The notes beneath the pieces are model-generated. The model was not told the origin of the DNA. It searched no databases and saw only the letters and a program-made list of their open reading frames with translations. The position numbers and the translations under genes were made by a program. Positions 1-64,000 of a stretch of DNA of 64,000 nt are shown here, one piece after another (the first letter of the stretch is position 1; every line of letters starts with the position of its first letter). The DNA comes from Alcaligenaceae bacterium (lineage in GTDB: Bacteria > Pseudomonadota > Gammaproteobacteria > Burkholderiales > Burkholderiaceae_B), in NCBI GenBank assembly GCA_012727555.1, contig JAAYGT010000115.1, positions 1 to 64,000 on the forward strand, read 5' to 3'.

Positions 1-1121
1 CCTATGTGTCAGGCCCGCAATGGCTGGGCGAACAGATACTGCAGGGCCGGCACGTGGTCGCCGTGGCTGGCACGCACGGCAAAACCACCACCAGCTCCAT
101 GCTGGCCTGGATCCTCGAAGACGCCGGACTGGCACCCAATTTCCTGATCGGCGGGTTGGCCGGCAATTTTGGCGTATCGGCACGTTACCAGGCCGACCAA
201 CCGCTGTTCGTGATCGAGGCCGATGAATACGACACCGCATTTTTCGACAAACGCTCAAAGTTCGTACATTATCGGCCGCGCACTGCCATTTTGAACAATC
301 TGGAATACGATCACGCCGATATTTTCCCCGACCTGGCCGCCATCGAGACACAATTCCACCATCTGGTGCGTACCGTGCCCTCCCAGGGCCTGATCATTCG
401 CCCAACCAACAGTCCGGCCCTCGATCGTGCACTGGCACGTGGCTGCTGGACACCGGTTGAACGCTTTGGCCCGGACGGGCTCTGGCAAACGGGCAGCACC
501 CACCCCGATGGCGGTATCGACATCGTGCTGCAGGGTCGCACGGCGGGTACGCTGCACTGGACGCAAACAGGCGAACACAACCGCATGAACGCCCTGGCGG
601 CACTGGCCGCCGCACGTGCGCTGGGTGTAACACCCGAGCGTGGCGTGCAGGCACTGGCGCGGTTTGCCGGGGTCAAGCGCCGCATGGAACTGCGCGGCAC
701 CGTACAAGGCATTCGCGTGTTCGACGACTTTGCCCACCATCCCACCGCCATTGCCACCACGTTGCAGGGCGCACGGGCCGGTGCAAGCGCAGGCCGGCTG
801 ATCGCGGTGCTCGAACCCCGATCCAACACCATGAAACTGGGCACCATGGCCGCCCGCCTGCCCGAGGCACTTGCCTGTGCCGACCTGATATTCTGTTACG
901 GCGAAAAACAGGGCAAACAGGCGCTGGGCTGGGATCCTGCCGTTGTATTGGCTCCGCTGGGCGAACGGGCCAAAGCGTATTCAGATCTGGCTACAATGGT
1001 TCACGATCTGGCGGCCACAGCACAGCCCAACGACACCATCGTCATCATGAGCAACGGCAGCTTCGGCGGCATCCACGCAACCTTGCTGGCGGAACTGGCC
1101 AAGGAGCACACTACCCCATGA
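1..1121 (+). CDS. mpl: UDP-N-acetylmuramate:L-Ala-gamma-D-Glu-meso-DAP ligase (Mpl), 5'-truncated by window edge
   Basis: This is a Mur-ligase family enzyme of peptidoglycan recycling; it attaches the recovered tripeptide L-Ala-gamma-D-Glu-meso-DAP to UDP-MurNAc in the cytoplasm. The reading frame is already open at the first complete codon (base 3, Tyr), and the residues there match the internal SGPQWL segment of the family, so the true start is upstream. The ATP-binding P-loop GTHGKTTT follows at once, and further on come EADEYD, the EHNRMNALAALAAA segment of the central domain and DDFAHHPTAI of the C-terminal domain. Its stop overlaps the next start in an ATGA, so it heads an operon with the downstream hydrolase. 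AmpG, which imports muropeptides for the same pathway, lies at 46.7 kb. Confidence 0.93.
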   Translation, partial: YVSGPQWLGEQILQGRHVVAVAGTHGKTTTSSMLAWILEDAGLAPNFLIGGLAGNFGVSARYQADQPLFVIEADEYDTAFFDKRSKFVHYRPRTAILNNLEYDHADIFPDLAAIETQFHHLVRTVPSQGLIIRPTNSPALDRALARGCWTPVERFGPDGLWQTGSTHPDGGIDIVLQGRTAGTLHWTQTGEHNRMNALAALAAARALGVTPERGVQALARFAGVKRRMELRGTVQGIRVFDDFAHHPTAIATTLQGARAGASAGRLIAVLEPRSNTMKLGTMAARLPEALACADLIFCYGEKQGKQALGWDPAVVLAPLGERAKAYSDLATMVHDLAATAQPNDTIVIMSNGSFGGIHATLLAELAKEHTTP

Positions 1122-1714
1122 TCCTCTACCTGCACGGATTCCGGTCCTCACCCCGGTCATTCAAGGCTGAACTGCTTGGGCAGGCGCTGGCCAGACGCGG
1201 GCTTGCACACGCATGGGTTTGTCCCCAGTTGCCCGCCAGTCCGGCACGAGCCTTTGAGCTTGCCAACCACCTGATCGAACAGGCCTGCGCCCGGAACAAC
1301 CTTGACACGTCACGCGATCTGGTCGTGATCGGGTCATCGCTGGGTGGCTATTACGCCGCGTGCCTGGCCGAGCGCTGGGCCTGTCGCGCTGTTTTGCTCA
1401 ATCCGGTGGTGTATGCCGCCCGCGACCTGGCCACTCAGGTCGGCGAACATACACATTTCCATTCCGATGAACCTTTTCACTTCCTGCCCGCGTATGTCGA
1501 TGAGCTGGCTGAAATGGCCGTTGGCAAACCGGCACACCCCGAGCGCTACTTCCTGATCGCCGCAAAAGGCGATGAACTGCTCGACTGGCGCGAAATGGTC
1601 GACTGGTATGCGGGCTGCCAGCAACGTGTTCTGCACGGCAGCGACCACGGCCTGTCCGACTTCGAACACCTGATCCCTGAAGTCCTTGACTTCGCCCTGG
1701 CCCCTGGTCACTGA
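1118..1714 (+). CDS. yqiA: YqiA/YcfP-family alpha/beta-fold esterase
   Basis: A 198-residue alpha/beta hydrolase of the YqiA/YcfP family, small cytoplasmic esterases of uncertain natural substrate. The N-terminus MILYLHGF is the usual first strand and oxyanion turn. The nucleophile elbow GSSLGG places the catalytic Ser at about residue 74. A late acidic residue in AAKGDELLDW and a His in GSDHGLSDF complete a plausible triad. The start codon overlaps the mpl stop by four bases, which implies translational coupling. The start of the next gene lies about 50 bp beyond its stop. Confidence 0.85.
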   Translation: MILYLHGFRSSPRSFKAELLGQALARRGLAHAWVCPQLPASPARAFELANHLIEQACARNNLDTSRDLVVIGSSLGGYYAACLAERWACRAVLLNPVVYAARDLATQVGEHTHFHSDEPFHFLPAYVDELAEMAVGKPAHPERYFLIAAKGDELLDWREMVDWYAGCQQRVLHGSDHGLSDFEHLIPEVLDFALAPGH

Positions 1715-1766
1715 TCCACCCATTTACCTGACGTGCCTCGAGGCATGCACCCTCTCTGGACCATTC

Positions 1767-3671
1767 ATGTACGTTCTTTACGAAGACAGCGGTAGTTTCA
1801 AGGCAGAAAAAATCTTTTCGGAAAGCGACTCCACGCTTCAGGTCGAGGCCGAGTCCGGCAAACGCAGCAAAATCAAGAAAGCGAATGTATTGTTCAACTT
1901 CGAACAACCGGCACCGGCGGAATTGCTGCAACAAGCCCATAGCCTGGCCGACACGCTGGAAATCGACTTCCTGTGGGAATGCGCTCCCCAGGAAGAGTTT
2001 GAAGCCGTGCAGTTTGCACACGACTACTTCGGCCACCCCCCCAGTGCAATTGAAAAAGCAGCACTGATCTTCGCCCTGAACGCTCAACCAGCCTATTTTC
2101 ACCGTCGTGGCAAGGGCTGTTATCGCCCGGCCCCCCCGGAAATCCTGCAGGCCGCCCTGGCTGCCATTGAAAAGAAACAAAAACAGGCGGCTCAGCAGCA
2201 AGCCTGGACCGACCAGATGGTTGCCGGCACACTACCGGTCGAACTGACCGAAGTGGCGAACACATTCCTGACACGACCCGATAAAAACTCCTTGCACTGG
2301 AAGGCGTTCGATGCGGCAGTTACCCAGCTGGGTACGACAGCTGAAACCCTGTTGCTGAAACTGGGCGCATTCCCGCATGCCCTGGCCTTGCATCACGACC
2401 GTTTTTTATCAACCCATTTCCCCAAGGGCACCCACTTCGCGCCCATCGAACCGCCCCAGGTGGGTCATGACCTTCCCTTGGCCGAAGTCGAGGCCTACTC
2501 GGTCGACGACAGCAGCACCTTCGAGGTCGATGACGCCCTGTCGGTCACCCAGCTTGAGCCCGGCATCGTACGTATCGGTGTGCACATTGCAGCACCCGCG
2601 CTTGCCGTACCGCGCGACAGCGATCTCGACCGCCTGGCACGCAGCCGTATGTCAACGGTCTACACACCCGGGCACAAGATCCCCATGCTGCCCATGGAAT
2701 TGATCGAGCGTTTCTCACTCGATGCCGGCGAAACACGCCCTGCGCTGTCGTTGTATGTAACCGCAAATCTGGAAACCGGAGAGCTCTTGGGCTCCGACAC
2801 CCGGCTTGAACGCATTCAGGTGCGTGAAAACCTGCGTCACGACAAACTCGACGACCTCATCACCGAAGAGGCCGTCAACGACCCCGCAGCGCCCTTGCCG
2901 CATGCGCACTGGTTTCGGCCACTCTGGACACAGGCCATGCACCTCGTCAGCCAGCGCGAACAGATTCGCGGCAAACCCGAAAACAACAATCGCATTGACT
3001 ACACCTTCCTGCTCGAAGGCCCGCACGACGATCCCGATTCCCGAATCCATCTGGTGCCACGTCGTCGCAATGCACCGCTTGATCGTCTGGTGGCCGAATA
3101 CATGATCCTCGCCAACAGCCAATGGGGTGGCCTGCTCGCTTCGCACGGAGTACCCGGCATTTACCGTTCGCAGCAGGCCGGCCGGGTACGCATGTCCACG
3201 CATGCACTACCCCACGAAGCCATCGGGGTTCCGCAATACGCCTGGTCAACGTCACCGCTGCGGCGCTATGTCGACCTGATCAACCAGCGCCAACTGATCA
3301 GCGCTGCCGAACACGGCGTCTCGGCACGCCTGGTCGCACCGTTCAAGCCCAAAGATGCCGACCTGTACGCAATTATTGGTGCATTCGATGCCCAGTACGC
3401 CACCTGGAACGAGCACCAGTCGGCCATGGAACGTTACTGGTGTCTGCGCTGGATCCGCCAGCAGGGTCTGTCAACCGTCACGGCAAGCGTACTGCGCGAT
3501 GATCTGGTGCGGCTGGAGAACGCTCCGCTGGTCACACGTGTGCCCGGGCTACCGCCGCTTGAACGCGGACAGCGCATCAGTCTTGATGTCCTCGGCACCG
3601 ACGAATTGGCACTGGAACTGATCTGCCGACTGCGGGACATTCAAAGTGACCCCGCTCCTGCAGCAGACTGA
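1767..3671 (+). CDS. RNB-domain exoribonuclease (RNase II family)
   Basis: A 634-residue 3'-to-5' exoribonuclease of the RNase II/RNB family, acting on RNA in the cytoplasm. The RNB core is visible: acidic metal-binding residues in TFEVDDALSV, then MLPMELIERFSLD, and the late STSPLRRYVDLINQRQL that lines the active site. The protein is shorter than RNase R and has no long basic tail, so it is an RNase II-like protein of the beta-proteobacterial type. The start at 1767 (MYVLYEDSG) is preferred over an in-frame codon at 1686, because the latter overlaps the preceding gene and adds a stretch unlike the family. I did not assign rnb or rnr because the subfamily cannot be settled by eye. Confidence 0.88.
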   Translation: MYVLYEDSGSFKAEKIFSESDSTLQVEAESGKRSKIKKANVLFNFEQPAPAELLQQAHSLADTLEIDFLWECAPQEEFEAVQFAHDYFGHPPSAIEKAALIFALNAQPAYFHRRGKGCYRPAPPEILQAALAAIEKKQKQAAQQQAWTDQMVAGTLPVELTEVANTFLTRPDKNSLHWKAFDAAVTQLGTTAETLLLKLGAFPHALALHHDRFLSTHFPKGTHFAPIEPPQVGHDLPLAEVEAYSVDDSSTFEVDDALSVTQLEPGIVRIGVHIAAPALAVPRDSDLDRLARSRMSTVYTPGHKIPMLPMELIERFSLDAGETRPALSLYVTANLETGELLGSDTRLERIQVRENLRHDKLDDLITEEAVNDPAAPLPHAHWFRPLWTQAMHLVSQREQIRGKPENNNRIDYTFLLEGPHDDPDSRIHLVPRRRNAPLDRLVAEYMILANSQWGGLLASHGVPGIYRSQQAGRVRMSTHALPHEAIGVPQYAWSTSPLRRYVDLINQRQLISAAEHGVSARLVAPFKPKDADLYAIIGAFDAQYATWNEHQSAMERYWCLRWIRQQGLSTVTASVLRDDLVRLENAPLVTRVPGLPPLERGQRISLDVLGTDELALELICRLRDIQSDPAPAAD

Positions 3672-3679
3672 CCACCATA

Positions 3680-4561
3680 ATGCACGAACGCGGCGACCTC
3701 ACCGGCATCACATTCTGGCAGTCTGATTACCTGCCAGCCGCGTTGCTGTTGTCCTTTGCCGTGCATGTAGCCCTGCTCGTGATCCAGTTCGGCCAGCCGC
3801 CCCAACCCCGTCCGGCCAGCCCCTCCAGCCTGGAAATTGTTCTGGTCAACACACGCAGCGACACACCGCCCACCGAGCCTGCATTCATTGCGCAGGCGGC
3901 ACTGGCCGGGGGGGGGGAGCACGATGCCGGCACAGCCGCCTCGCCAGTGCCCGCCAGCACCGAAAACACCCCCAACGACATACTGCTTTCGGCCCTGCGC
4001 AAGCGACAAAGCGAACTTGAACACCAGCAACAGGCACTGCTTGCCCAATTGGTGGCACAACATACGGCGCCCGACAACCCCCAATCGAACGCAGCCAACC
4101 CAGCCGACACACAGCCCGGCGATGACGACATCGATCAGGAAAATGCCCTGCTGAGTGCCCGCATCGCGGTGCTGCGCGAACGCGTCGAGCAGTACAACAA
4201 ACGCCCACGTACCCAATTCCTGGGCCCGTCGACCACTGCCAGCCACTACGCCCTGTACCTTGATGCCTGGCGTGAACGCGTCGAAAACATTGGCACAGAA
4301 CATTACCCGGCCCAGGCTCGGGGCCGCATCTATGGCAGCCTGCAGGTCACCGTGTTCATCCGGGCGAACGGTGCAGTGGAACATATCGAAATCGACCGAC
4401 CATCGGAGCATGCCATCCTGAACCAGGCCGCACGACGTATTCTTCAACTGGCTGCACCCTTTGACCCCTTCCCGCCCGACATCGCCCGCGCAACCGACAT
4501 TCTGGCCATCACGCGCACCTGGCACTTCGTCAGTGACCAACTGGAAACACAACAACCATGA
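3680..4561 (+). CDS. TonB-family energy transducer
   Basis: A 293-residue TonB-like protein. There is one N-terminal membrane segment (about residues 16-33, [21 protein letters not shown] region), then a Pro/Ala/Gln-rich periplasmic linker with a likely coiled coil. The C-terminal TonB domain (about 205-290) carries [20 protein letters not shown] and ends at ITRTWHF. Such proteins couple the ExbB/ExbD proton-driven motor to outer-membrane receptors; no exbBD lies in this window. A run of ten G (3908-3917) falls in the linker and would shift the frame if it changed length. The gene starts eight bases after the RNase stop and overlaps aroE by four bases. Confidence 0.82.
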
Positions 4562-5409
4562 CGCCACCCGCCCCCGCAAAACGTTTCGCCGTGATCGGCA
4601 ATCCCGTTGCGCACAGCCGTTCCCCATTCATCCATCAGGCCTTCGGGATGCAAACGGGTATTCCTCTGCACTACGACAGACTGCTGTCACCGCTCGACCA
4701 GTTTGCGGCTACAGTGCGCCATTTTTTTTCACAAGGCGGCAGCGGCCTGAATGTCACTGTCCCTTTCAAGGAACAGGCCTTTGAACTGGCCGATACCCTG
4801 AGCGAACGCGCGCGTCTGGCCGGGGCAGCCAACACGCTGTGGCTGCACGAGGGCCGTCTGCACGGTTGCAACACCGATGGCGTGGGCCTGTTGCACGACC
4901 TGATCCGGCTGGGCCATGCACCCGATGGCAAGCGTATTCTGCTGGTCGGCGCAGGCGGTGCGGCACGCGGCGCACTGCTACCCCTGCTGAACGCGGGCTG
5001 CTCGAAACTGCATATCGTCAATCGCACCGCCGTAAAGGCACAGGCACTGCTCGACATCCTGCGGGAACACCGCCCCGACACCCTGGCGCGGGTCAGCGGC
5101 GGCGGGCTGGAGACCGCACAAGGCGCCTACGACTGCGTGATCAACGCAACGTCGGCCAGTCTGGGCAGCCTGCCCCCCGACCTGCCGGAAGGTTTGTACG
5201 CACCAGGCGCCCTGGCCTACGACATGATGTACGCCTCGACCGACACGCCGTTCATGAAACAGGCCCGCAAGCACGGTGCGTCCGTTGTTGCAGACGGCCT
5301 GGGCATGCTGGTGGGCCAGGCGGCCGAAAGTTTCAGGCTCTGGCATGGCGTCATGCCAGACATTGCCCCTGTTCTGCACGGCTTGCGACAGGCCATGGAG
5401 ACTGCGTGA
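4558..5409 (+). CDS. aroE: shikimate dehydrogenase (AroE)
   Basis: A 283-residue NADP-dependent shikimate dehydrogenase, which reduces 3-dehydroshikimate to shikimate in aromatic amino-acid biosynthesis. The shikimate-binding N-terminus reads [12 protein letters not shown]; the catalytic Lys lies in [11 protein letters not shown]; the Rossmann loop is GAGGAARG; the C-terminal [16 protein letters not shown] is typical. It overlaps the TonB-like gene upstream by four bases and mtgA downstream by four bases (stop TGA within GTGA), so the whole block from mpl is probably one transcript. Confidence 0.95.
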
Positions 5410-6164
5410 CGTTCAACGAATCCTCCTCCCTTCCAGGCACCGGCGAACAGCGACCGGTTTCCGTGCTCACCTGGCTGCTCATGGCAACCCTTGCCGCCGT
5501 GGGTGCCGCACTGCTTTATCTAGCCGGCCTGTTCGTGATGGTGCTTTGGTACAACAAGGTCAATCCGGGCAGCAGCGCCATCATGCAACAAACACTTGCC
5601 ACGCTGCGCCAGACCTCACCGGAAGCACGGCTTGAGCACAGCTGGGTCGATTACGAAAACATCAGCATCAACCTGAAACGCGCCGTGATCGCATCGGAAG
5701 ACGCCCGTTTTTTTGATCACACCGGCGTCGAATGGGAGGCGATCCGCAAGGCCTGGGAATACAACAGGCAGCAGGCACAACAAGGCCGCAACCGCATGCG
5801 CGGGGGCTCCACAATCACCCAGCAACTGGCCAAGAACCTGTTTCTTTCCAATGAACGCAGTTATATCCGCAAAGGCCAGGAACTGATCATCACCTACATG
5901 ATCGAACTGGTCATGAGCAAGCAACGCATTCTGGAGCTTTACCTGAACCTGGCACAATGGGGCAACGATATTTTCGGTGCCGAAGCCGCTGCAGAGAACT
6001 ACTTCAAAACAACGGCAGACCGCCTGACCACCTCGCAGGCAGCACGTTTGGCGGCCATGCTGCCCAACCCTGCGTACTATCAACAAAAGGGCACCACGGT
6101 CTTCCTTGCATCACGAACACGAACGATCCAGCAACGCATGCGTCTGGTCTCGATTCCCGAATAA
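5406..6164 (+). CDS. mtgA: monofunctional biosynthetic peptidoglycan transglycosylase (MtgA)
   Basis: A 252-residue GT51 glycosyltransferase that polymerises lipid II glycan strands at the inner membrane. One N-terminal membrane helix (about residues 19-45) is followed by the GT51 motifs: [11 protein letters not shown] with the catalytic Glu, [17 protein letters not shown], and [14 protein letters not shown]. No transpeptidase domain follows, so it is the monofunctional form. The start is the GTG at 5406 that overlaps the aroE stop; earlier in-frame codons would only read an alternative frame of aroE. Confidence 0.93.
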
Positions 6165-6259
6165 AGGCAACCGCCCGCCTGCGGTGGACACGAGTGTTAA
6201 GCTAGAGGCGTTGCGACATTGTTTCCACCTGTTTTTCCGCTGTAAGCCATAACCCTGCC

Positions 6260-7438
6260 ATGCGCACCGCCCGCCGATACCTTGCCCGTGAAATCTACCG
6301 CTCCAGCGCTGTCGTGCTGGTGGCCCTGGTGGGGCTGTTCACGTTTTTCGCCCTCATCGAAGAACTCGACAGCGTCAGCGCGCAATTCACCCTGCTCAAC
6401 CTGTTCTACATGCAGGTGCTGGCCCTGCCCACACGGCTCTACGACCTGCTGCCCATCGGTCTGCTCATCGGGGCCATTCTGGCCCTGGCAGGGCTGGCAC
6501 AGCGCAACGAACTGGTCATTCTGCGTGTCTCTGGCGTCAGCGGGCTGAAACTGCTTGCCATGCTATGGGTCGCCACGGCACCACTTGTCGCCGGCGCTTT
6601 TCTTTTATCGGAATACATCACGCCAGCTGCCGAACTGAAAACCAGCGAAGTCACGCTCAATCTGCTGGGTCGTGCCGGCGGGGGGCGCTTGAACAGCGGC
6701 TACTGGTTCAAAGAAACCGATGGCAGCGGCAATACCCGCATGATCAACATCGCCTCCCTCAATACCGGGGGCAAGGTTTCCGACATCACCTTGTATGAAT
6801 TCAGGCCAGGGCAAGAACTGAGCGGGTTTTCCCAGGCACGCCGGGGTACATTCGGAAATGGGCTGCTGACACTTGAAGACATCACACAAACCACGATCGA
6901 TGCCGGCTCGGTATCTGCCCTGGCCGATGCCCGTTCACCCACAGCACCCATCACACGGGTTGAACAGGTGGCATCGCGCGAACTGCCCACCAGCCTGACC
7001 GCTGAACGGCTGCTGGCCCGGGTACTGACACCGGAACGCATGTCGATGTCCAACCTGCTCGACTACATCGACTACCTGCACGCCAATCACCTTCAGGCCG
7101 ATCGCCAGATCGTGGCTTTCTGGCGTAAAGCGGCCTACCCCTTCACCTTGTTCGTCATGATTACCATCGCTGCACCCATCAGCTTCATGCAAACGCGGCG
7201 TGGCGGTGTGGGGGGCAAGGTCTTTGCCGGCATTTTGCTGGGTGTTGGTTTTTTCATGCTGAACCAGTTGGCGCTGAATCTGGGCATGCTCAGCCAATGG
7301 GCACCCTGGGTCACCGCCCTGATGCCCAACCTGGGGGCGCTGGGCTTGGCATTTCTGGCCCTGCTGCTCATGGAAAATCGCCATCAAATGCAACATTTCA
7401 ACCGCACACGCTGGCCATGGAGCCGCTCCGCACCATGA
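6260..7438 (+). CDS. lptG: LPS export ABC transporter permease LptG
   Basis: A 392-residue inner-membrane permease of the LptB2FG complex, which extracts lipopolysaccharide and drives it toward LptC/A/D. It has the YjgP/YjgQ layout: N-terminal membrane helices, a periplasmic beta-jellyroll (roughly 135-265), and C-terminal helices. The stretch [20 protein letters not shown] and the following [13 protein letters not shown] is the cytoplasmic coupling helix region, and the late [18 protein letters not shown] segment fits LptG. Its usual partner gene lptF is not next to it here. The stop overlaps the apaH start (ATGA). A 95-bp gap separates it from mtgA. Confidence 0.9.
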
Positions 7439-8250
7439 ACGACACACCGAACATCTGGATGATCGGCGATATACAGGGGTGTAACCGTACACTCCATGCC
7501 CTGCTGGCCCACCCCGAAATTGCCCACGACCCCACCGCCCGGTTCTGGTTTGCTGGCGATCTCGTGAATCGCGGCCCCGACTCCCTGGGCGCCCTGCGCA
7601 CCATCCGCGCGCTCGGTGACCGTGCGGTGGCCATCCTGGGCAACCACGACCTTCATTTACTGGCCGTTGCAGCCGGCGTTCGCAAACCCGCAAAATCCGA
7701 CACCCTTGATGCCATTCTCAAAGCCCCTGACGCAGCCGAACTGATCGACTGGGTGCGCTACAGGCCGCTGGCGCACCATGAGCAAAACCACCTGATGGTT
7801 CATGCCGGCGTACTGGCGAAATGGACCACAAAAAAAACACTGGGTCTGGCGGCTGAAGTGCAGAGCGCCTTGCAAGGCAGCGACTGGAAAGACATGCTCA
7901 GCAGCATGTACGGGAACGAACCTGTGCACTGGAAAGACAAATTCAATGGCAGCAAACGATTACGTGTCATTGTGAACGCCCTGACCCGCATGCGCATGTG
8001 TACGCGCCAGGGTCACCTTGAGTTCTCGCATAAAGGCGCGCCGGGGGGCAACCCCGACCTTTTACCCTGGTTCGATGTTCCGGAACGTGCAACCCGCGAC
8101 ACCACCATTGTGTTCGGTCACTGGTCCACCCTGGGGCTCATGGTGCGACCCGATGCCATCTGCCTGGATACCGGCTGTGTATGGGGCCGCCACCTGACGG
8201 CACTGCGCCTGCACGATCACCGCCTGATCCAGATACCCAGCCTGATGTAG
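7435..8250 (+). CDS. apaH: symmetrical bis(5'-nucleosyl)-tetraphosphatase (ApaH)
   Basis: A 271-residue calcineurin-like phosphoesterase that splits diadenosine tetraphosphate into two ADP. The metallophosphatase signature is complete: GDIQGC near the N-terminus, [14 protein letters not shown], the His of MVHAGV and the His of FGHWSTLG. The start at 7435 overlaps the lptG stop by four bases; an in-frame extension upstream would lie wholly inside lptG. The gene ends convergently about 40 bp from plsC. Confidence 0.95.
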
Positions 8251-8293
8251 TCAGGCCCAGCGCCTGGGAAACCGAAACTGCCGCGTGTTCGCC

Positions 8294-9070
8294 CTACACC
8301 GAATGCGGCATATCGGCACCGTGCACACCCGGCGGACGCACGGCGTTCTGCACCAGTGCATGGGCGTGCACCGCCACACGGGCACGGCCCTGCTCGACAC
8401 ACCAGGCATGATCCAGAACAGGCTGAAAATCAAGCTCGACGGCCACGTCGTGGCTAGTGAGCAGGAACCACAGATTTTGAACAAGATTCTGGTCGCCTAC
8501 AAATGCCACGCGATCACTGCGACGCCCCTGGTGGAAAAACCGGAGTGCTACGGGCTGGATGTCGACACCCGCCCGGATGGCCGGATCGAACAGGCTGGTA
8601 TGAAACGGCGCGACATCGAACCCGGGCGAGGTCGTGCCTTCCGGGAACAGACCGATCACTTCTCCCCGTGCAAAACGCTGCTGCATCTGCTGACCAACCG
8701 CCCGCACGGCATGACGCTTGCCACGTTCGATGAACACCGTACCCGCACCGGCCACAAGCCAGCCGATCACTGGCCAGCGGCGGATGTCGCTTTTGGCAAT
8801 GAAGGCGGTTGGGCGCACCGCATTGAGTACAAAGATATCGACCCAGGACACATGGTTCGCCACCCAGAGCACCGCGCCAGCGTGGGGCGAGTACCCTGTC
8901 AGGCGCATGTTCACACCACACAGCACCATGAGCGCACGTGACCAGTGACGTATCATGCACCCGCGAACGGACAACGGCAGTACGGGAAACAGCAATGTGA
9001 CACTGAGCAGCCCCAAAACCACCCAGAACGCGACAAGCAGCAAACGAAAAGGAAAAAGCAGGAGCAGCAC
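8294..9070 (-). CDS. plsC: 1-acyl-sn-glycerol-3-phosphate acyltransferase (PlsC family)
   Basis: A 258-residue membrane acyltransferase that makes phosphatidic acid from lysophosphatidic acid at the inner membrane. An N-terminal hydrophobic stretch (residues 1-30) is followed by the HX4D catalytic box in NHVSWVD and the acceptor-binding FPEGTTS. The family includes related lysophospholipid acyltransferases, so substrate assignment rests on general similarity. It lies 15 bp downstream of ruvX on the same strand and is probably the last gene of the rubredoxin-algH-ruvX-plsC unit. Confidence 0.87.
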   Translation of the reverse strand: MLLLLFPFRLLLVAFWVVLGLLSVTLLFPVLPLSVRGCMIRHWSRALMVLCGVNMRLTGYSPHAGAVLWVANHVSWVDIFVLNAVRPTAFIAKSDIRRWPVIGWLVAGAGTVFIERGKRHAVRAVGQQMQQRFARGEVIGLFPEGTTSPGFDVAPFHTSLFDPAIRAGVDIQPVALRFFHQGRRSDRVAFVGDQNLVQNLWFLLTSHDVAVELDFQPVLDHAWCVEQGRARVAVHAHALVQNAVRPPGVHGADMPHSV

Positions 9071-9085
9071 AAAAGACCTTGAGGA

Positions 9086-9511
9086 TCAGGAAGGAGAAGC
9101 GCCCGGAGCAACGTGATGGTCAAGGGCATCGAGGTGGCGCTGCAAGGTGACGGCTGCAGCCATGGCATCGTCAGGCGCGTTGCTGCCCAGCAACTCCTGG
9201 GCCTCAAGACTGGAACCCCGCTCGTCAACCAGTACCACATTCACACCAAAACGGCCATGCAGCTGGTTGGCAAAACGCCGGGCCTGCAGGCTGGCGTATT
9301 GTTCCTGACCATCGAGCGTCAGCGGCAACCCGACAACCACGACATCAGGCTGCCATTCCAGCAGCAGCGCCTGGATCTGGTCGAAACGCTGCTGACGCGT
9401 TACCGGCGTGAGAATGGACAGCGGACGCGCATGGCGCGTGAGGGCATTGCCGATGGCGACACCGATCTTGCGTGTACCGTAATCGAAAGCCAGAAAGGTG
9501 TGCTCAGGCAT
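9086..9511 (-). CDS. ruvX: RuvX/YqgF-family Holliday-junction resolvase-like nuclease
   Basis: A 141-residue RNase H-fold protein of the YqgF/RuvX family, linked to pre-16S rRNA 5' processing and predicted as a Holliday-junction resolvase. The first acidic residue is in FDYGTRKIGVAIG; VVVGLPLTLDG and LVDERGSSLEA follow in the standard order. The start at 9511 (MPEHTFL) overlaps the algH stop by eight bases; longer in-frame versions would be inside algH and do not resemble the family. Confidence 0.92.
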   Translation of the reverse strand: MPEHTFLAFDYGTRKIGVAIGNALTRHARPLSILTPVTRQQRFDQIQALLLEWQPDVVVVGLPLTLDGQEQYASLQARRFANQLHGRFGVNVVLVDERGSSLEAQELLGSNAPDDAMAAAVTLQRHLDALDHHVAPGASPS

Positions 9512-10097
9512 GCCCCGCGCCACCAGACAGCATGAGCGGATCAATACCCAACTGAGCCAGAGCCGCATTGTAACGGGCCTCGTGGGGCAATTTGAAAAGA
9601 ATAGCGTGGCTGGCCTGAACATTGAGCCAGGCATTGGCCGCCATTTCTTCTTCGAGCTGGCCTGCCCCCCAGCCGGCATAGCCCAGCGTGATCAGGACGT
9701 CGTCGGGGCCTTTGCCCTGGGCGACGTCCTGGAGGACATCGCGCGAGGTGGTGAGGGCAAGATCGCCCAGACCAATACTGGAACTGTAGGCACCGGCTGC
9801 CGTGTGCAACACAAAACCACGGTCAGTCTGGACAGGGCCGCCAAAACAGACCGGCATGCCGGACACCGGGCCAATATCGAGCGACAGAGACAAATTCAAT
9901 CGTTCCAGAAGGTCGCCGACCGTGAGATCGGTGGGGCGGTTGATCACCAGACCAAGCGCCCCGTTTTCAGAGTGCTCGCAAAGGTAGATGACCGTGTTTT
10001 CGAAACCGCCGGAGACCATGCCCGGCATGGCCACCAGTAGCTGGCCTGACAGGTTGGTTGCCTGCGCAGAGTTCACCGTATCAGGGTTTTGTGTCAT
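9504..10097 (-). CDS. algH: AlgH/YqgE-family protein (UPF0301)
   Basis: A 197-residue YqgE/AlgH protein, a conserved family without an agreed biochemical role. Signature stretches are LLVAMPGM, ENTVIYLCEH, GALGLVINRP, FGGPVQTDRGFVLH and the C-terminal WGAGQLEEEM. The start at 10097 has a GAGG ribosome site five to six bases upstream; a longer version to 10142 would run into the rubredoxin gene. It sits between rubredoxin and ruvX, a common arrangement in this group of bacteria. Confidence 0.92.
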   Translation of the reverse strand: MTQNPDTVNSAQATNLSGQLLVAMPGMVSGGFENTVIYLCEHSENGALGLVINRPTDLTVGDLLERLNLSLSLDIGPVSGMPVCFGGPVQTDRGFVLHTAAGAYSSSIGLGDLALTTSRDVLQDVAQGKGPDDVLITLGYAGWGAGQLEEEMAANAWLNVQASHAILFKLPHEARYNAALAQLGIDPLMLSGGAGHA

Positions 10098-10138
10098 GGC
10101 ATCCTCGTGTCCGGCCAGTGCGCATGGTTCACCGGCCT

Positions 10139-10303
10139 TCAAATTTCCATCAGTTCAAAATCTTCCTTGCGCGCACCGCATTCCGGGCACACCCAGTTCG
10201 GCGGAACGTCTTCCCAGCGGGTGCCGGGTGCAATACCTTCTTCGGGCAAGCCCGACTCTTCATCGTAAATCCAACCACAAATCAAACACATCCAGGTACG
10301 CAT
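10139..10303 (-). CDS. rubredoxin
   Basis: A 54-residue rubredoxin, a small electron carrier with one iron held by four cysteines. Both knuckles are present: CLICG at residues 6-10 and CPECG at 39-43, with the intervening WIYDEESG and WEDVPPNWVC typical of the family. Start ATG at 10303, stop TGA complement at 10139-10141. It is the first gene of the minus-strand unit that continues with algH. Its redox partner cannot be told from the sequence. Confidence 0.93.
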   Translation of the reverse strand: MRTWMCLICGWIYDEESGLPEEGIAPGTRWEDVPPNWVCPECGARKEDFELMEI

Positions 10304-10577
10304 GCTTTATTACTCTCTGTTTTTGTTCGGGAACACTTCAACGAAGCCACCCGGCATCATTTAGAATGGGGGCATCTGAAGCAAATAACAAGGGGCTGCG
10401 GTCGCGGTGTGCTCTGCATTCTGTTGCACGCAGCAGTTCACCGCCAGAACGACGGCGCCTTTTCAGACGGCCCCTTTTATACAACATAATCCGCCAGTTT
10501 AATGCCAAGGCGGCATCACACGCTTTTCAGCGTGTCGCACGCCGCCTCACGGAACCCTGACCACTGAACACGACCCC

Positions 10578-11234
10578 ATGAGCTCCAACCTGCGCTTTCC
10601 CAAAGGCCTGTACGGCATAACCCCCGAATGGGATGACACCGATCATCTGCTGGCCGCCATCACGGCAGCTGCCCAAGGCGGCCTGCAGGCGCTGCAATGG
10701 CGCAGGAAAAACGCATCGCCCGCTGATCAGGCCCGCCGCGTCATTCAGCACTGCCGGGCACTGGGCGTGGTCAGTATCGTCAACGATACGCCGGAACTGG
10801 CCCTGGAACTGGGTGCCGATGGCGTACATCTGGGCCGCGACGACGCCTCCGTGGCCCACGCCCGGGCCTTGCTGGGCCCGGATGCACTGATCGGCTGCTC
10901 ATGCTACAACGAACCTGACCGTGCCCGGGCCGCGCTTGATGCCGGTGCCGACTACATTGCGTTCGGTGCTGTCTATCCGTCAAGCGTCAAGCCGAATGCA
11001 CCGCGTGCCAGCCTGGAACTCATCCGGCAAGGTGCCGAACTGGTGCGCTCACGTTGCCTGCCAGGCCAGGCCCGCGCAGCCATTGTCACCATTGGTGGCC
11101 TGACCCCTGAAAACACCCCGACCGTCGTGCAGGCCGGCGCCGACAGCGCAGCAGTCATCACGGCCCTGTTCAATGCACCCGACATCCAGGCAGCAGCACA
11201 ACGCTATGCAGCCTGTTTCCAAGCCTTAAACTGA
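10578..11234 (+). CDS. thiE: thiamine phosphate synthase (ThiE)
   Basis: A 218-residue TIM-barrel enzyme that joins hydroxymethylpyrimidine pyrophosphate and thiazole phosphate to thiamine phosphate. Seen: LQWRRKN near the pyrophosphate site, [46 protein letters not shown] and [10 protein letters not shown]. The start at 10578 follows a roughly 270-bp gap in which I see a small hairpin (10518-10535) but no TPP riboswitch. hemL begins 52 bp downstream on the same strand. Confidence 0.93.
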
Positions 11235-11286
11235 ACACGCAATCACTCTGTTGCCCTACCCACAATTCCACAACGAGACTCCTGCC

Positions 11287-12564
11287 ATGCCACGTAACAA
11301 TGAACTCTTCGAACGCGCCTGCCACACCATTCCAGGGGGCGTGAACTCGCCGGTCCGCGCTTTCCGTTCGGTTGGCGGCACCCCCCGCTTCATCAAACGG
11401 GCCCAGGGCCCCTACATGTGGGATGCCAACGACACGCGCTACATCGATTACGTCGGCTCATGGGGCCCGGCCATCCTGGGTCACGCCCACCCAAAAGTAG
11501 TGAAGGCGGTTCAGGAAGCGGCCGTTGACGGCCTGTCGTTCGGCGCACCGACTGAAGCCGAGATCCGCATTGCGGAAGCCATTGTCGAACGGATGCCATC
11601 CATTGAGAAAGTCCGGCTGGTCAGTTCCGGCACGGAAGCCACCATGACCGCCATCCGGCTGGCACGCGGCTTCACCGGCCGCCCCAAAATCGTCAAATTC
11701 GAAGGGTGCTATCACGGTCACGCCGACAGCCTGCTGGTCAAGGCTGGATCGGGCCTGCTCACCTTCGGCAACCCCACCTCGTCCGGCGTGCCGGCCGAAT
11801 TCATCCAGCACACCATCGTCCTCGACTTCAACAATCTGCACGCCGTTGAACAGGCCTTCAAAGAAGCGGGGCACGACATTGCCTGCGTCATTGTCGAACC
11901 CATTGCCGGCAACATGAACCTGGTCAAGCCCGTCCCCGGCTTCCTGGAAGGCCTGCGGGCACTGTGCACCCAATACGGCGCCCTGCTTATTTTCGATGAA
12001 GTCATGACCGGTTTCCGTGTAGGCCCCCAGGGCGTACAAGGCCTTACCGGCATCCGGCCCGACATCACCACCCTGGCCAAAGTGATCGGCGGCGGCATGC
12101 CCGTTGGGGCGTTTGGCGGCCGCGCCGACATCATGGAACACCTTGCTCCCCTGGGCGGTGTGTATCAGGCCGGTACATTGTCAGGCAACCCGGTTGCCAT
12201 GGCGGCCGGCCTGGCCACCCTTGAGCTGCTGTCCGAACCCGGTTTCTACGATCGCCTGGCCGCCCAGACCCGCAAGCTTACAGAGGGCCTCACCGAAAGG
12301 GCGCATGCCGCCGGCCTGCCATTTTGCGCCGACTCGGTTGGCGGCATGTTCGGCATCTACTTCAGCGATACCGTCCCCACCAGTCTGGCCGAAGTGTCGC
12401 AGGGCAACATAGAACGCTTCAAGAAATTCTTCCATGCCATGCTGATTCACGGCGTGTACCTGGCTCCGTCTGCCTTCGAAGCCGGTTTTGTCTCGGCTGC
12501 CCACGACGATGCCATCATCCAGGAAACCCTCGATATCGCAGAACAGGCCTTTGCAAAAGTCTGA
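11287..12564 (+). CDS. hemL: glutamate-1-semialdehyde 2,1-aminomutase (HemL)
   Basis: A 425-residue PLP enzyme that converts glutamate-1-semialdehyde to 5-aminolevulinate, the C5 route to heme. Clear motifs are [54 protein letters not shown] and the PLP-binding Lys in [18 protein letters not shown]. The ATG at 11287 is used because [11 protein letters not shown] matches the family N-terminus; a TTG at 11251 would add twelve residues unlike it. A GC-rich hairpin follows the stop. hemE, a later enzyme of the pathway, is at 61 kb. Confidence 0.96.
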
Positions 12565-12586
12565 CACACCGGCAGGGAATCAATGC

Positions 12587-12619
12587 GCCGCCCCATAGCC
12601 GCTGCGGCAACGGGGCGGC
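12587..12619 (+). terminator. GC-rich hairpin after hemL
   Basis: Perfect 8-bp outer stem GCCGCCCC/GGGGCGGC with a nested GCCGC/GCGGC stem, 22 bases after the hemL stop. There is no T-run, so it may act as a processing stem or a weak terminator rather than a classic Rho-independent one. Confidence 0.45.
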
Positions 12620-12751
12620 CAACGCTTTCCAGGACAGACAGGCTGCCGGTATCGAACGCTGCCTCTGATAAGCGCACCTTGTTTCAACCCGTCACTTCAT
12701 TGCCCGCACCGCCCGGGCCCGAGTTCATCATTTTTCGCGAGACCCACCACC

Positions 12752-13978
12752 ATGGCCGTCAATCTTTACATCCCGCCGGAATCTGAAATCCACAGCGTTC
12801 CCGGCATTGAAATCGGTACCGCTGAAGCCGGTATCCGCAAAGCCAACCGCCGTGACACCACCGTCTTCAAGCTGGCTGAAGGCACCAGCGTTGCCGGCGT
12901 ATTCACCACCAACCGCTTTCGTGCCGCGCCGGTGCAGGTGTGCGAACACCACCTGGCCAGCGGCCAGGGTATCCGGGCCCTGGTGGTGAACACAGGCAAC
13001 GCCAACGCCGGCACCGGCGACACTGGCTTGCAAGCCAGTCGCGCAACCTGCCAGGCACTGGCCGGCTTGCTGAATGTGCAAGCTGCACAGATCCTGCCCT
13101 TTTCCACCGGCGTGATCCTGGAACAACTGCCGGTCGACCGCCTTGTGGCCGCCCTGCCCGCCGCACTTGAAAACGCGGCACCCGGCAACTGGTTTGCCGC
13201 AGCGCACAGCATCATGACCACCGACACACAACCCAAGATCGTGTCAAAACAGATCACACTGGCAGGCCATACGATCACGCTGACCGGCATCAGCAAAGGC
13301 GCAGGCATGATCCGGCCCAACATGGCCACCATGCTGGGCTACCTGGCCACCGATGCCGGCATCGCCCAACCCCTGCTCAACGAGATGGTGCGCTCGATCG
13401 CCAATGTGTCGTTCAACCGCATCACCGTCGATGGCGACACCTCCACGAATGATTCCTTCATTCTGATGGCAACAGGCCAAAGTCCGGTACGCATTGAATC
13501 CGCCACCGATCCACTTTATCCGGCGCTCTACCAGGCACTGGCCGATGCCGCCACGGAACTGGCACAAAAAATCGTGCGCGACGCCGAAGGGGCCACCAAA
13601 TTCATCACAGTACGTGTCGAAGAAGCGGCCAGCACCGATGAAGCCCTGAAAGTGGCGTATGCCATCGCCCATTCACCCCTGGTCAAAACCGCGTTCTTTG
13701 CCTCCGACCCCAACCTGGGCCGCATCCTGTGCGCCGTGGGCTATGCAGGCGTCTCCGACCTCGATGTCACCGGAACCCGTCTGTGGCTGGGCGACACCCT
13801 GGTAGCCAGCGAAGGCGGTCGCCATCCGGCCTACCGCGAAGAAGACGGCCAGCGCATCATGAAGGAAGCGGAAATCGTTGTGCGCGTGGCACTCGGACGC
13901 GGCCAGGCAAACGACACCGTCTACACCTGCGATTTCTCCCACGAGTACGTCAGCATCAACGCCGACTACCGCTCCTGA
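12752..13978 (+). CDS. argJ: bifunctional glutamate N-acetyltransferase / ornithine acetyltransferase (ArgJ)
   Basis: A 408-residue ArgJ, which moves the acetyl group from N-acetylornithine to glutamate and so recycles it in arginine synthesis. These proteins cut themselves into two chains; the autocleavage site with its nucleophilic Thr is visible in [15 protein letters not shown]. Other family marks are [48 protein letters not shown] and [15 protein letters not shown]. The protein is full length. It is flanked by hairpins on both sides and so may be a single-gene transcript. Confidence 0.96.
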
Positions 13979-14023
13979 CCCACCGCTTTCTTATCGGCAG
14001 CAACGGGCATCCGAAGGCCCGCC

Positions 14024-14047
14024 GGTTGCGGCTAAGTAGCCGCAACC
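14024..14047 (+). terminator. 10-bp perfect hairpin after argJ
   Basis: GGTTGCGGCT and AGCCGCAACC form a perfect 10-bp stem around an AAGT loop, 45 bases after the argJ stop and just before the rplU promoter. There is no U tract downstream, so termination efficiency is uncertain. Confidence 0.55.
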
Positions 14048-14048
14048 A

Positions 14049-14078
14049 TTGACAAAACACAAAAACAACGGGTATCAT
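14049..14078 (+). promoter_or_regulatory. sigma-70 promoter of rplU-rpmA
   Basis: TTGACA (14049-14054) and TATCAT (14073-14078) are separated by 18 bases, close to consensus. Predicted transcription start is near 14085, giving a leader of about 45 bases before the rplU ATG. Its strength fits a ribosomal-protein operon. Confidence 0.8.
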
Positions 14079-14131
14079 TGCGAGCTTGGCATTTTGCCAG
14101 GCTCTTTACAATTCAATCAGGAATAACCCAC

Positions 14132-14443
14132 ATGTACGCGGTCATAAAAACCGGTGGCAAACAGTATCGTGTTGCCGAAGGTCAAAAACTCAAGATAGAA
14201 CAGATACCGGCAGACATTGGACAAGAAATTACGCTGGACCAGGTGTTGTCGGTCGGCGAAGGTGAACAATTGAAAATTGGTACACCTTTGGTCGCAGGCG
14301 CAACGGTAAAAGCAACAGTTCTTGCACAAGCTCGCCACGACAAAGTCAAGATCTTCAAGATGCGCCGTCGCAAGCACTACCAGAAGCGTCAAGGCCATCG
14401 TCAGTACTACACCGAAATCCGTATCGACGCCGTTTCGGCCTGA
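14132..14443 (+). CDS. rplU: 50S ribosomal protein L21
   Basis: A 103-residue L21, which binds 23S rRNA in the large subunit. The N-terminus [14 protein letters not shown] and the basic [15 protein letters not shown] segment are diagnostic. The ATG at 14132 sits behind a weak AGGAA-type site and a good promoter; an upstream in-frame start at 14078 overlaps the -10 element and is unlikely. rpmA follows after 22 bases. Confidence 0.98.
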
Positions 14444-14465
14444 TACGCAGCACCAGGAGCTTTAA

Positions 14466-14723
14466 ATGGCACAGAAAAAAGGCGGCGGCTCTACGCGAAA
14501 CGGCCGCGACTCAGAATCGAAACGTCTGGGCGTGAAAGTGTACGGCGGCCAGGAAATTCTGGCTGGCGGCATCATTGTTCGCCAGCGCGGCACCCAATTC
14601 CATGCCGGCACCAACGTGGGCATTGGCAAAGACCACACCCTGTTCTCGCTGGTCGATGGCAAGGTCAAGTTCGCCATCAAGGGCGCCCTGAACAAGCGCA
14701 CCGTTTCCGTGATCTCTGAATAA
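14466..14723 (+). CDS. rpmA: 50S ribosomal protein L27
   Basis: An 85-residue L27, whose N-terminal tail reaches the peptidyl-transferase centre. The family opening [15 protein letters not shown] and the [19 protein letters not shown] core are present. The N-terminus begins directly at the mature Ala after Met, so there is no cleavable extension of the Firmicutes kind. An AGGAGC site precedes the ATG. Confidence 0.98.
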
Positions 14724-14752
14724 TTTTCCTGTTCAGGCATCACTGGCAACAA

Positions 14753-14780
14753 GGCCCTGCCTTTATGGCGGGGCTTTTTT
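14753..14780 (+). terminator. Rho-independent terminator after rpmA
   Basis: GCCCTGCC/GGCGGGGC stem (one G-U pair) with a TTTAT loop, followed by TTTTTT. It lies 30 bases after the rpmA stop and 32 bases before obgE, so it probably attenuates rather than abolishes read-through into obgE. Confidence 0.85.
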
Positions 14781-14802
14781 GTTTATTTCCAATTCACCAT
14801 AG

Positions 14803-17111
<2,309 letters not shown>

Positions 17112-17140
17112 CCATCGGCAACAGCCGATGACATATCCAA

Positions 17141-17185
17141 AACCGCCCGGAGGCACAGCCATGTGCATGGCTGCCCTGGGCGGTT
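17141..17185. terminator. long two-part hairpin between convergent genes
   Basis: AACCGCCC pairs with GGGCGGTT, and the interior (GGCACAGCCATG... CATGGCTGCC) folds further. It lies between the convergent proB and the minus-strand regulator. A smaller CATCGGC/GCCGATG stem precedes it at 17112-17130. Tract of A on the left gives a short U-run for minus-strand transcripts. Confidence 0.6.
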
Positions 17186-17200
17186 CAGTACCGTGCGCCC

Positions 17201-17998
17201 TCAGCCCCTGCCTTGAACCAGATCCATGATAACGGGATCAGGAACCCTGCAGGCAGCGGTGAAAACATACCCCCACTTATGCACCGACCTGACCGGCAGG
17301 TCGAAGCCCTGGCGCTCCAATTTGCGACGCAAGCGACTGGTGACAACGCCCAGGTGCCCCAGAACCGCTGCCGACGGCACAGGGTCACAGACATGCCGTG
17401 TGATGGCATAGGCAAGGTCGGCATGTGCGGCCTTGTGATTGACCGCGTTGAACAACGTGGCAAGGAAGGCCCGTTCGTTCGGTGATATCTGAAGACGCGT
17501 GCCATCGGGGGTGACCAGCGTGGCTCCCCGCCCCTCGAGGCGCCAAACCCCTTGCTGCTCCGGGCAGCCATCACGGCTGAGCGGACCAGCCAATGCACGG
17601 GACAAACCGGCACGGGTGATCATGCGAGCCAGCATGGTTGAAACCAATGATGTTTCGGCGGTGTCGTTGCAGTACATGTCGGCCCCGGCCACAACCACTT
17701 GGGCCAGAAGCTGTTCATGGTATTGCGGCACAACAACCAGTATCGGCAGCGCCGGATACAAAGCACGCAGATACGACAACACCGCCAGATTAACCCCGGC
17801 CTGAGCCGCGAGAATGACCGCGACCGGTGGCGGCGAAGGTTCAAGATCGGCCAGGCAGGTGTAAAGGAACCCCGGATCCGGCGTTGCCTGCACATTGAAC
17901 CCAAGCTTCGGCAGCATGGCCTCCCAGGCCCCGGCCCCCTTGGATGGATGATCAGGCACGGGCCCCTTCAGAAGCATTACCCTGGGTGAAAAAGCCAT
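17201..17998 (-). CDS. winged-helix transcription factor with a degenerate receiver-like N-terminus
   Basis: A 265-residue protein. The C-terminal part (about residues 160-255) resembles an OmpR/PhoB-type winged helix: LQISPNERAFLATLFNAV, LGHLGVVTSRLRRKLERQG and a final VHKWGYVF wing. The N-terminal 120 residues have receiver-like strand/helix rhythm (AVILAAQAG, LPILVVVPQ, GADMYCND) but lack the Asp expected at the phosphorylation strand, where AAQAG is found. It is therefore probably not controlled by a histidine kinase, and none is nearby. It is divergent from an XRE regulator, with dyads between them. Target and signal are unknown. Confidence 0.65.
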   Translation of the reverse strand: MAFSPRVMLLKGPVPDHPSKGAGAWEAMLPKLGFNVQATPDPGFLYTCLADLEPSPPPVAVILAAQAGVNLAVLSYLRALYPALPILVVVPQYHEQLLAQVVVAGADMYCNDTAETSLVSTMLARMITRAGLSRALAGPLSRDGCPEQQGVWRLEGRGATLVTPDGTRLQISPNERAFLATLFNAVNHKAAHADLAYAITRHVCDPVPSAAVLGHLGVVTSRLRRKLERQGFDLPVRSVHKWGYVFTAACRVPDPVIMDLVQGRG

Positions 17999-18137
17999 AG
18001 ATACCCTTCAAAGCATTAAATTACTGAACGAAACATACAATTCAAAACAGAACGTATTCAGGGCAGGCAGCACTTGGCACAACCAACCAGAAACGTCTGC
18101 CCGATGGCAATAGACACACTGCAAAAAAATCACAATC

Positions 18138-18166
18138 GTAATACTCTATATTACCAACGTGATCAC
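18138..18166. promoter_or_regulatory. two dyads upstream of the XRE regulator
   Basis: GTAATA-5-TATTAC (18138-18154) and the 8-bp palindrome GTGATCAC (18159-18166) lie 22 to 50 bases before the GTG start at 18189, in a 190-bp divergent intergenic region. They are candidate operators for autoregulation. No convincing -35/-10 pair was found. Confidence 0.4.
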
Positions 18167-18188
18167 ATAACAGCGTTCAATCCGGGGT

Positions 18189-18641
18189 GTGAAACTTCTA
18201 TCTGATCGCCTTCGTGACGCACGTTTGCAGCGCGGCCTGAGCCAGAAAAAACTGGCAAAGGCCAGCGGGGTTTCGCAAAGCGCGATCGCAAACTATGAAG
18301 GCAACACACGAAAGTCCCCAAAAAAGATCTTTCAGCTGGCCCAGGCACTCAAGGTGAATGCGCGCTGGCTGGCAACGGGTGAAGGATCTGCAAACGACAC
18401 GGATTACCCGCATAGCCTGGATGCAAGCCTGATCATTTCTGGAGAATCGGGAACCGGTGCCGTGGTCGGCCAGCGCAAGGCGGACGCGTCATGGCCGTTT
18501 CAAAGGCTTTCTGCAGAACGGATCAGAGCACTGACGGACGAAGAACGTGAAGTGATCGAACAGACACTGATCAGTCTGGTAACGTCTTTTGAAAGCCGCC
18601 AGCTGAAACAGCGCAAGGAACAACAAGAAGGTGACGCTTGA
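18189..18641 (+). CDS. XRE-family (Cro/CI-type) transcriptional regulator
   Basis: A 150-residue DNA-binding protein. The helix-turn-helix is at residues 3-58: LSDRLRDARLQRGLSQKKLAKASGVSQSAIANYEGNTRKSPKK, followed by the ARWLATGEG segment common in phage-type repressors. The rest is polar and ends in a charged helix (LTDEEREVIEQTLISLV...KQRKEQQEGDA) that could dimerise. There is no peptidase (LexA/CI cleavage) motif. It starts with GTG. Genes it controls are unknown; the dyads just upstream suggest autoregulation. Confidence 0.8.
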   Translation: MKLLSDRLRDARLQRGLSQKKLAKASGVSQSAIANYEGNTRKSPKKIFQLAQALKVNARWLATGEGSANDTDYPHSLDASLIISGESGTGAVVGQRKADASWPFQRLSAERIRALTDEEREVIEQTLISLVTSFESRQLKQRKEQQEGDA

Positions 18642-18864
18642 CAGAACCGCAGCCCTGCTGGTTCTTGCCGGACTTTTTGTGTGCAATGGGTGTTTGCGCG
18701 AAGGGAGCGGGTATTCGTTGACGGTTCTGTCGGGGTGCAAAGACGCGCCGGGTGCTTGAACACACCCGTAGGGCCGTGCGATGGACCCGGCGCATCTTGG
18801 TACCCCGACAGGGCCTCATGGCAATGCCCTTTGATCGCAGTGCCAAAGCCCCTTGAATACCAGG

Positions 18865-19527
18865 TCAGCGCTGGACAGCGTACAGATAAAGTTCGACGCG
18901 CCGGTTCAGGGCCCGGCCTTGGGCGGTGGCGTTGTCGCCAACGGGATTGGCGGACGCGCGGCCTTCAGCCATAAGACGGGTTGCCGGCACACCATGCGAT
19001 GACAAGTAGCTGGTGACCGCTTGCGCACGGTTCACCGAGAGGGTCTGGTTCACGGCATCGGAGCCCGTGCTGTCTGTGTGACCAATTGCCTTGGCGCGCA
19101 GTTCAGGGTGCTGCACCAAAGCACGGGCCACGCTGTCAAGCACAGGCAGCAGCGCAGGTTTGAGCGCATACTTACCGGTGTCGAAGGACACATTGCTTGG
19201 AATGTTCACACGCAAACTGCCATCAGGCATTTCAGTGACATCGATACCCAGATTGCTGGCACCGGAACGCTCGACATCGTTTTTCACACCTGACCAGTTG
19301 TAGCCAACAATGCTGCCTGCCACTGCACCGATGCCGGCACCAATGAGTGCAGCCTTGCTGGAGTCGCCGATGATGGCGCCCAGACCGGCACCCAGCGCAG
19401 CCCCCGCCCCTGCCCCCACGGCCGTGCGACCACCGGGCGACATATTGTCCATGGTAGCGCAACCAGCCAGCAAGGCAACCATACTGACGCAGGCCACAGA
19501 GCGGCCAAAACGAACGGAAACTTTCAT
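18865..19527 (-). CDS. OmpA-family lipoprotein with glycine-zipper segment
   Basis: A 220-residue predicted outer-membrane lipoprotein. A signal peptide ends in the lipobox LLAGC with the lipidated Cys at residue 23. A Gly/Ala-rich glycine-zipper region (about 33-78) follows, and then an OmpA-C peptidoglycan-binding domain (about 105-215) with VSFDTGKYALKP, GHTDSTGSD, NQTLSVNRAQAV and GRALNRRVEL. It resembles the YiaD family and probably tethers the outer membrane to the wall. It stands alone; a 220-bp gap with no gene that I can support separates it from the XRE gene. Confidence 0.88.
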   Translation of the reverse strand: MKVSVRFGRSVACVSMVALLAGCATMDNMSPGGRTAVGAGAGAALGAGLGAIIGDSSKAALIGAGIGAVAGSIVGYNWSGVKNDVERSGASNLGIDVTEMPDGSLRVNIPSNVSFDTGKYALKPALLPVLDSVARALVQHPELRAKAIGHTDSTGSDAVNQTLSVNRAQAVTSYLSSHGVPATRLMAEGRASANPVGDNATAQGRALNRRVELYLYAVQR

Positions 19528-19599
19528 GGGAGGATCTCCTGGTAAGAAACTGGAACGAGGGAACCGGTACCTGAACGCTATGCGCCAAAATGGCGGCTA

Positions 19600-20610
19600 T
19601 CAGAACAACTTGGCCCCGGAGACCTCGACGATCTCTTTATACTTCTTAAGATCGTTGTTGACCAGTTCGGCAAATTGCTCAGGTGTGGTGGGCTCGGCGT
19701 CGGAACCCATCGAAAGCAGGGTTTTACGCACTTCGGGATCCTTCAGCGCTTTCACGTAAGCGGCATTGAGCTTTTCCACCACGTGTGCAGGTGTACCGCC
19801 CGTGGTGAAAACACCAAACCAGGTACCCAGATCGAAATTATTGACACCCGACTGCTGCATCGTGGGCAGATCGGGCAGCAACGAGGAACGGTCGGCTGTG
19901 GTAACGGCCAGGGCCTTGACCTTGTTTTCCTTGATCAGAGCAGCCGACGAGGCCAGATTGTCGAACATGAAGTGCAACTGACCGCCCAGCAGTGCCAGCT
20001 TGGCAGGTGCGGCACCCGCATAAGGCACGTGCACGGTCTTGATACCGGAACGCACATTCAGCAATTCACCCGCCAGATGACCGGCACTGCCATTGCCCCC
20101 TGAGCCAAAGTTCAGGATATCGGGATTCTTTTTGGCGTAGGCGATCAGGTCCTGGACGGTTTCAATGTTGTGCTGACGTGCAAAGTCGGCATTCACCACA
20201 AGCACATTGGGTACCGAAGCAACCAGCGTGACCGGGGCAAAACTTTTCACTGGATCAAAAGGCAGTTTATCGTACAGCCAGGGATTGATGGCATTGGTGG
20301 CCACAGCCCCCATGACCAGTGTGTAGCCATCGGGCCTTGCCTGGGCGGCCAGGTTGGCACCGATATTTCCACCGGCACCCGGGCGATTTTCCACAACGAC
20401 AGACCCGAGATCGGGTTTGACCTTTTCAGCCAGCAGACGGGCAACGTTGTCGAGCGGCCCTCCGGGTGCGTAAGGCACCACAAACTGCAAGGGTTTCGAG
20501 GGGAAAGTTTCGGCAGCTGCCCCCCCTGAAAACGTGGCAAAACCCAGCGAGGTGACAATGACTGCGGCTGCAGCAGAAAGTTTTTTCAAGCAGAACATAG
20601 GTTGAAACAC
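19600..20610 (-). CDS. Bug-family tripartite tricarboxylate transporter substrate-binding protein
   Basis: A 336-residue periplasmic solute receptor of the Bug/TctC family, which is greatly expanded in Alcaligenaceae. It has a signal peptide (cleavage near GGAAAETFP, about residue 34) and the usual receptor stretches VVPYAPGGPLDNVARLLAE, VVENRPGAGGNIG, PDGYTL, FGSGGNGSAGHL and VHVPYAGAAPA. No TctA/TctB membrane genes are adjacent, which is common for these orphan receptors. The ligand cannot be predicted. Met5 is an alternative start. Confidence 0.9.
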   Translation of the reverse strand: MFQPMFCLKKLSAAAAVIVTSLGFATFSGGAAAETFPSKPLQFVVPYAPGGPLDNVARLLAEKVKPDLGSVVVENRPGAGGNIGANLAAQARPDGYTLVMGAVATNAINPWLYDKLPFDPVKSFAPVTLVASVPNVLVVNADFARQHNIETVQDLIAYAKKNPDILNFGSGGNGSAGHLAGELLNVRSGIKTVHVPYAGAAPAKLALLGGQLHFMFDNLASSAALIKENKVKALAVTTADRSSLLPDLPTMQQSGVNNFDLGTWFGVFTTGGTPAHVVEKLNAAYVKALKDPEVRKTLLSMGSDAEPTTPEQFAELVNNDLKKYKEIVEVSGAKLF

Positions 20611-20720
20611 CGTTTATTGTTGGTAATAAGCAAAAAACAATTGCAGGAACATAAAAGCGTAACGCTACACGAAACCCGACAGACATGCGAACCCGAACCC
20701 TGCCTTGCCAGATGACGCGC

Positions 20721-20760
20721 TCGCAAAACGGTCTTGGGCTACCTAAGCACCGTTTTGCGA
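20721..20760. terminator. 12-bp hairpin between aapP and the Bug gene
   Basis: TCGCAAAACGGT and ACCGTTTTGCGA pair perfectly around a 16-base loop, 43 bases downstream of the aapP stop on the minus strand. There is no U tract. It probably marks the end of the aap transcript. Confidence 0.5.
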
Positions 20761-20802
20761 ACTCGGTGCGTGACGCGCCGCAACAACAACGCACCGGCCT
20801 GA

Positions 20803-21543
20803 TCAGTGCAGGATCTGACTGAGGAACAGCTGGGTTCGTTCGTTGCGCGGGTTGTCGAAGAAGGCATCGGGGGCATTTTCCTCGATGATTTCCCCTCGAT
20901 CCATGAAAATGACACGATCAGCCACCTTGCGGGCAAAACCCATTTCATGCGTCACGCACAACATGGTCATGCCGCTTTCTTCGGCCAACCCCACCATGAC
21001 ATCGAGCACTTCTTTGACCATTTCGGGGTCGAGCGCCGATGTGGGTTCATCGAAGAGCATGATTTTAGGGCTCATGCACAATGAACGTGCAATGGCGACG
21101 CGCTGCTGCTGTCCTCCGGACAACTGTCCGGGAAATTTCGAAGCCTGCTCGGGAATACGCACACGCTCAAGGTACTTCATGGCCGTGGCTTCGGCTTCCG
21201 CCTTGGGTTTTTTCAGAACCCAGATTGGCCCCAGAGTGAGATTTTCAAGCACAGTGAGATGCGGGAACAGATTGAAATGCTGGAACACCATACCGACCTC
21301 GCGGCGTATGGCCTCGATGTCTTTGAGATCGTTGGTGAGTTCTTTGCCCTCGACAATAATGTGACCCTGCTGGTGTTCTTCAAGACGGTTGATGCAGCGG
21401 ATCATGGTGGACTTGCCCGAACCGGACGGGCCACAGATAACAATACGTTCGCCCCGGGCGACATTCAGATTGATGTTACGCAGAACATGGAACTGGCCGT
21501 ACCACTTGTTGACATTTTCCAGGCGAATGATGGCCTCGGACAT
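20803..21543 (-). CDS. aapP: general L-amino-acid ABC transporter ATP-binding protein
   Basis: A 246-residue ABC ATPase of the polar-amino-acid uptake class. Walker [10 protein letters not shown], signature [15 protein letters not shown], Walker [13 protein letters not shown] and the switch His in CVTHEMGFA are all intact. As last gene of the aapJQMP set it powers the two permeases upstream. A 55-bp gap separates it from aapM. Confidence 0.93.
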
Positions 21544-21598
21544 GATTGTGCTCCTGTGCGGACCGGCCTGCTGAACAACAGGCCGGCCAGATCGTGAA

Positions 21599-22696
21599 TC
21601 AGCGCTGGTAGCCGGTATTCAGCTGTTTTTCAAGCGACTGGCTGTAGCGCGAAATGGAATAACAGAAAATGAAATAGATGAAAGCGATGAACAGGTAGGC
21701 CTCGGTACTGAAACCACGCCATGACGCATCGGCCAACGCAGTTTTTGCGGCCTGGGTGAGATCGAAAATACCAATGATGACCACCAGCGAGGTATCTTTG
21801 AACAGCGAGATAAAAATACCGACCAGTGGCGGAATGACCACCTTGAGTGCCTGCGGCAGAATGATCATGCGCGTGGTTTGCCAGTAACTGAGCCCCAGCG
21901 ATTCGGCGCCCTCATACTGCCCCTTGGGAATGGCCTGCAGGCCACCCCGCACAGTTTCTGCAATGTAAGCGGCTGCAAACAGAATGATGGCGATTTGCGC
22001 ACGCAGAAGTTTATCGATGGAAAAACCTTCAGGCAAGAACAGCGGCAGCATGACCGACGACATGAACAGCAGGCTGATCAGGGGTACACCGCGGATCAGT
22101 TCGATATAAACCACGCACACGGCCTTGACAGCCGGCATGTCGGAACGCCGCCCCAAGGCCAGCAGCAACCCCAGCGGAAAGGCAAAGGCAATGCCAAACG
22201 TGGACAGAATCAGGGTGATGGGCAAGCCCCCCCAGCGATCGTTTTCAACGTAAGTGAGCCCCAGCACCCCGCCCCACATCAGTACAGCAACCAGCACCAG
22301 AATAAGGGTCCAGAAAACCACCAGAAAAGGGCGCCAGAACCAGCGTATGCAGCTGCACACAATGCCGCCCACCAGCAAAATACAGGCCAGCAAGGGGCGC
22401 CATTGTTCATCGTAGGGATACGTGCCAAACAGGATGAAGCGGTGCTTTTCAACGATGAAGGCCCAGCAGGCGCCACCAGAAGCCCGGCACTCCTGGGCTG
22501 ACGTGGCACTGAAGTTGGCCTTGATGAAAAGCCATTCGATCATGCCGGGAATGGACATGAGCAAAAGCCAGGCCACCAGCACTGTCAGGATGGTGTTGAG
22601 AGGGGAAGAAAAAAGATTGGCGCGCAACCACCCGGCCAACCCCTGCTTTTCGTGCGGGGGGGCCGATGAAGACGCCTGGGATACGGTGACTGTCAT
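21599..22696 (-). CDS. aapM: general L-amino-acid ABC transporter permease AapM
   Basis: A 365-residue inner-membrane permease. The C-terminal half carries the amino-acid permease domain with the EAA-like loop [21 protein letters not shown] that contacts the ATPase, plus several hydrophobic helices; the long N-terminal extension with extra helices is typical of AapM/BztC rather than of HisM. The start at 22696 (MTVTVSQ) lies one base beyond the aapQ stop; a longer version would overlap aapQ. Confidence 0.9.
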
Positions 22697-22697
22697 T

Positions 22698-23879
22698 TCA
22701 GCGCTCCACCAGCGCAATGCGCTTGTTGTACCAGTTCATGAACACGGAAATGGCCAGGCTGACGGTAAGATACGCCGCCATGATGATGAGGATACCTTCG
22801 ATGGCCTGGCCCGTTTGATTGAGCGTGGTATTAACGACCGAGACCAGATCAGGGTAGCCAATGGCCACAGCCAGCGAACTGTTCTTGGTCAGGTTCAGAT
22901 ACTGACTGGTCATTGGGGGCACGATAACCCGCAGAGCCTGCGGCAGAATGACCAGACGCAGCACCCGCGCCCTGGGCAGGCCGAGAGAATCGGCGGCTTC
23001 CCATTGACCTTTGCTGACGGCCTGAATGCCGGAACGCACTACTTCAGCGACAAAAGCCGAGGTATAAATGACCAGACCGGCAAGCAGTGCCGCAAATTCC
23101 GGACTGACGGTGATACCGCCAACGAAGTTGAAGCCCCGGAGTTCAGGCAGCTCGAGGGCCAGTGACGCACCACTGAACAGCCAGCCGGCAGCAGGCAACA
23201 GCACCAGCAACGCCAGCGCAACCCGTACCATGGGAAAAATCTGGCCGGTGGCTTCCTGGCGTTTGCGCGCCCAATGCGCGACCAGAACGATCAGCACAAC
23301 CGCCAGGCCAAGCCCCCAGAGCATCCAGTCAAGGGCATCGCCCATGACAGCCGGCAACTTCAGACCGCGATTGGACAGAAAAACACCTGTCACGGGATTC
23401 AAGGCCTGCCGGGGCCCTGGCATGACCTCGGTGATGATGGCATACCAGAAAAAAAGTTGCAGCAGCAGGGGAACGTTGCGCATGACTTCAACGTAAACGC
23501 CCGCCACACGGCGCACCAGCCAGTTGCTGGACAAGCGGGCGATGCCCAGCACAGTGCCCAGCAGCGTAGCCAGCACGATACCCAGAACGGCCACACGCAA
23601 TGTATTGAGGATCCCCACCCAGATAGCCCTGCCATAGGTGTCGGCAGGACTGTACGCAATGGGTGATTCACCGATGGCAAAGCCGGCTTCACGATCCAGG
23701 AAACCAAAACCGGTGGAAATGTTCCGGTTGGCCAGGTTGGTGAGCGTGTTGGAAACCAGGTACCAGACGCCCAGACCGACAGCCCCCAGGATGAGCACCT
23801 GGTAAACGATGGACCGGAAACGGGGATCGTTCCAGGAAAACCTGAAACCTGATGAAGATGAAGATGTGTTTTTCGTCAT
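22698..23879 (-). CDS. aapQ: general L-amino-acid ABC transporter permease AapQ
   Basis: A 393-residue permease, the partner of AapM. It has the split arrangement of the family: NTLRVAVLGIVLATLLGTVLG near residue 110, an inserted hydrophobic region, and the EAA loop ADSLGLPRARVLRLVILPQAL before the last helices. The start at 23879 (MTKNTSS) follows the poly-Ser N-terminus seen in relatives; upstream codons in frame lie in the intercistronic stem-loop region. Confidence 0.9.
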   Translation of the reverse strand: MTKNTSSSSSGFRFSWNDPRFRSIVYQVLILGAVGLGVWYLVSNTLTNLANRNISTGFGFLDREAGFAIGESPIAYSPADTYGRAIWVGILNTLRVAVLGIVLATLLGTVLGIARLSSNWLVRRVAGVYVEVMRNVPLLLQLFFWYAIITEVMPGPRQALNPVTGVFLSNRGLKLPAVMGDALDWMLWGLGLAVVLIVLVAHWARKRQEATGQIFPMVRVALALLVLLPAAGWLFSGASLALELPELRGFNFVGGITVSPEFAALLAGLVIYTSAFVAEVVRSGIQAVSKGQWEAADSLGLPRARVLRLVILPQALRVIVPPMTSQYLNLTKNSSLAVAIGYPDLVSVVNTTLNQTGQAIEGILIIMAAYLTVSLAISVFMNWYNKRIALVER

Positions 23880-23944
23880 GTTGGACCACCACAGGCGCTG
23901 ACGCACACCTGAAAAGAAGAGGGCCTGATGGCCCCCCGGATTGA

Positions 23945-23966
23945 GCTGCCGGCGGCAACCGGCAGC
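23945..23966 (-). promoter_or_regulatory. intercistronic stem-loop between aapJ and aapQ
   Basis: GCTGCCGG/CCGGCAGC with a 6-base loop, preceded on the plus-strand map by a second small stem (GGGCC-TGAT-GGCCC, 23921-23934). Such structures after a binding-protein gene often stabilise its mRNA and reduce read-through, so that receptor exceeds permease. That role is inferred. Confidence 0.5.
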
Positions 23967-23988
23967 ACACAACAGAAGGAACGGTGTA

Positions 23989-25008
23989 TCAGCGGACCGG
24001 CCAGCCGTACATGAGACCGCCGTCGCGCCACTGGGCATTCAGGCCACGATCAAGACCCATTGGTGTGCCCTTGCCAAGGTTGCGGGCAAAGGATTCACCG
24101 TAGTTACCCACATGCTTCAGTACGTTGTAACCCCATTTGTTATCGATACCCATGCCCTTGCCCATTTCGCCGGTAACACCCAGGATGCGCTGGATATTCG
24201 GATTAGGGCTTTTGGTCATTTCATCGAGGTTTTTGGAGGTTACGCCGTATTCTTCAGCCTCAAGCATGAGATTGAGTGCCCAGCGCACCACCATGAACCA
24301 TTGGTCATCGCCCTGGCGCACCATGGGGCCCAGCGGCTCTTTCGAGAACTCTTCGGGCAAAATGACGTGATCCTGGGGATTGGGAAGCGTGCTGCGCACA
24401 ACAGCCAGACCGGACTTGTCGGTGGTGTAGGCATCGCAACGGCCTGCCTCGTAGGAACGCATGGCTTCATCGGGGTTGTTGATGACCACCGGCTTGAATT
24501 CGAGCTTGTTGGCACGGAACCAGTCGGCAAGGTTCAGTTCAGTGGTTGTACCCGGCTGCACACAGATGGCAGCACCGCCCAGTTCCTTGGCACTTTTCAC
24601 ACCCAGGTCTTTTTTGACCATGATGCCCTGGCTGTCGTAGTAGTTGATGCCGGCGCTCATGAGACCCAGGGTGGTGTCACGGGTAAGGGTTGCTGTGGTA
24701 TTGCGCGTAAGGACATCGATTTCGCCCGACTGCAAGGCGGTGAAACGCTGCTGGGTAGTCAGTGGTGTTGCCTTGAATTTGGCAGGATCACCAAATACCA
24801 TGGTGGCAATGGCCTTGCACAGGTCGACATCGATGCCTGTCCATTCGCCTTTGCTGTTGGCAATTGAAAACCCCGGCAGGGCGGTACTGAAGCCACACTG
24901 GACAAAACCTTTCTTCTTGACGGCTTCGAGCGTGGGGCTGGCCTGACTGACAGAGGCCCCCATGAAAAAGAGTGAGGCCCCCAGGACTGCTGCTTTCAAT
25001 AGTTTCAT
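23989..25008 (-). CDS. aapJ: general L-amino-acid ABC transporter substrate-binding protein AapJ
   Basis: A 339-residue periplasmic receptor with a cleavable signal peptide (MKLLKAAVLGASLFFMGASVSQA). The mature part shows the type-3 solute-binding fold: VQCGFSTALPGFS, GIDVDLCKAIA, RFTALQSGEIDVLTRNTT and CVQPGTTTELNL, typical of AapJ/BztA receptors for a broad range of L-amino acids. The start at 25008 is preferred because residues upstream of MKLLK lie in the promoter region. A dyad at 25055-25073 lies just upstream. Confidence 0.93.
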   Translation of the reverse strand: MKLLKAAVLGASLFFMGASVSQASPTLEAVKKKGFVQCGFSTALPGFSIANSKGEWTGIDVDLCKAIATMVFGDPAKFKATPLTTQQRFTALQSGEIDVLTRNTTATLTRDTTLGLMSAGINYYDSQGIMVKKDLGVKSAKELGGAAICVQPGTTTELNLADWFRANKLEFKPVVINNPDEAMRSYEAGRCDAYTTDKSGLAVVRSTLPNPQDHVILPEEFSKEPLGPMVRQGDDQWFMVVRWALNLMLEAEEYGVTSKNLDEMTKSPNPNIQRILGVTGEMGKGMGIDNKWGYNVLKHVGNYGESFARNLGKGTPMGLDRGLNAQWRDGGLMYGWPVR

Positions 25009-25054
25009 ACCACGTCCTTTATGAAATCGAGTTTTTGTGAACCGAGTGGGCTTA

Positions 25055-25073
25055 CAATCTGTTGTGCAGATTG
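25055..25073. promoter_or_regulatory. dyad between divergent aapJ and ftsE
   Basis: CAATCTG-TTGTG-CAGATTG is a perfect 7-bp inverted repeat, 47 bases upstream of the aapJ start and 81 bases upstream of ftsE. It is a candidate operator for the aap operon; the regulator is unknown. Confidence 0.4.
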
Positions 25074-25153
25074 GCTTCCCGATTTCGCATCGTAGCCTTG
25101 CACCTGCTTTTGCAACATGAGGGATATCCCTTGAGAACCGGCCTTTTCCTGGC

Positions 25154-25825
25154 ATGATCGAATTTCAGCACGTCTTCAAATCGTATGGTCGGGGCAAGAA
25201 CATTCTGGCCGACATCAACTTCCGCATCGATGCGGGCGAATTCATTTTCGTTTCTGGTCCGTCAGGGGCCGGCAAATCCACGTTGCTCAAACTGATCGGC
25301 GGCCTGGAACCACCCAGTCGCGGTTCGGTTCATGTCAACGGTCACCGCATCGACAAAATGCCGGCCCGTGCGCAGCCTTATCTTCGACGCGCCATCGGGG
25401 TCATTTTGCAAAATACCCATTTGCTCTACGACCGCAATGCCATGGAAAACGTTCTACTGCCACTGGCCGTTGTGGGGCTTGACCCGCGCGCGGCGCAAAC
25501 CCGTGCCCGCGCTGCCATGGACAAAGTCGGGTTGGCCAGCAAATACGACCTGAACCCCATTGAAATGTCCGGCGGCGAACAACAGCGGCTGGCCATTGCC
25601 CGTGCCATTGTGAATCGCCCCACACTGCTCATCGCCGACGAACCCACCGCCAACCTTGATCACGAAAGCGCACAGCGCATCATGGACGTCTTTCGCGACT
25701 TCAACCGGGTCGGGGTCACCACACTCATTGCATCTCACGACCGCTCGCTCATGGCAACCTACGCCACACGCACCCTGCTCATCGACAACGGCCGCTTCCT
25801 CGACTTGCCCGGAGTACCCGCATGA
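25154..25825 (+). CDS. ftsE: cell-division ATP-binding protein FtsE
   Basis: A 223-residue ABC ATPase that with FtsX controls peptidoglycan amidase activity at the septum. Walker A GPSGAGKST, signature MSGGEQQRLAIARAIV and Walker B LLIADEPTANLD are intact, and the Q-loop reads GVILQNTHLL. It overlaps ftsX by four bases. Confidence 0.96.
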   Translation: MIEFQHVFKSYGRGKNILADINFRIDAGEFIFVSGPSGAGKSTLLKLIGGLEPPSRGSVHVNGHRIDKMPARAQPYLRRAIGVILQNTHLLYDRNAMENVLLPLAVVGLDPRAAQTRARAAMDKVGLASKYDLNPIEMSGGEQQRLAIARAIVNRPTLLIADEPTANLDHESAQRIMDVFRDFNRVGVTTLIASHDRSLMATYATRTLLIDNGRFLDLPGVPA

Positions 25826-26727
25826 AACGCTGGTTGCATCACCACCGTTATGCTTTGCTGGTTGCTTTGCGCCGCTTGCTGGCACAGCCCTTTTCCACAC
25901 TGGCCAACGTGCTGGTCATCAGTCTGAGCCTGGTGGTTCCCATTCTGGCTGCAGCCGTCCTGGTTTCCGCCCAACCCATCGTACGCGAAATCCCGGTTTC
26001 TCCCGAACTCACCCTGTTTCTTCACACGCGCGTTGAAACCGCCCAGGCTCAGACACTGGCTGAAAAGATACGCGCCGACAGCACTGACATCGTTTCCGTT
26101 CGTGTTGTTTCGCGCCACGATGCCCTGCAAAAACTTCAAGACAACCCTGCCTGGAACGAGGCCCTTGCGGCCCTGCCCGATAACCCCCTGCCCGATGCCC
26201 TGATCGTCACGCTGGGGCAGTCCGAACAGCTGGCCAGTCTGGCGTCGGCACTGGCCGACCGCTGGAAACAATTGCCCGAGGTCGAAAGCATCCAGCTCGA
26301 CAGCGACTGGGTACGCCGACTTGAAGCCATTTTGAGGTTCATTCGTGCCGGGCTGGGTCTGCTGGCGACCGCCGTGGCAGTGGTGGTACTGGCCACCATT
26401 TTCAATACCGTACGCATGCAGGCACTGACACAGCGTGAAGAAATCGCCGTGGCACGCCTGGTCGGGGCCACCGAAGCATTTGTACGGCGCCCGTTCCTGT
26501 ACCTTGGCGCGGTCACCGGAGCCCTTTCATGCGCAGTGGCCATCAGTATGGCGGCGCTGGCGCTGTACCCGCTGAATGGCGCATTGGCACGACTGGGCCA
26601 AAGCTATGGCACACACATCCAGATCCAACTGCCCGATGCTCTCAGTCTGGTACTCACAACCGTTGTTGTCGCCATTCTGGCGGCCCTTTCGGCACGCTGG
26701 TCGGTTACCCGCAATACCCGTTTCTGA
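25822..26727 (+). CDS. ftsX: cell-division permease-like protein FtsX
   Basis: A 301-residue four-helix membrane protein. An N-terminal helix (about residues 20-48) precedes a periplasmic domain (50-165); three C-terminal helices follow, with the FtsX core FIRAGLGLLATAVAVVVLATIFNTVRMQ and EIAVARLVGAT. It is the membrane partner of FtsE and passes the ATPase signal to periplasmic wall hydrolase activators. mutY begins two bases beyond its stop. Confidence 0.94.
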   Translation: MKRWLHHHRYALLVALRRLLAQPFSTLANVLVISLSLVVPILAAAVLVSAQPIVREIPVSPELTLFLHTRVETAQAQTLAEKIRADSTDIVSVRVVSRHDALQKLQDNPAWNEALAALPDNPLPDALIVTLGQSEQLASLASALADRWKQLPEVESIQLDSDWVRRLEAILRFIRAGLGLLATAVAVVVLATIFNTVRMQALTQREEIAVARLVGATEAFVRRPFLYLGAVTGALSCAVAISMAALALYPLNGALARLGQSYGTHIQIQLPDALSLVLTTVVVAILAALSARWSVTRNTRF

Positions 26728-26729
26728 TC

Positions 26730-27809
26730 ATGCTCAACACCACCCCCGACATTCCTGCTTTTGCCACCGCCATCACACACTGGCAACAGGCCCAGGGCCG
26801 GCATCATTTACCCTGGCAAGGCACGAACGACGCCTACCGTATCTGGTTGTCGGAAATCATGCTGCAACAAACCCAGGTTGACACCGTGATCGGGTATTAC
26901 ACCCGCTTCCTGGAACGCTTTCCAAACCTGCAATCACTGGCACAGGCATCGCTCGACGACGTCATGCCTTTCTGGGCCGGTCTGGGCTATTACACCCGGG
27001 CGCGGAACCTGCACCGCTGTGCCGTGCAGGTCATGGAACACTGGAACGGACAATTCCCCGACCAGGCAGAGCAGATCGCCACGCTGCCCGGCATTGGCCG
27101 CTCCACGGCAGCAGCCATTGCGGCATTCGCCCATGGCCGTCGCAGCCCCATTCTCGATGGCAATGTAAAACGGGTGTTCTGCCGATATTTTGGCATCCAT
27201 GGCAACACACAGTTGTCTGCCATCGATAAAAAACTGTGGGCCCTGGCCGAACAGATCGTTGAACAGGCGCCAGATACGCTGAACATGGCCGCGTACACCC
27301 AAGGGCTCATGGACCTCGGCGCAACCCGCTGCACACGGTCCAGGCCTCAGTGTGCGGCCTGTCCTTTGCAAAACCGTTGCCACGCACACGCCACGAACAC
27401 ACAAAGCGAATTGCCCACGCCACGGCAACGCAAAACACTGCCCGAGCGTGACTGCGCACTGCTGGTGATCCACCTGTCATCGGGCATACTGCTTGAAAAG
27501 CAGCCTTCACCCGGCATTTGGGGCGGGCTCTGGAGCCTGCCGCGATTCGATACGGCTGACGCCTTGAAAACAGCCTGTCTGAACCTGGGCTATCACCGCG
27601 AACCGGTCAGGCTGGCCGGCTTGCAGCATGTGTTTTCACATTTTCGTCTGAATATCGACCCATGGTATCTGCACCTGCCAGACACCCTGCCCCTGCAAGA
27701 GACACAACCACACCAATGCTGGATGCCGACCGCCAGGCTGGAAACAACAGCGCTGCCGACGCCCATACGCAAGATTCTCGGGGTTGTGCAAGCAGGCACC
27801 CTGGTATAG
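26730..27809 (+). CDS. mutY: A/G-specific adenine glycosylase (MutY)
   Basis: A 359-residue base-excision enzyme that removes A mispaired with 8-oxoG. The catalytic Glu is in SEIMLQQTQVDTVIGYY, the helix-hairpin-helix is LPGIGRSTAAAI with the catalytic Asp shortly after in ILDGNVKRV, and the 4Fe-4S cluster ligands are C-X6-C-X2-C-X5-C (CTRSRPQCAACPLQNRC). A C-terminal NUDIX-like recognition domain follows. The start at 26730 (MLNTTPD) follows the ftsX stop directly. Confidence 0.96.
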   Translation: MLNTTPDIPAFATAITHWQQAQGRHHLPWQGTNDAYRIWLSEIMLQQTQVDTVIGYYTRFLERFPNLQSLAQASLDDVMPFWAGLGYYTRARNLHRCAVQVMEHWNGQFPDQAEQIATLPGIGRSTAAAIAAFAHGRRSPILDGNVKRVFCRYFGIHGNTQLSAIDKKLWALAEQIVEQAPDTLNMAAYTQGLMDLGATRCTRSRPQCAACPLQNRCHAHATNTQSELPTPRQRKTLPERDCALLVIHLSSGILLEKQPSPGIWGGLWSLPRFDTADALKTACLNLGYHREPVRLAGLQHVFSHFRLNIDPWYLHLPDTLPLQETQPHQCWMPTARLETTALPTPIRKILGVVQAGTLV

Positions 27810-27885
27810 CGCCTATATTGGGCCCGGAAAGCGTTGTCGACACACTGCGCACGACACAGATAATGCAGACGCAACAGCCACGGAA

Positions 27886-29022
27886 TCACCGGCGGGCGGG
27901 GCGGTAATTGCTGATACTCATCATAATGCCGCACGCAATACCCAGCGTCAGCAAAGCTGTCCCGCCATAGCTCAGGAACGGCAAAGGCACGCCCACCACC
28001 GGCAAAATGCCCGTGACCATGCCAATATTCACGAACACATACACGAAGAACATCATGGACATGGCGCCCGCCATCAGGCGGCCAAACTGCGTGGCCGCCC
28101 CGACGGCAATGGCAAGACCGCGCGCAACCAGCAGTGCATACAGCACCAGCAGCATGATGCCGCCGTACAAGCCGAACTCTTCGGCGAAAACCGCAAAAAT
28201 GAAGTCGGTGGTACGTTCCGGAATGAAATCAAGATGGGTTTGGGTGCCCAGCATGTAACCCTTGCCATAAACCCCGCCGGATCCGACCGCGATCATGGAC
28301 TGAATGGTGTGAAACCCTTTACCCAGCGGGTCGGAGCTTGGATCAAGCAACGTACACACCCGGTATTTCTGGTAGTCGTGCAACACCACCCAGTCAACCC
28401 CCGGCTGGCAGATATCTTTCTCGTAGTACACCAATGTACCCATGCCCGTCACGGCAATGACGGCCACCGGAATGAGCAACGCAAATGACAGACCGCCGAA
28501 GTAAATAACACAAAATCCGGCACCAAAAACCAGCAAGGCGGTGCCCAGATCAGGTTGCAGCACAATCAGGCCAAAGGGTATGGCCAGCAACACCCCTGCC
28601 ACCAGAAAATCAAGTACGCGTATTCCCCCCTGATGCCGGTGGAAATACCAGGCCAGCATCATGGGGACAGCGATCTTGAGCATTTCCGAGGGCTGGATAC
28701 GTGCCACCCCCAGATCAAGCCAGCGTGTGGCGCCTTTGCTGGTCTCCCCGAAAAACTCGACCCCCAGCAACAAAACCACACCAATGACATAAAAATAGGG
28801 GGCCAGCCGCATCAGGACAGGCGGCGGCACCATGGCCACGGCCCACATCACGAAAAATGCCACCACGAAGTGCTGGAACTGCGCGGCAAAACGGCCATCG
28901 GTATCACCGACTGCCGAATGCATGACCGTCAGGCCAAGCAGTGCCATCAAGAGCAACAAGACCAGCAAGGGCCAATCGAAGGCACGCAGGGCACGCGTGA
29001 CCCAGTACGCCAGGCGCTTCAC
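27886..29022 (-). CDS. rodA: rod-shape SEDS glycosyltransferase RodA
   Basis: A 378-residue polytopic membrane protein of the SEDS family, the peptidoglycan polymerase of the elongasome that works with PBP2. Many hydrophobic helices are present, and family stretches include ATRWLDLGVARIQPSEMLKIAVPMML, LQPDLGTALLVFGAG, AVGSGGVYGKGYMLG and the C-terminal VGVPLPFLSYGGTALL. It overlaps the mrdA stop by four bases, as the last gene of the mreBCD-mrdA-rodA operon, and converges on mutY. Confidence 0.95.
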   Translation of the reverse strand: MKRLAYWVTRALRAFDWPLLVLLLLMALLGLTVMHSAVGDTDGRFAAQFQHFVVAFFVMWAVAMVPPPVLMRLAPYFYVIGVVLLLGVEFFGETSKGATRWLDLGVARIQPSEMLKIAVPMMLAWYFHRHQGGIRVLDFLVAGVLLAIPFGLIVLQPDLGTALLVFGAGFCVIYFGGLSFALLIPVAVIAVTGMGTLVYYEKDICQPGVDWVVLHDYQKYRVCTLLDPSSDPLGKGFHTIQSMIAVGSGGVYGKGYMLGTQTHLDFIPERTTDFIFAVFAEEFGLYGGIMLLVLYALLVARGLAIAVGAATQFGRLMAGAMSMMFFVYVFVNIGMVTGILPVVGVPLPFLSYGGTALLTLGIACGIMMSISNYRPARR

Positions 29023-31091
29023 GGCGTGCTCCTGAGTTGCAATTGACGATCAAAGTAACGGGTAACACGGCCCACGGCAGCCTCGACAGGCTCATCATCG
29101 GGTGAAGGCTCTGGCAAGTCTTCGGGCCGCACGATGGCGTCAAGGGATTCACCCAGTGCCTCATCGATGACCTCTGGGTCTTCGGAGGCTTGAGGCAGAC
29201 TGTGACGCATGAGATTATGCTGCGCAGCCGAGGCTCTCGCCATGCGCTCTGGCGAGAGCCAGTAATCGAACACTTGACGGGCAATCGGTGCCGCCACGGT
29301 CCCCCCCCAGCCACCGTTCTCGACAATCAGTGCCAGGGCGATCTGGGGGTCATCGACCGGCGCGTAGGCCATGAACAGGGAATGGTCGCGCAAACGTTCA
29401 TCAACCGCATTTGCATTGTATTTTGCACCGCGCAGGCTGAATACCTGGGCAGTGCCTGTCTTGCCGGCCGCCTGATAGTGTGCGCCGGCAAAAGCGCGTC
29501 GGGCGGTACCCTTGCGCAGCACATCGACCATGGCATTCTTGATCACCTGAAGATTCTCACGTTTCAGGGGAATAGTGTAGAGCGGATCCGCAACCGTGCG
29601 CACCATGGAGCCCGTTTGAGGATCTTCGATCATATTGACCAGATGCGGCTTCATGTAGGCGCCTCCGTTGGCAAGCACGGCCGTTGCCTGCGCCAGTTGC
29701 AGCAACGTGAACGAGTTATAGCCCTGCCCCACGGCCACAGAGACGGTTTCACCGGTGTACCAGCGCTGCTGTTCGGGTGATCGGTAAGCGCGGCGCTTCC
29801 AGTCGGTGGAAGGCAACACGCCACGGCGCTCGCCATCAAGATCAATGCCGGTAATTTGTCCGAAACCGAACTGTTTGCTGAAATCGTGCAAGGGATCCAC
29901 ACCGAGCTCCGGGCCCAGCGAAAAGAAGTAGGTATCCGATGACACCACAATGGCACGGTGCATGTCGGTGGGCCCATAAACAGCGCTGCCCGCATTGCGG
30001 AATCGCTGCCCGCCAAGCTCGAAGTAGCCAGGATCACCAATTTTCTGGGTGGCTGTTCGCTTGCCGAGCTCAAGCGCCGCCAATGCCACGAATGGTTTGT
30101 AGGTCGACCCGATCGGATAAGTGCCGTACAAAGGCCTGTTGATCAGGGGATGATCCGGCGAATCATTGAGCTTGCGCCAGTTTTCGACATCGATGCCATC
30201 GATGAACAGATTGGGGTCAAATGACGGCGCAGACACAAACGCCAGAACGTCGCCAGTTTTAGGCTCAATGGCCACCAGGGCACCACGGCGCCCGGCAAAC
30301 TGGCGTTCTGCCTCTTTCTGCAACTCGATATCGATGGAAAGCACCAGATCGGAACCGGGTACGGGATCGATACGACTGAGTGTACGCACCGGGCGCCCGG
30401 TGGCCGTGACTTCGACCTCTTCGAGGCCGGTTCGACCATGCAAGGCATCTTCCCAGGTTTTTTCGATTCCCTTTTTACCAATGATGGTGCTGCCACGGTA
30501 ATTGCCCAGCCGCCCTTCTTTTTCAAGCTGGGTCATGTCGGCTTCGGAAATGCGCCCGACGTAACCGATGACATGCGCAGCGGCCTCGCCCTGGGGGTAT
30601 TCACGCACCCAGCGCGCACTGAGCTCCACGCCCGGAAACTTGTAGGCATGGGCTGCAAACCAGGAGGCCTCGACTTCGTTCAGATTGTTACGCAGCAAAA
30701 CCGAGGCATAACGCCCGGTTTGCGCCGTGTTCTGCATGAAACGGCGGCGATCGGTGGCCCCGATATAAACAAAGCCCCCCAGTTCATCGAGCATGGCATT
30801 CATATCACCCTGAACTTTGGCCGGCGTTACGGTAAGTGTGTAATCACGGTAATTACGGGCCAGCACGACGCCATTGCGGTCAACGATCTCGCCCCGACGG
30901 GGCGGAATGGGCACAACGGCGATTCGATTCTGGTCGGCACGGGCAGCCAGGCCCTCGTAGCGCTCGACCTGCAGGTACCAAAGACGCGCTCCAAGCAGAC
31001 ACAGGCCGATCAGTGCAAAAACACCGGCCACAAGCGCACGCAGCAGCATGCGACGCCTTTGCTGGAGCGAGGTTTTCTTGAATTCAAACAT
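29019..31091 (-). CDS. mrdA: penicillin-binding protein 2 (MrdA)
   Basis: A 690-residue class B PBP, the transpeptidase of lateral wall growth. One N-terminal helix (about residues 15-37), a pedestal domain with PPRRGEIVDRNGVVLARN, then the transpeptidase with the active-site STYK (GSTYKPFVALAALE), SSD and KTGT (AAGKTGTAQVF). The C-terminal tail is acidic (PEDLPEPSPDDEPVE). The start at 31091 (MFEFKKTSL) is taken rather than one five residues upstream. RodA is its obligate partner. Confidence 0.95.
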   Translation of the reverse strand: MFEFKKTSLQQRRRMLLRALVAGVFALIGLCLLGARLWYLQVERYEGLAARADQNRIAVVPIPPRRGEIVDRNGVVLARNYRDYTLTVTPAKVQGDMNAMLDELGGFVYIGATDRRRFMQNTAQTGRYASVLLRNNLNEVEASWFAAHAYKFPGVELSARWVREYPQGEAAAHVIGYVGRISEADMTQLEKEGRLGNYRGSTIIGKKGIEKTWEDALHGRTGLEEVEVTATGRPVRTLSRIDPVPGSDLVLSIDIELQKEAERQFAGRRGALVAIEPKTGDVLAFVSAPSFDPNLFIDGIDVENWRKLNDSPDHPLINRPLYGTYPIGSTYKPFVALAALELGKRTATQKIGDPGYFELGGQRFRNAGSAVYGPTDMHRAIVVSSDTYFFSLGPELGVDPLHDFSKQFGFGQITGIDLDGERRGVLPSTDWKRRAYRSPEQQRWYTGETVSVAVGQGYNSFTLLQLAQATAVLANGGAYMKPHLVNMIEDPQTGSMVRTVADPLYTIPLKRENLQVIKNAMVDVLRKGTARRAFAGAHYQAAGKTGTAQVFSLRGAKYNANAVDERLRDHSLFMAYAPVDDPQIALALIVENGGWGGTVAAPIARQVFDYWLSPERMARASAAQHNLMRHSLPQASEDPEVIDEALGESLDAIVRPEDLPEPSPDDEPVEAAVGRVTRYFDRQLQLRSTP

Positions 31092-31111
31092 GGCAGGTCG
31101 ATACACCCGGC

Positions 31112-31696
31112 TCAGCCTGCACCAGCATCGGTGTCATCGAGCCGACGCTGAGGCAAATGCAGGAGAATATCGACAAGAGGCCACAATGCCGTGGTGAACA
31201 AGGCCGACCAGAGCCAGTCCCAGCCAACCCACTCGCCTACCAGCCATCCGGTGACCAGGCGCGAAGCGAACTGCGCCAGCACGAACACCGGCAACAAGTG
31301 CAGGGCCTGGACCAGTGCATTGAAACGCTGCAAACGGCGATGCAGAACCAGGGTACCGTACACAGTCAGCGTGTAGGCCAACGCCTGGCTGCCCAGCAAA
31401 CCACTGTCGTGAACATCCATGAGCAGGCCAAACACAAACGCCACCGGCATGTTGATGCGTGACGGCTCGTTCAGGCTCCAGAACGCGATGACCAGCAGCA
31501 ACAGGTCGGGCGCAGGTGCCCAGAGCCGCCAGGGCAGGAGCGACAAAAGCCAGACCACCAGAATGGATAACCAGATGAAAAGGACACTGGCCGGTTTTCG
31601 AAACGATGTTGTATCGATGGGCTGGAGTGACGTGAGGGACTTGCCTGCCTGACGCCCGGAAGCAGCATCGGGCCTAGTTTTGTGCTTCTTGATCAT
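31112..31696 (-). CDS. mreD: rod-shape-determining membrane protein MreD
   Basis: A 194-residue inner-membrane protein with about five hydrophobic helices in the C-terminal 150 residues and a basic, polar N-terminal tail of about 40. MreD shows low conservation; the call rests on position between mreC and mrdA, on length, and on the motif MPVAFVFGLLMDVHDSGLLGSQALAYTL. The start at 31696 overlaps the mreC end by 23 bases. Confidence 0.9.
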   Translation of the reverse strand: MIKKHKTRPDAASGRQAGKSLTSLQPIDTTSFRKPASVLFIWLSILVVWLLSLLPWRLWAPAPDLLLLVIAFWSLNEPSRINMPVAFVFGLLMDVHDSGLLGSQALAYTLTVYGTLVLHRRLQRFNALVQALHLLPVFVLAQFASRLVTGWLVGEWVGWDWLWSALFTTALWPLVDILLHLPQRRLDDTDAGAG

Positions 31697-32564
31697 TGGT
31701 GTCCTTGTTGGTGGATGCACCCGCCTGCGCAGCCCCGACTCGCAGCACCAGAAAATGTCGATGACGCTCGGGATGTGACAAAGGCTGCGCCACGGCCCGG
31801 GCAAAACCCGATGTGGCATCACGCTCAACGTGTTCGACAACCGCCACAGAAAGCCCGGCGGGGAACAAGCCCCCGATACCACTGGTAATCAGCGTATCAC
31901 CGGCCACCAGATCAACGTCGGCTGTAAGGTAGCGCACCTCGACCTTTCCCGATGCGTTGCCTCCGAAGGCAATAAGCCGCAAACCATTGCGCAACACCTG
32001 AACGGGAATGGAGACACGGTCATCGGTCAGCAGCGCAGCTTCTGACGTAAAAGGTGTGACACGCACGATTTGTCCCACCACGCCACCATCATCAATCACA
32101 GGCATGCCAGGCTGAATGCCACTGGAGGAACCTTTGTTGAAGATCAGATGACTGGAAAACGCATTGGCAGGTTCATAAAGGACCTGTACAGCCACGGAAG
32201 GCTGCGTAACCACTTCCGCGACATCGAGCAAACGGCGCAACTGTTCGTTTTCCGCAGCCAGCTGGGCCGCATGCGTGGATAACTGGGCGAGTTCGATACG
32301 CTGGCGCTGAAGCGCCTCGCGTTCGCTGCGAGCACGGTCGGCATGATCGGCCCAGTCGCTCAGGCGGGCGATGGCATCGCGCGGCGCAAACATAAGGCGC
32401 TGAAACGGATAAATAACCACAGACACGGCCTGACGGGCGGGTTCCAGAACCTGCCAACGGGTATCGACGACCAGCAGCGCCAGCGCAAGAAAAACCAGAG
32501 CGAACAGCTTGAATTCTGCGGTTGGCCCCCGCTTGAACAATCGGATCGTACCGGGTTCTCGCAT
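31674..32564 (-). CDS. mreC: rod-shape-determining protein MreC
   Basis: A 296-residue single-pass periplasmic protein. A hydrophobic segment at about 18-36 is followed by a coiled coil (about 65-110, REALQRQRIELAQLSTHAAQL) and the paired beta-barrel MreC domain (IFNKGSSSGIQPGMPVID, DLVAGDTLITSGIGGLFPAGL). It links the MreB cytoskeleton to PBP2. The gene follows mreB after 68 bases. Confidence 0.95.
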   Translation of the reverse strand: MREPGTIRLFKRGPTAEFKLFALVFLALALLVVDTRWQVLEPARQAVSVVIYPFQRLMFAPRDAIARLSDWADHADRARSEREALQRQRIELAQLSTHAAQLAAENEQLRRLLDVAEVVTQPSVAVQVLYEPANAFSSHLIFNKGSSSGIQPGMPVIDDGGVVGQIVRVTPFTSEAALLTDDRVSIPVQVLRNGLRLIAFGGNASGKVEVRYLTADVDLVAGDTLITSGIGGLFPAGLSVAVVEHVERDATSGFARAVAQPLSHPERHRHFLVLRVGAAQAGASTNKDTNDQEAQN

Positions 32565-32632
32565 GGGATCAATGTTCTGAATGCAGCAGGCAGGCCAGCA
32601 ATGGGGAACAGACCGACCTGACGGACAGCAAG

Positions 32633-33962
<1,330 letters not shown>

Positions 33963-34271
33963 ATGTCCATCTCAGAGCACGATGTCCTGCGCATCGCCCG
34001 GCTTGCGCGCATTGAATTATCGGCTGAAAGCGCCGCCCAGACGCAACACGAACTGAACGGCATCCTGAGTCTCATCGAAGAACTGCAGGCTGTTGATACC
34101 CGGGGCATCACGCCCATGGCACACCCCCTTGAAGCCTGCCAGGACATCCGGCTGCGCCTTCGCGACGACCTCGCCGCTTCCACCAACACCATCGAACAGC
34201 GCGAAACGCTCATGCAGAACGCCCCGGCCAAAGAGGCCGGCCTGTTCCTGGTACCAACGGTCATTGAATAA
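33963..34271 (+). CDS. gatC: Asp/Glu-tRNA amidotransferase subunit C
   Basis: A 102-residue GatC, the stabilising subunit of the GatCAB complex that converts Glu-tRNA(Gln) and Asp-tRNA(Asn) to the amidated forms. The family pattern [30 protein letters not shown] and PMAHPLE is present. The start at 33963 (MSISEHDV) is chosen; upstream in-frame codons would run back into the promoter region. Confidence 0.95.
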
Positions 34272-34272
34272 C

Positions 34273-35805
34273 ATGGCAAAGCTTCCCTTGCATACCGAAT
34301 TCGACAGCATCTCAAGTCTGTCGGCCGCCCTTTCCTCGCGTGCGCTCAGCGCCCGTGAACTGGCCCAGAGCGCACTTGATGCGGCACAAGCCCATGCTTC
34401 ACTGAACGCGTTCGTCCACATCGACCCCGAACTGACGCTGGCGCAGGCCGACCGGGCCGACCAACGCATTGCCGCCGGGCAGGCCGGGCCACTCACAGGC
34501 ATTCCTGTCGCCCACAAAGATGTCTTCGTCACTCAAGGATGGCGCACCACGGCCGCTAGCAAAATCCTTGCCAACTATGTCAGCCCCTTCGATGCCACGG
34601 TAGTCAGCAAACTGCAACTGGCAGGCACCGTTTCCCTGGGCAAACTGAACTGCGATGAATTCGCCATGGGTTCCGGCAACGAGAACTCGGCATTTGGCCC
34701 CGTGCTGAACCCCTGGAACACCCGCCATGTCCCTGGCGGCTCGTCGGGCGGCTCTGCGGCGGCGGTTGCCGCCGGCCTGGTCATGGCAGCCACCGGCACC
34801 GACACCGGCGGTTCGGTACGCCAGCCGGCAGCGCTATGCGGCGTCAGCGGCATCAAGCCCACCTACGGCACAGTATCGCGCTATGGCATGATTGCCTACG
34901 GGTCCAGTCTCGACCAGGCAGGCCCCATCGCTCGCAGCGCCCTTGACCTGGTCCCCTTGCTCGACACCATCAGCGGCTTCGACCCGCTCGATTCCACCAG
35001 TCTGGAATACTGCCAGCAAACGCCCAACCAGGCCGGACGCGTGCAGGCCATGTTCAACGAACACCTTGCACAGCAGGAAAATGCCGGCAGCAACCCCCTT
35101 GCAGGACTACGCATCGGGGTGCCCCGCGAGTTTTTCGGCGAAGGCCTGGCCACTGACGTCGCCCAGGCCATTGAAGCGGCCCTGGTCGTCTTCGAGTCAC
35201 TGGGCGCCACGCGCGTCGACATTTCGCTGCCTCGCACGAAACTGTCCATCCCCACGTATTACGTCATTGCACCGGCTGAAGCGTCCAGCAACCTGTCGCG
35301 CTACGATGGCGTACGCTACGGGCACCGCGCCGCGCAGTACAAAGACCTGGCCGACATGACCAGCCGCTCGCGCGCCGAAGGGTTCGGTGCCGAAGTGCGC
35401 CGGCGCATCATGGTGGGCACCTACGTACTGTCACATGGCTACTACGATGCCTACTACCTGCAGGCCCAACGCGTACGTCGCATGATCGTCGACGATTTCC
35501 AGCACGCCTTCAACGACCAGTGCGATGTCATCATGGGCCCGGTCACCCCCACCGTGGCCAAGACCATTGGCGACAACCGCGACGACCCCACCGCCGACTG
35601 GCTGGCCGACATCTACACGCTGGGCATCAGCCTGGCCGGCTTGCCCGCGCTTTCGATCCCCTGCGGTTTTGGCGGCCCCGAAAACAACCTGCCGGTTGGC
35701 CTGCAGGTTGTGGGCAACTATTTCACCGAAGGCCAGTTGCTGGCCATTGCCCACCGCTACCAAAACCTCACTGACTGGCACCAACGCACACCGGAACTTG
35801 CATGA
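34273..35805 (+). CDS. gatA: Asp/Glu-tRNA amidotransferase subunit A
   Basis: A 510-residue amidase-signature enzyme that frees ammonia from glutamine for GatB. The Ser-cisSer-Lys triad is visible: Lys in IPVAHKDVF, cis-Ser in [14 protein letters not shown] and nucleophile Ser in [16 protein letters not shown]. The start (MAKLPLHT) follows the gatC stop by one base, and the end overlaps gatB (ATGATG). Confidence 0.97.
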
Positions 35806-37259
35806 TGGAATGGGAAATCGTTATTGGCCTGGAAACGCACACCCAGCTTTCCACTGCCTCAAAAATCTTTTCGAACAGCAGCACCCGCTTTGGCGCCGAA
35901 CCCAATACGCAAGCCAACCAGGTCGACATGGCCCTGCCAGGCAGCCTGCCGGTCATGAACCGGGGTGCCGTTGAACGTGCCATCCAGTTCGGTCTGGCCG
36001 TCGGCGCCCACATTGCGCCACGCTCCATTTTTGCGCGCAAGAATTACTTCTACCCCGACCTGCCCAAAAACTACCAGATCAGCCAGTTCGAAATCCCGGT
36101 GGTCCAGGGCGGCACCATTCGCTTCTTCGTGGGCAATGAAGAAAAAGTCGTCAACCTGACCCGCGCCCACCTGGAAGAAGACGCCGGCAAATCACTGCAC
36201 GAAAACTTCACCGGCCCCCACGGGGAATCGTCCACCGGCATTGATCTGAACCGCGCCGGCACCCCGCTGCTCGAAATCGTTTCAGAGCCGGAAATGCGTT
36301 CCGCCGCAGAAGCCGTTGCCTATGCGCGCGCACTGCATGGCCTGGTGGTTTGGCTGGGCATCTGCGACGGCAACATGCAGGAAGGCTCTTTCCGTGTCGA
36401 CGCCAACGTGTCGGTACGCCCCAAGGGCCAAAAGGAATTCGGCACACGCACCGAAGTCAAGAACGTGAATTCGTTCCGCTTCCTTGAGCGTGCCATCCTG
36501 TACGAAGCACGGCGCCAGATCGAAGTCATCGAAGACGGCGGCACCATCGTGCAGGAAACCCGCCTGTACGATGCCGACAAAGACGTCACGCGCAGCATGC
36601 GCAGCAAGGAAGACTCCCACGACTACCGCTACTTCCCTGACCCCGACCTGCCGCCACTGATCATCAGCCCCGACTGGGTCGAACGCGTCAAGGCCGGCAT
36701 GCCGGAATTGCCCCAGCAGAAACGGGCACGTTTCGAAGCCGACCTGGGCCTGACACCCTACGATGCGGCCCAGCTCACCATGAGCCGCGACACAGCCGCC
36801 TTCTTCGAGGCTGTAGCTGCCGGCCTGCCTTCAGGCCAGGCCAAACTGGCGGCCAACTGGATTCTCGGTGAAGTTTCAGCGGCACTGAATCGTCAGGAAC
36901 TTGACATCGCCCAGTGTCCGGTCAAGCCGGAAGCCCTGGCGGCACTGATCAACCGTATCATTGACGGCACGCTGTCGAACAAAATTGCGCGCGATGTCTT
37001 TGCAGCCTTGTGGGAAGGCGAGCACGGCGGTGACGCCGATGCCATCATCGAGGCCCGCGGCCTGAAACAGATCAACGACACAGGCGCTATTGCTGCCATG
37101 ATCGACGACGTGCTGGCAGCCAACCCGGCCATCGTTGAAGAATACCGGGCCGGCAAGCAGAAAGCCTTCAATTCACTGGTGGGTCAGGTCATGAAGGCCG
37201 CCAAAGGCAAGGCCAACCCGCAGCAGGTGAATGACCTGCTGAAAGAAAAGCTGGGTTGA
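35802..37259 (+). CDS. gatB: Asp/Glu-tRNA amidotransferase subunit B
   Basis: A 485-residue GatB with the kinase-like N-terminal domain ([67 protein letters not shown]) and the C-terminal YqeY-like tRNA-binding tail. It activates the tRNA-bound Glu/Asp. Met2 at 35805 (MEWEIV) is an equally good start. Presence of gatCAB says glutamine (and possibly asparagine) tRNA is charged indirectly. Confidence 0.97.
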
Positions 37260-37268
37260 ACGATCCGG

Positions 37269-37286
37269 ACGGCGGGAAACCGCCGT
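37269..37286. terminator. bidirectional hairpin between gatB and pyrE
   Basis: ACGGCGG-GAAA-CCGCCGT, a 7-bp stem with a stable GNRA-type tetraloop, fills most of the 27-bp gap between two convergent genes. There is no strong U tract. Confidence 0.55.
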
Positions 37287-37976
37287 TCAGGCGCACCCGT
37301 AACGGGCACGGTACGCTGACACGGCATCACGGTGCTGTGCCAGCGTTTCGTCATTCTGCAGTAACGTCATGATGTCCGTCAGCGAAGCAATGCTGACAAC
37401 CGGCATGCCGTAGGTATCCTGCACCTTCTGCACGGCCGATTCCGGTGTCAGGTTATCGTCGGGACCAGCGCGTTCCATGCGGTCAAGCGCGATCAGCACC
37501 GCCGCCGGTTCGGCGCCAGCCGCACGGATAATATCGACCGATTCCCTGACTGACGTACCTGCAGTGATCACGTCATCAATGATCACCACCCGCCCCTTGA
37601 GCGGTGCCCCCACCAGCGTACCGCCCTCGCCGTGATCCTTTGCTTCCTTGCGGTTGAAGGCAAAAGGTACGTCGCGCCCGTTCAAACCCGGGTGGTCGGC
37701 CAGGGCAATGGCCGTGGCCGTAGACAGCGGAATGCCTTTGTAGGCCGGGCCAAACAGCATATCGAACTGGATGCCGGAGTCGACCAGTGCCTGGGCATAA
37801 AACCGGGCCAGGCGCCCCACAGACCGCCCGGTATTGAACAGACCCGCATTGAAAAAGTAAGGACTGATGCGGCCGGACTTCACTTTGAATTCCCCGAAAC
37901 GCAGCACATTCTGCTCAAGGGAAAAACGCACGAAGTCGATTCGATTGGAAGAGGACATGACTTGAAAAGTGGACAT
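37287..37976 (-). CDS. pyrE: orotate phosphoribosyltransferase (PyrE)
   Basis: A 229-residue enzyme that joins orotate and PRPP to orotidine 5'-phosphate in pyrimidine synthesis. [16 protein letters not shown] binds orotate; the PRPP loop is [27 protein letters not shown] is the flexible catalytic loop. An alternative start at Met7 (MSSSNRIDF, 37958) would give the more usual length. Confidence 0.95.
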
Positions 37977-38045
37977 TGAAGACGGCGATCCGGATCGGAG
38001 CCAATGGACGACCAGGGTGAAGACTCCGGCCGGTATCAGGGAAAA

Positions 38046-38591
38046 TCAGGCAAAGGTGTCGGCATCGGCCAACAACAGGCCCTGGGCGTCTTTGGCAGAA
38101 AGAACGGGTTCGCCCTGAATGCGCCAATCGATGGCCAGCGCGGGATCGTTCCAGCGCACACAACGCTCGAACTGGGGTGCGTAGTAGTCGGTGGTTTTGT
38201 ACAGGAATTCAGCGTGATCGCTGAGCACGACAAAACCGTGCCCGAAGCCTTCAGGCACCCACAACTGGTGCTTGTTTTCAGCGCTGAGTACCGCACCCAC
38301 CCACTGTCCGAAGGTGGGTGAACTGCGCCGCAGATCGACGGCCACGTCGAAGACTTCGCCAGCCACCACACGCACCAGTTTGCCCTGCGGCTGCTGGATT
38401 TGATAATGCAAACCACGCAGCACGTTTTTAACAGAACGGGAGTGGTTGTCTTGAACAAAGTTGACCGGCCGGCCAACGGCTTCGTCGAAACGGGCCTGAT
38501 TGAAACTTTCAAAGAAGAAGCCACGATCATCGCCGAACACGCGCGGTTCGATCAGGATGACATCGGGAATGGCCAGACGGGTCGCATTCAT
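38046..38591 (-). CDS. rfbC: dTDP-4-dehydrorhamnose 3,5-epimerase (RmlC)
   Basis: A 181-residue cupin epimerase of dTDP-L-rhamnose synthesis. The catalytic His lies in VLRGLHYQIQQPQGKLVRV, and EGFGHGFVVLSDHAEFLYKTTDYYAP is the usual substrate-binding stretch. It is last of the rmlD-rmlA-rmlC run, all on the minus strand with gaps of 15 and 29 bases. Confidence 0.95.
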   Translation of the reverse strand: MNATRLAIPDVILIEPRVFGDDRGFFFESFNQARFDEAVGRPVNFVQDNHSRSVKNVLRGLHYQIQQPQGKLVRVVAGEVFDVAVDLRRSSPTFGQWVGAVLSAENKHQLWVPEGFGHGFVVLSDHAEFLYKTTDYYAPQFERCVRWNDPALAIDWRIQGEPVLSAKDAQGLLLADADTFA

Positions 38592-38620
38592 ACAAATAAC
38601 CTTTCAATTCAAGGGTGGGA

Positions 38621-39505
38621 TCAACGCAGCTTTTCAGTGAGCACACGCAACAAATACTGACCGTAACCGTTCTTCTTCAACGGCTGAGCCAGATTTTCAA
38701 GTTGCTGGGCGGTAATCCAGCCCTGACGAAACGCGATTTCTTCCGGACAGGACACTTTCAAACCCTGGCGGTTTTCGAGGGTTGCGATGAACTGGCTGGC
38801 CTCGAGCAGGGACTCGTGGGTTCCGGTATCAAGCCAGGCATAGCCACGGCCCATGATCTCGACGTTCAGCTGGTTCTGCTGAAGATACAGGCGGTTCAGA
38901 TCGGTGATTTCCAGTTCGCCGCGGGGCGAAGGTGCAAGATCACGTGCCAGGGCACACACCTGGGCATCGTAGAAATACAGGCCGGTTACCGCGTAACTGG
39001 ACTTGGGTTTCAGCGGCTTTTCTTCCAGAGACAACACTTTGCCGGCCTCATCGAATTCGGCAACACCGTAGCGTTCGGGATCGTGTACATGGTAGGCAAA
39101 CACACTGGCGCCTTCTTGCCGCGACATGGCGCTTTCGAGCAAGGTATGGAAATCGTGGCCGTAAAAAATGTTGTCACCCAGCACCAGCGCCGAGGGATCA
39201 TTGCCGATGAACTTTTCACCGATGACAAATGCCTGTGCCAGCCCATCGGGGCTGGGTTGCACGGCATATTGAAGATTCAGCCCCCACTGACTGCCATCGC
39301 CCAGCAACTGGCTGAAACGAGGGGTGTCCTGGGGCGTGGAAATGATCAGGATATCGCGAATGCCCGCCAGCATGAGGGTGGACAAAGGATAGTAGACCAT
39401 GGGTTTGTCGTAGACCGGCAATAGCTGCTTGCTGATGGCCAGCGTGGCAGGATGCAGGCGCGTGCCGGAGCCACCGGCCAGAATGATGCCTTTACGTTGC
39501 GTCAT
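38621..39505 (-). CDS. rfbA: glucose-1-phosphate thymidylyltransferase (RmlA)
   Basis: A 294-residue nucleotidyltransferase that makes dTDP-glucose, the first step to dTDP-L-rhamnose for LPS or other surface glycans. The nucleotide loop is [35 protein letters not shown] and [18 protein letters not shown] also fit. It is probably feedback-inhibited by dTDP-rhamnose, as known for the family. Confidence 0.96.
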
Positions 39506-39520
39506 GGGGTTTGATTCCGC

Positions 39521-40420
39521 TTAATGAGTGTCCAGGATTTCGTCGAGCATACGCGCCACGCCCTGCTGCCAGTGCGGCAGGTGCAAACCAAATGCCGTGC
39601 GCAGCTTTTCAGTGCTCAGACGTGAATTCGAAGGGCGACGGGCTGGGGTGGGAAATGCGCTTGTGGGAACGGGTTTGATGTTTTCGGCACTGACGGCCAG
39701 TTCAATGCCTCGGGCCCGTGCGGTTTCGAGCACAAACTGTGCATAACCATGCCACGAGGTTTCGCCCTGTGCAACAAGGTGATACAGCCCGGCCAATTCA
39801 GGTTGTATTTGCACCTGACGCAAAGCATGGGCAGTGACGTCAGCGAGCAGGTCGGCACCGGTAGGGGCGCCCAGCTGGTCATCAATGACGGTCAGTTCAG
39901 TACGCTCGCGCCCCAGCCGCAACATGGTTTTGGCAAAGTTACCTCCCCGGGCGGCATAGACCCAGCTGGTACGAAAAATCAGGTGCCTGCAACCGCTTTC
40001 CTGAATGGCGTGCTCACCGGCCAGTTTGGTTCGACCATACACACTGAGCGGCCCGGTAGCATCGGTTTCTTTCCAGGGTTGTGTACCACCACCGTTGAAC
40101 ACATAGTCGGTTGAATAATGCACCAGCCAGGCCCCCAGGGCCTGGGCCTGCGTGGCCAGCACGCCAGGCGCCGCTGCGTTGATCACATGAACCAGATCAG
40201 GCTCGCTTTCTGCCTTGTCGACGGCCGTATGCGCTGCCGCATTCACGATGATGGCAGGTTTGATGGCGCGAACGGTTTCTGCCAGTTCCTGCAAACGGGT
40301 GAAGTCGCCGCAGTACTCGGTGCTGTTCGAATCGAGCGCAACAACGGGCCCCAGGAGGGCCAGGCTGCGCTGCAGTTCCCAGCCCACCTGGCCGGTTTTA
40401 CCAAAAAGCAGAATAGTCAT
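39521..40420 (-). CDS. rfbD: dTDP-4-dehydrorhamnose reductase (RmlD)
   Basis: A 299-residue short-chain dehydrogenase that completes dTDP-L-rhamnose. The N-terminal GKTGQVGWELQRSL Rossmann loop, NAAAHTAVDKAE, YSTDYVFNG and the catalytic YGRTKLAGE are present. It is the first gene of the rmlDAC run. rmlB, the 4,6-dehydratase needed for the second step, is not in this window. Confidence 0.95.
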   Translation of the reverse strand: MTILLFGKTGQVGWELQRSLALLGPVVALDSNSTEYCGDFTRLQELAETVRAIKPAIIVNAAAHTAVDKAESEPDLVHVINAAAPGVLATQAQALGAWLVHYSTDYVFNGGGTQPWKETDATGPLSVYGRTKLAGEHAIQESGCRHLIFRTSWVYAARGGNFAKTMLRLGRERTELTVIDDQLGAPTGADLLADVTAHALRQVQIQPELAGLYHLVAQGETSWHGYAQFVLETARARGIELAVSAENIKPVPTSAFPTPARRPSNSRLSTEKLRTAFGLHLPHWQQGVARMLDEILDTH

Positions 40421-40581
40421 TGAAACGAAGGCAAGTCAGGGTGATGGCAGGCCGCCAGAAAAATGCGGTTCAAGCACGTGCGGCAGAACCATTGAAGTTA
40501 CAGCATTTTAACATTCGGCCACACCAAAACCAGACGCCTGACAGCAACAAGGAGGCACCACAGACAAGCAAAGGCCATACA

Positions 40582-40599
40582 CTGTGGCCGCAGCCACAG
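40582..40599 (-). terminator. hairpin after the aldo/keto reductase gene
   Basis: CTGTGGC-CGCA-GCCACAG, a 7-bp stem, 9 bases downstream of the minus-strand reductase stop. No U tract. The 187-bp gap it lies in holds no gene I can support. Confidence 0.4.
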
Positions 40600-40607
40600 A
40601 AAATGTG

Positions 40608-41657
40608 TCAGGGCGCAGGATTGGGATAGCGCTCGTGAATGGCCTCGATCGCGTTGATCAGGTCATCGTTGAGCGTGACCGAAACGCTGGCGATATTTTC
40701 CTGCAATTGCGCCATGGAGGTTGCACCGATCAGATTGCTGGTCACGAAGGGACGTGAGTTCACGAAAGCCAGCGCCATCTGTGCCGGTGTCAGGCCGTTT
40801 TCACGTGCAAGGTTGACATAAGCCGTTGTGGCGGCCACAGCCTGGGGTTTGGTGTAACGCTTGAAGCGCTCGAACAAGGTGATGCGTGCACCCTCAGGGC
40901 GCGCGCCCTGTTCGTACTTGCCGGTGAGCCATCCGAAGGCCAGTGGCGAATACGCCAGCAACCCAAGGCCATCGCGATGTGCGAATTCCGACAAACCGGT
41001 TTCATACGTGCGATTCAGCAGGCTGTACGGATTCTGGACGGACACGATGCGCTCCATACCCAGATGTTCGGCCGCTGCCAGGAACTTTGAAACCCCCCAG
41101 GGCGTTTCGTTGGAAACACCAATGTGGCGGATTTTTCCCTGGCGGACGAAGTCGCCCAATACCTGCAGGGTTTCCACAATGGGCACGGAATAGGACTCAA
41201 GATCCCAGGGGTACGACAAACGCCCGAAGGTGGCTGTATTGCGATCGGGCCAGTGCAACTGGTAAAGATCGACGTAGTCGGTTTGCAGGCGTTTCAGGCT
41301 GTCGTGCAACGCCTGCGTAATATTTTCGCGATCAAACTGGTTGGCCGTTCCGCGCAAATGGCTGGGCCGACCGGCCTGACGCGAAGGCCCGGCAATTTTC
41401 GTGGCCAGTACGATGTCGTTGCGACGGCCGGTGCGTGCCAGCCAGGTGCCAATGTACTGTTCAGTAAGCCCCTGGGTTTCAGGCTTGGGGGGCACCGGAT
41501 ACATTTCTGCGGTATCGATCAGGGTCACGCCCTGATCAAGTGCGTAATCGATCTGTTCGTGCGCCTGCGCTTCAGTGTTCTGCTGGCCCCATGTCATGGT
41601 GCCCAGCCCGATGAGGCTGACGGCGATATCGGTATGACCAAGTTTTCGATACTGCAT
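40608..41657 (-). CDS. aldo/keto reductase, Tas-like
   Basis: A 349-residue NADPH-dependent aldo/keto reductase. The catalytic Asp-Tyr-Lys-His set is seen in LIDTAEMYPVPP, LATKIAG and YQLHWPDR; SVQNPYSLLNR lines the cofactor. The long first loop with GLTEQYIGTWLARTGRR resembles E. coli Tas. The natural substrate is unknown. It stands as a single gene between metQ and rmlD. Confidence 0.88.
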   Translation of the reverse strand: MQYRKLGHTDIAVSLIGLGTMTWGQQNTEAQAHEQIDYALDQGVTLIDTAEMYPVPPKPETQGLTEQYIGTWLARTGRRNDIVLATKIAGPSRQAGRPSHLRGTANQFDRENITQALHDSLKRLQTDYVDLYQLHWPDRNTATFGRLSYPWDLESYSVPIVETLQVLGDFVRQGKIRHIGVSNETPWGVSKFLAAAEHLGMERIVSVQNPYSLLNRTYETGLSEFAHRDGLGLLAYSPLAFGWLTGKYEQGARPEGARITLFERFKRYTKPQAVAATTAYVNLARENGLTPAQMALAFVNSRPFVTSNLIGATSMAQLQENIASVSVTLNDDLINAIEAIHERYPNPAP

Positions 41658-41722
41658 GAACGTGTCTCCGGTTAAAGATCAGTGAACAGGCCGATCATAC
41701 CAACCGACCTGCCCTGCGCACA

Positions 41723-42520
41723 TTACCAGGCAACGATCACGGCATTTTTGAAGGTGTCATCCACGAATTTTTTGGTTTCGGGTGACTGGTAAACCGTGAT
41801 CAGCTTCTTGACCCAGTCTTTGTCTTTATCCTGGCTGCGAACGGCGATCAGGTTCGCGTATGGCCCTTTACCGCTTTCCAGAGCGATGGCATCGGTTACC
41901 GGATTCAAACCGGCCGACTGGGCATAGTTACCGTTAACCGCAGCGGCATCCAGGTCATCAAGCGAACGGGGCAACTGGGCTGCATCGAGTTCGATGATGC
42001 GAAGTTTCTTGGGGTTTTCAACGATATCGATGGGAGTGGCTTTCAGGCCGGCATCGGGACGCAACTTGATCAGACCCTGCGACTGCAGCACCAGCAGACC
42101 ACGGCCACCGTTGGTCGGATCGTTGGGCACACCCACACGGGCACCTTCAGGAAGGTCGGCCACATTCTTGTATTTTTTGGAGTAAATACCCATGGGGAAT
42201 GTGACGGTGTACGCCACGGTGACCAGATCGTAGCGGCGATCGGCCACCTGGGCATCGAGGTAAGGCTTGTGCTGATAACTGTTGGCATCAAGGTCGCCTG
42301 CTGCCAAGGCGGCATTCGGCTGAACATAGTCGCTGAATTCCACGATTTCCAGCTTCAGCCCCTGCTTTTCTGCCTGACCTTTGACGAAGTCCATGATCTG
42401 GGCGTGCGGGCCGGCCGTGACACCGATTTTGTAGGGTTTGTCTTGAGCCAGAACAGGCGATGACAGGCCAACGGCCAAACCAAGGGCTGCAACCAGTTTT
42501 ACAACATTACGACGGTTCAT
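41723..42520 (-). CDS. metQ: D-methionine ABC transporter substrate-binding protein (MetQ/NlpA family)
   Basis: A 265-residue receptor of the MetNIQ methionine importer. The signal peptide MNRRNVVKLVAALGLAVGL...PVLAQ has no lipobox Cys, so unlike E. coli MetQ the protein looks soluble and periplasmic. The mature part shows IGVTAGPHAQIMDFVK, VEFSDYVQPNAALAAGDLDANSYQHKPYL and GVPNDPTNGGRGLLVLQ, which are diagnostic. The start at 42520 is preferred over an in-frame one at 42694 that would span the metI-metQ gap. Confidence 0.93.
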   Translation of the reverse strand: MNRRNVVKLVAALGLAVGLSSPVLAQDKPYKIGVTAGPHAQIMDFVKGQAEKQGLKLEIVEFSDYVQPNAALAAGDLDANSYQHKPYLDAQVADRRYDLVTVAYTVTFPMGIYSKKYKNVADLPEGARVGVPNDPTNGGRGLLVLQSQGLIKLRPDAGLKATPIDIVENPKKLRIIELDAAQLPRSLDDLDAAAVNGNYAQSAGLNPVTDAIALESGKGPYANLIAVRSQDKDKDWVKKLITVYQSPETKKFVDDTFKNAVIVAW

Positions 42521-42690
42521 GATGTTTTCCTTTTCGCACTGACGCCTGAATAGGCGAGCAGCATGACGATGAGTTACCAACAAAAATAGAGTTAAACAAA
42601 CCAGGCCGGCCAGCGCAGCCTGTTCAAAACGCACGGCCGTGACGGCAACCACGGGTTCGGAGCAACGACACAGCCACACCCTGCGGGGGA

Positions 42691-43344
42691 TCAACGGTGG
42701 CTGAGCCGACGCACCAGGCGGTCGCCCAGTGACTGAACCAGTTGAACGAACACGATCAGGCTCAGTACGACAAGCGCCATGACTTCCGGCAGAAAGCGCT
42801 GGTAACCATAGCGAATACCCAGGTCGCCCAAGCCACCGCCACCCACCGCGCCCGCCATGGCCGAATACCCGACCAGGCTGACAATGGTGATGGTAAGCCC
42901 TGCCACAATACCCGGGTACGCCTCGGGGACCAGGACCTTGTAGACGATCTGCCAGTTGGTCGCCCCCATGGCCTGGGCGGCCTCGATCAGACCACGATCA
43001 ACTTCACGCAGGGCGGTCTCGACCAGTCGGGCCACAAAAGGGGCAGCGGCAATGGTCAGAGGAACAATCGCAGCCGCCGTACCGATCGAGGTTCCAACAA
43101 AAAAACGGGTTACCGGGATAATGGCCACCAGCAAAATGATGAAAGGCGTGGACCGCACTGCATTGACCAGCAAACCCAGGCCCGTGTTCAGCGTAATGAG
43201 GGGGAGCACCCCGTTGCGGTCGGTCAGGTGCAGCAAAATGCCCAGAGGCACCCCGACAAGCGCGCCCACGAAACCGGACACCCCGACCATCAGCAAGGTT
43301 TCCCAGAACGAGCGCAAAAAGAGATCAATCAGCTGTGGCGACAT
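42691..43344 (-). CDS. metI: D-methionine ABC transporter permease
   Basis: A 217-residue membrane permease with five hydrophobic helices. The EAA-type coupling loop is [25 protein letters not shown], and [20 protein letters not shown] is characteristic of MetI. It overlaps metN by 20 bases. A 170-bp non-coding gap separates it from metQ. Confidence 0.95.
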
Positions 43345-44383
43345 GGTCCAGTTCCTCGACGGTTACGTTGCGGGTGCGCAAATAGGCTTTGGCCTGTTCC
43401 ACCTGGGCTGCCGGACCGCGCACCAACAGCGCCAGCGAACCGAAAGCCTGTTCCTGGATTTCATCGATCTGACCATGCAGAATATTGAAATCCAGCCCGA
43501 AACGCCGGGCGACTTCAGACAGCACGGGCTCTTCGGCGTCGTGGCCCACAAAGGCCAGACGCAACAGATGATCTTCACCATGCCCTTCACGGGTTTGTGC
43601 CAGGCGGGTGCGAACAAATTCCTGCACCCCTTTGGGCAGCTCCATGGCAATGACATCGCCAATCATGGAGCGGGTGACCGGATGCTTGGGCGCACGGAAG
43701 ACATCGAGCACGTTGCCGTGTTCGATGACCTCGCCGGCTTCCATGACTGCCACACGGTCGCAGATCATTTTGATGACCTCCATCTGGTGTGTAATCAGTA
43801 CAATGGTCAGGCCCAGTTCTTTGTTGATACGCTTCAGAAGCTCAAGAATGGATCGGGTCGTTTCCGGATCAAGCGCCGATGTCGCTTCGTCGGACAACAG
43901 CACTTTGGGATCGTTGGCCAGGGCACGGGCGATGCCCACGCGTTGTTTCTGGCCACCACTGATCTGTGCCGGATACCGGTTGGCCTGGGCAGCAAGGTCA
44001 ACCAGCTCAAGCAGCGCATTCACTTTGGTGCGAATGGTTTCCCTGGGCACACCAGCCAGCTCCAGGGGCAGGGCAATGTTGTCAAACACCGTACGCGACG
44101 ACAGCAAATTGAAATGCTGGAAAATCATGCCAATATGGCGACGCTCTTCACGCAGCGCGGATGCCGAAAGCGACATCATGTTCTGGCCATCAAGAAGAAT
44201 CTGCCCTTCGGTGGGACGATTCAACAGATTGATGGTTCGAACAAGCGTGCTCTTGCCGGCACCACTTCGACCAATAATGCCAAAGATCTCGCCTTTTTTT
44301 ATAGAGAGACTGACATTGCGAATGGCATCAACTGGCCCGGAGGGCCCCTTGAAGCGCTGGGAAACGTTTTTTATTTCTATCAT
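43325..44383 (-). CDS. metN: D-methionine ABC transporter ATP-binding protein with NIL domain
   Basis: A 352-residue ABC ATPase. Walker [10 protein letters not shown], signature [15 protein letters not shown], Walker [13 protein letters not shown]. The C-terminal 75 residues form the NIL domain ([30 protein letters not shown]), which binds methionine and shuts the transporter when the pool is full. The start at 44383 (MIEIKNVS) is the family start. It is the first gene of metNIQ. Confidence 0.96.
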
Positions 44384-44672
44384 GGGAATGATGCAGTGGA
44401 CAGCCGGATCAGGGCATCGGTGCCGCAATGCGCGCATTAAGCGAACGCAGTGCACTGACCGGGAATTGAATGATACCGACAGCCAGTTTAAACCAGAAGT
44501 ATTTTTTTGACGTCTTCATATAACCCGAAGAAATATACAGACTTCCCGTCTTTCTTTGAATACATTAACGAAGTCGCCCATGACCCGGGCACCCGATACA
44601 CTGCAACCTGCATCAAGCCCACCAACAGCAACTGCACTGCATGCAGCCTTAACCTCGAAAAAGTCACACACC

Positions 44673-45452
44673 ATGCTTCGCGTCATTTCCGCCAACTTGA
44701 ACGGTATCCGTTCGGCCACCCAGAAAGGTTTTCTTGAATGGCTGCCCGGCCTGCAGGCCGACTTTGTCTGCCTGCAGGAACTCAAGGCACAAGCCCCGAA
44801 CATGAGCGCAGAAATGCTGAATCCTGACGGCTTTCACGGCTATTTTCACTACGCAGAAAAGAAGGGGTACAGCGGTGTGGGTATCTACGCCCGCCAGAAA
44901 CCGCTGCAGGTGATCGAAGGACTGGGAATTGAATCAATCGATGCAGAAGGCCGTTATATCGAACTGGTTTACGACACGCTGTCCGTGATCTCGGTTTACT
45001 TGCCGTCCGGGTCCAGCGGGGATCACCGGCAAGACATGAAATTCGTTTTCATGGAGCACTTTTTCCATCATTTGCAGGCACTGGCCGCCTGTGGCAGGCA
45101 GGTGATCCTGTGCGGCGACTGGAATATCGCCCACAAAGAAATCGACCTGAAAAACTGGAAAGGCAACCTGAAAAACAGTGGCTTTTTACCTGAAGAACGC
45201 GCCTGGCTCACGCGTGTTTTCAATGAACTGGGCTGGGTGGATGTTTACCGCCACCTGTATCCGGACGCGACCGGTGAAGCCTATACCTGGTGGAGCAACC
45301 GGGGGCAGGCCCGGGCAAATAATGTAGGCTGGCGCATCGATTACCAGATCGCCACCCCTGGCATTGCGGCCACAGCCCGCGAAGCCTTCATTTACAAGGA
45401 ACAACGTTTCAGCGACCACGCACCGCTCATTATCGACTACGACGCCCGCTGA
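44673..45452 (+). CDS. xth: exodeoxyribonuclease III (XthA family)
   Basis: A 259-residue Mg-dependent AP endonuclease/3'-exonuclease of base-excision repair. Active-site motifs are SANLNGIRSA, the Glu of LQELKAQ, GDWNIAHKEIDLKNWKGN, WWSNRGQARANNVGWRIDY and the final FSDHAPLIIDYD. The start at 44673 (MLRVISANLNG) is the normal one; about 39 upstream in-frame residues are Pro/Thr/Ala-rich and unlike the family. Confidence 0.95.
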   Translation: MLRVISANLNGIRSATQKGFLEWLPGLQADFVCLQELKAQAPNMSAEMLNPDGFHGYFHYAEKKGYSGVGIYARQKPLQVIEGLGIESIDAEGRYIELVYDTLSVISVYLPSGSSGDHRQDMKFVFMEHFFHHLQALAACGRQVILCGDWNIAHKEIDLKNWKGNLKNSGFLPEERAWLTRVFNELGWVDVYRHLYPDATGEAYTWWSNRGQARANNVGWRIDYQIATPGIAATAREAFIYKEQRFSDHAPLIIDYDAR

Positions 45453-45505
45453 AACGTATCCGTTTTATACTTTGATCCCCGAACCTTAACAATCCGTGTC
45501 AATTC

Positions 45506-46042
45506 ATGAATACTGTCAGCCACTTACCTCAGACGCCCGTACGCTACGATGCAATCACCCGACTGCTGCACTGGGTCATGGCCCTTGGCTTTATCTGGAT
45601 TTTTGCTTCTGCAATTGCACACAATCAATTCAAGGAATCAGCATTCGATGCCTTCATGTGGCCTACCCATAAACCAGTTGGCCTGCTGCTGATGAGCCTG
45701 ATTCTGCTACGTGTTGTCTGGATGATCGCCACATTCAGCAAACGCCCGCCCGCCGTCAGCGCGCTGGCACGCATTGGCCACCTTGCATTGTACGCACTGA
45801 TGTTCGCAGTACCCGCCATCGGCCTGATCCGACAATACGGATCAGGCCGCGCATTCGAGGCTTTCGGCATGACCATCATGTCGGGTTTTCAAGGCCCCCG
45901 TATAGAATGGGCCGTGAATCTGGGAACCAATTTTCACAGCGTGCTGGGCCGCATACTGCTTTTCATGGCCTTGGGGCACATTCTGGCAACGCTCTGGCAT
46001 ACATTCGCAGGCCGCAAAGACATTCTGAACCGCATGCGCTGA
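45506..46042 (+). CDS. cytochrome b561 family protein
   Basis: A 178-residue membrane cytochrome with four hydrophobic helices. His residues likely to ligate two b hemes occur in RLLHWVMALGF, THKPVG, FHSVLGR and ALGHILATLWHTF. Such proteins move electrons between quinol and other carriers, including superoxide oxidation in E. coli CybB. It lies 53 bp downstream of xth. No partner gene is adjacent. Confidence 0.88.
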   Translation: MNTVSHLPQTPVRYDAITRLLHWVMALGFIWIFASAIAHNQFKESAFDAFMWPTHKPVGLLLMSLILLRVVWMIATFSKRPPAVSALARIGHLALYALMFAVPAIGLIRQYGSGRAFEAFGMTIMSGFQGPRIEWAVNLGTNFHSVLGRILLFMALGHILATLWHTFAGRKDILNRMR

Positions 46043-46109
46043 CCCGGTGCGTGGCAAGCCACACGATTCAAGACAGAGAAAAACAGTACAAACAGCGTGC
46101 CCCGGGGCG

Positions 46110-46547
46110 CTACCCCGGAGGCCAGTGGTTCAGCAACCACTGGTGCAGCTCGCCAACGGGCAAATCCGTCAGATCAACCGCATGGCTTGACACAACCCGA
46201 TCCCGGGTTTGCGTATCGAAGGCGGCCAGCAATTCACCGAGAAACGGATTGGATGCCGCGACCACCAGTTGCTCGAAATGGCCTCGCAAACGGTTCTCTT
46301 CGAGAATATGCGCAATACGGCGAGCAAAACGCAGTCTGTTATTTTCACGACCCGTGCTGCGGGGCGCAAGCCCCGCACGGCCCGCCAGCGTGTGTCCGGG
46401 CTCGTGGTGACCAAGCTCATGCTCCGGCATACGGTTGGCGGGATTCAACAGGGCATCAATTTCATGCAAAGGCCCGCCCGGCGCAGACCAGGCATACATC
46501 CAGGCCTGCGTGCCATTGGCAACGACAACCCAGGTCGCGTTTTTCAT
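46110..46547 (-). CDS. host-attachment-family protein
   Basis: A 145-residue protein of the family annotated as required for attachment to host cells (Pfam Host_attach), named from an Agrobacterium study. WVVVANGTQAWMYAW, the central ENNRLRFARRIAHILEENRLRGHFEQLVVAASNPFLGELLAAF and the C-terminal VDLTDLPVGELHQWL match. It has no signal peptide and is likely cytoplasmic; the fold resembles RNA/translation-release-factor-like domains, so the name should be taken loosely. Confidence 0.75.
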   Translation of the reverse strand: MKNATWVVVANGTQAWMYAWSAPGGPLHEIDALLNPANRMPEHELGHHEPGHTLAGRAGLAPRSTGRENNRLRFARRIAHILEENRLRGHFEQLVVAASNPFLGELLAAFDTQTRDRVVSSHAVDLTDLPVGELHQWLLNHWPPG

Positions 46548-46567
46548 GGTGTCCTCGTGCTCAGAAG

Positions 46568-46597
46568 TTCAGGGGGAGCAAAGCAGCCACCCCTGAA
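46568..46597 (-). terminator. hairpin between ampG and the host-attachment gene
   Basis: TTCAGGGG/CCCCTGAA, an 8-bp stem with a 14-base loop, in the 184-bp gap downstream of ampG and 20 bases before the next minus-strand gene. It may separate the two transcripts. No U tract. Confidence 0.4.
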
Positions 46598-46731
46598 GAC
46601 GGATGTTAGAGCAACACCAGCCTGCAACACATAGGAAGAACGACCACCGCCTTCGGGTTATCGGATGAACCCGGCGCAGGCAGCGATTGCATTGGATCAG
46701 GGCAGAGCCCCCCTCGGGGATCATGCCGGAA

Positions 46732-48000
46732 TCAGCCGATGGAATCCTGATCCAGCGCCCTGATTTCATGCCGGCGCCACCACAACAGCACCAGGCCAGG
46801 CACGGCAATTAACACTGTCAGCAGAAAAAAGACGGGCCATCCCAGGGATTCGACCAGCGGGGGCGTGAATGGCCCCGCCAGATAGGTGCGTCCGACCGCC
46901 GACAACGCGGACAGCAGTGCAAACTGGGTGGCGGAAAATTGCTGCCGGCACAGTGCCATGAGCAAGGCGACAAAAGCGGCCGTGCCAAGGCCTCCGCACA
47001 GATTTTCACCGGCAACGACTAATCCCATGAGAACAACATTCGGCGGCATGACCGCCAGCGCCCAATACCCTAGATTGGACACGGCCTGCAGGACACCGAA
47101 CAGCAGCAGTGACCGGTACAAGCCCAGGCGGGCCATGAGTGCGCCACCAGCCAGTGCACCCACGATCGTAGCTGCCAGGCCAAACACCTTGTTGATGGTG
47201 CCAACCTCGGATACGCTGAAACCTGCGCCACGCAAGAGAAACGTGGTTGACAACGCGCCCGCAAAAGCATCACCGAGCTTATACAACACAATCAGCATCA
47301 AAAGGGTAACGGCACCCTGGCGACTGAAAAATTCGGCGAGCGGCTCAACAACAGCGTGCCTGAGAGAGCGGGGTGGCGCCACGACCACTTCAGGCTCGGG
47401 CGCCAGCACCGTAGCGACAGCACACACCGCCATCAGACCGCCCATCAGAAAATACATGCCCTGCCAACCCAGCCACTGATCGGCAAGGATAAGCGCAAGC
47501 CCCCCCGACACGATCATGGCGAGTCGGTAACCCAACACCTTCAAGGCGGCTCCTGCCGCACGCTCTTCTTTGCGAAGCACGTCGGTGCTGTAGGCATCGA
47601 AGGCAATGTCTTGCGTGGCTGACATAAAAGCCACCATCACGGCAAGCGCGGCCAAAATGAGCAAGCCATTGCCCGGGTTGAAAAAGCCCATGCTGGCAAT
47701 ACCGAGTGCCAGCAGCAACTGTGTACAAAAAACCCAACTGCGGCGGCGCCCCAGAAAGGGCGGTGCATAGCGGTCAACGAGCGGAGCCCAGAGAAACTTG
47801 AGCGTGTAGGCAGTTCCGATCAGGGTCAGAAAACCGATGCTCTGCAGGGCCACGTTTTCGACAGTCGCCCATGCCTGCAGCGTGCCGCCGGTGAGGGCCA
47901 ACGGTAAACCACTGGAAAAACCCAGCACCAGCAAGGGCAAGACCCGGGGGCTGGTATAAACGCTTTTAGCGGTCGTGAGGGAGTCACTTTGTGAGTTCAT
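46732..48000 (-). CDS. ampG: AmpG-family muropeptide MFS transporter
   Basis: A 422-residue major-facilitator permease with about twelve helices that brings GlcNAc-anhydroMurNAc peptides into the cell. LLVLGFSSGLPLALTGGTLQAWA and TLIGTAYTLKFLWAPLVDRYAPPFLGRRRSW are the conserved first loop region, and SATQDIAFDAYSTD is diagnostic. It feeds the recycling route that uses Mpl at the left end. It overlaps metW by four bases, so it is co-transcribed with metX-metW. Confidence 0.93.
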   Translation of the reverse strand: MNSQSDSLTTAKSVYTSPRVLPLLVLGFSSGLPLALTGGTLQAWATVENVALQSIGFLTLIGTAYTLKFLWAPLVDRYAPPFLGRRRSWVFCTQLLLALGIASMGFFNPGNGLLILAALAVMVAFMSATQDIAFDAYSTDVLRKEERAAGAALKVLGYRLAMIVSGGLALILADQWLGWQGMYFLMGGLMAVCAVATVLAPEPEVVVAPPRSLRHAVVEPLAEFFSRQGAVTLLMLIVLYKLGDAFAGALSTTFLLRGAGFSVSEVGTINKVFGLAATIVGALAGGALMARLGLYRSLLLFGVLQAVSNLGYWALAVMPPNVVLMGLVVAGENLCGGLGTAAFVALLMALCRQQFSATQFALLSALSAVGRTYLAGPFTPPLVESLGWPVFFLLTVLIAVPGLVLLWWRRHEIRALDQDSIG

Positions 48001-48650
48001 AGCGCATGGGGAGACTGAAAACGGTAAACGGCCAGCGTACTACGCCACCCACGCAACCAGGAAACTTCGCGGTCACCGTTGAAGGTTGCCAGATCGGTAA
48101 TGCGCAGCCCCAGTGCACGCGCCAGAATTTCAAAGTCGCGCAACGTACACAAATGAATATTGGGCGTGTCATACCATTGATACGGCATTTCGCCCGTAAC
48201 CGGCATGCGGCCGGCCAGAATGGACCAACCATGTGGCCAGTAACCAAAATTCGGAAATGAAACGATGCCGAAACGAGCCACACGGGCCATTTCCCTGAGA
48301 ATGTGTTCGGTATGATGCATGGACTGCAAGGTCTGGGAAAGCACGACCGTATCGAACTGCTGATTACCGAACAGGGCCAGCCCTTCCTCGAGGTTTTGCT
48401 GAATGACATTCACCCCTCGCCGAACCGAGGCAATGACATGCTGGTCATTCAGCTCGACACCGGCACCCACCACCTGCTTGTGCTCCTGCAGATACGCCAG
48501 CAAGGCACCATCGCCGCAACCAAGATCGAGCACACGGCTACCAGGACGAACCCATTGGGCAATGCGAACAAGATCGGGCCTCAGTGAGGCACCATAGCCA
48601 CTTTCGGCCGAAGTAACCGAAAGCAAAACAGGAGGGGTTGACGCCTTCAT
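47997..48650 (-). CDS. metW: methionine biosynthesis protein MetW
   Basis: A 217-residue SAM-binding, methyltransferase-fold protein. The SAM loop is [15 protein letters not shown], followed by GVELND and [18 protein letters not shown]. MetW works with MetX and is needed for its activity in proteobacteria. The gene overlaps metX by four bases, the standard metXW pair. Confidence 0.94.
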
Positions 48651-49903
48651 GCCAGGACTCCGTTGGTCTGTTTACGCTCCCCCAGACCCAGTCGGGCAGC
48701 GATACGATCGTAGTAGGCCTGAACAACCGCATGGTAGCGGGTGTCTCCGAGGAGAAAAGCATCGTGGCCGTGGGGCGCATCGATTTCAGCGTACGTGACC
48801 GGCCGCTGATTCTTGACCAGCGAGGCCACGATTTCGCGTGAACGCTCAGGGGGAAAACGCCAATCAGTCGAGAAGGACACCAGCAGAAAGTCGGCCGTTG
48901 CCGGTTTCAGGGCACAGGCAAGGTCGCCGCCGTGCTGGCGCGCCGGATCGAAGTAATCGAGGGCCCGCGTTATGAGCAAATAGGTATTGGCATCGAAATA
49001 CGTGGAAAATTTTTCACCCTGATACCGGAGGTAGGATTCGACTTCAAATTCCACATCGTATCCGTAGCGGTAATCCCCATCGAGGGTAGGTTCACGTTGC
49101 GTTCGACCGAACTTTGTAGCCATGTCGTCATCAGACAAATACGTGATATGCCCGATCATGCGGGCTACCGACAAGCCATGGCGCGGAACCGTATTGTGCG
49201 CATAGTAGTTGCCACCATGGAAGTCAGGATCGTTGATGATCGCACGGCGCACCACTTCGTTAAACGCGATATTCTGTGCAGACAACCGGGGGGTACTGGC
49301 AATGACGATGCAATGGGCAACCCGTTCCGGGCAGGTAATGGCCCAACTGAGAGCCTGCATACCCCCCAGAGAACCGCCCATGACCGCCGCAAACGTATCA
49401 ATACCGAAATGGTCGGCAACACGTGCCTGGGCCTTGACCCAATCTTCGACCGTCAAGACGGGAAAACGGCTCCCCCAGGGCGTACCTGTCGCGGGATCGA
49501 TACTGGCTGGCCCCGTTGAACCAAAGCACGACCCAAGATTATTGACACCAATAACAAAAAAACGATCGGTATCAAGCGCTTTGCCGGGGCCCACCATGTT
49601 GTCCCACCAACCGATATCCTTGGGGTTGGCAGCAGAAATACCAGCCACGTGGTGCGATGCATTCAAGGCATGGCAAACCAGCACGGCATTGGTGCGATCT
49701 GCGTTCAGTTCACCATAGGTTTCAACAGCCAGAACATAAGACGGCATGAGCTGACCGCTCGCCAACGGCAAAGGCTGATCGAAAGGGATGAACTGCGGTT
49801 CAACGACCCCCACTGATCCGGTGGGCACGACAGGGATTCCACGCTCTGCGGCCGGCGAGGCAGCCGGGATGGATGACGGTGAAGGAGACGGAATAGGGAC
49901 CAT
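48647..49903 (-). CDS. metX: homoserine O-acyltransferase (MetX)
   Basis: A 418-residue alpha/beta hydrolase-fold acyltransferase that activates homoserine for methionine synthesis. The nucleophile Ser is in [15 protein letters not shown], and the Asp and His of the triad are in FSTDWRFPP and [10 protein letters not shown]. Acetyl versus succinyl specificity cannot be read by eye, since many MetX proteins in proteobacteria are succinyltransferases. The start at 49903 (MVPIPSPS) is chosen; an in-frame one at 49945 is possible. No SAM riboswitch was recognised upstream. Confidence 0.92.
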
Positions 49904-50082
49904 TTGACGGACCTCTTTAGCTGGATTTATTAGTGGCGCCCGCAAGCGGATCAGGCAAATCGGCGCATCGGAGGGATTCTAGCAGACAGCGACAACCGGA
50001 CATAAAACACGATTTTACATTTGAAAAAACTAATGATAAATTCTAACAATAACTTAAAATCAACATGCTCGAGACATCGTAA

Positions 50083-50448
50083 ATGACTGGAACACATGAA
50101 ATAACCCGGAACGCATGCAGCACGCTCGAAACACGCGACCAAGACACCTGCCCGAACCCCAAGACCACGCCGTGCCCGCTCAGCCAGGCAGCCGCACAGC
50201 TCACCCACAGGGAACTGGTCTGCCTGCAATGGGTCGCGGAAGGTAAAAGTGCCATGCAAATCGCCAGTCATTACAACCGGACACTCGACACAATCAATCA
50301 CCACCTGAAAAATGCTTACCGCAAACTGGGTGCTCGCAGCCGGCTGGAAGCAGTTGTCCCCATGATTCGCGCCGGGCTTCTGCCACGAATTGAAAAAGAC
50401 CGGACAATCGACTGGGACACAGGACGCAACTCCACACTGCGTGACTGA
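50083..50448 (+). CDS. LuxR-type helix-turn-helix protein (solo HTH)
   Basis: A 121-residue protein whose core (about residues 38-100) is a LuxR/GerE HTH: LTHRELVCLQWVAEGKSAMQIASHYNRTLDTINHHLKNAYRKLGARSRLEAV. Only about 37 polar residues precede it, with no autoinducer or receiver domain, so it must either be constitutive or depend on another protein. It lies between metX (divergent) and gshA (110 bp downstream). The upstream sequence is notably AT-rich. Confidence 0.75.
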   Translation: MTGTHEITRNACSTLETRDQDTCPNPKTTPCPLSQAAAQLTHRELVCLQWVAEGKSAMQIASHYNRTLDTINHHLKNAYRKLGARSRLEAVVPMIRAGLLPRIEKDRTIDWDTGRNSTLRD

Positions 50449-50557
50449 ACCCCTGTTGACACTGTTGATGAACCCTGCAGCAGTCAGGGGCTTGCGGGTC
50501 ATGCAAAGCGCTCTCGGTTAAAATCCGTGCTCAACCGCAACGGAGAAACACTGCGCC

Positions 50558-52141
50558 ATGACACTACGCACACAACGCCACGCCGCGCTCGGCCAGAACC
50601 TGCCCTTGCTGAAAGAACTCTTGCGAGGCATCGAAAAAGAGGGGCTGCGCGTTGATCACGAAGGGCGCCTTGCCATGACGCCCCACCCTGCCGGGCTGGG
50701 CTCCGCCCTGACCAACCCCACCATCACCACCGACTACTCCGAGGCACTGCTTGAGCTGATAACGGCCACACATACTTCAACAGAAGGGTTGATGAACGAA
50801 CTGGAAAAAATCCACCGTTTTGTGGCCAGTGAACTTCAGCAGGAAGTGCTCTGGAACCAATCCATGCCCGCCTGGCTGCCCGCCGAACCTGAAATACCCA
50901 TTGCCTGGTACGGCACCTCGAATTCCGGCATGCTCAAGCATGTTTACCGACGCGGCCTGGCCGAACGGTACGGGAAATCCATGCAATGCATCGCGGGTGT
51001 GCACTACAACTTTTCTCTGCCATCGGCCTTCTGGGAACTGCCAGGTTTTAACGGCGAACACGCAAAAGACCGGCAATCGGGCGGGTACATGGCCCTGATT
51101 CGTAACTTTACGCGTTACTCCTGGCTATTGATGTATCTGTTTGGTGCATCGCCGGCTGTCTCGAAGGATTTTCTGCGCGGCATGCCCCACAGCCTTGAGA
51201 GCCTTGATAACGACACCTTTTACCTGCCCTGGGCCACCAGCTTGCGCATGAGCGATCTGGGCTACCAGAACAAGGCACAATCAGACCTGCAACTTTGCTA
51301 CAACGACCTGAGCACCTTCCTGGGCCGCATGGTCAAGGCGGTTACAACCCCCTGGCCTGCCTACGAAGCAATTGGCACCCATCGTGACGGGGAATGGATC
51401 CAGCTGAATACCAATATTCTGCAGATTGAAAACGAATACTACTCAACCATCCGCCCCAAACGCGCCACCTGCCGTGGCGAGCGCCCTTCAGCTGCACTGG
51501 CCCAACGGGGCGTGCAGTATGTTGAAGTACGCTGCCTTGATATCGACCCCTATTCCCCGTTTGGCATAAGCGCACACACAAGCCGGTTCATGGATGCCTT
51601 CCTGCTGTTCTGTGCAACAGAAGACAGCCCCCTGTTCCCGAGCAACGGGTTTTGCAGTGAAAGTCATAACAACTTCAGGCTGACCGTCAAAGAGGGGCGT
51701 CGCGAAGGGGTCCGGCTGATGCGAAACGGAGCAAGCATTCCCCTGACAGACTGGGCACAGGAACTGCTTGAACAGCTTGAACCCTACGTAACATTGCTTG
51801 ACCAGAGCCAGGACATTCAGGCACACGCCGCCGCCTTGCAAACACAACGGGAAAAAGTGGCCAACAGCGGCCTGACGCCCTCGGCAAGGTTGCTGCACGA
51901 CCTGCACGAAAGCGGGCAGTCGTTTCACACGTTCACGTTGAATCAAAGCCGCCGGCATCACGCAACCCTGATCGAGCAGGGTCTGGAGCCGGAGCTGCTT
52001 GAGCACTTCCGTGCCCAGGCGCGAAAATCGGTGCAGGAACAGGCAGACCTGGAACAGGGGGATACCGTGTCGTTCGAGAGCTATGTTGAAGCCTACCACC
52101 GATTACCGGTAACAAGCGGCCTTACTCAAGGTACTTGTTGA
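50558..52141 (+). CDS. gshA: glutamate-cysteine ligase (GshA, class I)
   Basis: A 527-residue ligase that makes gamma-glutamylcysteine, the first and rate-limiting step to glutathione. GIEKEGLRVD, LTNPTITTDYSEALLELITATH, ISAHTSRFMDAFL and YSTIRPKR are class-I signatures. Its last 20 bases overlap the convergent cheV end, so the two transcripts are antisense to one another there. Confidence 0.95.
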   Translation: MTLRTQRHAALGQNLPLLKELLRGIEKEGLRVDHEGRLAMTPHPAGLGSALTNPTITTDYSEALLELITATHTSTEGLMNELEKIHRFVASELQQEVLWNQSMPAWLPAEPEIPIAWYGTSNSGMLKHVYRRGLAERYGKSMQCIAGVHYNFSLPSAFWELPGFNGEHAKDRQSGGYMALIRNFTRYSWLLMYLFGASPAVSKDFLRGMPHSLESLDNDTFYLPWATSLRMSDLGYQNKAQSDLQLCYNDLSTFLGRMVKAVTTPWPAYEAIGTHRDGEWIQLNTNILQIENEYYSTIRPKRATCRGERPSAALAQRGVQYVEVRCLDIDPYSPFGISAHTSRFMDAFLLFCATEDSPLFPSNGFCSESHNNFRLTVKEGRREGVRLMRNGASIPLTDWAQELLEQLEPYVTLLDQSQDIQAHAAALQTQREKVANSGLTPSARLLHDLHESGQSFHTFTLNQSRRHHATLIEQGLEPELLEHFRAQARKSVQEQADLEQGDTVSFESYVEAYHRLPVTSGLTQGTC

Positions 52142-53060
52142 TTTCCTCGGCAAGCTTTACGGGGTTGAACTTGTCGATATAACCGTCGGCCCTGACTTTT
52201 TTACCAAATTCCCGGTTCGATTCGCCCGACAAAGAGCTCTGGATCAGAACCGGGATACCATCGAAACGTTTGTCTTCACGGATCAGCTTGGTCAGTGTGA
52301 AGCCATCCATTTCGGGCATTTCAATGTCGGTCAGAATGACTGTCAGGTGGTTTTTAAGGTCTTTGCCGTACTGATCGGCCATGGCCATGAGCTTTTCGTA
52401 GGCATCGCGGCCATTTTCAGACGAACGGTAAGGCACCCCCATTTTATTCAGGGTTGAAACAATAAGACCCTGCGCCGTTTTGGAGTCTTCAGCGAAATAG
52501 ACCAGCGGCTGCTTTTTATACTTGACCGTATCCACCGCCTTGAATTCTTCGTCGTGCTCGGCCGGGTTGATGCGCGACATGATGGTTTCGACATCGACGA
52601 TCATGACGAGTTTGTCTTCGACCTCGGCGATGGACGTAATGAGATTGGAGTTCATGATCTGGGGCGCAGGCTTGATCAGATTCCAGTCAAGACGAACAAT
52701 GTTGTCGATGCGATCAACCAGGAAACCCTGAACATTGTTGTTGTATTCCGTGATGATCAGGCAATCGCGATGGCCCTTTTGTTCGGACCCCATGAAAAAG
52801 GGAAGATCGATCATGGAAACCACCTGACCACGCAACCGCAGCATGCCCACAACACCGGTATTTTCAGAGTTGGGCAATGAGGTGAGATCAGGGGTTTTCA
52901 TGACTTCGCGCACTTTGAACACATTGATGCCATAGCTCTGATAACTATCGGTTTTTTCATCGTAGAGCTCGAAAACCAGCAGTTCAAGCTTGTTGGACCC
53001 CGCCAGATTGGTGGTTTCGTGAACGCTGTCGAAGTAGCCGGCGTGGTTGCTTGTGCTCAT
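52122..53060 (-). CDS. cheV: chemotaxis coupling protein CheV (CheW-receiver)
   Basis: A 312-residue two-domain protein. A CheW-like domain (about 24-165: LELLVFELYD, FKVREVMKTPDLTSLPNS, VVGMLRLRGQVVSMIDLPFFMG) links receptors to the CheA kinase; a receiver domain (about 185-312) has the phosphoacceptor Asp near 245 in LTDIEMPEMDG and the late Lys of YIDKF. No other chemotaxis gene is in the window, so it serves a system encoded elsewhere and implies motility or surface sensing. Confidence 0.93.
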   Translation of the reverse strand: MSTSNHAGYFDSVHETTNLAGSNKLELLVFELYDEKTDSYQSYGINVFKVREVMKTPDLTSLPNSENTGVVGMLRLRGQVVSMIDLPFFMGSEQKGHRDCLIITEYNNNVQGFLVDRIDNIVRLDWNLIKPAPQIMNSNLITSIAEVEDKLVMIVDVETIMSRINPAEHDEEFKAVDTVKYKKQPLVYFAEDSKTAQGLIVSTLNKMGVPYRSSENGRDAYEKLMAMADQYGKDLKNHLTVILTDIEMPEMDGFTLTKLIREDKRFDGIPVLIQSSLSGESNREFGKKVRADGYIDKFNPVKLAEEINKYLE

Positions 53061-53213
53061 TGCAGTTTTCCTTGCAGAATGGTCGCCACGGACGCTGCCC
53101 GATTTGCTCGGTCAGTGTCGGCGTCATGATGTTGAGTTGATTATAGAGAGTTATTAACGATCCATAACATTTTGGCACGCCGGACTGATTGAGCAAACAC
53201 AAAGCAAGGGCGT

Positions 53214-53236
53214 AAAAAAAGCACCCTTGCGGGTGC
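53214..53236 (-). terminator. Rho-independent terminator of tRNA-Arg
   Basis: On the minus strand GCACCC-GCAA-GGGTGC is followed by seven T, 55 bases beyond the tRNA 3' end. Classic stem plus U tract. Confidence 0.85.
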
Positions 53237-53290
53237 ACACACTGAAAACAAAAAGAAGCGGGCCCGAACCAGGGCACACACAACCGAAAC

Positions 53291-53365
53291 TGGCGCGCCC
53301 GACAGGAATCGAACCTGTATCGAGAGCTTCGGAAACTCTAATTCTATCCATTGAACTACGGGCGC
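53291..53365 (-). tRNA. tRNA-Arg (anticodon CCG)
   Basis: Minus-strand cloverleaf: acceptor GCGCCCG/CGGGCGC with discriminator G and an encoded CCA (53291-53293); D arm GTTC...GAAT with AATGGATA loop; anticodon loop TTCCGAA giving CCG (53330-53332), reading CGG; T arm CAGGT TCGATTC. A TACAAT-like -10 lies about 12 bases upstream. Confidence 0.95.
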
Positions 53366-53445
53366 AGAATGACAATTGTAGCGCATCTTTCGGATGACCT
53401 GGAATCAGTACCGCGAACACTCATGCACTAAACAGACAGTACCGG

Positions 53446-53451
53446 TATAAT
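53446..53451 (+). promoter_or_regulatory. candidate -10 element for the cytochrome c gene
   Basis: A perfect TATAAT 114 bases before the cytochrome c ATG. No clear -35 is seen at 16-18 bases, so the promoter may be weak or activator-dependent. Confidence 0.35.
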
Positions 53452-53564
53452 CTGGTCTTTCTGTGAGCCCTGCCTTTTGTGCAATCAAGAATCAGGGTCT
53501 GCACGCCCCTACTCCCACAAGAATTCAGGCCTTCGCGCCCCCAAGAAATATTCAGGATTCGACT

Positions 53565-54089
53565 ATGAGCACTACGGAAAACCACGCCAACGCCCGCAAG
53601 ACCCCGGTTACCACGGTCATTCTGGCTATCGTCATTCCCGTTGTGGCCCTTGTTTTGCTGTTCAACATCATGATGTCCAGCAACATGAAGGTCGTAGGTA
53701 ACGATCCCGAATCACAAGAAGCCGTAGCTTCCCGCATTCAACCCATTGCAGGCTTCGCGCTGGTCGATACCAGTGGCCCCAAGGTTCTCAAAACCGGCCA
53801 GCAGGTTTATGACTCCACCTGTGCAGCCTGTCACGGTGCCGGTGTGGCCGGAGCCCCCATTTTTGGCAATGCCGATGCATGGGCACCCGTAATCGCAAAA
53901 GGCTATGAAACCCTGGTCAAGAATGCCCTGAATGGTATTAATGCCATGCCGGCACGCGGGGGCAACCCGACATTGGCCGACATCGAAATCGAGCGGGCCA
54001 TTGTACTCATGGCCAACAAGGCAGGCGCCTCTTTCCCTGAGCCCAAAGAACCTGAAGGCGAAGGCGCAGAACCCAAAGCCGCACAGTAA
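53565..54089 (+). CDS. membrane-anchored c-type cytochrome (c5-like)
   Basis: A 174-residue protein with one N-terminal hydrophobic anchor (about residues 16-36) and a single-heme domain. The heme motif is CAACH (Cys86, Cys89, His90); a probable Met ligand lies in NAMPARGG. The C-terminus is charged and Pro/Glu-rich. The fold is cytochrome c5-like, facing the periplasm, an electron shuttle to a terminal oxidase or other acceptor. The start at 53565 (MSTTENH) lies after a long leader. Confidence 0.88.
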   Translation: MSTTENHANARKTPVTTVILAIVIPVVALVLLFNIMMSSNMKVVGNDPESQEAVASRIQPIAGFALVDTSGPKVLKTGQQVYDSTCAACHGAGVAGAPIFGNADAWAPVIAKGYETLVKNALNGINAMPARGGNPTLADIEIERAIVLMANKAGASFPEPKEPEGEGAEPKAAQ

Positions 54090-54124
54090 ACACAACAGCT
54101 TCCTGCCCCTTGCGGTACGAAAGA

Positions 54125-54165
54125 ACACTAAAAAAACCGGCAACCCATGCCGGTTTTTTTAGTGT
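54125..54165. terminator. perfect 18-bp inverted repeat, bidirectional terminator
   Basis: ACACTAAAAAAACCGGCA and its exact complement flank a 5-base ACCCA loop. The A and T runs supply a U tract in either direction, so it can end both the cytochrome c and the convergent dehydrogenase transcripts. Confidence 0.9.
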
Positions 54166-54219
54166 CAGGCAACGAAACGCCACCGCGTGACCGGCTCAAT
54201 GCCGATCACGCGTAAGTGG

Positions 54220-55755
54220 TTATTTACCTGAAGTTGCAGCCTGGGCACGCAACGACATGCCCAGCTGCACGCGGCGCTGCAACCACAAACTGGTGCGATA
54301 ACGCATATCGCCGGTAACCCGTTGCATATTGCGCAAGATTTCAAGCACATGCGCTGCCCCAAGCGCATCACCGATCGACAACGGACCGCCTTTCGGGTAA
54401 CCCAGGCCCAGCGAAACGGCAAGATCAATATCTTCGGGGGTGGCAATGGACTGCTGTGCAATGTCGCAGGCCACGTTCACGATCGAAGCAACAATGCGCT
54501 GGGCAACAAAGCCGGCCGAATCGGCAATGACGGAAACTGCCGTACCATCAGAAGCCAGCAGCGCATGTGCGGCATCGCGCCAGACGGGTAGCGTGGCATC
54601 CGAGCACATGATCACACGGCGGCGCCCTTGCTCAAGACCAAAGAAAGTGTCAAGCGCAACCGTGCGTTCGGCATCGAGCTGATGCGCGGCCACTACAGTG
54701 GCGGTGTCCTCGCCAAAAGGCGTGACAACGATCAGCGCATCAGGTGGCGGGACCTCGGAGGCAACGACCTGAACACCAAGCTCTCTGAACAATGCTGCGG
54801 CACGCTTGTGGCCGACCGAATGATAAGGCGCCAGCCAGACATTCAGCCCGCTGTGCACCGCAGGCACTGGCGCATCGGCCGGTACAACCTTTTGACCTTC
54901 GGGGTAGGCATAGAAACCCTGCCCCACCTTACGGCCAAACAGACCGCCGGCAACACGGGCTGCAGCAATGGGCGATGGGCGAAAACGGGGTTCATCGTAA
55001 AACTGATGGTAGATGGACTCCATGACCGGATGCGAAACATCGAGGCCTGTGAGATCCATGAGTTCGAAAGGGCCCATGCGGAAACCGGCCTGCTCGCGCA
55101 TGATCGCATCGACCTGATCGAACGGCGCAACCGATTCCTGCGCAACTTTCAATCCTTCAATATTCATGCCGCGGCCAGCGTGGTTCACAATGAACCCCGG
55201 CATATCGCGGGCACGCACGGGCGTATGACCCATTGTTCGCGCCAGCACCATGAGCGCATCACCCACGACGGGATCAGTACGCAAGCCGTCGATGACCTCC
55301 ACCACTTTCATCAGTGGCACAGGATTGAAAAAGTGGAAACCCGCCACACGATCAGGACGGCCGCACGCCTGGGCCAATGCCGTGATCGACAGAGAGGATG
55401 TATTCGAGGCCAGTATGCAGTCCGGCGCAACAATCGCTTCAAGCTCCCGGAAAAGACTGCATTTGATGTCGAGACGCTCGATGATGGCCTCGATCACCAT
55501 ATCGGCGGTTGCCATGGCCTGAAGAGAGTCGCATGCCACAACGCGGGCCAGCGAGGCCTCGGCATCGGACGGTGTGATTTTGCCCTTTTCAGCCAGCTTG
55601 GCCCAAACGGCCTTGAGGCTATCGCGGGCGGCTGCCACGGCCTGTGCACTGGTGTCGTACAGCATGACCTGAATACCCGCCTGGGCTGCGATCTGGACGA
55701 TACCACGCCCCATGGCCCCGGCACCGACAACACCGAGCTGATTGATTTTTTTCAC
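54220..55755 (-). CDS. 3-hydroxyacyl-CoA dehydrogenase (two C-terminal domains)
   Basis: A 511-residue NAD-dependent dehydrogenase of beta-oxidation or phenylacetate-type degradation (PaaH-like). The N-terminal Rossmann loop is GVVGAGAMGRGIVQIAAQAG; the catalytic His is in FHFFNPVPLMKVVEV. Two 3HCDH C-terminal domains follow, one from DMPGFIVNHAGRGMN and a second from DSAGFVAQRIVASIVN, a longer layout than the 280-residue FadB2 type. The start is the GTG at 55755 with AAGGAG eight bases upstream. No other degradation gene is adjacent, so the pathway is open. Confidence 0.88.
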   Translation of the reverse strand: MKKINQLGVVGAGAMGRGIVQIAAQAGIQVMLYDTSAQAVAAARDSLKAVWAKLAEKGKITPSDAEASLARVVACDSLQAMATADMVIEAIIERLDIKCSLFRELEAIVAPDCILASNTSSLSITALAQACGRPDRVAGFHFFNPVPLMKVVEVIDGLRTDPVVGDALMVLARTMGHTPVRARDMPGFIVNHAGRGMNIEGLKVAQESVAPFDQVDAIMREQAGFRMGPFELMDLTGLDVSHPVMESIYHQFYDEPRFRPSPIAAARVAGGLFGRKVGQGFYAYPEGQKVVPADAPVPAVHSGLNVWLAPYHSVGHKRAAALFRELGVQVVASEVPPPDALIVVTPFGEDTATVVAAHQLDAERTVALDTFFGLEQGRRRVIMCSDATLPVWRDAAHALLASDGTAVSVIADSAGFVAQRIVASIVNVACDIAQQSIATPEDIDLAVSLGLGYPKGGPLSIGDALGAAHVLEILRNMQRVTGDMRYRTSLWLQRRVQLGMSLRAQAATSGK

Positions 55756-55939
55756 CTTGAACACTCCTTGTAAAAGCGGACCCACGCCGGCAACGGCTTG
55801 AGGGCGTCACCCGCTATTTTGCCTGATCGAAGACCTCAACCGTATCCGGTGATCACTTGATGGACAGCACTCGACCAATGCCTGGCCACACGGGTTCTGT
55901 TTGATTTCGACAACATCCACCAGGAAGGCGCTCTATATT

Positions 55940-55980
55940 AGGGTTAACCCTTGATTTAATGTTAGGGTTTACCCTAGAAT
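55940..55980 (+). promoter_or_regulatory. promoter with two GGGT-ACCC dyads
   Basis: TTGATT (55951-55956) and TAGAAT (55975-55980) are 18 bases apart. The palindrome AGGGTTAACCCT (55940-55951) overlaps the -35, and TAGGGT-TT-ACCCTA (55963-55976) fills the spacer and reaches the -10. Centres are 24 bp apart. This is the layout of a repressible promoter. It faces the 56023 gene and lies 185 bp upstream of the divergent dehydrogenase. The binding protein is not known to me. Confidence 0.65.
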
Positions 55981-56022
55981 ACGTTTTATACAAACAGTAC
56001 ATTTCCACTCAAAGGTTTTCTC

Positions 56023-56256
56023 ATGGCAAACGCAGCACTTCAGAATTACTCCGTACTCAGTGACTCGCTTGAGCAGCAACTGGTTCGCACTGCTGCCGTG
56101 GCGGAGCATGGTCGGCGGGTGGTTCAATTTGGTTTCGGCGCTGTGCGCCTTGCGGGTCGTTTGGTATCGGCGGTGTATCACTATACCGTTGAGGTCTCGG
56201 CGGCACTGAACGAAGCACGTGCGCGTGACGCACGCTTTTCGAAGGCGCACTGGTAA
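56023..56256 (+). CDS. small protein of unknown function
   Basis: A 77-residue protein that I do not recognise. It is Ala/Val/Arg-rich with alternating hydrophobic and basic residues (LEQQLVRTAAVAEHGRRVVQFGFGAVRLAGRLVSAVYHYTVEVSAALNE region), consistent with amphipathic or weakly membrane-associated helices, without a signal peptide. Codon use matches its neighbours. It has an AAAGG ribosome site, the well-formed operator promoter upstream and two hairpins downstream, so it is probably a genuine single-gene transcript. Confidence 0.65.
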   Translation: MANAALQNYSVLSDSLEQQLVRTAAVAEHGRRVVQFGFGAVRLAGRLVSAVYHYTVEVSAALNEARARDARFSKAHW

Positions 56257-56281
56257 CCAGACCGGGCCGGGTCGAGCCGGA

Positions 56282-56331
56282 CCAGACCCTTCTTGGGTCT
56301 GGCTGATCAAGGGCGCTTATGCGCCCTTTTT
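56282..56331. terminator. two tandem hairpins after the small gene
   Basis: CCAGACCC-TTCTT-GGGTCTGG (56282-56302) is followed by GGGCGC-TTAT-GCGCCC-TTTTT (56311-56331). The second is a clear Rho-independent terminator on the plus strand and overlaps the end of the convergent rep gene, where it can serve both strands. Confidence 0.8.
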
Positions 56332-58458
56332 CAAGAGTGTTTTAAGCATTCCCAAACGCTCGGAAGGAGTTATTCCGGGGGTACCTGGCGCGTCGGAAAT
56401 GCCCTCGGCTGGAAACCCCATTTCCTCGATGAAGCGCGAACGTTCCCTGATCTGGTCTTCACGCGCCTTTCTGCGCCGCTTGCACCACGACACATGCAAA
56501 CTGTAGCGTGCCCGCGTAATTCCAACGTACATCAGACGACGCTCTTCCTGGATACGCTGGATGAGCGCACCATCGGGCGCCTCCGGATCAAGGTCTTCGT
56601 CACGCCCCATGTGTGGCAGCAACCCCTCTTCAACGCCAATCAAATACACATGCGGGTACTCGAGCCCCTTTGACGCATGCAGCGTTGACAAACGTACGGC
56701 GTCAGGGTCGTCGTCCTCGTTACGCTCCAGCATGGTCACCAGAGAAACATGCTGAACCAGATCAAGTAATGAAAGCCCATCTTCAGTGGCCTTGCGTTTG
56801 AGCCAACTGATCAGTTCAAGCACGTTCTGCCAGCGCACTTCAGCCGGTTTTTCATCGTACAGATCGTACAGATGGCGCTCGTACTGGATCGCATTCAACA
56901 GATCATCAAGAATACGTGGCGCAGAATCATCTACCTGATCAGGCACGGGCCTGTCGGTGAACACAGCCTGCCCGCTTTGTGTCTCGTGATCGACCGACAA
57001 CAAGGAACCCTGAACCGGTTGACTGACAGTGACATCGCGCCCGGCCCTTTGCTGCAAACGCTGAATGAAACGCGCAAAAGCCAGCAAGGGTTCAAGCTGC
57101 CGCTGCGCCAGACGACCCGTGGCACCAATTTCGAACACGGCAGCAAACAATGAAAGGTGATGCCCGGCCGCAAATTCACCCAGGGCCTGCAGGGTACTTT
57201 GACCAATACCCCGGCGCGGCGTTGTAGCGGCCCGAATGAACGCAGGATCATCGTCATCGTTGGCAACCAGCCGCAAATAAGACAGCACATCACGAATTTC
57301 CGGCTTGTCGAAAAAACTCTGCCCACCCGCAATCGTGTAGGGGATACGCAGATCGCGCAACGCCTGCTCCATGCTTCGGGCTTGCTGGTTGCTTCGATAG
57401 AGCACCGCAAAATCCCGCCATTGCGCCTTGCGCTCAAACCGCGCTGCGGAAATACGGAATGCGACGGATTCGGCCTCAACCTGCTCGTTATCGAGAGCGG
57501 CAACCTGAATTGCTTCACCCTGCCCCAGATCGGACCACAGCGTTTTGGGAAACAAGTTGGGATTCTTGCCAATGACCCGGTTGGCCGCCGTCAGGATGGA
57601 TTGCACCGAGCGGTAGTTCTGCTCAAGCTTGATCACTTGAATGGCGGGATAGTCGACGGTAAGCTTGGCCAGATTTTCCACCGTAGCGCCACGCCAGGCA
57701 TAAATGGCCTGGTCATCGTCACCCACCGCCGTAAACATGGCCCGAGAACCTGTCAGGGCCTGCACAATACGGTACTGGCACACATTGGTATCCTGGTATT
57801 CATCAACCAGCAAGTACAGCACCCGGCCTTGCCAGCGCTGACGCACTTCTGTATTGCCCTCAAGCAACATGGCGGGCAAACGGATCAGATCGTCAAAATC
57901 AACGGCCTGATAGGCGCGCAGCGTGGCATCGTAGCTGCGATAGACCTTGGCTGCTTCAATATCGCTGGGCGAAGCCGCTGCCTGTTCGGCGGCATCAGGC
58001 CCCATCAACGCATTCTTCCAGAGCGAAATTGTTTGCTGCACCGCCTTCAGGCGGGCCTTATCGGTTGTGACAAGCAATTCCTGAATGAGGGCAAGTGCAT
58101 CGTTGGCATCAAAAATGGAAAAGCTTTTTTTAAGCCCGGCATGACCGGCCTCTTCACGCAACAAACGCAAACCCAGCGAATGAAAGGTGCTGATGGTGAT
58201 ACCTCGGGCCATGCGGGCATCGACAAGACGTCGAAGACGCTCACTCATTTCACGCGCAGCCTTGTTGGTGAAGGTCAGTGCCACGATACGGTTGCCGGGA
58301 TAGCCGCATTCCCGGAGCAAATACGCCATTTTCTGGGTGATGACGCGTGTTTTGCCACTACCCGCACCCGCCAGGACCAGACACGGGCCGTTCAAGTACA
58401 GAACAGCTTCGCGCTGGGCAGGATTCAGATCGACAGGGACCGTATGACCGGGATGCAT
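56317..58458 (-). CDS. rep: ATP-dependent DNA helicase Rep (UvrD/Rep family)
   Basis: A 713-residue SF1A 3'-to-5' helicase that clears proteins ahead of the replication fork. Motifs: Q-motif LNPAQREAVLY, Walker A GAGSGKTRV, TFTNKAAREM, Walker B LLVDEYQDTN, GDDDQAIYAWRGA, LEQNYRS, and late LSTLHASKGLEYPHVYLIGVEEGLLPH and EERRLMYVGITRAR. The start at 58458 (MHPGHTV) is chosen; ATG 58512 would overlap priA by about 30 bases. It follows priA after 22 bp, linking two replication-restart factors in one transcript. Confidence 0.93.
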   Translation of the reverse strand: MHPGHTVPVDLNPAQREAVLYLNGPCLVLAGAGSGKTRVITQKMAYLLRECGYPGNRIVALTFTNKAAREMSERLRRLVDARMARGITISTFHSLGLRLLREEAGHAGLKKSFSIFDANDALALIQELLVTTDKARLKAVQQTISLWKNALMGPDAAEQAAASPSDIEAAKVYRSYDATLRAYQAVDFDDLIRLPAMLLEGNTEVRQRWQGRVLYLLVDEYQDTNVCQYRIVQALTGSRAMFTAVGDDDQAIYAWRGATVENLAKLTVDYPAIQVIKLEQNYRSVQSILTAANRVIGKNPNLFPKTLWSDLGQGEAIQVAALDNEQVEAESVAFRISAARFERKAQWRDFAVLYRSNQQARSMEQALRDLRIPYTIAGGQSFFDKPEIRDVLSYLRLVANDDDDPAFIRAATTPRRGIGQSTLQALGEFAAGHHLSLFAAVFEIGATGRLAQRQLEPLLAFARFIQRLQQRAGRDVTVSQPVQGSLLSVDHETQSGQAVFTDRPVPDQVDDSAPRILDDLLNAIQYERHLYDLYDEKPAEVRWQNVLELISWLKRKATEDGLSLLDLVQHVSLVTMLERNEDDDPDAVRLSTLHASKGLEYPHVYLIGVEEGLLPHMGRDEDLDPEAPDGALIQRIQEERRLMYVGITRARYSLHVSWCKRRRKAREDQIRERSRFIEEMGFPAEGISDAPGTPGITPSERLGMLKTLLKKGA

Positions 58459-58480
58459 TGGATGAGCAGACTGCTGATGT

Positions 58481-60664
58481 TCAGATATCAAGGGGATCGA
58501 CTTCAAGTGCATGCCGAACTTTGAGCTCGCGCGCCTGCTGCGCAAGGTGCGTTGCCCAGTGCGACAGGAACACCTGCAACGCCGGGCGGTGTGTGCTTTC
58601 AAGCAGAAGTTGTGCGCGCTCGACGTTGGCCACCCGGACCACTCGCAACGGAACAGGGTCATAAAAACTGACACGATCGGCACCCAGCAAGGCTTGAGCC
58701 AGTTCAAGCCCCTGTTGGCGCTGCTGTTGTAAAAATGCGAGTGCATCGGCCAGTGATCGCGCTTCGGCAGTCAACAAGGCCTGATGCGCATAGGGGGGCA
58801 AGCCGATTGCCTGACGCTCATCGAGACTGTAGCGGGCAAAGGACGGGTAGTCGTGCCGCACAAGGCACTGATACACAGGCTGATCAGGGTAATCCGTTTG
58901 AATCAGCACCCGACCGCCACGCCCGTGCCGGCCGGCACGCCCGGCAACCTGCATAAGCTGGGCAAACAGGCGCTCAGGCGCACGGAAATCGTGGGAAAAA
59001 AGCATGGAATCCGGATTCAACACACCCACCAGACCCAGATTGGAAAAATCGTGTCCCTTGGCGACCATCTGGGTACCCACCAGGATATCGATCCGCCCCT
59101 GATGTACCTGTTCGAACAGGCGGGCGGCGCTGCCTTTCAAACGTGTGGAATCGGCGTCGATGCGGGCTATGCGTGCCCCCGGAAATCGATCGGCCAGATC
59201 GGCTTCGAGACGCTGGGTACCACGCCCCATGGGCTTGAGATCCTGGTCACCACATTCGGGGCACGCGGCTGGCACGGGAGACTGATAACCACAGTGGTGA
59301 CAATGCAAACGGTGTTTCACCCATCCGCTGGTATCGGTAGACGCGCGATGAAGCACCGCATAGACCGAGCAACGTGGACACTGACTGACCCAGCCACATG
59401 ACCCACAATGCAGCACAGGGGCGAAGCCTCGACGATTCAGAAAAACCAGTGATTGCTGCCCGGCCTGGAGAGTTTCTTCCAGCGCCTGCAGCAGGTGGGG
59501 TGAAAAGCCCTGATCCAGCTTGAGCCGACGTGTATCGATCAGCTGAATTCGGGGGGGATCGCTGGACAGGGCGCGCTGCGGCAGCTCAAGGTGCAGGTAG
59601 CGACCGGTTTGAGCATGGTGCCAGGTTTCAAACGAAGGTGTCGCCGAACCCAGCACAACGGGAATCGAGAGATCGTGGGCGCGCCAGATGGCAAGATCAC
59701 GGGCCGAATAGCGTAAACCCTCTTGCTGTTTGTATGAAGTATCGTGCTCTTCATCAACAATGATAAGCCCCAGGTCGGTAAATGGCGCAAAAACCGCCAT
59801 ACGCGTTCCCAGCATCACTTGGGCCTGGCCACGGGCCAGTTGCACCCAGGCTCGCAAACGCTCAGTGTCTGTCAGGCCACTGTGCATCACGACAACGCTG
59901 TCGTGTCCCGCCACTGAACTGAGCCGTTCACGCAGCGCACGCTCGAACTGAGGGGTTAAATTGATTTCCGGAACCAGAAACAGAACCTGTCTGCCCTGCT
60001 GCAGTACATGCACCGCAGCCTGCAGATAAACCTGTGTTTTACCGCTGCCGGTGACGCCATGCAGCAATACCGTGCGATGACCCTGCACAGCGGTGATTGC
60101 ATCAACAGCAGCCCGCTGCGCCGCATTCAATTGCGGCCCATCGTGCACCACCGGGTCGGCAGCCGTAACACCTGCAGCCAGGGAGCCCGGAACTGCACTG
60201 TCAGGTGCCACGTTACCGGAAGAGGCTGGACAGGCGGGTGAGGTACTTGACCGAGAAGGCATTTCACGGTTTTTTGATGGCGTACGACGCAACAACCGAT
60301 CGACGGGCCCGCCGCCCGCCCTTTTACCTCGATACGCCGACACCTTGCGCAATGGCCCGGGGAGCACGGGAAGTGCAACTTCTCCGACAGGGCGCTGATA
60401 ATAGTGCGCTGCAAACTGCGCCATGCGTAACCAGTGCGCTGACAACGCAGGCAAGTCATCCAGAATTGCAGAAACCGGTTTGATCTGATGCTCGGGAAAC
60501 CCGGGTTGTTCAGGATTTCCAACAACCAGCCCCACCAGCTCACGTCGACCGAAGGGAACAATGACCCGCAGCCCGATGGCAATGGGTTGATGGCTGCAGT
60601 AATCGAACGGCCCTGGCAGAGGCACGTCGAGGACAACCCGCACCCAAAACTTAGGCGCATCCAT
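58481..60664 (-). CDS. priA: primosomal replication-restart helicase PriA
   Basis: A 727-residue helicase that rebuilds the replisome at stalled forks. The 3'-DNA-binding domain opens with FWVRVVLDVPLPGPFDY; the linker near residues 120-195 is low-complexity and Ser/Pro/Ala-rich. Helicase motifs are GVTGSGKTQVYL, FLVPEINLTPQF, IIVDEEHDTSYKQ and GSATPS. Two zinc sites hold paired cysteines (CGSCGWVSQCPRC and CHHCGYQSPVPAACPECG). The start at 60664 (MDAPKFW) fits the family; an ATG at 60709 is possible. A DnaA-box match lies 13 bases upstream. Confidence 0.94.
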   Translation of the reverse strand: MDAPKFWVRVVLDVPLPGPFDYCSHQPIAIGLRVIVPFGRRELVGLVVGNPEQPGFPEHQIKPVSAILDDLPALSAHWLRMAQFAAHYYQRPVGEVALPVLPGPLRKVSAYRGKRAGGGPVDRLLRRTPSKNREMPSRSSTSPACPASSGNVAPDSAVPGSLAAGVTAADPVVHDGPQLNAAQRAAVDAITAVQGHRTVLLHGVTGSGKTQVYLQAAVHVLQQGRQVLFLVPEINLTPQFERALRERLSSVAGHDSVVVMHSGLTDTERLRAWVQLARGQAQVMLGTRMAVFAPFTDLGLIIVDEEHDTSYKQQEGLRYSARDLAIWRAHDLSIPVVLGSATPSFETWHHAQTGRYLHLELPQRALSSDPPRIQLIDTRRLKLDQGFSPHLLQALEETLQAGQQSLVFLNRRGFAPVLHCGSCGWVSQCPRCSVYAVLHRASTDTSGWVKHRLHCHHCGYQSPVPAACPECGDQDLKPMGRGTQRLEADLADRFPGARIARIDADSTRLKGSAARLFEQVHQGRIDILVGTQMVAKGHDFSNLGLVGVLNPDSMLFSHDFRAPERLFAQLMQVAGRAGRHGRGGRVLIQTDYPDQPVYQCLVRHDYPSFARYSLDERQAIGLPPYAHQALLTAEARSLADALAFLQQQRQQGLELAQALLGADRVSFYDPVPLRVVRVANVERAQLLLESTHRPALQVFLSHWATHLAQQARELKVRHALEVDPLDI

Positions 60665-60992
60665 GGACACGTCTTCTGTGGATAACTTTGGGGAAAACCC
60701 GTTTGACATTTAGTGGAAAACAGTCGAGAACATAACAAAGCACATGGTAAAAACAGCCTGTATTTATATTTTTTCTATAAATATCAATGCTTTAAATGAC
60801 CAACCACACGTTATTCAACATGATGACAGCCAGATGTCAGGCGAGCCATTGCTGTGCACAAACACAGGACAGCCCGACACGAGCGCGCAAACACAAGACA
60901 CACTTGCGAAATGAACTTGAATGACAGACCTGGCAGCCTGCCTGGCCTGAATCACTGAGAACTGCAGCCTGCCGGGCCGGACGCATCGGCGG
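60665..60992. other. AT-rich gap between hemE and priA
   Basis: About 330 non-coding bases. A perfect DnaA-box match TGTGGATAA (60677-60685) lies next to the priA start. An AT-only stretch at 60761-60787 contains the dyad TATTTATA-7-TATAAATA. The part nearer hemE is GC-richer with short imperfect repeats (GGCAG/CTGCC). No gene, tRNA or strong terminator is supported. Confidence 0.5.
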
Positions 60993-62063
60993 CTAGTGAT
61001 GGCGACGACTGTAGCTGTGCACTTCATCAACCAGTATGCCTACCGCTTCAGGCGGTGTGAACCGATTAATGCCATGCCCGAGATTGAACACATGCCCACC
61101 CGCACCAACGGGACCAAAATCGTCAATGACACGCCGCGCCTCTGTGCGGATTGCCTGTTCGGTGCCAAAAAGCACCATGGGATCCAGATTACCCTGAAGG
61201 GCAACGGTATCGTTGACGCGCTTGCGAACTGATCCAAGACTGGCTGTCCAGTCGAGACCCACGGCATCACACCCGGTAGCAGCGATCTGCTCAACCCACT
61301 GCCCCCCCCCCTTGGTGAACACAATGACCGGAATTCTGACACCGTTGTGCTCACGCTTCAGGGCATTGAGCACCTGCTGTGTATAAGCAAGAGAAAATTG
61401 CTGGAACAGGCCATCGGCCAAAACACCGCCCCAGCTGTCGAAGATCATGACGGCCTGCGCCCCGGCTTCGATCTGGGCGTTCAAATACTGTGCCGTTGCC
61501 TGGGCATTGATGGCAAGAATACGATGCAAAAGATCGGGACGACTATACAGCATGGTTTTGATCAGGCGGTAGTCGGAGGAGCCCTGACCTTCGACCATGT
61601 AACAACCGATGGTCCAGGGACTACCGGCAAAGCCAATGAGCGGAACGCGACCGTTCAATGCTTTGCGAATGACACTGACCGCATCGAAAACATACTGCAA
61701 ACGTTCCATTGGCGGGACCTGCAAGCGGTCGACATCGGCTTGCGTTCGTACAGGATGAGCAAACCGCGGCCCTTCACCCGCCAGAAAATCAAGACCGAGC
61801 CCCATGGCGTGCGGAACGGTCAGGATATCGGAAAACAGGATGGCGGCATCGAGTTCGAAACGCTCAAGTGGCTGCAACGTTACTTCACAGGCAAAGTCGG
61901 GATTTTGCGCCAGCCCCATGAACGATCCGGCACGGGCACGTGTTGCGTTGTATTCAGCCAGATAGCGCCCAGCCTGCCGCATAAGCCAAAGCGGCGTGTA
62001 AGGCACGGGCTGTCGCATAAGCGCGCGCAGGAAGATGTCGTTTTGCAAAGTAGGCGCTGTCAC
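60993..62063 (-). CDS. hemE: uroporphyrinogen decarboxylase (HemE)
   Basis: A 356-residue TIM-barrel enzyme that decarboxylates uroporphyrinogen III to coproporphyrinogen III. The signature [15 protein letters not shown] is near the N-terminus, followed by [44 protein letters not shown] and [16 protein letters not shown] chose the GTG at 62063 (AAGGA seven bases upstream); a TTG at 62078 is also possible. A run of ten C in the plus strand (61302-61311) encodes Gly in TKGGGQW. It follows the regulator upstream with hardly any gap. Confidence 0.95.
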
Positions 62064-62080
62064 AGAAATTTCCTTCAAGG

Positions 62081-62899
62081 TTAACCTTCCATTTTACCTT
62101 CGGTATCGTCGTCTGGAAATGAAGGGCTTCGATAGGTATCGGGGCTGATACCGTGTTTGCACATGAGAGCCCAAAAAGCGCGTCGATGTTTTTTGGCATA
62201 ACGCGCTGCCATCGCAATGTTGCCCGAAGAGCGGGCAAGCACAGCGTTAATGTACGCACGTTCAAAACCGGCCGTAACCTGAGCCTTGGCTGCCTTGAAC
62301 GAATGCCGATCCGTTGCACATGTCACAGCCTTGCCTACGGCAATAGCGTGCAACTGCCCCTCCGAGTAGTCAAGCACCCTGCTTTCGAAGCCAGGTTCGG
62401 CCAGGACAGCACTTGAGTAAACAGATGAGCGGCTCGCCGGGACATCCGACACGCAAAAATCGGTACCGGATTCGGTGTTCATCAGTGGGTAACCACCCGG
62501 GGCAAGAACCCGCTGCAGTCGTGCCCGAAGCTCTTCAAAACAGACAGGAACACGGATGAAATCGGCAATATGCATACCGTGAAGATCATTCAAGGCAGGC
62601 GCTTTAAGATCATCGCTGAGAATGACCACAGGTGTAGACAGCGCGTGTTCGGCCACTTTAAGACTGGTGCGCAAATGCCCAAGTGTGCTGGAGCTGGCAG
62701 GCAGCAAGCATACATCGAACCTGCGCAGCAACAGGGCCTTTGAAGCGAGCTCTTTGACCGAATCAGGATGATCCTCAAACAAGTCTGTAGCAACCCAGTG
62801 TACGTTTAACCGCCCTGATGCATGGGCACCCAATACGGACTTGAATTCTTTGATGCGGTGCCGGGGAGCAATCAGTGCACAATCGATTCGCTGCTTCAT
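62081..62899 (-). CDS. Fis-type HTH regulator with degenerate receiver-like N-terminus
   Basis: A 272-residue protein. The C-terminus (about 205-258) is an NtrC/Fis-type [56 protein letters not shown]. The first 120 residues have alternating strands and helices like a receiver ([37 protein letters not shown]) but the phosphoacceptor position reads PASS, without Asp. No sigma-54 AAA+ domain lies between. The start at 62899 has AAGGAG seven bases upstream. Its stop is a few bases from hemE, so the two should be co-transcribed. Confidence 0.7.
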
Positions 62900-63008
62900 A
62901 AAGTCTCCTTGTTTCATTCATTGTTTATGAATAAAAAGCATAGAACAGCGGCGCGAAACGACACAATCAGCAATAACATCAGTGATATTGTTACGTAAAG
63001 GTATACCC

Positions 63009-63176
63009 TTAAGTGCGGACCAACGACTGCGCTTTTGGTGTGTTGCTGGTTGCTTCTGATGCAGTGGTTGCTTCTGATGCGTTGTTGGTTTCTTTTGGCG
63101 GTTCTGTCGAGGGTGACGTGTGCGGTTGTGCATCACCCGGCCCTGCGGGCTTCCCGCGAATCCGTCCCTGCCCGGG
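63009..63176 (-). CDS. possible C-terminal tail of a truncated protein
   Basis: An open frame on the minus strand, stop TAA at 63009-63011, which reads as a low-complexity basic then Ser/Thr/Glu-rich tail: GRIRGKPAGPGDAQPH, TEPPKETNNASEATTASEAT, ending in SLVRT. An in-frame 18-base repeat (63048-63062 and 63066-63080) encodes ASEATT/ASEATS. There is no start inside; upstream the sequence changes to the methyltransferase DNA. It looks like a gene cut off by the junction. Identity is unknown. Confidence 0.35.
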   Translation of the reverse strand, partial: PGQGRIRGKPAGPGDAQPHTSPSTEPPKETNNASEATTASEATSNTPKAQSLVRT

Positions 63177-64000
63177 GCGGGCGGGCTTGCCCTCGGTATT
63201 GAAAAGGCGGGGTTTAATACCCTTGCTCTAATTGAGTTTGACAAAGACGCGGCGGCGACGCTTAAAACAAACCGTCCTAAATGGAATGTCATTTGTGACG
63301 ATATTGCGAATGTTTCACCGCAAGACTTAACCGCTCTTTTCGGGCTTGAAGTCGGTGAATTGGAATTACTCTCGGGCGGCGCGCCTTGTCAATCATTTTC
63401 ATACGCTGGAAAAAGACTTGGTTTAGAGGACGCACGGGGAACACTATTTTATCATTTTGCTGTATTTCTTGAAAAATTGCGCCCGAAAACCTTTTTATTT
63501 GAAAATGTGCGCGGACTGCTTACGCATAATCGCGGGAATACATATGAAACAATTCTTGAAATATTCACACAAGCGGGATATACCATTCAAAAACAAGTAT
63601 TGAACGCTTGGGATTACGGGGTTGCCCAAAAGCGGGAACGCCTTATAACTATTGGTATCCGTAACGACTTAACAGACAAAATTAAGATTGAGTTTCCCAC
63701 TCCGCACGAATACAAACCCGTATTGCGCGACGTGCTTCATGATGTTCCCGAAAGCGATGGGACGCAATATTCTGAATATAAGCGTAAAATCTTTGAGTTA
63801 GTCCCGCCCGGCGGCTGTTGGCGCGATATTCCCGCCGATATAGCAAAAGAGTATATGAAAAGTTGCTGGAATATGGGCGGTGGTCGGACAGGTATTTTAC
63901 GGCGATTGAGTTTAGATGAGCCATCATTAGCTGTATTAACTTCACCGTCCCAGAAGCAAACAGACAGATGTCATCCACTGGAAGCGCGCCCGTTCAATAT
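63120..64000 (+). CDS. C5-cytosine DNA methyltransferase, abnormal N-terminus, 3' end beyond window
   Basis: A restriction-modification type DNA (cytosine-5) methyltransferase that runs off the window after about 293 residues. Counting from the only upstream start (GTG 63120): motif I GAGGLALGIEKAGF, motif IV with catalytic Cys90 in GGAPCQSFSYAGKRLG, motif VI FLFENVRGLL with Glu128, motif VIII VAQKRERLITIG. The residues before GAGG (LCITRPCGLPANPSLP) do not look like the family, which normally has SLFxGAGG; the Phe that stacks on SAM is missing. The DNA is much AT-richer than the rest of the window and no promoter or ribosome site is visible. It looks 5'-truncated and fused to foreign DNA. 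Confidence 0.8.
   Translation, partial: MRLCITRPCGLPANPSLPGAGGLALGIEKAGFNTLALIEFDKDAAATLKTNRPKWNVICDDIANVSPQDLTALFGLEVGELELLSGGAPCQSFSYAGKRLGLEDARGTLFYHFAVFLEKLRPKTFLFENVRGLLTHNRGNTYETILEIFTQAGYTIQKQVLNAWDYGVAQKRERLITIGIRNDLTDKIKIEFPTPHEYKPVLRDVLHDVPESDGTQYSEYKRKIFELVPPGGCWRDIPADIAKEYMKSCWNMGGGRTGILRRLSLDEPSLAVLTSPSQKQTDRCHPLEARPFN

Follow-up and report, generated by a model that had tools for sequence, protein, structure and literature searches.

A methyltransferase junction within a dispersed hairpin repeat: evidence for a chimeric contig in a draft Burkholderiales genome

The DNA window analysed here, 64,000 nucleotides long and corresponding to bases 1-64000 of contig C53 (64,422 bp), belongs to a draft genome of 211 contigs and 3.37 Mb, and its right end very probably records a chimera, an artefact of assembly or library preparation, rather than a truncated resident gene, so that the methyltransferase junction would not be a biological feature. 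The first-pass annotation had offered two origins for the abrupt change of sequence, namely the joining of unrelated DNAs and the insertion of a decapitated methyltransferase by recombination; the former is now strongly favoured over the latter, because contig C155 carries what synteny identifies as the host continuation, the tail is of clostridial origin, and no second junction precedes the end of C53. C53 extends 422 bp beyond the window, to position 64422, and its AT-rich tail (63183-64422) amounts to 1,240 bp, foreign throughout.

Table 1. Features of the window and of the adjoining end of contig C53.
Feature	Position	Strand	Basis or remark
hemE (uroporphyrinogen decarboxylase), host chromosome	60993..62078	-	ORF list; 66-81% aa identity to relatives (tblastn)
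Regulator-like gene, Fis-type C-terminus, host chromosome	62081..62917	-	Orthologue between hemE and atpC in relatives
Repeat-associated flank, GTTGGTTTCTTTTG-type motifs common with C32	63047..63099	+	Query 148-283 vs C32:38129-38267, 91%
Left arm of ~220-nt dispersed hairpin, GGTTCTGTCG...CCGGGGCGGGC	63100..63182	+	Inner loop and right arm absent
Microhomology CCGGGGCGGGC, very probable chimeric breakpoint	63172..63182	+	Common to hairpin arm and methyltransferase motif-I codons
Foreign clostridial DNA, C5-cytosine methyltransferase without N-terminal codons	63183..64000	+	Coding to contig position 64151
Eco47II-type endonuclease start, cut by contig end	C53:64148-64422 (L009:1148-1422)		PF09553 2e-37, 91 residues
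Second hairpin-family copy, internally deleted	18723..18815	-	Model match 18742-18799, 29.2 bits, E 3e-4

The shift from GC-rich to AT-rich DNA noticed in the initial reading is borne out by composition, the tail having a GC content of 0.431 against 0.581 ± 0.027 (minimum 0.499) and a tetranucleotide distance of 0.656 against 0.271 ± 0.029 (maximum 0.390) in 310 host windows of equal length, all of which it falls outside on both measures. The junction is equally sharp in homology, with host similarity reaching up to 63182 and foreign similarity starting from 63172, which leaves an overlap of 11 bp. The idea of microhomology at the join therefore stands, while the sequence proposed for it, GGCGGGCGGGC, gives way to CCGGGGCGGGC, since similarity to the closest foreign locus begins at 63172 and host-repeat similarity ends at 63182. 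About 11 bp is the maximum overlap, because both flanking bases mismatch: immediately 5', a G is expected from the clostridial Ala codon (GCN, in 19/19 relatives inspected) and the window has C, and immediately 3', the closest host copies have C and the window has G. An overlap of this length is shorter than usual assembly k-mers, which makes a plain k-mer collision unlikely; a chimeric molecule in the library or a merge over a short overlap is the likelier source.

On the left, the sequence does belong to the host genome, as had been proposed; at the join itself, however, it is the arm of a dispersed hairpin and not unique sequence. The stretch 63047-63182 (~135 bases) matches about 40 other places in the genome, and these matches stop at 63181-63182, exactly at the join. 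The expected continuation of the hairpin, CCAGGACTCG..., is absent from the window together with the right arm, and the remaining half scores just 17.9 bits with the covariance model of the family. The presence of half of a dispersed hairpin on this side explains why the join fell there. The second family copy in the window has lost its inner stem, while the GTGCTTGAACAC and CCGTGCGATG motifs persist together with the outer arms.

What is most likely the other end of the interrupted hairpin lies at the start of contig C155. The opening bases of this contig, CGACAGAACC, are complementary to GGTTCTGTCG (63100-63109) and correspond to the final 10 nt of the hairpin right arm; after them come repeat flank, another complete element and atpC. 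In 12 of the relatives examined the order atpC, regulator orthologue, hemE is kept (tblastn), with atpC directly adjoining the regulator gene. The right-arm start and atpC on C155, combined with this conserved gene order, make C53 and C155 most likely neighbours, with the junction hairpin spanning the gap; their adjacency rests on synteny, because the repeat also terminates C32 and C86. In the draft assembly, at least 12 contig ends lie in a hairpin element or no more than 20 bp from one, which is consistent with the assembler failing at hairpins, and comparable false joins may be present on other draft contigs that end in an element. Examples of contigs ending in hairpins are C21, C23, C32, C47, C94, C123, C144, C202 and C204.

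The right side is, as judged by homology, the start of a clostridial restriction-modification operon minus its first codons. The reading of the frame as a C5-methyltransferase from GAGG onward was correct (PF00145 4e-58, TIGR00675 1.2e-58), both profiles beginning at position 7-9, and the catalytic motifs of PF00145 (PCQ, ENV, QxRxR) are present in the translation as PCQSFS, ENVRG and QKRER. A complete N-terminus with motif I (FxGxGG) is lacking: the window has SLPGAGG where 19/19 relatives inspected have ELFAGAGG, so that the conserved motif-I Phe is replaced. All 19 carry IELFA directly 5' of GAGG and none shares the leader found in the window, in agreement with the earlier view that the residues before GAGG were supplied by the left-hand DNA. 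Related loci (the best 80 in the public genome collection) come overwhelmingly from Clostridia, both MAGs and isolates, the top relative being an Oscillospiraceae MAG locus (L010) that comprises a C5-methyltransferase, 90% identical at the amino-acid level, and an Eco47II-type endonuclease. The DNA is collinear with this locus from 63172 to the contig end (81% identity over 1,251 bp), whereas the sequence on the upstream side of the breakpoint does not resemble it (18% ungapped).

A cognate endonuclease, which the first-pass annotation had suggested looking for past the window, does follow the methyltransferase; it is 87% identical to its counterpart in the Oscillospiraceae locus over 91 aa, and its likeness to Eco47II makes GGNCC-type specificity probable for the pair. 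The arrangement resembles known type II pairs (PF00145 + PF09553) in gene order and in the overlap of the methyltransferase stop with the endonuclease start (ATGA), and differs from them in the missing N-terminal codons, including that for the motif-I Phe, and in the endonuclease cut by the contig end. The junction copy is the only C5-methyltransferase in the whole genome, in which neither its 5' part nor its native upstream DNA was found elsewhere. A genome-wide search for Spo0A, as a sign of other clostridial material, found none, a single marker that constitutes weak evidence. Phage and plasmid origins of the methyltransferase were also considered and rejected, the phage matches listed being at most 45% identical and the plasmid matches being three distant records with 63-70% DNA identity.

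The two sides are thus of different taxonomic origin, clostridial on the right and host on the left, and in the preferred explanation the true host order would be hemE, regulator, 220-nt hairpin repeat and atpC. During sequence synthesis or assembly, the host template would have been left at the inner-stem base of the hairpin, and the host end would have been joined through the 11-bp GC-rich CCGGGGCGGGC to DNA from a co-occurring Clostridium of gut type, DNA that encodes the type II pair of C5-methyltransferase and Eco47II-like endonuclease. The join would accordingly be technical, originating either as a chimeric molecule of the library or in the merging of contigs over a short overlap. What is directly observed comprises the two homologies with their 11-bp overlap, the clostridial origin of the tail, the half hairpin, the conserved gene order and the start of C155. 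Like chimeric contigs of metagenomes and draft assemblies, C53 fuses two taxa at a short stretch common to both that adjoins a repeat, changes composition abruptly and ends soon after the join; unlike them, it has an overlap shorter than usual k-mers and a breakpoint in a strong hairpin stem, features that point to a switch of template or to a merge over a short overlap.

Recent horizontal transfer, in which microhomology-mediated repair would have brought clostridial restriction-modification DNA into the hairpin with the loss of the first ~25 codons, the contig ending inside the insert, has to be weighed against a chimera. Restriction-modification systems are mobile and are often transferred, and an 11-bp microhomology within a hairpin is a plausible substrate for illegitimate recombination; since microhomology and hairpins also serve such recombination in living cells, the breakpoint sequence alone cannot separate artefact from transfer. 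The context of the breakpoint, however, makes transfer quite improbable: the insert starts within motif I and the transferred gene would be broken, its composition is unameliorated, no second junction occurs in the 1,240 bp before the contig end, and a separate contig starts with the right-arm end and holds the syntenic atpC, which directly adjoins the regulator gene in 12 of the relatives examined. Even less credible, to the point of being negligible, is a natural functional variant whose N-terminus comes from the left-hand DNA. The frame is indeed open from a GTG at 63120 through the join, but the DNA encoding the leader is a repeat arm with many copies elsewhere, and the leader occurs in 0/19 of the relatives inspected and stands in place of IELFA and the motif-I Phe. 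A resident truncated gene, like a natural N-terminal variant, was rejected because the leader is repeat DNA. With a chimeric contig as the preferred reading, the truncated methyltransferase should be dropped as a biological claim and 63183-64422 trimmed from the genome; more generally, strong dispersed hairpins can give rise to false signals of horizontal transfer in draft genomes.

The dispersed hairpin family itself is real and widespread. Complete copies (L003, L004, L005 and others) are imperfect palindromes of ~220 nt, and a full copy folds as DNA at -97.9 kcal/mol (z = -13) into a branched structure of 62 bp with variable stems and invariant unpaired motifs. With a covariance model built from 29 copies, two-sided compensatory changes were found at 43/62 pairs within the genome and, in 22 copies from other genera, at 57/62 pairs, corresponding to 305 and 417 cells with two-sided Watson-Crick changes, respectively. 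In the 22-copy alignment, which was fitted to the model and therefore somewhat favours the structure, 94.4% of cells are paired, against 62% when shuffled and about 40% in a sliding control. The stems vary freely in matched Watson-Crick pairs, and the unpaired motifs AACTCG, CTCAAACA and CTCAAGCAC are near-invariant.

A further question is whether the fold acts in DNA or in RNA. G·U pairs make up about 1.4% of paired cells and do not outnumber A·C mismatches (23 vs 48 in alignment A1, 18 vs 25 in A3), a scarcity that argues for DNA folding or arm-to-arm copying and not for selection on RNA, and the hairpin looks maintained as DNA. A role at the RNA level, as an ordinary attenuator or transcription terminator, would fit the strong fold and the location of 12 of the 20 copies sampled in three complete, single-contig genomes between convergent genes, as assigned by a simple ORF heuristic. 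Such a function nevertheless appears unlikely, given the near-absence of G·U, the abundance of two-sided Watson-Crick changes, an element far larger than a terminator, and loop motifs that do not vary. The near-absence of G·U offers a means of telling DNA-level from RNA-level folding.

Within the genome, the covariance model gives 61 raw matches, at least 8 of which are weaker opposite-strand echoes, leaving roughly 50 copies, with examples on C32, C86, C141, C76, C155 and other contigs (L002-L008, L090-L119, L141). Across genomes, matches occur in 60/151 of the bacterial family (25/43 genera), in 23/200 across the order and in 8/274 across the class, each count including the source genome, and matches beyond the family score far lower. 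Positions look lineage-specific, the element being absent from the hemE locus in all 19 relatives examined. No hairpin was found on plasmids, and there was no sign of carriage by phages, the loose motif occurring in 120 or more viral stretches and the covariance model passing 1/100 of the loci checked, weakly (33 bits). No hairpin matches an Rfam family above the gathering score, which the nearby tRNA genes alone reach, and literature searches found no published description of the junction and no clear one of the repeat family, which merits dedicated study for the 57/62 pairs that covary between genera and for its absence from Rfam.

Among known repeats, REP/BIME and other dispersed palindromic elements are similar in being multi-copy, intergenic, palindromic and often arranged in opposite-oriented pairs. 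They differ from the present family in its length of about 220 nt, its branched 62-bp fold with variable stems and invariant unpaired motifs, and its occurrence without a Y1/RAYT gene: a search of the genome for the Y1 (HUH) transposase PF01797 gave no match, so the family does not qualify as a RAYT-mobilised REP. Structured intergenic 'Bor' repeats (Bor-1, Bor-2; PMC1590033, PMC2267715) are on record for Bordetella, among the related Betaproteobacteria; they include the 167-bp Bor-2 with 17 copies in B. bronchiseptica (PMC2267715), and they were first described as REP-like units of 26-30 bp, unlike the ~220-nt hairpin. The comparison is one of descriptions, by which the hairpin family may be partly known and overlap the Bor repeats. 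A broader interpretation can be advanced tentatively, and falls somewhat short of being probable: the elements would form an undescribed and widespread Burkholderiales class of dispersed ~220-nt branched hairpins that are both recognised and kept as folded DNA, not RNA, are spread by an enzyme that is not the REP-associated transposase, and act as hot spots of assembly breaks and chimeras.

Elements frequently lie in close pairs of opposite orientation, separated by a few hundred bases, as on C126 (4061+/4473-), C153 (133+/560-) and C141 (4088+/4424-), and such pairs also occur in two other genomes (G037 and G285).
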